DNA of 33,411 nucleotides, from the NCBI GenBank assembly GCA_902783575.1, contig CACZRP010000124.1, positions 1 to 33,411 on the forward strand, read 5' to 3'. This document shows, piece by piece, positions 1 through 33,411 of the stretch. A program made the position numbers and the translations under genes. The number at the start of each line of letters is the position of its first letter. Within the stretch, counting starts at the first letter, position 1. The notes under the pieces were generated by a model that was not told where the DNA came from, searched no databases, and worked only from the letters and a program-made list of their open reading frames with translations. The DNA comes from an uncultured Eubacteriales bacterium. GTDB taxonomy: Bacteria; Bacillota; Clostridia; Lachnospirales; Bianqueaceae.

Positions 1-130
1 GCCAACCCAATAGCAACAGTGCTCATTTTTCAGTCTTACTGTTTTATGAACACTGCGCTAACGACAAGGTTCTATTTTACTATATTGCGGGTTACTTTGA
101 GATGATTAAAAAGATTTCAAAAACCATTAT

Positions 131-170
131 AAAAAAAACAGCACCAAGCTGTTTTGCCTGATGCTGTTTT
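131..170. terminator. AT-flanked hairpin, possible bidirectional terminator
   Basis: AAAACAGC at 135-142 pairs with GCTGTTTT at 148-155 across a 5-base loop, and a second copy of the downstream arm (TGCTGTTTT) lies at 162-170. A-rich and T-rich flanks on both sides fit an intrinsic terminator. It may end a gene of the putative element to the left. Confidence 0.4.
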
Positions 171-197
171 CTCAGACAGTGCTTTTCTCATTCATAG

Positions 198-230
198 GTG
201 ACTGAGAAAGTGACTGAGAATAGACTGAGA
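198..230 (+). repeat. Three direct copies of GACTGAGA
   Basis: GTGACTGAGAA occurs at 198-208 and 210-220, and GACTGAGA recurs at 223-230. Starts of GACTGAGA are 12 and 11 bp apart. An inverted partial copy (TTTTCTCAG) lies at 167-175. Short phased direct repeats beside a tRNA fragment resemble arm-type binding sites of a tyrosine recombinase; this is inferred from position only. Confidence 0.45.
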
Positions 231-277
231 GCCCCGAAAACCCTTGTCCTTTCTTATATTTTTTGTTGAACGCCCCG

Positions 278-319
278 CTCCTAAGCGTGAGGTCGGAGGT
301 TCGAATCCTCTCGGGGACG
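278..319 (+). pseudogene. 3' half of tRNA-Arg(CCU), probable attachment site
   Basis: The segment folds as the 3' half of a tRNA. It has an anticodon loop CTCCTAA (278-284, anticodon CCT at 280-282), a five-base variable loop, a T-stem GGAGG/CCTCT around the T-loop TTCGAAT (300-306), and a 3' acceptor strand CGGGGAC (312-318) with discriminator G. No matching 5' acceptor (GTCCCCG), D-arm or 5' anticodon strand lies upstream; the bases before the loop cannot pair with GCGTG at 285-289. The break at the anticodon loop fits recombination by a tRNA-targeting integrase, which would make this an att site. Loss of the gene by decay is the alternative. Confidence 0.6.
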
Positions 320-322
320 CTA

Positions 323-353
323 AAAGAAGCCAATCCATGGCTTCTTTTTTTTT
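323..353 (+). terminator. Intrinsic terminator after the tRNA fragment
   Basis: AAAGAAGCC (323-331) pairs with GGCTTCTTT (339-347), followed by a run of T. It would end the tRNA-Arg transcript and lies just downstream of the convergent dehydrogenase stop. Confidence 0.7.
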
Positions 354-372
354 CTTGCTGAGCCAGCAGCCG

Positions 373-1398
373 TTATCTGGCCACGTCGATAATGACTTTC
401 ATGGTGCTTTCGCGGTTTTCGTCGATATACTGATAGGCCTGCAGATAGTCTTTGAAGGCAAACTTCTTTGAAATCAGAGGCTTCAGCTGGACTTTGCCTT
501 CGTTAACCAGCTCGATGGCCTTCAGGTAATCCTCGTTGCGGTACATCATCGAAGTATTCAGATCCAGCTCGTGATCATTGAGGACAGCCAGATCGACGGT
601 GGCGGGTCCCGCAAAGACCGCCACCAGAATAATGGTGCTGCCTTTTCTGGCATTCTGGATGGCCTGATCCATGGTGATGTTGGTACCGGCGCAGTCATAG
701 ATGACATCCGCTTTGTCCGGGCCAAAGGTGCGAACAAAAGCTTCGGCAAAATCCTCGTTCCGGGTATTGACGCATACATCCACTCCAACCTCGGCGGCTT
801 TGGCCAGGCGAATATCAGAAATGTCCGTGATCATGACCTTTCTGGCACCCATGCCCTTGGCAACCTGGGCTGTCAGGATACCGATGGGACCGGCGCCCAG
901 CACGCAGATGTCTTTGCCTGCCACATCGCCAGCCTGGCGGATGGCGTGAACCGTCACGGCCAGAGGCTCAATCATGGCGCCCTCTTCCAGGCTCATTTCC
1001 TCCGGAAGAGGCGTTACTTTCGCGGCATCCACCGTAAAATATTCGGAAGCGGTTCCGGTGGTCTGGAAGCCCATGACCTTCAGGCTTTCACAGAGATTGT
1101 ATTTGCCATGACGGCAGGGCCAGCATTTTCCGCAGACCACCTGAGGCTGAATGGTTACCTTCTGGCCGATCTTCAGATTGTCTACGCCTTCCCCAACCTT
1201 TTCCACCAGTCCTGAAACCTCATGGCCCTGGGTAACCGGATATTTTGTAAAGGGGTGCTTGCCATGATATACGTGAATATCGGATCCGCATACGCCGATA
1301 TTCATGATTTTGATTTTAACCTCTCCGGCCGCCGGTTCGATTTCCGGCACCTCCCGGAATATGATTTTTCCGGGCTCCGTCATGACTTGCTGAAGCAT
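373..1398 (-). CDS. Zinc-dependent medium-chain alcohol/polyol dehydrogenase
   Basis: This 341-residue protein has the full medium-chain dehydrogenase layout. The catalytic zinc site is Cys37, His59-Glu60 and Glu144; the structural zinc lobe has Cys89, Cys92, Cys95 and Cys103; the Rossmann motif GAGPIG is at 168-173. Asp192 after the second strand suggests NAD rather than NADP. The family covers L-iditol/sorbitol, threonine, butanediol and galactitol-phosphate dehydrogenases, and the substrate cannot be fixed from sequence. It probably oxidises a sugar alcohol or secondary alcohol in the cytoplasm. The start has a GAGGAGG ribosome site about 6 bp upstream and a good promoter. It stands alone, with a possible sugar-kinase remnant upstream on the same strand. 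Confidence 0.9.
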   Translation of the reverse strand: MLQQVMTEPGKIIFREVPEIEPAAGEVKIKIMNIGVCGSDIHVYHGKHPFTKYPVTQGHEVSGLVEKVGEGVDNLKIGQKVTIQPQVVCGKCWPCRHGKYNLCESLKVMGFQTTGTASEYFTVDAAKVTPLPEEMSLEEGAMIEPLAVTVHAIRQAGDVAGKDICVLGAGPIGILTAQVAKGMGARKVMITDISDIRLAKAAEVGVDVCVNTRNEDFAEAFVRTFGPDKADVIYDCAGTNITMDQAIQNARKGSTIILVAVFAGPATVDLAVLNDHELDLNTSMMYRNEDYLKAIELVNEGKVQLKPLISKKFAFKDYLQAYQYIDENRESTMKVIIDVAR

Positions 1399-1430
1399 GT
1401 TTTCCTCCTCATGATGATAGTAGTAAGCTC

Positions 1431-1459
1431 AGTGTACAGTATTTCACGGACGTTGTCCA
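1431..1459 (-). promoter_or_regulatory. Promoter of the zinc dehydrogenase
   Basis: On the minus strand TGGACA (1454-1459) and TACACT (1431-1436) are separated by exactly 17 bp, 33 bp upstream of the dehydrogenase start. Confidence 0.6.
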
Positions 1460-1489
1460 GTGATTTGTGAATATAGAAGTGCACATCAG

Positions 1490-1630
1490 CTCATCTTCGG
1501 TGTAGATCAGGGGAAGATCGGCCCAGGGAAGAGGCTTTCTGGCATGGGACCGGTTCAGCGTGGCGGGAAAACCAATGGCCACCGCGCCGGTCCTGCCCGC
1601 GGTTGAAATGAATTCCTGAATGTGATAAAA
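1490..1630 (-). pseudogene. Possible remnant of a ROK-type sugar kinase
   Basis: An open frame without a start runs from a stop at 1631-1633 down through this interval. About 47 residues look protein-like, including AVAIGFPATLNR and then PWADLPLIYTEDEL. The segment resembles the start of the ROK sugar-kinase fold, where a GxPxxV/L-D motif is followed by a xxxPNLP turn. The frame then decays into the dehydrogenase promoter. Similarity is from memory, so the assignment is tentative. A kinase fragment beside a polyol dehydrogenase would make sense as the relic of a sugar operon. Confidence 0.25.
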
Positions 1631-1631
1631 T
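1603..1631 (+). promoter_or_regulatory. Promoter of the 129-residue protein gene
   Basis: TTGAAA (1603-1608) and TAAAAT (1626-1631) are 17 bp apart, about 50 bp upstream of the start at 1681. Confidence 0.65.
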
Positions 1632-1680
1632 CAAGGGTACAGCCAATGATTACGTATATACATATCAAGGAGACGCATCG

Positions 1681-2070
1681 ATGAATAATAATTTCAAGCC
1701 CGGTGATCTGGTGTTCTATCTGAAGGATATCAGCGAGAGAGTCTATGACGGAAAAATCATGGCCATCAATGAGGACGGCACCTACCGGATTCATGACGAG
1801 ACCTCCGGCGGAACCTACGAAAAGGTCCCGGCGGAAACCGTGTTTGCGGACCGTAACGACGCGGAGGCCAGAAATCAGGCTCAGTTCGCCGAGGAAGTGG
1901 ATAAATATCTGGCAAACATCAGCTCCGTGGAGGATCTGGTGAAGTTCATGTTCGCCACCAACCTGTCCATCTGCGGTGAAGATACCAACTGGGCCGCCAG
2001 AAAAGCCGCAAAGCTGGAAGCGAAGGAGCTTCTCGGCATTGACCTGGTGGATGTGATTGACGGAAAGTAA
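1681..2070 (+). CDS. Conserved-looking hypothetical protein, 129 residues
   Basis: I do not recognise this protein. The N-terminal third (KPGDLVFYLKDISERVYDGK, then a short strand-turn-strand stretch) looks like a small beta barrel of the SH3/KOW/Tudor kind. The C-terminal part is helical and charged. It is soluble, with no signal peptide or membrane segment. The start is supported by AAGGAG at 1667-1672 and a well-placed promoter. It is followed after 14 bp by the rhodanese-TtcA-like gene, so the two probably share a transcript. A role in RNA or tRNA modification would fit the neighbour but is not shown. Confidence 0.75.
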   Translation: MNNNFKPGDLVFYLKDISERVYDGKIMAINEDGTYRIHDETSGGTYEKVPAETVFADRNDAEARNQAQFAEEVDKYLANISSVEDLVKFMFATNLSICGEDTNWAARKAAKLEAKELLGIDLVDVIDGK

Positions 2071-2084
2071 GAGGAAAACAGCCT

Positions 2085-3248
2085 TTGACCGAAATGAAAA
2101 AAACCTCTCCGGCCGAGACCGGAGAGATAACGGTGGAAGAGCTGGCCGATCTGCCGGCCGGCTCTTATCTTCTTTGTGACATCCGGGATGATATTTCCTT
2201 TACCTACGGCACCATTCCCGGAGCCGTCAGCCATCCGGGTATTCTGAGAGAGGGCGCCGAGGGGCGCCTGCCGGCGGATAAAAAGCTGGTGCTTTTCTGC
2301 ATGCACGGCACCCAAAGCCTGCCCCTGGCGGAGAACCTGCGGGACATGGGCTTTGACGCCTGCAGCCTGACGGGAGGCTACGGTCTCTGGCTGAAAAAGC
2401 AGCTGGTGCATGAGGACCGTTCCGCGGAGATCGAAGAGAGCCTGCGCAGCAAGCGGAAATTCAAGCAGAGGCTGTTCACTCCCTTCGTCCGGGCCATCCA
2501 GCAGTACGAGCTTCTAAAGCCTGGCGACAAGGTGGCGGTGTGCATTTCCGGCGGCAAGGATTCCATGCTGATGGCCAAGCTCTTTCAGGAGCTGAAGCGG
2601 CACCGCAAGTTCGAGTTCGAGCTGGTGTTCCTGGTGATGGATCCCGGCTACAATGAGCTGAACCGGACCCTTATCGAAAACAATGCCGAAACCCTGGGGG
2701 TTCCCATCGAGATCTTCGAGACCCGGATCTTCGACGCCGTGGATCAGATCGAGAAATCCCCCTGCTATCTCTGCGCCCGGATGCGCCGGGGATATCTGTA
2801 CAACAAGGCCAAGTCCATGGGCTGCAACAAGATTGCCCTGGGCCATCATTTTGACGATGTGATTGAGACTACCCTCATGGGCATGCTCTGGGGAGGCCAG
2901 ATGCAGGGCATGATGCCTAAGCTTCACAGCCAGAATTTCCCCGGCATGGAGCTGATCAGGCCCATGTATCTGATCCGTGAGGATGATATCAAGGCCTGGA
3001 GGGACGCCAATCATCTGCATTTTATCCAGTGCGCCTGCCACTTTACCGATACCTGCAGCTCCTGCCGGGATGACGGTTCCCCCATTTCCAAACGGATGGA
3101 AACCAAGATGCTCATCCGGAAGCTGAAGCAGACCAACCCCTATGTGGAGGCCAACATTTTCAACAGTCTCAGCAATGTCAGCGTGGACACCCTGATTGCC
3201 TACAAGCAAAACGGGAAGGTCCACCATTTCCTGGAAACCTATGAATAA
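2085..3248 (+). CDS. Rhodanese domain fused to TtcA-like tRNA thiolation enzyme
   Basis: Residues about 14-110 form a rhodanese domain with the persulfide-loop cysteine in CMHGTQ (Cys72). Residues about 125-387 are a PP-loop ATP pyrophosphatase of the TtcA/TilS superfamily, with SGGKDS at 155-160, CYLC at 227-230, GHHFDD at 253-258, and a second Cys cluster (Cys316, 318, 324, 327). TtcA enzymes use a Cys-bound Fe-S cluster to make 2-thiocytidine at tRNA position 32. Here the rhodanese part could hand over sulfur within the same chain. The TTG start at 2085 has GAGG 10 bp upstream; an in-frame ATG at 2094 is the alternative but is spaced too far. The stop lies 3 bp from the convergent lipoprotein stop. 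Exact tRNA target is unproven. Confidence 0.85.
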   Translation: MTEMKKTSPAETGEITVEELADLPAGSYLLCDIRDDISFTYGTIPGAVSHPGILREGAEGRLPADKKLVLFCMHGTQSLPLAENLRDMGFDACSLTGGYGLWLKKQLVHEDRSAEIEESLRSKRKFKQRLFTPFVRAIQQYELLKPGDKVAVCISGGKDSMLMAKLFQELKRHRKFEFELVFLVMDPGYNELNRTLIENNAETLGVPIEIFETRIFDAVDQIEKSPCYLCARMRRGYLYNKAKSMGCNKIALGHHFDDVIETTLMGMLWGGQMQGMMPKLHSQNFPGMELIRPMYLIREDDIKAWRDANHLHFIQCACHFTDTCSSCRDDGSPISKRMETKMLIRKLKQTNPYVEANIFNSLSNVSVDTLIAYKQNGKVHHFLETYE

Positions 3249-3251
3249 GAA

Positions 3252-3968
3252 TTATTCGGCGGGAGTGGTGAAGCTGCCATGCTCCCAGGTACGGCAGTCG
3301 CTGACAGAGACATTGCCCTCCAGGTCGGCATAGAGGTACACCAGCTCCGGGAAACCGGTATCGCTGACGGCCAGATAGCAGTAGTTGGTGCCGGCCACCA
3401 CCTGGTAAGCCAGGCAGTACAGGGTGGTATGCTTTTTCGCGGCCAGTTCGCTGGCGGCAAAGGCCTTAACCTCGGGAGCTTCAGCGTCGGCGTCCTTCAT
3501 GGGCAGAACGGCCACGGTCCAGCCGCCCATAGCGGCGCCCTGGGCAGCCTCGGGGCTCTCGGCAGCCATCTCAGTGAAGGGAGCTTCTTCCTCGTCGCCG
3601 GTCAGCGCGCCCACGGAGATGGGCTGGATGTTCAGGATGGAAACCTCGCCGTCCAGGCTCTTGTGAATGGTGATGACGCAAAGGTAAGGCTTCTGATCAG
3701 GAGAAACCACGGTGGCTTCCGCCAGGAATTCGTAGTTGGTGCCGTTCACCAGCTGACGGCCCATGAGCATCAGAGGATTATAGGTAACGCCCAGCAGAGA
3801 TTCGAAGGCTTTATTGAAGATGTCTTTGGTTTCATCGGTCATTTCGGTGCCGTCGATGGCCCAGCCGCCCGCGGTCTGGCTGCCTTCGGTTTTTTCTTTG
3901 GCAGAGCAGCCGGGCAGCAGGGTGGCCAGTAAAGCTGCAAATAAGATAAGAGAGATGATTATTTTCAT
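3252..3968 (-). CDS. Lipoprotein with two cystatin-like repeats
   Basis: The 238-residue protein has a lipoprotein signal ending in LLPGC (Cys21), so it should be anchored outside the membrane. The mature part holds two copies of one unit. Each begins with Gly-Gly-Trp (34-36 and 148-150) and contains a QxVxG hairpin followed by TNY: QLVNGTNY at 72-79 and QVVAGTNY at 189-196. An N-terminal Gly plus QxVxG is the diagnostic pair of cystatins, inhibitors of papain-type cysteine proteases. A possible second hairpin with Trp (TWEHG) follows in repeat two. The start at 3968 is chosen because it gives a clean signal peptide and has GAAAGG upstream; a longer frame to 4025 does not. Inhibitor function is inferred, and a non-inhibitory cystatin fold is possible. 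Confidence 0.75.
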   Translation of the reverse strand: MKIIISLILFAALLATLLPGCSAKEKTEGSQTAGGWAIDGTEMTDETKDIFNKAFESLLGVTYNPLMLMGRQLVNGTNYEFLAEATVVSPDQKPYLCVITIHKSLDGEVSILNIQPISVGALTGDEEEAPFTEMAAESPEAAQGAAMGGWTVAVLPMKDADAEAPEVKAFAASELAAKKHTTLYCLAYQVVAGTNYCYLAVSDTGFPELVYLYADLEGNVSVSDCRTWEHGSFTTPAE

Positions 3969-4076
3969 TTTGTGTATATCCTTTCGTGTCTGAAAATTGT
4001 TTTTTTGTTTTACCCCTATATACACGGATAAAAAATCCGGTGGTTTCAGAGTTTCAAAATTATTTGTTTAGCCGTA

Positions 4077-4105
4077 TTTACTTTTTTTCTCCGCTTGTTT
4101 ATAAT
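4077..4105 (+). promoter_or_regulatory. Candidate promoter of signal peptidase gene
   Basis: TTTACT (4077-4082) and TATAAT (4100-4105) are 17 bp apart and lie about 65 bp before the start at 4173. The whole stretch 3969-4172 is AT-rich and also must hold the promoter of the divergent lipoprotein, which I cannot place firmly. Confidence 0.45.
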
Positions 4106-4172
4106 AAAAAATACCCTATTATAAATACATTTTAACATAGATATAGACAGAGATATATGAGGTGGGGCGGGG

Positions 4173-4769
4173 ATGTCAGATAAAAATTTAACACAGGTGG
4201 TCCGGGAGTCCCTGGAGCAGCAGGGAACCGAGACCGCAGGATCCATCGCGAAGGAAATCTTCAGCTGGATTCTGATTATAGCAGTGGCGATCGGGGCGGC
4301 ACTGCTTCTTAATCGTTTCATTATTGTCAACGCACAGGTAACCAGCGGATCCATGTCCAACACGATCCACACCGGTGACCGGGTGCTGGGTCTTCGTGTG
4401 GATTACTGGTTCCACAGCCCCCAGCGGGGAGACGTGATCTTCTTCAAAAACCCGGACAAGGAAGCCGAAATCTATGTCAAACGGGTCATCGGAGTGCCGG
4501 GCGATGTGGTTCAGATTATCGGCGGCATTACCTATGTGAACGGCACAGCCATCAAAGAACCATATCTTCTGGAAACGCCATGGAATCTGGATTTCGGGCC
4601 CTACCAGGTGCCCGAGGGGCATTATTTCTTCCTGGGGGATAACCGCAACAATTCCCAGGACAGCCGCTACCTGAAGCATACCTATGTTTCGGAGGACAAG
4701 ATCCTGGGCAAGGCCTACTGGGTCTATTATCCGCGGTTCCAGAGCATCACTCATTCCAATGAGGAGTAA
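4173..4769 (+). CDS. lepB: Signal peptidase I
   Basis: Type I signal peptidase of the Gram-positive (SipS) kind, 198 residues. It cuts signal peptides from secreted preproteins at the outer face of the membrane. One membrane segment (about 30-50) is followed by SGSMSNT with nucleophile Ser60, then KRVIGVPGD with the general base Lys103, and the box GDNRNNSQDSR at 155-165. All catalytic boxes are intact. The first residue of the usual SxSMxPT motif is present, but Pro is replaced by Asn62-Thr. The esterase gene starts 6 bp after the stop, so the two are co-transcribed. Confidence 0.95.
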   Translation: MSDKNLTQVVRESLEQQGTETAGSIAKEIFSWILIIAVAIGAALLLNRFIIVNAQVTSGSMSNTIHTGDRVLGLRVDYWFHSPQRGDVIFFKNPDKEAEIYVKRVIGVPGDVVQIIGGITYVNGTAIKEPYLLETPWNLDFGPYQVPEGHYFFLGDNRNNSQDSRYLKHTYVSEDKILGKAYWVYYPRFQSITHSNEE

Positions 4770-4775
4770 AAACCT

Positions 4776-5441
4776 ATGACAGAAAAGATTATCGGCGGGC
4801 GGAAGGTTATCCTGATTCAGGAACCGGAAGCGGCCGATCTTCTGATTCAGCCGGTGGATGACCATGATCTTTCCTGGCTGGAACAGCAGCAGAGCGATAT
4901 CCGCAGCCGGATTCCGGGCAGACCCGTGACGACGGCTGCTTTTTTAATTCATGACTGGAACAAAGAGCTTTCTCCCTGGCCGGCCCCTCCCGTTTTCGGG
5001 AAGGAGCCCTTCGGTGACGGAGCTGAAAAGACTCTGGGTTATGTGCTGAATCAGCTGATGCCGGGGCTTATGGCCGACAGCTATCAGCGAGTTTTTCTGG
5101 GCGGCTATTCTCTGGCGGGCTTCTTCGCCCTCTGGGCCGCCTATCAGTCGGACGCCTTTGCCGGCGCGGCGGGGGTTTCTCCCTCGGTATGGTTTCCCGG
5201 CTGGGAGGAATATATCGCTGCCCGCAGGCCCCTGACGGATAAAATCTATCTCAGCCTCGGCACAAAAGAAGAAAAGACCCGCAACCAGGTGATGGCGCGG
5301 GTCGGGGACTCCATACGGTCCATGTATTCTCTTCTTCAGGCCCAGGGAATTTCCAGCACGCTGGAATGGAATCCCGGCAATCATTTCCAGGACAGCGGCC
5401 TTCGGGTGGCGAAGGGCTTTGCCTGGCTGCTGAAGGATTAA
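4776..5441 (+). CDS. Alpha/beta-fold esterase-like hydrolase
   Basis: This 221-residue protein has the nucleophile elbow GYSLAG (110-115, Ser112), typical of the esterase D / putative esterase group. A late His203 in NPGNHF is the likely catalytic base, and an acidic residue in SLGTKEEKTRN (160-170) may complete the triad. No signal peptide is present, so it acts in the cytoplasm. Substrate unknown. It follows lepB closely. Its stop codon overlaps the stop of the convergent asd gene by three bases, with no terminator between them, so transcripts must overlap. Confidence 0.75.
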   Translation: MTEKIIGGRKVILIQEPEAADLLIQPVDDHDLSWLEQQQSDIRSRIPGRPVTTAAFLIHDWNKELSPWPAPPVFGKEPFGDGAEKTLGYVLNQLMPGLMADSYQRVFLGGYSLAGFFALWAAYQSDAFAGAAGVSPSVWFPGWEEYIAARRPLTDKIYLSLGTKEEKTRNQVMARVGDSIRSMYSLLQAQGISSTLEWNPGNHFQDSGLRVAKGFAWLLKD

Positions 5442-6544
5442 TCCAGATATCCCTGGACAGCCAGCAGCTCCGCCAGCTCTACACCGCCGCCGGCAGCGCC
5501 GCGCAGGGTGTTGTGGGACAGGCAGACAAACTTGATGTCGTACTGGGTATCTTCTCTCAGACGGCCGGCGCTGACAGCCATGCCGTTTTCCAGGTTGCGG
5601 TCCAGACGGGTCTGGGGACGGTCCGGCTCCTCGAAGTAGTGAATGAACAGCTTGGGAGCGGAGGGAAGCGCCTCAGACATGGGGACTTTTTTGCCGTCCA
5701 CCACCAGCTCGGGTCCCTGATACTCGGCCCACGCCTTCTTGATTTCTTCAATCTCCGGCTTCTTTTCAAAGCTGGCGAAGACAGCGGCCATGTGTCCGTC
5801 GCTCACCGGTACCCGCAGGCACTGGGTGGTGATGGCCACAGAAGCGTCATTCACAATATGTCCGTCTTCCACATGGCCCCAGATTTTCAGGGGCTCTTTT
5901 TCACTCTTTTCTTCCTCACCGCCGATGTACGGGATCACATTGTCCAGCATCTCGGGCCAGCGCTCGAAGGTTTTTCCTGCGCCGGAGATGGCCTGATAGG
6001 TGCAGGCCAGGACTTTGGTCAGACCGTATTTGTCTTTCAGGGGCGTGAGGGCGGGCACATAGCTCTGGATGGAGCAGTTGGATTTGACGGCGACGAAGCC
6101 TTTCCTGGTGCCCAGACGTTTTCTCTGGGTTTCAATGACCTGGGTATGGTCCGCGTTCAGCTCCGGAACCACCATGGGCACATCGTCAAAGCCGCGATGG
6201 GTCTTGTTGTTGGAGATTACAGGAATTTCCGCCTTGGCGTAGGCCTGCTCCAGCGCAAGAATCTCATCATTTTTCATATTGACGGCGCAGAAGACGAAGT
6301 CCACCAGGGGCTTGATTTCTTCGATGTGGGAAGCGTCAAGAATGATCATATCCGCCATGGACTCGGGCATGGGAGTCTGCATGGCCCAGCGGTTTCCCGC
6401 TGCTTCTCTGTATGTTTTTCCGGCGCTGGAGCTGGAGGCTGCCAGTGCGGTGACATGGAACCAGGGATGATTTTCCAGAAGGGTGGCAAAGCGCTGGCCC
6501 ACCATGCCGGTGGCGCCAATAATGCCTACTCGATAATTTTTCAT
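5438..6544 (-). CDS. asd: Aspartate-semialdehyde dehydrogenase
   Basis: Reduces aspartyl phosphate to aspartate semialdehyde for lysine/diaminopimelate, threonine and methionine synthesis. The 368-residue protein has the NADP-binding GATGMVGQRF (10-19), the catalytic Cys157 in SNCSIQ, Arg244 in CLRVPVSDGH and the catalytic His251. The length and the SNCS context match the archaeal/fungal-type branch common in Clostridia. The start at 6544 is chosen because AAGGAGA lies 7 bp upstream; the frame extends further but without a ribosome site. It is a single gene with its own strong promoter. Confidence 0.95.
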   Translation of the reverse strand: MKNYRVGIIGATGMVGQRFATLLENHPWFHVTALAASSSSAGKTYREAAGNRWAMQTPMPESMADMIILDASHIEEIKPLVDFVFCAVNMKNDEILALEQAYAKAEIPVISNNKTHRGFDDVPMVVPELNADHTQVIETQRKRLGTRKGFVAVKSNCSIQSYVPALTPLKDKYGLTKVLACTYQAISGAGKTFERWPEMLDNVIPYIGGEEEKSEKEPLKIWGHVEDGHIVNDASVAITTQCLRVPVSDGHMAAVFASFEKKPEIEEIKKAWAEYQGPELVVDGKKVPMSEALPSAPKLFIHYFEEPDRPQTRLDRNLENGMAVSAGRLREDTQYDIKFVCLSHNTLRGAAGGGVELAELLAVQGYLD

Positions 6545-6578
6545 CAGGGTTCTCCTTATCTTAATGGGAATTAGACGC

Positions 6579-6607
6579 ATGATAACATACCCGGGGCCCC
6601 CTGTCAA
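6579..6607 (-). promoter_or_regulatory. Promoter of asd
   Basis: On the minus strand TTGACA (6602-6607) and TATCAT (6579-6584) are 17 bp apart, about 35 bp before the start codon. It is back to back with the acyl carrier protein promoter. Confidence 0.8.
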
Positions 6608-6624
6608 TCTTCTTTAGAAAAAGG

Positions 6625-6653
6625 TTGACACATGGGATAACACGCTTTATACT
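6625..6653 (+). promoter_or_regulatory. Promoter of the acyl carrier protein gene
   Basis: TTGACA (6625-6630) and TATACT (6648-6653) are 17 bp apart, a near-consensus sigma-A promoter. Its -35 box is only 17 bp from the divergent asd -35 box. Confidence 0.8.
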
Positions 6654-6689
6654 TGGTTCAAAACAAAGAGTACTTTTGAGGAGGTTCTT

Positions 6690-6932
6690 ATGACCATATT
6701 AGATCAAATCAAAAAAATCCTGGATGACCGCGGTCTTCTGGACGATATTGAACTGACCCCTGACACCAACCTGATCGAATCCGGACTGGATTCCCTGGAT
6801 CTTGCCGATCTCGCCATGGATTGCGAAGACACCTTTGATATTGAGATTGATCTTGATTCCGCACCTCAGACCGTAGGTGAGCTGATTGCCATCATCAAAG
6901 AAAAAACCGGCATCGAGGACGAAGATGAATAA
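6690..6932 (+). CDS. acpP: Acyl carrier protein
   Basis: An 80-residue, strongly acidic four-helix carrier protein. The phosphopantetheine attachment site is Ser35 in GLDSLDLADL. A GAGGAGG ribosome site lies 6 bp upstream. It carries acyl chains as thioesters in the cytoplasm. It is not beside fab genes here but upstream of, and overlapping, a GH3 lipoprotein gene, so it may be a second ACP rather than the main fatty-acid one. The two genes overlap by 8 bases. Confidence 0.9.
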   Translation: MTILDQIKKILDDRGLLDDIELTPDTNLIESGLDSLDLADLAMDCEDTFDIEIDLDSAPQTVGELIAIIKEKTGIEDEDE

Positions 6933-8385
6933 TCAAAAAAACTCCACCGGCCGCCTCTGGCCGGTGGTTATTTTTTGTATCCTGTCGCTTTTATTAGTCA
7001 GCTGCAAGACGGCTTCTCCTGCAGGAGATTCAGCCGTAAATTCGACCGGGGCACCTGCCGGAGAAAGCAGCGCGGCCCAGGAGGCATCTGCCGAAACGCC
7101 CGCCGAGGCATCTGCTGAGGAATCCGCAGCGCAATCTGCTGATACATCCGCAGCCGCGGAAAGCCAGAATGGCGGTTCAGAGTCTGCTGACGCCCAGGCC
7201 GGCGAGAGCGCTGAAGCCCAAGGCACCGAATCCCAGTCCTCCAATGCCTCCTCCGAGGCTGCCGAAGCTGAATCCCAGCCCGAGCCCGAGGTCTACGGCT
7301 ATGGCCTCTTTGGCGGCAACCCCTACGAGGGCGGCGGCCTGGCGGCCATCACCCCCGAGCAGGAGGCGGCCATCCGCCAGATGATTTCTGAAATGACCCT
7401 GGAAGAAAAGGTGGGCCAGATGTTCTTCGCCCGCTTCCCGGGCGGCACCGCCGATCCCTACAGTCCTGCCCAGGCCCAGGCCGTGGTGGACCAGTTCCAT
7501 GTGGGCGGCTTTGTACTTTTTAAAGAAGACTTTAACGTGGACTCTGACACGGCCATCATTGACAAGCTGGATGCCGTGCAGGCTTCCTCCGATATTCCGC
7601 TCCTCATGGCGGTGGATGAAGAGGGCGGCTACGTGAACCGGGTCAGCCCCTATTTCCGTGACAGCGAATTCCTCTCCCCCAGAAATGCCTATGCCTGGGG
7701 CGGCGAGGGCGTGCTGATGTCCGAGATCTACGAGCGCTGCGAGCTCCTGGGAGATCTGCATCTGAACATGAACCTTTATCCGGTATGCGATCTTTCCGAC
7801 AATCCGGAAGATTTCATCTATAACCGCGCCTTCAGCGGTGATCCCGATACGGCCGCGGACTACATCGCCGAGGTCGTCAAGTTGATGCAGGGCTACCATA
7901 TGGCCTGCAGCCTCAAGCATTTCCCGGGCTACGGCAACAACGTGGATACTCATACGGGCATTGCCGTGGACGAGCGGGATCGGGAGACTTTCTACGCCCA
8001 GGATTTCAGGCCCTTCGCGGCGGGCATCGCTCAGGGCGCCCAGACCGTGATGGTGAGCCACAATATCGTCAAGGCCTTTGACGCGGAGTTTCCGGCTTCT
8101 CTATCCCCCGAGATGCATCGAGTGCTGCGGGAGGATCTGGGCTTTGAGGGTGTCATCGTCACCGATGATCTGGGCATGGGCGCCGTGGCGGAATACACCG
8201 ACGGCCGCGTGGCGGTGCAGGCGGTCATCGCCGGCAATGACCTGCTGATCACCAAGGAGTACGAAACCCAGTACCAGGAAGTCCTGACCGCTGTCAATGA
8301 CGGCGTGATTACGGAACAGCGCATCGAGGAATCGGTCTACCGCATTCTCCGGATGAAGGTTTCCATGGGTCTTCTGAAACTGTAA
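6925..8385 (+). CDS. GH3 family beta-N-acetylhexosaminidase-like lipoprotein
   Basis: The start at 6925 gives a lipoprotein signal with the lipobox LLVSC (Cys27). Residues about 28-140 are a low-complexity Ala/Ser/Glu linker. Residues about 150-486 are a GH3 domain with the NagZ signature KHFPGYGNNVDTH (331-343), supplying the Asp-His acid/base dyad, and VTDDLGM with nucleophile Asp414. It is expected to trim N-acetylglucosamine from peptidoglycan fragments or glycans outside the membrane. The start overlaps the end of the acyl carrier protein gene, which implies translational coupling. GH3 beta-glucosidase activity is less likely given the KHFPG-D-H motif. Confidence 0.85.
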   Translation: MNNQKNSTGRLWPVVIFCILSLLLVSCKTASPAGDSAVNSTGAPAGESSAAQEASAETPAEASAEESAAQSADTSAAAESQNGGSESADAQAGESAEAQGTESQSSNASSEAAEAESQPEPEVYGYGLFGGNPYEGGGLAAITPEQEAAIRQMISEMTLEEKVGQMFFARFPGGTADPYSPAQAQAVVDQFHVGGFVLFKEDFNVDSDTAIIDKLDAVQASSDIPLLMAVDEEGGYVNRVSPYFRDSEFLSPRNAYAWGGEGVLMSEIYERCELLGDLHLNMNLYPVCDLSDNPEDFIYNRAFSGDPDTAADYIAEVVKLMQGYHMACSLKHFPGYGNNVDTHTGIAVDERDRETFYAQDFRPFAAGIAQGAQTVMVSHNIVKAFDAEFPASLSPEMHRVLREDLGFEGVIVTDDLGMGAVAEYTDGRVAVQAVIAGNDLLITKEYETQYQEVLTAVNDGVITEQRIEESVYRILRMKVSMGLLKL

Positions 8386-8413
8386 AAAGCGGAAGCAGCC
8401 ATCCGAATATAAC

Positions 8414-8463
8414 AATACCTGACAGGCTAACCGCGAGAAATCGTAGGATGTTTATCAGGTATT
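8414..8463 (+). terminator. Hairpin after the GH3 gene
   Basis: AATACCTGA (8414-8422) pairs with TCAGGTATT (8455-8463) around a 32-base loop. The tail is only partly T-rich. The same stem occurs in the clear terminator at 23001-23033. Confidence 0.45.
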
Positions 8464-8573
8464 ATTATTGTGCGAAGGTTTCCAGATATTCTTTGTAAGG
8501 ACAGGTTTCAAAGAAACCCAAAGGGTGATTAAGCCAGGCAAAGGATACTTGTGCCGCTGGTTATGCGGCCACG

Positions 8574-9174
8574 GTTTCACACATTTCGTGTTTTCCTATG
8601 ATCTTGTGAAAATCCTTTTGATAAGATTTTGCTGAGTTTCACGGATCCTATTATAACACCATTTTTGAGACAGTCGATTTTCACATGCCCTGGATCATCT
8701 CTATGTTTTGCGACAGTAATTATCGCAAATCTGTGCGATACGCCCTTTCTTGTTAAAATTTATTTTCACATTTTTAATGCTTTCCGGCGATTTTGTGACA
8801 ACCGGCTTTGGCGGGTTTCACACATCCTCCGGAAACCCTATCTTTTGTGAAACTGAGTTGTCACAGATCCGGCGTCATCACTGCATTCTGTGAAAATCTG
8901 GTTTTGACCAGTTTCACAGATTAGGCCTTGTCTCTATGTTTTGTGACAATCGGCCAATTGAGTTTCACTGGGCGCCTCAGACCTGGCTGTCTGTGACAGA
9001 ATGCTGTCACCAGAAAGACCCGTCCTAATGATTTGTGACATAAATAGCCTGAAACGCAAGGATTTTCCCTTTTTTAAGGGTTATTTTTGTCACACATCGC
9101 CTGTTCTTGACTCTCCTGTGAAAGTGTTTTGAGAAATTGTCACAGAGCATCAAATAATCCATGAATTGTGACAA
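8574..9174. repeat. Repeat array 1: twelve inverted TKTCACA/TGTGAMA pairs
   Basis: Left arms (consensus TTTCACA or TGTCACA) start at 8575, 8637, 8679, 8721, 8764, 8816, 8859, 8912, 8963, 9005, 9088 and 9138. Right arms (TGTGAAA or TGTGACA) start at 8605, 8666, 8709, 8751, 8794, 8846, 8889, 8942, 8992, 9034, 9117 and 9167. Left-to-right distance is 29 or 30 bp in all twelve units. The gap from a right arm to the next left arm is 12-13 bp (five times), 21-23 (four times), 32 and 54. The arms at 8666, 8709, 8721 and 8751 are degenerate. The sequence between arms differs in every unit. No coding frame fits. It lies between two convergent genes. Confidence 0.85.
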
Positions 9175-9213
9175 TCCGTGGGACGGCTGTCCCTGGGCTA
9201 AATTCTGAGCATA

Positions 9214-9250
9214 CAAAAATTAGCGGCGAAGTGCACATAAACTTCGCCGC
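9214..9250 (-). terminator. Terminator of the proBA operon
   Basis: GCGGCGAAGT (9223-9232) pairs with ACTTCGCCGC (9241-9250) over an 8-base loop. On the minus strand the stem is followed by TAATTTTTG. It lies 34 bp after the proA stop. Confidence 0.85.
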
Positions 9251-9284
9251 ATCTTTATTTGCAGAGTAATCTGGCCGCAGGCAG

Positions 9285-10541
9285 TCAGCGGATATCACCG
9301 TTTCCGGTGATGATATATTTATAGGAACAAAGCTCCCGCAGGCCCATGGGACCCCGGGCGTGCAGCTTCTGGGTGCTGATGCCCATCTCGCAGCCCAGCC
9401 CGAACTCGCCGCCATCGGTGAAGCGGGTGGAGGCGTTCACGTATACCGCCGCGCTGTCGACCCCCTCGGTAAAGGCCTGGGCCGCCGCCGGATCCTCCGT
9501 GATAATGGCCTCGCTGTGGTGGGTACTGTGCTCCCGGATATGCCGAACGGCTTCCGGCAGGGAGTCCACCACCCGGACAGCCAGGATATAATCCAGAAAT
9601 TCCGTATCGAAATCCTCGGGACCGGCCGCGGTTCCGGGGATTATTTTCTGCGCTTTTTCATCCAGCCGAAGCTCCACCGGCGCAAGGCCAGCCTTTTCCC
9701 TCTCATCAACAAGACGAGCCTTCAGCAGAGGCAGGAACTGTTCCGCCACAGCGGTATGGACCAGACAGACCTCCGCAGCGTTGCAGACGCTGGGCCGGCT
9801 GGTTTTGGCATTGTCCGCAATGGCCAGAGCCATATCAAGATTCGCAGATTGATCCACATAGAGATGGCAGATGCCGGTGCCAGTTTCAATGCAGGGCACC
9901 AGGGACTGCTCCACACAGGCCCGAATCAGCCCTGCGCCGCCCCGGGGGATCAGCAGATCCACCAGGCCACGGGCCTTCATGAGATCCAGGGAGCTCTGGC
10001 GGGTGGTGTCCTCCACCAGCTGCAGCAGCTCCGGATCCAGTCCGGCCTCCGCCAGGCCTTTCTGCATGGCTTTGACAATCTCAGCCGCGGAGCGCCAGGC
10101 TTCCTTGCCGGAACGCAGTACGCAGGCGGAGCCGGCCTTCAAAGCCAGGGCGGCCGCATCGGAGGTGACGTTGGGCCGGCTTTCATAAATAATGGCAATG
10201 ACGCCCATGGGGACGGTGACCCGCCGGATTTTCAAAGATCCGCCGTGGCCGGTGGTTTCGGAAAGAACCTCGCCCACAGGATCCGGCAGCGCCGCCACCT
10301 GGCGGATGCCCTCCGCCATGCCCTGAATGCGGCTTGCGTTCAGCATCAGGCGGTCCAGCATCACCGGGGAAATGTGAGACTTCGCGCTTTCCATGTCCTG
10401 TTGGTTGGCTTCCAGAATGGCATCCGTCGCCGCCACCAGAGCATCGGCCATTTTCAGCAGGGCCTCGTCCTTTTGATGGGTGGTGAAATGAGCCTCGGAA
10501 GAGGCAGCTTTGGCTTTTTTCAGCAGTTCGAGAGTTGTCAT
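9285..10541 (-). CDS. proA: Gamma-glutamyl phosphate reductase
   Basis: Second enzyme of proline synthesis: it reduces glutamyl 5-phosphate to glutamate semialdehyde with NADPH. The 418 residues match the usual length. Visible features are [14 protein letters not shown] (119-132) and the catalytic Cys253 in SVCNAAE. AAGGAG lies 7 bp before the ATG. It follows proB after 33 bp, and a strong terminator follows. Confidence 0.95.
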
Positions 10542-10574
10542 GACAGTCTCCTTGCTTTTCAGATTGATGGACGT

Positions 10575-11339
10575 TCAGGCCCTTTTGAAGCGGGTGCCCG
10601 CCGGTTTTCCTTCCATAATATCATACAGCACGCTGGCCCGGGCGCCCTGAGCGATGACCAGCTGGGCGCCAGCCTCCAGCACAATTTTCGCGGCTCGCAG
10701 CTTGGTTTCCATGCCGCCGGTGCCCAGCTCGGAACCCTTGCCGGCGGCCAGAGCCTCGATCTGGGGCGTAATTTCCTCCACCAGCGGAATCAGCTGGGCG
10801 GAGGGATCCTTGTGGGGATCCGCGGTGTAAAGGCCCTTGATATCGGACAGGAGAATCACCAGCTCGGCGCCCGCGAAGACACCCACCAGGGCGGCCAGGG
10901 TATCGTTGTCACCCACGGCGATTTCCGAGGTGGCGATGGTATCGTTCTCGTTGATGATGGGAAGAGCCCCCAGCTCCAGCAGACGGGACATGGTATTTTC
11001 GACGTTCTGGCGGCGCACCGGATCCTCCAGGTCTTCCCCGGTGAGGAGGATCTGGGCGGTGGTGTGGCCATATTTGTTGAAATAGCGGTCATAGGTATAC
11101 ATGAGCTCGCACTGGCCCACCGCGGCGGCCGCCTGTTTGGTGGGCATATCCGTGGGGCGGGCTTTCAGCATCAGCTTTCCGACGCCCATGCCGATGGCGC
11201 CGGAGGAGACCAGAATAATCTCATGTCCGGCATTTTTCAGGTCGCTGATGACCTTCACCAGCTCTTCCATGCGGCGGATATTCAGCCGCCCGGTGGAGTG
11301 GGCCAGGGTTGAGGTTCCTATTTTAATAACTACGCGCAT
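10575..11339 (-). CDS. proB: Glutamate 5-kinase without PUA domain
   Basis: First committed enzyme of proline synthesis, phosphorylating glutamate. Amino-acid kinase motifs are Lys6 in VVIKIGTST, SSGAIG (45-50), INENDT (129-134) and GDND (143-146). At 254 residues it holds only the kinase domain; the C-terminal PUA domain of the 367-residue E. coli form is absent, as in several Firmicutes. The start at 11339 is chosen for AAGGAAG about 7 bp upstream and because the kinase fold begins at once. Feedback inhibition by proline is expected from the family but cannot be read from sequence. Confidence 0.95.
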   Translation of the reverse strand: MRVVIKIGTSTLAHSTGRLNIRRMEELVKVISDLKNAGHEIILVSSGAIGMGVGKLMLKARPTDMPTKQAAAAVGQCELMYTYDRYFNKYGHTTAQILLTGEDLEDPVRRQNVENTMSRLLELGALPIINENDTIATSEIAVGDNDTLAALVGVFAGAELVILLSDIKGLYTADPHKDPSAQLIPLVEEITPQIEALAAGKGSELGTGGMETKLRAAKIVLEAGAQLVIAQGARASVLYDIMEGKPAGTRFKRA

Positions 11340-11369
11340 GTGTGCTTCCTTAATAAAACAGTTTTTCAC

Positions 11370-11398
11370 AGTATATCAGCGGACAGGCAGGAAATCAA
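11370..11398 (-). promoter_or_regulatory. Promoter of proBA
   Basis: On the minus strand TTGATT (11393-11398) and TATACT (11370-11375) are 17 bp apart, about 30 bp before the proB start. Confidence 0.75.
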
Positions 11399-11409
11399 TA
11401 AAAATATGA

Positions 11410-11438
11410 TTGCGCCCTCTGGGGAATTGTGCTACAAT
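11410..11438 (+). promoter_or_regulatory. Promoter of the ROK regulator gene
   Basis: TTGCGC (11410-11415) and TACAAT (11433-11438) are 17 bp apart, about 40 bp before the start. It is divergent from the proBA promoter, with 11 bp between the -35 boxes. Confidence 0.65.
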
Positions 11439-11479
11439 GGCCATATTAAAGATGTTTTTAAAACGAAAAGAGGCATATC

Positions 11480-12511
11480 ATGGGAGAGATTCGTTATAAC
11501 AAATCGATCGTTAAAAATATCAATGAAAGCCTGATCCGCCGGACCCTTCAGGGCGGCGGTTCTTTTACGAAGACCAAGGTTGCCCGGGAAACCGGACTGA
11601 GCTTCCCCACCGTGAGCCGTATCCTGGACGAGATGGAAGAGGCCGGAGAAATCCTGGGCGGTGGCGTGGACCCCACCACCGGCGGACGCCATGCCCAGTC
11701 CTATGTTCTGAATCCTGATTACGCTTATGTCCTTTGCATTTATTTCCCCAACACCCGCACCATGAGATCGCTGCTGATCAATGCCGTGGGTGAGCAGACG
11801 GAAAGGGAAGATATCAGCATTCCTGATCTGAAAACTGGCGTGATGTCCTTTATCGATGAGTGTGTTTCCGAAAAGATGAAGAAGTATTCCGTCAAGGCCA
11901 TTTCCGTGGGCCTTCCCTGGGGAGTGTCCCTGGGTAAAATCCTTTTCGGCGCCAAGGAAATCGGACTGGAGAACTTCCCCATTGAAGAGCATTTGAAGGA
12001 AAAGTTCGGTGTCAGCGCCCGGGTAGAGAACGATATGAACGCCGCCGCTGCGGGCTGCTATGTCCGCATGTTCGGACGGGATGAGCGGATTTCCCTGGCC
12101 TGTATTTCCGTGGGAAAAACGGGCTGCGGCTGCGGACTTTATGTCCGGGGTCACCTGGTTAGGGGTGCCCATGGTTTTGCCGGTGAGCTCAGGTATGTGG
12201 CGGCCAATGATAAAGACAACATGGATGAGGCCTTCCGGGATGGGTTCAAGACCTATGACCAGACCACCTGTATTGCCCAGATGGTGACGTCCGTCTGCGC
12301 CACGGTGGATCCCGCTTATGTGGTTTTCTATCACCGCAGCGATGTGAATCAGGACCTTTCCAGCGTAGAAAAGGTCTGCCGCCGGTATCTTCCGGACGAG
12401 GTGGTTCCCCATCTGATCTCCACCGATACCTACGCGGAGGATCTGGAGAACGGCCTGATTGAGTTTGGTACGGAGCTGCTGCTGGCAGGATATGAGATTA
12501 TCAACCGGTAA
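11480..12511 (+). CDS. ROK family transcriptional regulator
   Basis: The 343-residue protein has an N-terminal winged helix-turn-helix (about 10-65, with TKTKVARETGLSFPTVSRIL) and a C-terminal ROK domain. ROK repressors sense sugars or sugar phosphates, as XylR and NagC do. The hinge motif GHLVRGAHGFAGEL near residues 222-235 is recognisable, but the Cys-rich zinc motif CxCGxxGCxE of many ROK proteins is missing. It is divergent from proBA and upstream of a MATE transporter. Its target is unknown; autoregulation or control of the transporter is the simplest guess. Confidence 0.85.
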   Translation: MGEIRYNKSIVKNINESLIRRTLQGGGSFTKTKVARETGLSFPTVSRILDEMEEAGEILGGGVDPTTGGRHAQSYVLNPDYAYVLCIYFPNTRTMRSLLINAVGEQTEREDISIPDLKTGVMSFIDECVSEKMKKYSVKAISVGLPWGVSLGKILFGAKEIGLENFPIEEHLKEKFGVSARVENDMNAAAAGCYVRMFGRDERISLACISVGKTGCGCGLYVRGHLVRGAHGFAGELRYVAANDKDNMDEAFRDGFKTYDQTTCIAQMVTSVCATVDPAYVVFYHRSDVNQDLSSVEKVCRRYLPDEVVPHLISTDTYAEDLENGLIEFGTELLLAGYEIINR

Positions 12512-12600
12512 GTTCGTCCGGGTGATGGGTTCGTTGTCAACCGGTAAGCCCGTCCGGCTGATGGTTTTGTTATCAATCGGCGGGCTCGCCTGACCGATTT
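12498..12600 (+). repeat. Three degenerate tandem copies of a ~36 bp unit
   Basis: The unit begins with TATCAACCGGTAAG near 12498, recurs as TGTCAACCGGTAAG about 36 bp later, and again as TATCAATCGGCGGG. The first copy contains the last codons and stop of the ROK gene, so the 3' end of that gene has been duplicated downstream. The last copy overlaps the terminator hairpin. Confidence 0.7.
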
Positions 12601-12602
12601 TT
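12572..12602 (+). terminator. Terminator between the ROK and MATE genes
   Basis: AATCGG and CCGATT close a GC-rich hairpin with an inner GGGC/GCCT helix, followed by TTTTT. It ends only about 12 bp before the MATE start, so it may act as an attenuator rather than a full stop. Confidence 0.6.
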
Positions 12603-12614
12603 GTGAGGATTCGA

Positions 12615-13976
12615 ATGAAAACAGAATGGCTTGTTAAAGACAGGCGTTTTTACCAGAGGCTTTTTGCTTTGGCCCTGCCCATGGCGGGGCAGAGCATCCT
12701 GACCTTCGCGGTGGGCCTGGCTGACAATATCATGGTGGGTCAGATCGGAGATCTGGCCCTTTCTGGCGTTTATATGGCCAATCAGTGGATGACGATGCTG
12801 CAGCAGTTCATCCACGGCTTTATGACGGCGGCGCTGGTAATCGCCACCCAATACTGGGGCAAGAAGGATACCAGGAGCATCAAAACCATCCTGGCCATTA
12901 CGGCCAAGTTCGCGGCGGTGACGGGGCTGCTGTTTTTCGCGGCCGCCTTCTTTTTCCCCGTCCGGCTGATGGGGCTCTACACCAACGATCCCCAGGTGGC
13001 GGCGGAAGCGGCGCGGTATATCCGCATCGTGGCGGTTTCCTATCTTTTCTATGTGGCCACTGAGCTTCTGATGACCGCCATGAAATCCGTGGAGACGGTG
13101 GGCATCGCCCTGTACACCGCCATCAGCACGCTGATCATTAATGTCGTGCTGAATTATCTCCTGATTTTCGGCAAGCTGGGCTTCCCGGCCATGGGCGTCG
13201 CCGGCGCCGCCGTGGCCACTCTCGCGGCCCGCATTGTGGAAACCGGCATCATGATTTATTATGTCAAATTCCGGGATCATAAGCTGAATCTCCGCCTGGC
13301 GGACCTGGCGCTGCACTCCCGGACCCTGCTGAAGGACTATATCAGGTATGGCATACCGGTCTTCGCCGGGGCCGCCGTCTGGGGCATCAACATGACGGGT
13401 CAGGGCGCCATCGTGGGCCGTCTCGGCCAGAGCGCTATTTCGGCCATCAGTATCTCCAACAATATGTTCCAGATCGTATCCGTGGGCGTCTATGGCGTGG
13501 CCAGCGCCACAGCTATAATTATAGGAAAAACCGTGGGCAGCGGAGACTACGAGCTGGTGAAAAAATACGCGAAAACTCTGCAGCTGGTGTTTGTGGCCAT
13601 GGGCCTGGGCACCGCTGTGCTGATGTATGCCAGCCACTGGCTGATCCCCCTCATGTATCCGTCCATCGAGCCGGAAACACGGGTCATCGTGAACCAGCTG
13701 CTCCTGGTGCTGACGGTGATGGTCATCGGTACCGCCTACCAGATGTCCTCCCTGACGGGCATCGTCCGGGCCGGCGGCCTGACCCACTTTGTCTTTGTCA
13801 ATGATACGATTTTTGTCTGCCTGGTGGTGCTGCCCCTGGGCTTCCTTTCCGCTTTTGTCTTCCATGCTCCCGTATGGGTGGTCTTCGCCTGCCTGAAATG
13901 CGACCAGATCCTCAAATGCTTCGTGGCCCTGGTGAAGGTGAACCGGTTTAAGTGGATTAAGAATATTACCAGGTAG
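12615..13976 (+). CDS. MATE family efflux transporter
   Basis: A 453-residue protein with about twelve membrane segments in two related halves, of the DinF/NorM superfamily. Typical features are PMAGQSILTF in the first segment, the ADNIMVG motif just after, and a second-half GIPVFAGAAVWG. It exports cationic drugs or metabolites by Na+ or H+ antiport. The ATG at 12615 has GAGGA 5 bp upstream; an earlier GTG in frame would overlap that site. The substrate cannot be assigned. Repeat array 2 begins 13 bp after the stop. Confidence 0.9.
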   Translation: MKTEWLVKDRRFYQRLFALALPMAGQSILTFAVGLADNIMVGQIGDLALSGVYMANQWMTMLQQFIHGFMTAALVIATQYWGKKDTRSIKTILAITAKFAAVTGLLFFAAAFFFPVRLMGLYTNDPQVAAEAARYIRIVAVSYLFYVATELLMTAMKSVETVGIALYTAISTLIINVVLNYLLIFGKLGFPAMGVAGAAVATLAARIVETGIMIYYVKFRDHKLNLRLADLALHSRTLLKDYIRYGIPVFAGAAVWGINMTGQGAIVGRLGQSAISAISISNNMFQIVSVGVYGVASATAIIIGKTVGSGDYELVKKYAKTLQLVFVAMGLGTAVLMYASHWLIPLMYPSIEPETRVIVNQLLLVLTVMVIGTAYQMSSLTGIVRAGGLTHFVFVNDTIFVCLVVLPLGFLSAFVFHAPVWVVFACLKCDQILKCFVALVKVNRFKWIKNITR

Positions 13977-13988
13977 ATGGATGGTGGT

Positions 13989-14363
13989 GACTTCCTACCC
14001 AGCCGCCCAGCGCGAGTAGGAAGTTTGCAGGCAAATGACCTGACTTCCTACCCAGCCGACCTACGCGAGTAGGAAGTCCATAGTTTTTGACACACTCTTC
14101 CTACTTCCTGGTAGGAAGTATTACTGTATTTCTGATCAGTTCCTACCATAAAACTTTTTTGAGAGCGCTGGGCGGTAGGAAGTCTATGTTTTTTCCAACA
14201 CTTTTCCTATTCAGCGGTAGGAAGATCGTTCCAATTCCAGCTCACTTCCTACCATCAAAAACTTGTTGGGTAGGAAGTTCACAGCTTTTGAGGCCTATTT
14301 CCTACCATGAAGTAGGAAGTATTGCCGTCTCCTTGATTTCTTCCTACCGCAAATTTGTAGGCA
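13989..14363. repeat. Repeat array 2: phased inverted GTAGGAA/TTCCTAC pairs
   Basis: TTCCTAC arms start at 13992, 14045, 14098, 14140, 14204 (TTCCTAT), 14246, 14299 and 14341. GTAGGAA arms start at 14016, 14069, 14111, 14175, 14217, 14270, 14312 and 14357 (GTAGGCA). From each GTAGGAA to the next TTCCTAC the distance is exactly 29 bp, seven times out of seven. The opposite distances are 24, 24, 13, 35, 13, 24, 13 and 16. Apart from the degenerate last one, these are 13 plus a multiple of 11. The 18-22 bases inside each 29-bp unit are all different. Only the first two linkers are near-duplicates. Confidence 0.9.
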
Positions 14364-14736
14364 ATCCCCTGCGGGGACTCCCCTACGGGGAGGAGAAGTG
14401 TTTAAAAAAGGCATGGGTGCCTCCCCTGCGAGGAGGAGAAGTGTTCAAAAAAGACATGGGTGCCTCCCCTGCGGGGAGGAGAAGTGTTCAAAAAAGGCAT
14501 GAGTGCCTCCCCTGCGGGGAGGAGAAGTGTTCAAAAAAGGCATGGGTGCCTCCCCTGCGGGGAGGAGAAGTGCTCCAAATTGACATAGTCTCCTCCCCCA
14601 TGGGGAGTCAGATCCCAGAAAATAGACATGATCTCCTCCCTGGTGGGGAGTCAGATCCCAGAAAATAGACATAATCTCCTCCCTAATGGGGAGGCAGTTG
14701 CCAGAAATATGGACAGTTCTCCTCCCTCGCAATGAG
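14364..14736. repeat. Repeat array 3: 43-bp tandem repeats with CTCCCC/GGGGAG palindrome
   Basis: CTCCCC (later CTCCCT) starts at 14378, 14421, 14464, 14507, 14550, 14593, 14636, 14679 and 14722, a period of exactly 43 bp. GGGGAG or a variant follows 9 bp later in each, making a compact palindrome with a 3-base centre. The 28-base spacers of copies 1-4 are almost identical (beginning GAGAAGTGTT). Copy 5 begins the same way and then diverges. Copies 6 and 7 share another spacer (beginning TCAGATCCCAG), and copy 8 differs again. A partial unit TCCCC/GGGGA at 14365-14377 joins the array to array 2 without a gap. Confidence 0.9.
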
Positions 14737-14839
14737 CCTTGTATTATGGATTCCAGGAGAGATAGCCAAATAAACATTAAAAACAGCCAAGTAAGCAAAT
14801 ATGCTAACGATTCAACTTGAATCTGATACATTTATCTTG
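14737..14839. other. AT-rich spacer with no recognised feature
   Basis: The stretch between array 3 and the next promoter is AT-rich and without a gene, hairpin or repeat that I can support. Confidence 0.6.
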
Positions 14840-14867
14840 TTGACACACGGAAAAAATGTGTTATTCT
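14840..14867 (+). promoter_or_regulatory. Promoter of the DUF4190-like gene
   Basis: TTGACA (14840-14845) and TATTCT (14862-14867) are 16 bp apart, about 43 bp before the start codon. Confidence 0.65.
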
Positions 14868-14910
14868 TTTCCTAACCCCGTTTTCTATCGAAAAGAGAGG
14901 AGAGCAAAAC

Positions 14911-16092
14911 ATGTCTGAATTCGAAAACAAACCTGATATGATGGAGACCGCCGCTGATGCTGCTGAAGCCGCCGCGGAAACTGCCGCCGAAGCCGCCGCG
15001 GAAACTGCTGCCGAAGCTGTCGCGGAGACCGCCGCTGAAGCTGCCGCAGAGGTTGCCGCGGAGACCGCCGTTGAAGCACCGTCTCTGGATGATGTTACTG
15101 GACAGGCTGTGAACTTTGTGCTGAACACGGATAATTATGCTTCTGAATATCTGAAGGAAACGATGCCTGAGGCGGTGCCCGAACCCGCACCCCAGCCGCA
15201 GGCTGTGCCGCAGCCGGCGCCTCAGCCCGCACAGGCCTTCCAGCCCCAGCCGCAGCCAATTCCCCAGCCTCAGCAGTTCACTCAGCCTAAGCCGGCGCCT
15301 CAGCCTGCACCTCAGCCCTGCTCAACTATGAATGACTATCAACAGATGAACGCCCAGAGGGCGGCTCAGATGAATCAGCAGTTCCAGCAGTATCAGCAGC
15401 AGAGTGCGCAGAGAGCTGCGCAAATGAATCCTCAGGCTGCTGGTGGAAATACCTATTCCCAGGCTGGAACATATACCGCACCTCAGCCTGGTCCCGCGGC
15501 ACAGAATCCCGGCCCCGGCGTGGCAGGAGGATTTGCCACCGGATATACCGGAGGAGCGGATCAGAACTGGGAAAATAATGGAACCTTTGCCCGCTATCAG
15601 GCAGGCGGCCCCGGCAATGAGCCCCAAGGCGGTTCACCCTATGGCCAGCCCACCGGACAGGGCTATCAGGCAGCCGGAGCTCAGGGTTATCAGCCGAACC
15701 AGCAGAGCTATCAGGCCGGTCCTCAGAACTACCAGGCTGGTCCCCAGGGATTCCAGACTGGCAACCCCGGCTATCAGAACTATTCTCAGCCTGCGCCCGC
15801 CAGCGAAGATCCCGGCTATACCATGTCCATCATCTCCATGATTTGTGGTATCGTCAGCTGCGTTCTGTTCTGGGGAAGAATCGGCGGATTCCTGTCCATT
15901 CTGTGCGGTGCCGCCGCGATAGTGCTGGGCGTTATGTCCGGTAAGAAATCACTGACCGGTGCACGCAACGGCATGGCTACTGCGGGTCTTATTACCGGTA
16001 TTATCGGTATCTCCCTTTCCATTATCAGTATCGCCTGCTGGACCTGCGTCTGCGCGTCCCTTTCCAGCGAATTCATGAGCGAATTCTTCTGA
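14911..16092 (+). CDS. DUF4190-like membrane protein with long low-complexity N-terminus
   Basis: The 393-residue protein has three zones. Residues about 11-57 are an Ala/Glu repeat (AAETAAEA-type), likely one long helix. Residues about 85-300 are rich in Gln, Pro, Gly and Tyr, with repeats of GYQ/NYQAGPQ. Residues about 305-393 hold two or three membrane segments with the DUF4190 pattern of a short Gly-rich hairpin (SILCGAAAIVLGVMSGKK). The function of the family is unknown. A GGAG site precedes the ATG. The next gene starts 1 bp after its stop, so translation is probably coupled. Confidence 0.8.
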   Translation: MSEFENKPDMMETAADAAEAAAETAAEAAAETAAEAVAETAAEAAAEVAAETAVEAPSLDDVTGQAVNFVLNTDNYASEYLKETMPEAVPEPAPQPQAVPQPAPQPAQAFQPQPQPIPQPQQFTQPKPAPQPAPQPCSTMNDYQQMNAQRAAQMNQQFQQYQQQSAQRAAQMNPQAAGGNTYSQAGTYTAPQPGPAAQNPGPGVAGGFATGYTGGADQNWENNGTFARYQAGGPGNEPQGGSPYGQPTGQGYQAAGAQGYQPNQQSYQAGPQNYQAGPQGFQTGNPGYQNYSQPAPASEDPGYTMSIISMICGIVSCVLFWGRIGGFLSILCGAAAIVLGVMSGKKSLTGARNGMATAGLITGIIGISLSIISIACWTCVCASLSSEFMSEFF

Positions 16093-16093
16093 T

Positions 16094-16963
16094 ATGTACC
16101 CTTACATTGAGATTTTAGGAAGAGAAATCCCCACCTACGGACTGTTTTCCCTGGTGGGGATACTTCTTGGAGGATGGTTCGCGGAGCACCAGGCGACGAA
16201 ACACGGGGAGCACCCCTTCTACATGATCGAGACGCTCTGCGTCGCGGCGGTGGGCGTGCTGATTGGCGGACATCTTCTTTACGCCATCACGAATTTCCGC
16301 TTTATCGGAAAATGGAGTCTGTTTGAGCTCTTTGGAGGCTCTGTCTTTTACGGTGGACTCTTCGGCGGGCTGGCCGCCGGCTGGTGGTGGGTCAGGCGCA
16401 AAGGCTACCGGATGAATCTGTACAGCGATATCATCGCCATGTTTATGCCGCTGTTCCACGGATTCGGCCGCATCGGCTGCTTTTTCGGCGGCTGCTGCTT
16501 TGGCATTCCCTCCCGGTTCGGAATTCTCTATCATTCGCCGCATATTCCGGAGAGCGAAGTTGTGACACGATTCCCGGTGCAGCTTCTGGAATCCGGACTG
16601 CTGTTTCTGCTTTTCGTGGGAATCTACCTGATCCTGTATCGGCCGAATGGCCGGCTGCAGCAAAAGGTCAGGGGACACCTGCTGGAGATCTATCTGGCCA
16701 CCTATGCCGTGATCCGCTTTCTGGATGAATTTCTCCGGGGAGACCGGATTCGGGGCATCTGGGGACCCTTTTCCACATCCCAATGGATCAGTCTGACGCT
16801 TCTTCTTGTGCTGACAATCCGGCTGCTGATTCGCCGCGGCCGCACTGCGAGTGATCAGGCCGCAGACAGCGTCTCTGATCCCGATCAGGCCGCAGACAGC
16901 GGCCTCGCTGACACTATCCTTGAAAATATTCAACCTATAAAAAACCGTCCTGACGGACAGTGA
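16094..16963 (+). CDS. Lgt-family prolipoprotein diacylglyceryl transferase-like protein
   Basis: A 289-residue polytopic membrane protein of the Lgt family, which adds diacylglycerol to the lipobox Cys of prolipoproteins. The family core is seen in FHGFGRIGCFFGGCCFG (121-137). Two key places differ from classic Lgt: Tyr86 stands where HGGL has His, and the GRIGNFxNGE signature reads GRIGCFFGGCC, losing the Asn. Such Cys-rich members are common in gut Clostridia and may be paralogues with another acceptor. The C-terminus has a short duplicated SDQAADS tail. The start overlaps no ribosome site and follows the previous stop by 1 bp. Confidence 0.8.
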   Translation: MYPYIEILGREIPTYGLFSLVGILLGGWFAEHQATKHGEHPFYMIETLCVAAVGVLIGGHLLYAITNFRFIGKWSLFELFGGSVFYGGLFGGLAAGWWWVRRKGYRMNLYSDIIAMFMPLFHGFGRIGCFFGGCCFGIPSRFGILYHSPHIPESEVVTRFPVQLLESGLLFLLFVGIYLILYRPNGRLQQKVRGHLLEIYLATYAVIRFLDEFLRGDRIRGIWGPFSTSQWISLTLLLVLTIRLLIRRGRTASDQAADSVSDPDQAADSGLADTILENIQPIKNRPDGQ

Positions 16964-16995
16964 ACATGCTGTCTTCAGGACGGTTTTCTTTTGTC
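16941..16995 (+). terminator. Terminator of the DUF4190-Lgt operon
   Basis: AAAACCGTCCTGA (16941-16953) pairs with TCAGGACGGTTTT (16975-16987), followed by CTTTT. The stop codon of the Lgt-like gene lies in the loop. Confidence 0.85.
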
Positions 16996-17041
16996 TTGTT
17001 ATCAATGCAAACGGAAGGCCTCCACTGGCTGATGTACGGGC

Positions 17042-17081
17042 AAAAAACTTTGAATACTTGCTTTTTTAAGATCTTCAAAGT
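17042..17081 (-). terminator. Terminator of the first M3 peptidase gene
   Basis: On the minus strand ACTTTGAA (17074-17081) pairs with TTCAAAGT (17047-17054), followed by TTTTTT. It lies 28 bp after the gene's stop. Confidence 0.75.
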
Positions 17082-17108
17082 CACAACCTTCGAATAGTGT
17101 CTATTTAA

Positions 17109-18812
17109 TCACTCAATCCCCGTCAGATCGTAGCTGTCCAGCCAGTTCTTGGCAACCTCGGCCACGTTCTTCAGGGTATCGCCATCGAAGGGGCTGTCCA
17201 TGCCGGCATTCTTCAGAAGCTCGGTGAAGGTGCGGGTGCCGCCCTGGGTGGTGTAAGCCATGTAGTGCTCCCAGGCGTTCTTGAAATCAGACTGGATCAG
17301 AGCCCAGTATTCCAGGGAAACGGTCTGCGCCAGGCAGTAGTCGATGTAGTACAGAGGAGAAGTGTAAATGTGGAGCTGACGCTGCCAGCCTTCACCCTCG
17401 GAGTAGAAGGGAATATCGCCGTCCAGCTTCTCCCAGGGCATGTAAATTCCCAGCAGCTCCTTCCAGGCCGCGTGGCGCTGGGCGGGAGTGTACTCGGGAT
17501 GCTCATAGACAATGTGCTGGAAATGATCCACCATGGTGCCGTAGGGGATGAAGGTCAGGGCCTCCGCCAGATGGCTGTAATAGAACTTGCGGGTGTCGGG
17601 ACCGAAGAAGCCCTCGGCCCAGGGCCACGCGAAGAACTCCATGCTCATGGAATGAACCTCGCAGCCCTCCATGCTGGGCCAGATATATTCCATGGGCACG
17701 CGGTGGCGGTTGGTCCAGTCGGCGAAAGCGTGGCCGGCCTCGTGGGTGACCACGGAAACATCGCCCTGGGTGCCGTTAAAGTTCGCAAAAATAAACGGGA
17801 CGTCGTAATCGTAAATGCTGGTGCAGTAGCCGCCGCCCTGTTTGCCTTCGGTGGCCAGGACATCCAGCAGCTCGTTATCCATCATAGTCTTGAAGAAAAC
17901 AGCGGTCTCGGGGCTCAGCTCGGTGTAGAACTTAAGGCCGTGGTTCAGAATATCCTGAGCGGTACCGAAGGGCTTGGGGTTGCCGGAACGGAACTCCAGG
18001 GCATTGTCTGCGAAGCTCATGGGATAGGTCTTGCCAAGACGCTCGGCCTGACGGCGGTAAATGGAATCGGCGATGGGAACAATATATTTCACCACAGCCT
18101 CGCGGAACTTGGCCACATCCTCTTTGGTGTAGCAGTTGCGGTCCATGCGGTAGTATCCCAGAGGCAGGTAGTTCTCATAACCCAGCTTCTTGCCCATGGC
18201 GTCTCTCAGCTTCACCAGCTCATCGTAGATCCGGTCCAGCTCCGCCTGGTTCTCTTTATACCAGGTACCGTCAGCCTTCCAGGCCGCCAGACGGATTTCA
18301 TCGTCAGCATTGGATTTGAAGGGGCCCAGCTGAGCCAGGGTATAGGTGCCGCCGTTGAAGGGAATCTGGGCACTGGCAATCAGCTTGTCGTAGGCCATTA
18401 CCAGCTCGTTCTCCTTCTGGAGCTCGGGAATGATCTCCGGGGAGAAGGCCTTCAGGGCGATCTCCGCGTTGGTGAACAGCAGGGTGCCATAATCCTTTTC
18501 AAAATCAGCACGGAAGGGAGAGGCCAGCAGCGCTTCGGTGAAGGCCTGCATGTACTCCTCCAGCTCGGGAGAAGCATTGGCCCAGAACTTTTCTTCCGCA
18601 TCGTAGAAGGCATCCCGGGTGTCGATGCTGTGGCGGATGGAGGACAGGGTTGCCTGGGTTTCGACATGTCTGGCCAAGGTATCCTTGGCCAGGAATGCTT
18701 CCTTCGCTTCGGCGTAGTCCTTCGCGTTTTTCAGCTGCTCAGTGATGGCAGTGATCTGTTTCTTAACTTCATCAAGGTCAGGACGCTGATAGGGCATATC
18801 CTTAAACTTCAT
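17109..18812 (-). CDS. M3 family oligoendopeptidase
   Basis: A 567-residue cytoplasmic zinc peptidase of the PepF/oligoendopeptidase F group, which cuts short peptides. The zinc motif HEAGH is at 357-361 in VVTHEAGHAFADW, with the third ligand Glu expected in the MEGCEVHSMSMEFF stretch about 28 residues later. The start has AAGGAGG 7 bp upstream. The N-terminus MKFKDMPYQRPD matches that of the second M3 peptidase at 24186, so the two are paralogues. A tRNA-Pro terminator lies just upstream; no separate promoter was found, so read-through from the tRNA promoter is possible. Confidence 0.95.
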   Translation of the reverse strand: MKFKDMPYQRPDLDEVKKQITAITEQLKNAKDYAEAKEAFLAKDTLARHVETQATLSSIRHSIDTRDAFYDAEEKFWANASPELEEYMQAFTEALLASPFRADFEKDYGTLLFTNAEIALKAFSPEIIPELQKENELVMAYDKLIASAQIPFNGGTYTLAQLGPFKSNADDEIRLAAWKADGTWYKENQAELDRIYDELVKLRDAMGKKLGYENYLPLGYYRMDRNCYTKEDVAKFREAVVKYIVPIADSIYRRQAERLGKTYPMSFADNALEFRSGNPKPFGTAQDILNHGLKFYTELSPETAVFFKTMMDNELLDVLATEGKQGGGYCTSIYDYDVPFIFANFNGTQGDVSVVTHEAGHAFADWTNRHRVPMEYIWPSMEGCEVHSMSMEFFAWPWAEGFFGPDTRKFYYSHLAEALTFIPYGTMVDHFQHIVYEHPEYTPAQRHAAWKELLGIYMPWEKLDGDIPFYSEGEGWQRQLHIYTSPLYYIDYCLAQTVSLEYWALIQSDFKNAWEHYMAYTTQGGTRTFTELLKNAGMDSPFDGDTLKNVAEVAKNWLDSYDLTGIE

Positions 18813-18825
18813 GGGAAAACCTCCT

Positions 18826-18858
18826 TAAAACAAAAACAGGCCGCCCGAGAAGGCGGCC
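18826..18858 (-). terminator. Terminator after tRNA-Pro
   Basis: GGCCGCC (18839-18845) pairs with GGCGGCC (18852-18858). On the minus strand the stem is followed by TGTTTTTGTTTT, just before the peptidase ribosome site. Confidence 0.75.
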
Positions 18859-18865
18859 ATTTGAA

Positions 18866-18939
18866 TCGGAATGACAGGATTTGAACCTGCGGCCTCTGCG
18901 TCCCGAACGCAGCGCTCTACCAAACTGAGCCACATTCCG
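18866..18939 (-). tRNA. tRNA-Pro(CGG)
   Basis: On the minus strand the acceptor CGGAATG pairs with CATTCCG and the discriminator is A. The D-arm is CTCAGTTTGGTAGAGC, the anticodon loop TTCGGGA (anticodon CGG) sits between CTGCG and CGCAG, and the T-loop is TTCAAAT. All stems close. The CCA end is not encoded. Confidence 0.95.
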
Positions 18940-18958
18940 ATTTGCTTAAAGCTTATCT

Positions 18959-18987
18959 ATTATATCCCGCCAAAAGCCCCGTGTCAA
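18959..18987 (-). promoter_or_regulatory. Promoter of tRNA-Pro
   Basis: On the minus strand TTGACA (18982-18987) and TATAAT (18959-18964) are 17 bp apart, a consensus promoter about 20 bp before the tRNA. Confidence 0.85.
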
Positions 18988-19140
18988 GAGGTTTTTGACA
19001 ATGAACGGCGAGGCCGGGCCATGGCCGCGGGCCTGCAAGGCAGAAGTCACGCCCCGGCCGCGCACAGCCCCGGGCAGGCCGCCCAGCAGGGTGAACATAG
19101 AAAAATAGTCATAAAAAACGTCCTGAGTCAAGAATTTCCC
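18988..19140. other. GC-rich intergenic stretch without a supported gene
   Basis: A GC-rich segment (around 19010-19085) lies between the tRNA-Pro promoter and the phosphoesterase promoter. A 35-codon frame from 19001 exists but has Arg/Pro-rich content and no proper ribosome site. Confidence 0.5.
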
Positions 19141-19169
19141 TTGACGCTCCGCAGGTTTTCTGAGATAAT
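19141..19169 (+). promoter_or_regulatory. Promoter of the phosphoesterase-hpt pair
   Basis: TTGACG (19141-19146) and GATAAT (19164-19169) are 17 bp apart, about 32 bp before the start at 19201. Confidence 0.7.
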
Positions 19170-19200
19170 CGGACGGAATTATATCATCAAGGAGACGGCT

Positions 19201-19749
19201 ATGAAATATTTGATCGCATCGGACATCCACGGCTCGGCCTTTTGGTGCCGCCGGCTGCTTAATGCTTTTGAGAAGGAAAATGCCGACCGGCTGATTCTGC
19301 TGGGCGACATTCTGTACCACGGCCCCAGAAACGACCTTCCCGACGGCTACGCCCCCAAAGAAGTGATCGAGCATCTGAACCCGCTGAAGGACAAGATCCT
19401 CTGCGTGCGGGGCAACTGCGACACGGAAGTGGACCAGATGGTGCTGGAATTCCCCATCATGGCGGACTACGCCATCCTGGAGCAGAAAACCTACCTGGTG
19501 TATCTGACCCACGGTCATGTTTTTAACGAACAGCATTTGCCGCCCCTGGCGCCGGGAGATGTGCTGCTGCACGGCCACACCCACGTGCCAGTGCTGCGGG
19601 AGCATGAAACCTACACCTATATCAATCCTGGCTCCGTGGCCATTCCGAAGGAGGACAGCTGGCACGGTTACATGATTCTGGAAGACGGAGTCTACACCTG
19701 GAAGAGCCTGGAAGAGGCGGATTTCATGAGCCGGCGCCTCAGCTGGTAA
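19201..19749 (+). CDS. yfcE: YfcE-type metallophosphoesterase
   Basis: A 182-residue calcineurin-like phosphodiesterase. All metal boxes are visible: DIH (8-10), GD (35-36), GNCD (71-74), HGH (104-106) and GHTH (125-128). YfcE-like enzymes hydrolyse phosphodiesters in vitro; the cellular substrate is unknown. The ATG at 19201 has AAGGAG 7 bp upstream; an earlier in-frame extension is not supported. The hypoxanthine phosphoribosyltransferase gene follows 51 bp later on the same transcript. Confidence 0.9.
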   Translation: MKYLIASDIHGSAFWCRRLLNAFEKENADRLILLGDILYHGPRNDLPDGYAPKEVIEHLNPLKDKILCVRGNCDTEVDQMVLEFPIMADYAILEQKTYLVYLTHGHVFNEQHLPPLAPGDVLLHGHTHVPVLREHETYTYINPGSVAIPKEDSWHGYMILEDGVYTWKSLEEADFMSRRLSW

Positions 19750-19800
19750 CGGCTCGTCCTGTTGATTTTAATTACCATCAAAGAGACGGGGAGAAGAAAA

Positions 19801-20349
19801 ATGTACAACATTGAAGATGACATTCAGGAAGTTCTTTATTCGAAGGAAGAGCTTCAGAACAAGGTCCAGGAGCTGGGGGCGCAGATTGCCCGGGACTACG
19901 AGGACAAGCAGCTCATGGTGGTGGGCATCCTGAAGGGCGCGAATATCTTTACCGCGGACCTGTGCCGGGCCATTCCCGGACTCATCCAGATGGAATTCAT
20001 GGTGGTTTCCAGCTATGGCACCTCTGCGGTGAGCAGCGGCAAGCTGACCATTCTGAAGGACATTGCCAAGGACCTCACCGGCCGGCACATTCTGCTGGTG
20101 GAGGACATCATCGACACCGGCCTGACCCTTAGCGAGCTGAAGAAGGAGCTGCTGGCGCGGGGCGCCGAGGATGTGAAAATCTGTACGCTGCTGGATAAGC
20201 CCGCCCACCGCAAGACCGAGGTTCAGGTGGACTATGTGGGCTACACCGTGCCGGACGAGTTTATTGTGGGCTACGGCATCGATTACGCGGAGTTCTACCG
20301 GAACCTGCCCTATGTGGCGGTGCTGAAGCGCTCTGTATACGAAAAGTAA
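19801..20349 (+). CDS. hpt: Hypoxanthine phosphoribosyltransferase
   Basis: Purine-salvage enzyme of 182 residues that turns hypoxanthine or guanine plus PRPP into IMP or GMP. The PRPP loop is LLVEDIIDTGLTL (98-110), the flexible loop is SSYGTSAVSSGKL (70-82), and the base-binding strand DEFIVGYGIDY lies near the C-terminus. The start at 19801 has GGGGAG about 8 bp upstream. It is the second gene after the phosphoesterase. Confidence 0.95.
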   Translation: MYNIEDDIQEVLYSKEELQNKVQELGAQIARDYEDKQLMVVGILKGANIFTADLCRAIPGLIQMEFMVVSSYGTSAVSSGKLTILKDIAKDLTGRHILLVEDIIDTGLTLSELKKELLARGAEDVKICTLLDKPAHRKTEVQVDYVGYTVPDEFIVGYGIDYAEFYRNLPYVAVLKRSVYEK

Positions 20350-20361
20350 GGCAAAAGAGCG

Positions 20362-20390
20362 TTGACATCGGGGAATTTCTGTGATATCAT
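20362..20390 (+). promoter_or_regulatory. Promoter of secG
   Basis: TTGACA (20362-20367) and TATCAT (20385-20390) are 17 bp apart, 52 bp before the secG start. Confidence 0.8.
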
Positions 20391-20442
20391 GGAGAATGCG
20401 TTTTAGCATCAACCCCGAATTGGAAGTAGAGAGGTGATATAC

Positions 20443-20694
20443 ATGAAAGCATTAGCGATTATTCTTTCTATCGTACTGCTGCTGGTTTGTCTCGTTATGT
20501 CCGCCGTCGTGCTCATGCAGGAAGGCAAGAGCGCAGGACTGTCCGGAGCCATCTCCGGCGCGGCAGAAACGTACTTCGGCAAGAATAAAGCCCGGACTCT
20601 GGAAGGAAAACTGGAGCGGCTGACCAAGATTCTGGCAGCAGCCTATCTGGTGCTGGCCCTTGTGCTTTATTTTATCGTCAGTGCGATTTCCTGA
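20443..20694 (+). CDS. secG: Preprotein translocase subunit SecG
   Basis: An 83-residue protein with two membrane helices (about 3-25 and 57-80) and the SecG loop [20 protein letters not shown], including the Gly/Ser-rich turn. It is the accessory subunit of the SecYEG channel. The ATG at 20443 follows GAGGTGATATAC; an in-frame GTG at 20434 overlaps the ribosome site and is not used. In many Firmicutes secG-rnr-smpB are adjacent; here rnr is absent. Confidence 0.95.
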
Positions 20695-20717
20695 TCCGCT
20701 GATTCGGTAATTGACTG

Positions 20718-20748
20718 CGGTCCGGAGCGGATGTTCCGGACCGTTTTT
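20718..20748 (+). terminator. Terminator between secG and smpB
   Basis: CGGTCCGGA (20718-20726) pairs with TCCGGACCG (20735-20743), followed by TTTTT. It sits 22 bp before the smpB start. Confidence 0.8.
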
Positions 20749-20769
20749 CATACTTTGGGAGAAAAATCC

Positions 20770-21237
20770 ATGGCAAAAGACACCATCAAGCCCGTGGCGC
20801 AGAACCGGAAAGCCCACCATGATTATTTTCTGGAGGAGCTTTTTGAGGCAGGCCTGTCCCTGGCGGGAACCGAGGTCAAGTCTCTGCGCCAGGGAAAATG
20901 CAGCCTGAAGGAGAGCTATGTGGCGATCGAACACGGCGAAGCATTTATCTACAATATGCACATCAGTCCCTATGAGCATGGGAATATTTTCAACAAGGAT
21001 CCCCTGCGGGTGAGGAAGCTTCTCCTGCACAAGAGGGAAATCCGCAAGCTGATCGGCTCCGTCAAGCAGGATGGCTACACCATCGTGCCCGTGCGGCTGT
21101 ACTTCAAGGGCAACCACGCCAAGCTGGAAATTGCTCTGGCGAAAGGTAAAAAGCTCTACGACAAGCGCGAGTCCATCGCGAAGAAGGACCAGCGCCGGGA
21201 AGCGGAGCGGGACTACAAGATCAGCAAGATGTACTGA
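20770..21237 (+). CDS. smpB: SsrA-binding protein SmpB
   Basis: A 155-residue protein that binds tmRNA and brings it to stalled ribosomes. It shows the OB-fold core ([20 protein letters not shown] and KLLLHKREI) and the basic C-terminal tail ([18 protein letters not shown]) that lies in the mRNA channel. The ATG has GGGAGA upstream. No tmRNA gene is seen in the window. The sortase gene starts 7 bp after its stop. Confidence 0.95.
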
Positions 21238-21244
21238 GGTTATC

Positions 21245-22126
21245 ATGACACAGAAGAAAAAGAAGAAACTGAGCCCGGGCTCCGCCCTGCTGCTGTGCCT
21301 GATCTGCCTGCTGCTGGCCGTGGCGGCCTACTCCGGTTGGCAGCTGTGGGGCATTTACAGCAAATACCATCACAACACCGTTTCCCAGAACAGGGTTTCC
21401 GATGTCTTCTATTCCCAGGAGGGAACCACTGGACAGACCGTTTCCGGCATGGAGGGCACCGCGGGCACCCAGACCCAGCTGAAGGAAAACACCCTTTCCG
21501 GCGCCGTTTCCCTGTGGCCCCTGATTGCCCAGAACCCGGACACCGTCGGCTGGATCAAGATCGAGGACACCGTGGTGGACTACGCCGTCATGTGGTCCGG
21601 CGACAACGACTATTACCTGCACCGGGACTTTTTCCGGGAATACAACTACGCCGGCATGCCCTTCCTGGATGGCAGCAACTACCTGCAGAACCAGCTGCCC
21701 GGCCAGTATCAGAACTATATTATTTACGGACACCGGATGAAGGACAAATCCATGTTCCATATCATCGGCGAGTATTCGGATCAGGAGTGGTACGAGGAGC
21801 ATCCCACCTTTACCCTGCTGCTCCGGGTGGGCGATGAGGATATTCTCTACGAATGTCAGGTCTTCTCCTGCTATCGCCTCACCACCGCGGATGAGGATTC
21901 CTGGATGACCATCTTCTACTCCAAAGAAGACTATGAGAACTATATCAACCGGGCCATCTCCCGGTCCGCCATCAAAACCGATGTTTCCGTCACCGGCGAC
22001 GACCAGATCCTGACCCTGTCCACCTGCGACTCCATGCTGGATGAATCCGAGGGCCGCCTGCTGGTCCACGCGAAAATGGTCCCCATGGTGGTGACGCCGG
22101 TTTCCGTAACACCCAATCAGAACTAA
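21245..22126 (+). CDS. srtB: Class B sortase
   Basis: A 293-residue transpeptidase that attaches surface proteins to peptidoglycan or builds pili. One N-terminal membrane segment (about 12-34) follows a lysine-rich start. The catalytic residues are His163 in YGHRM, Cys261 in LSTCD and Arg271 in EGRLLVHAK, with the longer class B spacing. GAGGT lies 5-7 bp before the ATG. No gene with a sorting signal is found in the window, so the substrates lie elsewhere. The HAD phosphatase gene follows after 12 bp. Confidence 0.92.
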   Translation: MTQKKKKKLSPGSALLLCLICLLLAVAAYSGWQLWGIYSKYHHNTVSQNRVSDVFYSQEGTTGQTVSGMEGTAGTQTQLKENTLSGAVSLWPLIAQNPDTVGWIKIEDTVVDYAVMWSGDNDYYLHRDFFREYNYAGMPFLDGSNYLQNQLPGQYQNYIIYGHRMKDKSMFHIIGEYSDQEWYEEHPTFTLLLRVGDEDILYECQVFSCYRLTTADEDSWMTIFYSKEDYENYINRAISRSAIKTDVSVTGDDQILTLSTCDSMLDESEGRLLVHAKMVPMVVTPVSVTPNQN

Positions 22127-22138
22127 ACAGAGGAACCA

Positions 22139-22993
22139 ATGGCAAAATCAATTTCCGGCCCGGATCAGCTCCGGGCTTTATTTCAAAAGAAGCTCTGGAT
22201 CCTGGACATGGACGGCACCGTTTACCTGGGAGACCGGGTTTTCCCCGAGACCCTTCCCTTTTTGGAACGAGTCCGGGCCGCCGGGGCCGACTATCTGTTC
22301 TTTACCAACAACGCCTCCCGCTCCAAGCAGACCTACGTCAAGCGGCTGCGGGATCTGGGGATTCCCGCCAGTGAGGATCAGATCCTGACCTCCGGCGAGA
22401 CCACCTTCCGGTTTCTGAACAGCCGGCGCCCGGGCCAGATGGTCTATCTGGTGGGCACGCCGGACCTGGAGCAGGCCTTCCGGGAGGCGGGCATCCGTCT
22501 CTACAACGATCATCGGGACGAGGGCCAAGGCCTTTCACCCCGGGAAGAGGCGGCCCTGTGTCCCATTGTGGTGGTCAGCTTCGATACCAGCCTGACCTAC
22601 GAAAAGCTGAATACCGCCTGCCGGCTGATCCGCCACGGCGCTGAATTTCTCAGCACCCACCCGGATCTGAACTGCCCCGTGGCTCCGGAGGATGGAAGCT
22701 TTATCCCGGATTCCGGCGCCATCTGCGCCCTGGTGACTGCCTCCACCGGCAAGGAGCCCCGCTACTTCGGTAAGCCCTACGAGGATGTGGTGCAGGTCAT
22801 CGAGGACCACACCGGCCTTAATCGGAAGGATATGGTGGTGGTGGGAGACCGCCTCTACACTGACATCGCCGTGGGCGTAAACAACGGTATGGATGCCGTG
22901 CTGGTGCTCTCCGGCGAGTCCACCCTGCAGGATGCGGAAACCTCCGCAGTGGAGGCCACCTACATTGTGCCGGGGATCGGGAATCTGCTGTAA
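22139..22993 (+). CDS. HAD-IIA family phosphatase (NagD-like)
   Basis: A 284-residue cytoplasmic phosphatase. Motif I DMDGT gives nucleophile Asp23 and acid/base Asp25, motif II is FFTNNAS, the conserved Lys is in GKPYED, and motif IV is GDRLYTDI. The cap between motifs II and III is of the IIA type, as in NagD, which removes phosphate from nucleotides and sugars. The natural substrate is unclear. It is the last gene before a strong terminator. Confidence 0.9.
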   Translation: MAKSISGPDQLRALFQKKLWILDMDGTVYLGDRVFPETLPFLERVRAAGADYLFFTNNASRSKQTYVKRLRDLGIPASEDQILTSGETTFRFLNSRRPGQMVYLVGTPDLEQAFREAGIRLYNDHRDEGQGLSPREEAALCPIVVVSFDTSLTYEKLNTACRLIRHGAEFLSTHPDLNCPVAPEDGSFIPDSGAICALVTASTGKEPRYFGKPYEDVVQVIEDHTGLNRKDMVVVGDRLYTDIAVGVNNGMDAVLVLSGESTLQDAETSAVEATYIVPGIGNLL

Positions 22994-23000
22994 AATAGAA

Positions 23001-23037
23001 AAATACCTGATAAGCAATGCTCATCAGGTATTTTTTT
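23001..23037. terminator. Bidirectional terminator between HAD gene and thiT
   Basis: AAATACCTGAT (23001-23011) pairs with ATCAGGTATTT (23023-23033), followed by T's on the plus strand and by T-rich sequence on the minus strand. It serves both converging genes. Confidence 0.85.
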
Positions 23038-23044
23038 ATGCAGC

Positions 23045-23866
23045 TTATTTCTTCTTGGCGATGACCTTTTTGACCACCAGCAGCACCACAGCCACGGCCA
23101 CCGCAATCAGCGTGACGATGGCAATCCAGTTCCAGGCCACGTTCTGGATTCCGGTGATGTCAAACTCACCGGTTTCCGCATTCTGCAGGTGGCGGAACAC
23201 GGCGGCCACATCGAAAATCAGGCCGCTGGCCAGGGCAAGTCCCGCCGCGATATTCAGGGTATGGGTCACAGGAGTCAGGTCGGTGCGGGTCATGACCTTC
23301 AGATTGTCCTCTCCAAAGTCCAGGGTGGTGGACAGGTAATAGGCGATGATCAGCAGCACCAGCATTTCTGGCAGCATGTAGGTGGCGTTGTAAATCAGGG
23401 AGTACTGGAAGGCGGCGCCGGTGGGAATGGAAAGGCCGGCCCAGACGGTGCAGCCGCTGATGACGTGGCAGATATAGCGAAGCAGGGAAACCACCAGGGA
23501 TCCGGCAATGAAGGCCGCCGGCTGATTTTCGGATTTACCCCGGAAGAGGCCGCCCAAACCGGTGACGCCGAAGGCAATGATGTAATCCAGCAGGATAACG
23601 GCAATCACGGAAGGCGCGCCGGTAACATAGCTCAGGGTGTTGGCACCCAGGGCCAGCTGGATACCGCCGTGGACAAAGCCGCAGAGAAGACCCCAGGCAG
23701 TGCCGTAGCGATAGGCAATGATAATGATCGGCAGCATGGAGCCCAGGGTGACGGAGCCGCCGTAGGGCAGATCCACGATTTTGATCAGGCTGAGCACCGT
23801 GGCGATGGCAATCAGCATGGCGGACAGGACCATCCGCTTGGTGGGAGAGTTGGTTTTGGAAGACAT
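23045..23866 (-). CDS. thiT: Thiamine ECF transporter S component ThiT
   Basis: A 273-residue membrane protein that binds thiamine for energy-coupling factor transport. The N-terminal two thirds has six helices with ThiT hallmarks: GSVTLGSMLPI, YRYGTAWGLLCGFVHGGIQL and the DYIIAFGVTGLGG segment. Trp is present in the AAFQYSLIYNATYMLPE region. There is a C-terminal extension with one more helix (about 240-265), longer than the ~200-residue typical ThiT. The start at 23866 follows AGGAGG by 7 bp; an in-frame GTG overlaps that site. The upstream TPP riboswitch confirms the role. Confidence 0.93.
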   Translation of the reverse strand: MSSKTNSPTKRMVLSAMLIAIATVLSLIKIVDLPYGGSVTLGSMLPIIIIAYRYGTAWGLLCGFVHGGIQLALGANTLSYVTGAPSVIAVILLDYIIAFGVTGLGGLFRGKSENQPAAFIAGSLVVSLLRYICHVISGCTVWAGLSIPTGAAFQYSLIYNATYMLPEMLVLLIIAYYLSTTLDFGEDNLKVMTRTDLTPVTHTLNIAAGLALASGLIFDVAAVFRHLQNAETGEFDITGIQNVAWNWIAIVTLIAVAVAVVLLVVKKVIAKKK

Positions 23867-23882
23867 GGTCTTCACCTCCTAT

Positions 23883-23914
23883 AAAAAAATTCGCACAGGA
23901 ATTCCCATGCGAAT
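23883..23914 (-). terminator. Riboswitch-controlled terminator of thiT
   Basis: On the minus strand ATTCGCA and TGCGAAT close a hairpin followed by TTTTTTT, lying between the riboswitch and the thiT ribosome site. It is the expected expression platform: with TPP bound, transcription stops here. Confidence 0.85.
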
Positions 23915-23940
23915 CGATTAGTTCTTCATTCTGAAAAAAC

Positions 23941-24036
23941 TCCCTACGCTGGTATAATCCATATCAGGTTCGAGGGTTCGGCTGCCGGACCAGCTTTTCG
24001 CTGCCGCGCACCGTCTCAGCCCTAAGGCACCCCTGT
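23941..24036 (-). promoter_or_regulatory. TPP riboswitch (THI element)
   Basis: On the minus strand the aptamer shows GGGGTGCC, then GGCTGAGAC, and the highly conserved block ACCTGATATGGATTATACC followed by AGCGTAGGGA. Both the pyrimidine- and pyrophosphate-sensor helices are present. It controls thiT through the terminator downstream. Confidence 0.97.
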
Positions 24037-24063
24037 TTTCGCCCAGAATACTGTGCACCACTC

Positions 24064-24091
24064 ATTATATGCAAAAATAAGGCAATGTCAA
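24064..24091 (-). promoter_or_regulatory. Promoter of the thiT leader
   Basis: On the minus strand TTGACA (24086-24091) and TATAAT (24064-24069) are 16 bp apart, about 30 bp upstream of the riboswitch. Confidence 0.8.
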
Positions 24092-24138
24092 GGGGGTGGA
24101 CAAAATGCAGAAAAAGAGTATTTTCCTCAGCCAAAGTG

Positions 24139-24147
24139 TGATACAAT
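24139..24147 (+). promoter_or_regulatory. Extended -10 promoter of the second M3 peptidase gene
   Basis: TGATACAAT is an extended -10 element (TGN plus TACAAT), with a poor -35. It lies 39 bp before the start. Confidence 0.4.
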
Positions 24148-24185
24148 CATGAATATATGAACGCGTCAGAAAGGAAAGCGATTTA

Positions 24186-26198
24186 ATGAAATTCAGTGAA
24201 ATGCCCTACCAGCGGCCCGACATGGCAGCCGCGGCCGAAGAAACCAAAGCCTTTACCCAGAAACTGAAAAACGCCGGAAGCTATGAAGAGCTGAAGGCCT
24301 GCTATATGGATCACGAAAAAGCCCGGGCGGCCCTCCGGAGCATGATGACCATCGCCAGCATCCGCAATACCGTCAATACCGCCGACGAGTTCTATGAGGC
24401 GGAGATGAAATATCTGAACGGCGAAATGCCCAAGCTGGGTCTGCTGGAGAAGGAAGCCGGCAAAGCCCTGCTGGATTCTCCCTTCCTGGAGGATTTTGTG
24501 AAGGAGTTCGGCCCCGTCAGCGTGAACCGCATGAAGGCCCAGCAGCGGCTGGCCTCCGAGGCCATCATTGAAAACCGAGTGAAGGAGGCAGACCTGAAGC
24601 AGCAGTATTCCAAGGCTGCCGCGGGCTGCACCGTCAACTTCCACGGAGAGGAATGCAACTTCTACGGCCTGTTGAAATATATGGAAAACACAGACCGCGC
24701 CATCCGCAAGGAGGCCTTTGAGGCCTGGGCCGGCCTGTACGAGCAGGTGGCTCCCGAGCTGGACCGGATCTACGATGAGATGATCGCTGTCCGCTGCGAC
24801 ATGGCAAAGAAGCTGGGCTTTGAGAGCTATATCGAGATGGCTTACCTGGAGCGGGGCCGTTATGACTACACCCTGAAGGATGCCCAGAACTTCCGCCGTC
24901 AGGTCAGAGACGAGATCACGCCCCTGGCCGTGAAGATTTTTGAGCAGCAGAAAAAGAATCTGGGCATCGACCAGCTTCACTACTATGATGAGGCCCTGGT
25001 CTATCCCGAGGGCAACGCCATTCCCCGGGGCACCCGCCAGGAGCTGGTGGCCGCGGCCCAGAAGATGTACCGGGAGCTGTCCCCCGAAACCGGCAGGTTC
25101 TTCGACCGAATGGTGGAGGACGAGATGTTTGACTTGGAAACCAAACCGGCCAAACGGGGCGGCGGCTACTGCACCTTCCTGCCCAGCGTGAAGATGCCTT
25201 TCATTTTCTCCAACTTCAATGGCACCAGCGCCGATGTGGACGTGCTGACCCACGAGGCTGGCCACGCCTTCCAGGCCTTCACGGCTTCCCGGGTGCTGCC
25301 TCTCATGGAGCAGACCCACGCGGGCGCCGAGGTGGCGGAGATTCATTCCATGGCCATGGAGTACTGGACCTACCCCTGGATGGAGCTTTTTTTCGGGGAA
25401 GAGGCAGACAAATACCGCTACGCCCATCTGGCGGATTCCCTGTCCAACGTGCCCTACCTGGTGAGCGTGGACGAGTTCCAGGAGAAGGTGTTCCAGAATC
25501 CCGCCATGAGCGCCGCCGAGCGCCGGGCCCTGTGGCACGACATCGAGAAGACCTACATGCCCTGGCGTGACTACGACGGCAACAAGTTCCTGTCCGAGGG
25601 CGGCTTCTGGATGCAGAAGCAGCACATTTTCCTGTTCCCCTTCTATTATATTGAGTACGCCATGGCCATCATGGGCGCCTTCGAGTTCTATACCCGGGCC
25701 CAGACGGACCGGGCCGGCGCCTGGGCGGATTACCTGAAGCTCTGCGAGGCCGGCGGCAGCAAGGGCTACTTCGACCTGCTGACCTACGCGGGCCTGTCCA
25801 TCCCGGTGAAGGAGGGCGCCGTCAAAAAGTGCATTTCCGGCATCGTGAAGGCCCTGGGCCTGGAAACGGCCGGCGCGAATCAGCCGGACGCCGCTGCAGG
25901 CGCCAATCAGCCGGACGAGGCCGCAGGAGCGAATCAGCCGGACGGGGCTGCCGGAGAGGTGGATCCCCTGGAGGATCTGGGCCTGTTAAATGAGCTGGAG
26001 CCCTGCCGGGTCTGCCATGAGGACTGTGCCTATCTGGAAACCGAAGGAGACTGGTGCCTCTACGCCGTCTGCGGCAACTGCGGCTCCACCACCGCCTTCT
26101 GCGCCTATCAGAATTTTGAAGAAAAACAGCAGGCGGCCAGAAAAGCCGTCCACCTGTGGAATATGGGAAAAGTCATCGCGGAGCGCCGCGGTGAATAA
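24186..26198 (+). CDS. M3 oligoendopeptidase with C-terminal Lar-like Cys domain
   Basis: Residues about 1-560 are an M3 oligoendopeptidase F-type peptidase, with HEAGH at 356-360 in VLTHEAGHAFQAF and the third-ligand helix AEIHSMAMEYW about 25 residues on. Residues about 563-590 are three tandem copies of AGANQPD-type repeats. Residues about 604-670 are a Cys-rich domain: CRVCHEDC, then CGNCGS, then a helix with AVHLWN. That pattern resembles the small Lar (restriction alleviation) zinc-ribbon family. AAAGGA precedes the ATG. It is the first gene of a run to 30354. The first 12 residues match the other M3 paralogue. Confidence 0.9.
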   Translation: MKFSEMPYQRPDMAAAAEETKAFTQKLKNAGSYEELKACYMDHEKARAALRSMMTIASIRNTVNTADEFYEAEMKYLNGEMPKLGLLEKEAGKALLDSPFLEDFVKEFGPVSVNRMKAQQRLASEAIIENRVKEADLKQQYSKAAAGCTVNFHGEECNFYGLLKYMENTDRAIRKEAFEAWAGLYEQVAPELDRIYDEMIAVRCDMAKKLGFESYIEMAYLERGRYDYTLKDAQNFRRQVRDEITPLAVKIFEQQKKNLGIDQLHYYDEALVYPEGNAIPRGTRQELVAAAQKMYRELSPETGRFFDRMVEDEMFDLETKPAKRGGGYCTFLPSVKMPFIFSNFNGTSADVDVLTHEAGHAFQAFTASRVLPLMEQTHAGAEVAEIHSMAMEYWTYPWMELFFGEEADKYRYAHLADSLSNVPYLVSVDEFQEKVFQNPAMSAAERRALWHDIEKTYMPWRDYDGNKFLSEGGFWMQKQHIFLFPFYYIEYAMAIMGAFEFYTRAQTDRAGAWADYLKLCEAGGSKGYFDLLTYAGLSIPVKEGAVKKCISGIVKALGLETAGANQPDAAAGANQPDEAAGANQPDGAAGEVDPLEDLGLLNELEPCRVCHEDCAYLETEGDWCLYAVCGNCGSTTAFCAYQNFEEKQQAARKAVHLWNMGKVIAERRGE

Positions 26199-26244
26199 AT
26201 CAGGAAAAGCTCATCACAGAGAATAAGAAGGGAGGAGCCCTATC

Positions 26245-26862
26245 ATGACTCAGGAAGAAAAAATCCTTCAGGGAAAGGTCTTTGATCCGGTGTCACCGGA
26301 GCTGGTGGCCATCAAAAGAAAAGCCCACAACACCTGTGTGGACTACGGCATGACCCACGAGGATGAAGCCGACAAGCGCCGGGCCATGCTGGAGAGCATC
26401 CTGAAGGGCATCGGCGAGAATGCCCGTATCCAGGGACCGGTGTTCTTTAACTACGGATGCCATACCACCATTGGAAATAACTTCTTTGCCAACTACAACT
26501 TCACCGTTCAGGACGACGCCCCTGTCACCATCGGGGACCGGGTCAACATTGGGCCCAATGTCACCCTGACCACGCCCTTCCATCCCCTGGTGGCGGAGGA
26601 GAGAATCGGCTTCACGGTGAACGGACAGTATTATAATCATCCCTGCTACGCCAAGCCCATTGTCATCGAGGACGGTGTGTGGATCGGCGCCGGCGTGACC
26701 ATCTGCGGCGGCGTGACCATTGGCCATGGAGCCGTAATCGGCGCCGGCAGCGTGGTGACCAGGGATATTCCGGCAGGCACCATTGCCGTGGGTGTCCCCT
26801 GCAAGGTGATGAGACCCATTACGGACGAGGACCGGATGGAGAATCATCCGGAGCTGCTGTAA
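26245..26862 (+). CDS. Maltose/galactoside O-acetyltransferase family enzyme
   Basis: A 205-residue left-handed beta-helix acetyltransferase of the LacA/Maa/NodL group, using acetyl-CoA. The Maa-type N-terminal cap is followed by hexapeptide turns (for example GVWIGAGVTICGGVTIGHGA) and the family end IPAGTIAVGVPCKVMRPI. The catalytic His lies in the TPFHPL stretch. A strong GGGAGGAG site precedes the start. It is 12 bp upstream of the MFS gene and probably acetylates a sugar or small hydroxylated compound linked to that cluster. Confidence 0.9.
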   Translation: MTQEEKILQGKVFDPVSPELVAIKRKAHNTCVDYGMTHEDEADKRRAMLESILKGIGENARIQGPVFFNYGCHTTIGNNFFANYNFTVQDDAPVTIGDRVNIGPNVTLTTPFHPLVAEERIGFTVNGQYYNHPCYAKPIVIEDGVWIGAGVTICGGVTIGHGAVIGAGSVVTRDIPAGTIAVGVPCKVMRPITDEDRMENHPELL

Positions 26863-26874
26863 GGAGAAAAAATC

Positions 26875-28257
26875 ATGAAATCCGGGAATAGCACGCAGAC
26901 GCTTTCAGAGCTTGAAAAGTTGAAAAGGCAGCGGCAGAAGGCCCGCTACGCGGGATATTTCGCCGTCCTGCTGATTGTGATCGTACTGACGGACATCCTG
27001 GACAATCTGGCCACCAATGTGGGGGCCAACATTACCTCCAGCTTTATCACCGAGTTTTTCGTGAACGGCCGGGTATTCGGCAAGAGCTTCGAGTATGAGG
27101 AGGGCCTGGCGCTGCACAATACCATCAGCCTCATCGGCTATGTGATTGCGCTGCTGGCGCCCTTCTACAAATCCCTGGCGGACCGCATCGGCCGCAAGCC
27201 GCTGTTCGCCATGTCCGCCCTGGGCATGGCGGTGGGAATGCTGATCATTTTCCTGTGCCGGTCCTATCTGGTGTTCCTGGTGGGAAGCTTCATGCTTTCC
27301 TTCTTTATCGGCAGCGATATCCAGATCCTCTATGTGCTGGAGGAGGCGCCCAAGGAAAAGCGGGCCACGGTGTACAGCCTGCTGAAGGGCATCGGCGGCC
27401 TGTCGGCGGTGGCGATCCCCGCCATGCGGCTGGCCCTGATGGAAAATGATCCTACCAAATGGCGCAACGTTTACCTGCTGCCGGGGCTTTTCGGTCTGGG
27501 AGTGGTGGTGCTGATCATCCTGCTGGTGAAGGAGACCCGGGTCTTCCAGGACAAGCGCATCGCCCAGCTGGAGGCGCAGGCGCAGGGCACGACCCGCAAG
27601 GAAGTCCCGGCCGCCAAGTCCGAGACGAAGGCCGGTATCATTCCTGCCATCCGGTATATCTTCAAACATAAGGACCTGCGGGCACTGATTCTTATCAAAA
27701 TGCTTTTTGACGCGGCTATCATCGCCATGACCAACTACGAATCCATCATGTTCCGGGCGAACATGAGCACGGAGGCCATCACCACCGCGGAGTTCTACTA
27801 TCCCTTCCTGTACTGCGGAGCGGTGATCATTTCCGGATTCATGGCGGACCGCATCGGACGCAAAAAGACCGTGCTGATCTTCGGCGTCATCTGTGCGATG
27901 TCCTTTATTCTCTTTGTAATCAGCGCCAACAGCCTTTGGAACCCCGCCATCGTGGGCATCGGCTACGGCCTCTATCTGGGCGGCTACTGGATCGGCCGTG
28001 ACTATATGGAAATCATCTCCACCGAGATGGTGCCCACGCAGATCCGGGCCTCCATTATCGGCGCCGAGGGCCTGCTGGTGTATATCGGCATGGCCGTGGG
28101 CTTTGCCTTTGTCAATATCGGCATTCTGTTCCTGCCTCTGTGGCTCATCTGCAGCCTCTTTGCCCTGCCCTGCATCCTGATTTCCGTGGTGCTGCTGGCG
28201 AAGAAGGGCAAGGAAACCATGGGCATCGATTACGAAGAGATTTCCGGAGACGAGTGA
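26875..28257 (+). CDS. MFS transporter, sugar/metabolite porter type
   Basis: A 460-residue, twelve-helix major facilitator protein. The loop 2-3 motif DRIGRKPLF and its repeat DRIGRKKTVL in the second half are intact. The middle loop is about 60 residues, with a charged stretch near 225-245. The segment RDYMEIISTEMVPTQIRAS resembles the motif after helix 10 in sugar porters. AAGGAG precedes the ATG. Its stop overlaps the start of the next gene by one base, so the two are coupled. The substrate is unknown. Confidence 0.88.
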   Translation: MKSGNSTQTLSELEKLKRQRQKARYAGYFAVLLIVIVLTDILDNLATNVGANITSSFITEFFVNGRVFGKSFEYEEGLALHNTISLIGYVIALLAPFYKSLADRIGRKPLFAMSALGMAVGMLIIFLCRSYLVFLVGSFMLSFFIGSDIQILYVLEEAPKEKRATVYSLLKGIGGLSAVAIPAMRLALMENDPTKWRNVYLLPGLFGLGVVVLIILLVKETRVFQDKRIAQLEAQAQGTTRKEVPAAKSETKAGIIPAIRYIFKHKDLRALILIKMLFDAAIIAMTNYESIMFRANMSTEAITTAEFYYPFLYCGAVIISGFMADRIGRKKTVLIFGVICAMSFILFVISANSLWNPAIVGIGYGLYLGGYWIGRDYMEIISTEMVPTQIRASIIGAEGLLVYIGMAVGFAFVNIGILFLPLWLICSLFALPCILISVVLLAKKGKETMGIDYEEISGDE

Positions 28258-29789
28258 TGAAAATCGTGATTATCGGCGCCGGAGCAGCGGGCCTTACCTT
28301 TGGCGCCCAGGCGGCCAAAGATGGCCATGAGGTCACCATCCTGGACCGAAACCGCGAGCCCGGCGGCGTCCTGAGCCTGGCAAGGCAGGACGGCTTCAGC
28401 TTCGAGCAGGGCCCCCTCATCCTGACGGATCTCATGGAGGGGGAGCCGGTATGGCGTTTTCTGGATTCCCTGGGAATCCACCTTCCCGTGATGCGGGATG
28501 ACCGTGGTCTGTTTACTCCGGACTTTGCCCTGGTGCGGCCGGAGGACTACGAAGGTCCCGACTGGCGGAAAAACCGTCTGAAGGCGCTTTTCCCCGAGGA
28601 CGCTGCTGGCATCGATGAATACTACCGCTTCTACGACGCCCTGATGGAGATCCGCTTCCTCTCAGGCCAGAAGCAGCACCTGCTGACGAAGCTGAAAATG
28701 CTCCGGGCCTTTCAGCGGATCAAGCCCTATGAAAACATGAACTGCCGGCAGTTCACCGAAAAGCTGTTCAAAAACGAGAAGCTGCGGCTGGTGTTCAACG
28801 GCATCCTGGCGGACTTCTGCGCCGATCCGGAGGAGGTCCAGTGCCTGACCCTGCCCTTTGTGAACACGGAGACTGCCTTCGATAAGCGGATCCCCCTGAC
28901 CCGAAACGGAAAGCTCTACTATCCCAGCTACAGCTATATTCTGGGCGGCTGCCAGAAGCTGGCGGAGGCTCTGCTGGACTTTATCTGCGCCCATGGCGGC
29001 ACCTTCCGACCGCAAACCGTGGCTGCGGAGGTGATCATCCGCCAGGGCCGCGCGGAGGGCGTCCGGCTGATGAATGGCGAAATCCTGCCCGCAGATATGG
29101 TGGTGGGCAGCGGCGCCGCCCGGGACTTTTTCGAGGATCTGGTGGGCCTGGATCATCTGGACGAGGGCTACCGGAAGATTCTGAGCAGCTTCCGGCCCAT
29201 GGAGGCGGTGCTGATGGTGCACCTGGGAGTGGATTATGACCCAACGCCCTATCAGGAGCAGAGCCTTTGCTATTATTATGGAAGCTACGACCTTCCCGGC
29301 GCGGTGAAAAAGCTCCGCACTGGCATCTATCATGGAGGCGCCGACGGCTACCTGATTTATTTTCCGGACCGCCACGCCCCGGAGTTTGCCCCGGAGGGCT
29401 GTCACTGCGTAACTATATATACCGTCTGTCCCGACACCCTGAAGGAGGGCACCTGGCAGGAGAAAAAAGAGCAGTATGCCGATGAACTAATCCGGCTGGC
29501 GGAGGAGCATCTGCCTGGTCTTTCTTCTCATATTGTGGCCCGGAAAGTGGTCACCGCCGAGGATTACCGGGAGCTGACCCACATGAAAAAATCCTCCTTC
29601 GGAGGCGCGGTGCCCATCTGGAAGCAGCAGAATCCGCCCCATCTGACCCCGGTGAAAAATCTTGTTTTCACGGGAGCCCAGAGCGAGAACGGCGGAGGCG
29701 TGCCGGTGGTGGTGCTGGGCACTCTGGAGGCCTATAAAAAAGCCATGAAAGGAATAAACGGAATTGAAAAAGGTATTGCTATTGGGTGA
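28257..29789 (+). CDS. CrtI/phytoene desaturase-like FAD oxidoreductase
   Basis: A 510-residue flavoprotein. The N-terminal FAD-binding motif is GAGAAG (7-12) with Asp30 at the end of the second strand. The C-terminal FAD motif NLVFTGAQSENGGGVPVVV lies near residues 468-486, as in phytoene desaturases, carotene isomerases and retinol saturases. No crtB or isoprenoid gene is nearby, so a carotenoid role is not supported. It may instead reduce or isomerise a small lipid or polyene. The TGATG overlap with the MFS stop indicates coupling. Confidence 0.85.
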   Translation: MKIVIIGAGAAGLTFGAQAAKDGHEVTILDRNREPGGVLSLARQDGFSFEQGPLILTDLMEGEPVWRFLDSLGIHLPVMRDDRGLFTPDFALVRPEDYEGPDWRKNRLKALFPEDAAGIDEYYRFYDALMEIRFLSGQKQHLLTKLKMLRAFQRIKPYENMNCRQFTEKLFKNEKLRLVFNGILADFCADPEEVQCLTLPFVNTETAFDKRIPLTRNGKLYYPSYSYILGGCQKLAEALLDFICAHGGTFRPQTVAAEVIIRQGRAEGVRLMNGEILPADMVVGSGAARDFFEDLVGLDHLDEGYRKILSSFRPMEAVLMVHLGVDYDPTPYQEQSLCYYYGSYDLPGAVKKLRTGIYHGGADGYLIYFPDRHAPEFAPEGCHCVTIYTVCPDTLKEGTWQEKKEQYADELIRLAEEHLPGLSSHIVARKVVTAEDYRELTHMKKSSFGGAVPIWKQQNPPHLTPVKNLVFTGAQSENGGGVPVVVLGTLEAYKKAMKGINGIEKGIAIG

Positions 29790-30354
29790 TTCCATCCGCA
29801 TGGGATATGATGACTATGTCAAGGATCTGCTGAAGGGTGAGTACGAGGTCTACTACGATGCCGAGGATAACGGCCGCTTTTCTTCCTACACCCTGTGGCA
29901 GGCAAATCAGTTTTTCAAGCACTATGGCAAGTTTGACCTGGTGCACTGGAACAACGGCTACTGGGATATGAATATCGAGGCGCCCATGGAAGAGGCCATG
30001 CATCCCGTGGATGAGTATGTCCACTTCCTGCGCCGCATTTTGGGCGAAATTCGCCGAAACGGCGCGGTGCCCGTGTTTGCCACCACCACGCCTATTCTCT
30101 CAGCCGGCGCGGCCGCAGATATCACCGGCACCGGCGCGGACTCCATCAACTACAACAATGACTGGGTGCAGCAGTACAATCAGGCCGCCGTCCAGCTGAT
30201 GGAAGAGGAGAAGGTCATCGTCAACGATCTCTACGCCCTCTGCGCGCAGGATCCCCACGCCTACAAGTGCGAGGACCTGCTGCATCTCACCGAGGAAGGC
30301 TACCAGAAGTGCGCCGCCCAGACAGCGGACCTGATCCGGAGCATTCTGGGCTAG
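29764..30354 (+). CDS. SGNH/GDSL family hydrolase
   Basis: A 196-residue esterase-like protein with GDSI (8-11, Ser10) near the N-terminus, a block II/III region with NNGYWDMN, and the C-terminal Asp-x-x-His pair in DLLHLTEEGY. The family includes lipases, carbohydrate esterases and acyltransferases. No signal peptide. It starts with TTG at 29764, which lies 26 bp inside the previous gene; AAAGGA 10 bp upstream supports this. It could remove the acetyl group added by the acetyltransferase three genes upstream, but that is a guess. Confidence 0.82.
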   Translation: MKKVLLLGDSIRMGYDDYVKDLLKGEYEVYYDAEDNGRFSSYTLWQANQFFKHYGKFDLVHWNNGYWDMNIEAPMEEAMHPVDEYVHFLRRILGEIRRNGAVPVFATTTPILSAGAAADITGTGADSINYNNDWVQQYNQAAVQLMEEEKVIVNDLYALCAQDPHAYKCEDLLHLTEEGYQKCAAQTADLIRSILG

Positions 30355-30384
30355 TCTTTTTTCAAAGGCTGCGGCCAGTCAAGG

Positions 30385-30441
30385 ATTTGCGAAAACAACG
30401 AAATTGTCACAAAATCGAATAAAAGCAGAAAAATGTGAAAA
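30385..30441. repeat. Solitary inverted unit of the array-1 type
   Basis: TGTCACA at 30405-30411 and TGTGAAA at 30434-30440 are 29 bp apart, start to start, as in array 1. A further degenerate right-arm-like motif (TGCGAAA) lies at 30388-30394. Position is in the 3' flank of the SGNH gene. Confidence 0.6.
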
Positions 30442-30500
30442 CGTCCTGACAGCTGGAAGGTACTGGATACCTCCATGAAAGACTGTCAGGACGTTTTTTT
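30440..30500 (+). terminator. Terminator of the acetyltransferase-to-SGNH run
   Basis: AACGTCCTGACAG (30440-30452) pairs with CTGTCAGGACGTT (30483-30495), followed by T's. A small inner stem GGTA/TACC lies in the loop. Confidence 0.85.
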
Positions 30501-30534
30501 GACTTAAATGGTAAACAGAGTACTTCTTAGAAGA

Positions 30535-30640
30535 TCATTCCTTCCCAGGCATCCCGCCCAGGATGAAGCAGCGGATGTCATCGGTGAGGTTTTTGATGTT
30601 CTCCTCGCCGATATAGATCATGTGGCCGCGGGCGGGAGAA
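30535..30640 (-). pseudogene. C-terminal remnant of a larger protein
   Basis: On the minus strand a frame ends at 30535 with RGHMIYIGEENIKNL, then TDDIRCFILGGMPGKE. It has no start or upstream body and runs into the promoter of the next gene. The GHMIY plus amphipathic helix ending resembles the end of S10-type carboxypeptidases and other alpha/beta hydrolases (the His of the triad). It is probably the relic of a deleted gene. Homology is from memory and unverified. Confidence 0.4.
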
Positions 30641-30661
30641 AAGGAACTAATTGGTTTTTCC

Positions 30662-30690
30662 TTTGCAGATCGGGGAAAATCGTGTATAAT
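30662..30690 (+). promoter_or_regulatory. Promoter of the nucleotidase lipoprotein gene
   Basis: TTTGCA (30662-30667) and TATAAT (30685-30690) are 17 bp apart, 30 bp before the ATG. Confidence 0.65.
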
Positions 30691-30720
30691 GAAGGGACAT
30701 AAATTTTCGGGAAAGGAAAA

Positions 30721-32631
30721 ATGATGAATAGAAAAACATATAGAAATTGGCTGATCATTCTGATGGCCATGGCCATGTTCCTTCTTTCGGCCTGCTCCTC
30801 CAAGCCGGCAGGGAACACAGAGAGCAGCGCGGCTGCAGAGACTATCAACGAGACGACGGCCGCGACAGACAGCAGCGCTGAAAGTGCCCAGCCCGCGGCG
30901 GCAGACAGCGAGGCTGCGGAAAGCAGCGCTGAGACATCGGACGCAGAGACGTCCGAAGCCGCAGAGACCTCCGAAGCCGCAGAGACCTCCGAAGTCACAG
31001 AGACCTCCGAGACCGCGGCGGCGGAAGAGCCGGCCCCCGCGGAGAAAAACGGTGAAATCTACATTCTTTTCACCAGTGACATCCACTGCGGCATCGATCA
31101 GGGCTTCGGCCTGGCCGGCCTGTACCAGGTCCGCCAGACCCTGGAAAACCAGGGATATACCACCCTTCTGGTGGATGACGGCGACGCCATCCAGGGTGAG
31201 CCCATCGGAACCCTGAGCCACGGCGAAACCATCGTCCGGCTGATGAATGACATGGGCTACGATGTGGCCATCCCCGGCAACCACGAGTTCGACTACGGCA
31301 TGGACCGGTTCCTGGAGCTGACCGGCATGGCGGAGCATCCCTATATTTCCTGCAACTTCACAAAGAACGGCGAGCCTGTTTTTGATCCCTACGTGATCAA
31401 AGAGGTCTGCGGGCAGAAGATTGCCTTTATCGGCGTGACCACCCCCGAGACCATCACCAGCTCGACCCCCGCCTATTTCCAGGACGAAAACGGCAACTAC
31501 GTCTACAGCTTCTCCCAGGATGAAACCGGCGAGGGCGTGTACCAGGCCGTGCAGTCCGCCATCGACAGCGCCAGAGCCGAGGGTGCGCAGCTGGTTTATG
31601 TGATGGGCCATGTGGGCCTGGAAGAGGCCTGCCACCCCTGGACCTATGCGGATATCATCGCGAACACCTCCGGCATCGACGTATTTCTGGACGGCCACAG
31701 CCATGACACCGAGCAGGTGGTCATGAAAGACAAGGACGGCAATGAAGTGGTCCGCTCCGCCTGCGGCACCAAGCTGGCGAACATTGGCTACAGCCATATC
31801 TCCGCCGAGGGCGAGGTGCTGGAAACCGGCATCTGGAGCTGGCCCAACAAGACCTCCGCCACAGCGCTGCTGGGGCTGGACAATGAGATGACTATCAAGG
31901 TGACGGAGGCTCTTGAGGAGCTGAACGAAACCATGAAGACCGTGGTGGCCACCTCCACCGTGGATCTGACCATCTACGATCCAGAGGTCAAAGATGATTA
32001 CGGCAATAAAATCCGCATGGTCCGCCGGGCTGAGACCAACATGGGCGATCTGGTGGCGGATTCCCTGCTGTATATGACCGGTGCCGACGTGGCCATCATG
32101 AATGGCGGCGGTGTCCGGACGGATATCTATAAGGGAGATATCACCTACGGCGATATTATTAAGGTGCTGCCCTTCGGCAACGAGCTGACGGTGATCGAGG
32201 TCACGGGCCAGCAGCTGCTGAATGCCCTGGAGTGGGGCTGCCGGGCGATTCCTTCGGAGTTCGGCGGATTCCTGCAGGTGGCTGGTATGACCTATGAGGT
32301 TCATTCCTATCTGGATTCCCCCTGTCAGGAGAACGAGTTCTCCATGTGCGTCGGCTACGAGGGAGAATACCGCGTCAAGAATGTCATGGTGGGAGGCGAG
32401 CCGCTGGACCTGGAGAAAACCTACAAGGTGGCCGGCTCCTCCTACACGCTGCTCAGCAAGGGCGATGGACAGACGGCCTTTGAAGGATGCACCGTTCTGG
32501 AGGAAGGCAACCGGATTGACAACGCGGTGCTGATTGATTACATCACCCAGAAACTGAACGGACAGATCGGCGCTGACTACGCGGATCCTTACGGTCAGGG
32601 GCGGATTACGATTGTTGAGGAGGCGCAATGA
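30721..32631 (+). CDS. 5'-nucleotidase/UshA-family lipoprotein
   Basis: A 636-residue extracellular lipoprotein with lipobox LLSAC (Cys25), followed by a low-complexity Ala/Glu/Ser/Thr linker (about 26-108) containing EAAETSE repeats. The N-terminal metallophosphoesterase domain shows TSDIHCG, GDAIQG, GNHEFDYG, GHVG and DGHSHD. The C-terminal substrate domain has MNGGGVRTDIYKGDITYGDI and the KVLPFGNELTVIEVTG box typical of 5'-nucleotidase and 2',3'-cyclic phosphodiesterase proteins. It probably frees nucleosides and phosphate outside the cell. Two adjacent ATG codons start the gene. The VanZ gene overlaps its stop by 4 bases. Confidence 0.92.
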   Translation: MMNRKTYRNWLIILMAMAMFLLSACSSKPAGNTESSAAAETINETTAATDSSAESAQPAAADSEAAESSAETSDAETSEAAETSEAAETSEVTETSETAAAEEPAPAEKNGEIYILFTSDIHCGIDQGFGLAGLYQVRQTLENQGYTTLLVDDGDAIQGEPIGTLSHGETIVRLMNDMGYDVAIPGNHEFDYGMDRFLELTGMAEHPYISCNFTKNGEPVFDPYVIKEVCGQKIAFIGVTTPETITSSTPAYFQDENGNYVYSFSQDETGEGVYQAVQSAIDSARAEGAQLVYVMGHVGLEEACHPWTYADIIANTSGIDVFLDGHSHDTEQVVMKDKDGNEVVRSACGTKLANIGYSHISAEGEVLETGIWSWPNKTSATALLGLDNEMTIKVTEALEELNETMKTVVATSTVDLTIYDPEVKDDYGNKIRMVRRAETNMGDLVADSLLYMTGADVAIMNGGGVRTDIYKGDITYGDIIKVLPFGNELTVIEVTGQQLLNALEWGCRAIPSEFGGFLQVAGMTYEVHSYLDSPCQENEFSMCVGYEGEYRVKNVMVGGEPLDLEKTYKVAGSSYTLLSKGDGQTAFEGCTVLEEGNRIDNAVLIDYITQKLNGQIGADYADPYGQGRITIVEEAQ

Positions 32632-33368
32632 AAGCAATTCTGAGCCAGGAGCTTTCCTACTCAGCCGCGATGCTGGCCATGAACATGGCTCTTCTCTGGT
32701 CCTGCGGCCTGTACCTGATTTTCTCGGAGAAGAAACGGGAGATGGGCCGGATGACGGGACTGGTGGTGAATGTGGTTCTTTCGGTGATCTTTCTGATCGC
32801 CATTACCACGGTGGCCTATATCGCCCACCGGAACGGCTATTCCAACATTGTGGCCATCTTCGCCCTGCTGATGGCGCTGGCCATTCTGGGAGTCCGGCTG
32901 GTGCGGATTTCCGACACCAATAAAAAGCCCGCACTGGCCATGCTGCTGATGCTGGGCTGGATGGTGGGAATGCTCTACGTCACTATGATTTCCCGCATTG
33001 GCGAGGAGTCGGGACCGGACATCAATATCAATCCCTTCCTGGCCTTTGAGGGCGTCATCGAATCTTCTTACCTGATCCGGCACGCGCTGCTGAATGTGGC
33101 GCTGTTCATGCCCCTGGGCGTGATCCTTCGGGCCATGGAAAAGGAAGGAAAGCTGTATTTCCGGTGGCTGTTTATCGGCGCGGTGATCTCCTCCGGCGTC
33201 GAGATGATTCAGCTCATCTGGGGGCTGGGGCAGTGCGATATCATCGATATTCTGGCCAACAGCGCCGGAGTGCTGATCGGTGCCATCTGCATGCATGTGT
33301 TTCTGTGGCTGTGGCATCTGGTGTTCGGGCCGGCGAAGGAAAAAGCTTCAGGCAGCAGCGGCGAGTGA
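32628..33368 (+). CDS. VanZ-like membrane protein
   Basis: A 246-residue polytopic protein. The C-terminal VanZ domain (about 115-230) shows HALLNVALFMPLG, then SSGVEMIQLIWGLGQCDIIDILANSAGVLIG, the family signature of Glu-x-x-Gln and Asp-x-x-DxxxN. VanZ proteins give low-level teicoplanin resistance in some enterococci, but most homologues have unknown roles. Two extra N-terminal helices precede the domain. The ATGA overlap with the nucleotidase gene shows coupling. Confidence 0.88.
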   Translation: MKAILSQELSYSAAMLAMNMALLWSCGLYLIFSEKKREMGRMTGLVVNVVLSVIFLIAITTVAYIAHRNGYSNIVAIFALLMALAILGVRLVRISDTNKKPALAMLLMLGWMVGMLYVTMISRIGEESGPDININPFLAFEGVIESSYLIRHALLNVALFMPLGVILRAMEKEGKLYFRWLFIGAVISSGVEMIQLIWGLGQCDIIDILANSAGVLIGAICMHVFLWLWHLVFGPAKEKASGSSGE

Positions 33369-33411
33369 AGCCGCGCCGCCGAGGCTGAAATATAATAAAA
33401 ACCTCTTGCAA
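33369..33411. other. Intergenic end of window
   Basis: Only 43 bases follow the last stop. An AT-rich stretch with TATAATA near 33391 might be part of a promoter, but no -35 can be judged. Confidence 0.3.

Follow-up and report, generated by a model that had tools for sequence, protein, structure and literature searches.

Dispersed intergenic arrays of inverted arms with helix-phased spacing in a rumen Clostridia-type genome and its relatives

The window, that is, the whole 33,411-nt stretch of DNA analyzed here, derives from a rumen Clostridia-type MAG (assembly of 2.5 Mb in 126 contigs, 86% complete). Its forward-strand gene at positions 12603 to 13976, which on the basis of sequence knowledge we take to encode a MATE-type transporter, specifies a protein with 86 to 90% identity to proteins of the MAGs RGIG2931, RGIG8018, and RGIG9267. 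The 3′ end of this gene abuts an array of short inverted arms, referred to here as alpha (13992 to 14348). Beyond it lie a second array, zeta (14376 to 14735), made of 43-bp tandem units with the inverted arms CTCCC/GGGAG, and a forward-strand gene for an Ala/Pro/Gln-rich protein (14911 to 16092). Elsewhere in the window, Rfam matches mark a TPP riboswitch (23924 to 24044) and a tRNA gene (18866 to 18939), both on the reverse strand.

The alpha array comprises a leading half unit, which is a lone closing arm (13992 to 13998), and seven 36-bp units of the form GTAGGAA-N22-TTCCTAC. A preliminary description of this DNA had reported a fixed distance of 29 bp from GTAGGAA to TTCCTAC, and this distance is indeed seen in 7/7 units, located at 14016 to 14051, 14069 to 14104 (U3, the consensus interior of which begins GTCTATAGTTTTTAGC), 14111 to 14146 (U4), 14175 to 14210 (U5, with closing arm TTCCTAT), 14217 to 14252 (U6), 14270 to 14305 (U7), and 14312 to 14347 (U8). 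This last unit is followed in other copies by a conserved right flank. Exact GTAGGAA or TTCCTAC arms occur 14 times within positions 13992 to 14348 and 16 times in the 33-kb window, as compared to 2.05 expected from shuffles, of which 0/100 reached 16. The linkers measure 24, 24, 13, 35, 13, 24, and 13 bp, with a further 16 bp to a degenerate forward-strand arm, GTAGGCA (14357 to 14363). The gap values of 13, 24, and 35, with a final 16, had therefore been read correctly in the preliminary description, except that the first two 24s arise in part from a local 53-bp tandem duplication (13988 to 14024 versus 14041 to 14077; 92% identical) within which the unit at 14016 lies.

The original observation is confirmed, and the window array belongs to a family of dispersed intergenic elements. 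The host genome contains at least seven dispersed alpha copies plus shorter remnants, and its 40 GTAGGAA/TTCCTAC pairs, found on nine contigs, have 22 bp between the arms in 39 cases and 21 bp in one. The two intact copies, on contigs C22 and C33, carry linkers of 13, 24, 13, 35, 13, 24, and 13 bp, their first linker being 13 as opposed to 24 in the window. The same order is wholly or partly present in C57, C73, C89, and the window, and C103 shows a simple alternation (13, 24, 14, 24, 13, 36). A reading of the former series as a "recursive palindrome" was rejected, as the linkers are not palindromic copies and C103 simply alternates. The unit interiors are unique within one array, as had been claimed, yet other copies repeat these interiors with their order unchanged; being conserved by position, they are not unique spacers. 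Two short forms, C63 and C68, look like internal (recombinant) deletions. Since zeta follows alpha at several other loci with the order unchanged, the two are parts of one composite element. Near the ends of some alpha copies we observed CGGCTGGT / ACCAGCCG; no clean empty site was found, and orthologous gaps differ in gene content.

When five alpha copies are compared, identity outside the arms is only 60 to 74% while the arms are 97 to 99% conserved and all 13 segment lengths are equal. Arms this well conserved in a diverged remainder do not fit a decayed transposon end, an origin that had been considered for the array. A similarity search with alpha DNA in 58 genomes matched the host genome only, and one against phages gave no match. 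Likewise, an exact-pattern scan for two linked alpha units yielded none in 84,980 species genomes and none in viral contigs; with these scans empty, the alpha arms were not found elsewhere, and the family appears to be species-restricted. Contigs C22, C41, C59, and C103 begin near arrays, which suggests that arrays break short-read assembly and are probably undercounted.

De novo scanning for clusters of inverted 7-mers, covering approximately 1.2 Mb in a first pass and 0.5 Mb of held-out sequence from partially read genomes, turned up some ten array families whose arms are unrelated to one another; they stem from this species and from other members of its genus and family. Mononucleotide-shuffled sequence gave no array, and block-shuffled sequence gave one. 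Those of the host genome are alpha, beta, gamma, delta, epsilon, and zeta. In beta (arms TCGAGGA), segments of 22, 14, 22, 15, 22, 27, 22, 36, 22, 26, and 22 bp follow one another; all 11 lengths are equal in four full copies with a non-arm identity of 53 to 90%, and a fifth, shorter copy has one linker off by one base. Gamma is represented in the window itself (8575 to 9176; arms TGTGACA/TGTCACA plus TGTGAAA variants), with units of 29 to 30 bp and linkers of 13, 21 to 23, and 54 bp, between genes at 6886 to 8385 (forward) and 9285 to 10541 (reverse); further copies are found at loci L158, L169, and L176. Delta (arms TTGGTGC) has a spacing of 32/10/21 and epsilon (arms TTGTACACAA) one of 31-32/53. 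Beside gamma and delta arrays there is also a long inverted repeat with the ends CCTTTGTTTGGCTTAAT / ATTAAGCCAAACAAAGG (L076, 6296 to 6437; window, 8519 to 8550; L158, after 16600), which looks like a separate MITE-like element.

In the congener G002, the scan detected eta (arms TAGCAAG, 30 with 13/23), with an ectB-like gene standing between the MATE ortholog and the array, and lambda (arms GGAGATA), with 29-bp units. The linkers of lambda (22, 34, 44, 34; L137, 13411 to 13696) and of a beta array of the host genome (22, 34, 43, 33; L161, 3840 to 4173) form the same skeleton with different arms; homology outside the arms is weak (0.31 to 0.41 identity, p <0.0005 to 0.17), so that common descent of the two is only suggested. 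Another inverted array of G002, TTTTTCAAAA with ACGCG (L049, 5670 to 6010; L122, 16600 to 16950; L151, 6940 to 7260), lies near the G002 ortholog of the gene for the Pro/Gln-rich protein of the window. Theta (arms GCGTATA), iota, kappa, and others come from G010 and G014, which represent another genus of the family. G010 carries very long theta arrays (L218, 13074 to 14186; L219, 14145 to 15016; L196, 41 to 640) with closing-to-opening gaps mostly of 42 to 43 bp and opening-to-closing distances of 30, 41 to 42, 62, or 92 bp, and G014 has, after an elongation-factor-P-like gene, an array (L228, 3689 to 3963) with CAGCGTA arms at distances of 14, 37, 34, and 52 bp.

Pooled over families, the distances between arms of the same orientation cluster at 42-43, 50-53, 62-64, 72-73, 82, and 104 bp. 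For ten families, the best zero-phase period is 10.45 bp (p ≤5e-6 at 10.4 to 10.5 bp), with spacings that are not fully independent, given that families may share ancestry; when lambda and eta are left out, p is still near 5e-6 at 10.4 to 10.5 bp. Within families the best period is 10.55 bp, and an automatic, unselected version that keeps false arrays returns 10.50 bp (p = 5e-4 over all periods from 8 to 14). Held-out sequence fetched afterwards gave 10.45 bp again (p = 0.015, n = 12). The spacing period is the B-DNA repeat and not the 11 of the A form, with beta steps of 12 and 9.5 bp and gamma steps of 8 to 10 bp corresponding to one turn only approximately. For the 11-bp linker step originally proposed, this means that a single array, offering just two differences, could not carry the point, that the step is convincing once families are pooled, and that its fitted size is about 10.5 bp instead of 11. 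The proposed helical phasing itself is upheld by the comb in arrays of the host genome and its relatives (best period 10.45 to 10.5 bp), which rejects evenly spread gap lengths. In a global histogram of inverted 7-mer spacings, 29 is the top peak in the host genome (123 versus a mean of 51) and not in the relatives.

Neutral intergenic DNA at such divergence is expected to have acquired several indels. The exact length of every segment, long linkers included, is a prediction of a constraint on DNA geometry, and a spacing preserved to the base pair where the sequence is not, together with one 10.45-bp rule for unrelated arm families, speaks for double-stranded DNA carrying a scaffold of protein. 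In addition, five families with unrelated arms have a common AT profile when read from the unit center (mean r 0.38, p = 0.0004), which is AT-rich at the center, GC-rich 3 to 5 bp out, and again AT-rich some 9 to 10 bp out, a pattern that would resemble bent DNA whose minor grooves face inward at intervals of one turn.

Arrays prefer the gaps between convergent genes. Among 18 distinct array-bearing gaps with both neighbors called, using a home-made codon-usage caller, 11 are convergent as opposed to 7/47 other gaps of >200 bp (p = 0.0004), and just one is divergent as opposed to 16/47 (p = 0.016); of the arrays discovered later, the four with a gene called on either side all lie in convergent gaps. 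In the window, the gamma array sits in a convergent gap and the alpha array in a tandem one. Judging by sequence, the genes nearest to arrays look like transporters and enzymes, with a few HTH-type proteins. No transposase is apparent among them, nor any of the four Y1_Tnp genes of the host genome, and the RAYT-like one of these (L074) has no repeats beside it in this 86% complete assembly. A RAYT link was rejected for this reason, Y1_Tnp genes being present yet not beside arrays, and we do not regard the arrays as REP/RAYT elements.

As dispersed intergenic inverted units of alternating orientation, the arrays resemble the BIME/REP (PU) clusters of Enterobacteria and Pseudomonas. REPs mostly lie between convergent or co-directional genes (PMC3733652), as do the intergenic arrays described here. 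REP hairpins carry a GTAG or CGTC tag at one end, and REP sub-families differ by alternative complementary stem residues (PMC3733652). In contrast, each alpha unit is bounded by GTAG/CTAC on both sides, and its arm starts with GTAG by chance. The arms of beta, gamma, delta, eta, lambda, and theta are devoid of either tag, arm variation is not compensatory, the spacing is tied to the turns of the DNA helix, and arrays in the 86% complete genome have no RAYT beside them. Nowhere does the REP survey (PMC3733652) use the word Firmicutes. With REPIN/RAYT (TnpA-REP) systems the arrays share short inverted pairs in many dispersed copies, but differ in that none of the Y1_Tnp genes is among the genes nearest to an array. 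Tn7 ends, resolvase res sites, and iteron centromeres bring protein sites at whole-turn spacing into one nucleoprotein complex. Our arrays likewise present multiple whole-turn-spaced, here putative, protein sites; unlike such phased operator or transposase-site arrays, they have no linked gene for the protein, occur in many dispersed copies, and apply one geometry to several arm sequences that are unrelated. A literature search on phased intergenic arrays found nothing similar.

Arrays at gene 3′ ends, very stable predicted folds, and the GC-rich short-loop hairpins of the zeta part might all reflect a structured RNA, in which the two convergent transcripts each carry arm hairpins in the 3′ UTR that serve as bidirectional terminator or mRNA stabilizer. 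The predicted folds of single RNAs are indeed much more stable than those of shuffles (z −7 to −10); low folding energies, however, are a consequence of inverted arms in any such array and prove nothing. Arm deviations are compensated at 3/45 unit-partner and 2/44 linker-partner positions. In the arms of alpha, beta, and lambda, 11 of 23 changes abolish pairing on both strands when G-U is counted as a pair. Considering all arm positions, unit partners match at 0.946 versus 0.939 for permuted pairs (p = 0.03) and linker partners no more than permuted pairs (p = 0.56), and the positions flanking the arms lack excess complementarity. Because arm mutations are almost never compensated, base pairing is not the conserved property. 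Loop and linker lengths that are exact despite diverged sequence, a period of 10.45 to 10.55 bp in place of the 11 of A-form RNA, and the lack of a match between the arrays and any known Rfam family further argue against an RNA-level role, which we consider improbable.

Our main rival explanation, somewhat less improbable than the RNA but still unlikely, is a selfish MITE- or REP-like element without host function, the phased sites of which would bind a copying transposase or recombinase and the convergent location of which would reflect harmless insertion. Dispersed copies with a shared order, the recombinant deletion forms C63 and C68, the restriction of alpha to one species, the avoidance of divergent (promoter) gaps, and the four Y1_Tnp genes all agree with this proposal. 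It is weakened by the lack of an apparent transposase among the genes nearest to arrays and by arms and spacing conserved in copies elsewhere only ∼53% identical, which indicates that old copies are still under constraint; a terminal target duplication could not be demonstrated, as orthologous gaps differ in gene content. Selfish origin is compatible with a protein scaffold, and the two are not exclusive. Inverted half-sites separated by about one turn and about three turns recall operators, and with HTH-type proteins seemingly encoded by a few nearby genes, one could envisage an operator with multiple sites at which ordinary regulators control the neighboring genes; arrays at 3′ ends that avoid divergent promoter gaps, many copies adjoining unrelated genes, and one geometry common to several unrelated arm families make this very improbable. 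As for the CRISPR-like memory array hinted at in the preliminary description, fixed 36-bp units with regular, fixed-length, non-identical interiors are indeed reminiscent of one. However, there is no long direct repeat, only 7- to 9-bp arms in alternating orientation, dispersed copies inherit the same interiors in order, the AT profile is common across families, and neither phages nor viral contigs yielded a match, so that we give this idea next to no credence.

We therefore return to the phased protein scaffold and consider it probable that the arrays act at the DNA level as scaffolds, made of phased sites for a dimeric protein, with a BIME-like job at the ends of transcription units. Dispersal, exact spacing, helical comb, non-compensation, AT profile, and convergent location were computed here; the binding of a protein, its dimeric state, its oligomerization, and the job of the array we infer. 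The dispersed intergenic element would be built of inverted 7- to 9-bp protein half-sites. A dimeric sequence-specific protein would bind each unit at its two arms, 29 bp apart, and bend the AT-patterned 22-bp interior. With linkers differing by whole helical turns, all units would come to lie on the same face of the DNA, such that the dimers could stack and form a single complex, or a wrapped particle, over 300 to 400 bp. Its likeliest job would be architectural, as for the BIMEs of E. coli: at the point where two transcription units run into each other, it would serve as insulator, as roadblock, or as topological sink. The several families of a genome might then be read by one type of protein in versions that differ in specificity and have the geometry in common. 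The earlier proposal that a protein reads the array is thus backed as regards reading site by site, by the exact conservation of spacing and the uncompensated arm changes; that the bound protein forms an oligomer or filament may be supposed.

A bolder proposal, to which we give slightly less than even chances, is that these arrays constitute a class of bacterial chromosome element not described before, in which the geometry is conserved and the sequence can be swapped. On them, a fast-changing type of DNA-binding protein would assemble a helix-phased nucleoprotein particle at convergent gene ends, with arms replaced array-wide between families and species and the spacing kept. The usual account of intergenic repeat arrays invokes RNA hairpins or transposon debris. 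If our reading is true, the arrays would provide a sequence-readable map of nucleoprotein structure at transcription-unit ends in the little-studied rumen Clostridia, the binding protein would be findable through its co-variation with the arms, and one could test why such repeats gather between convergent genes.
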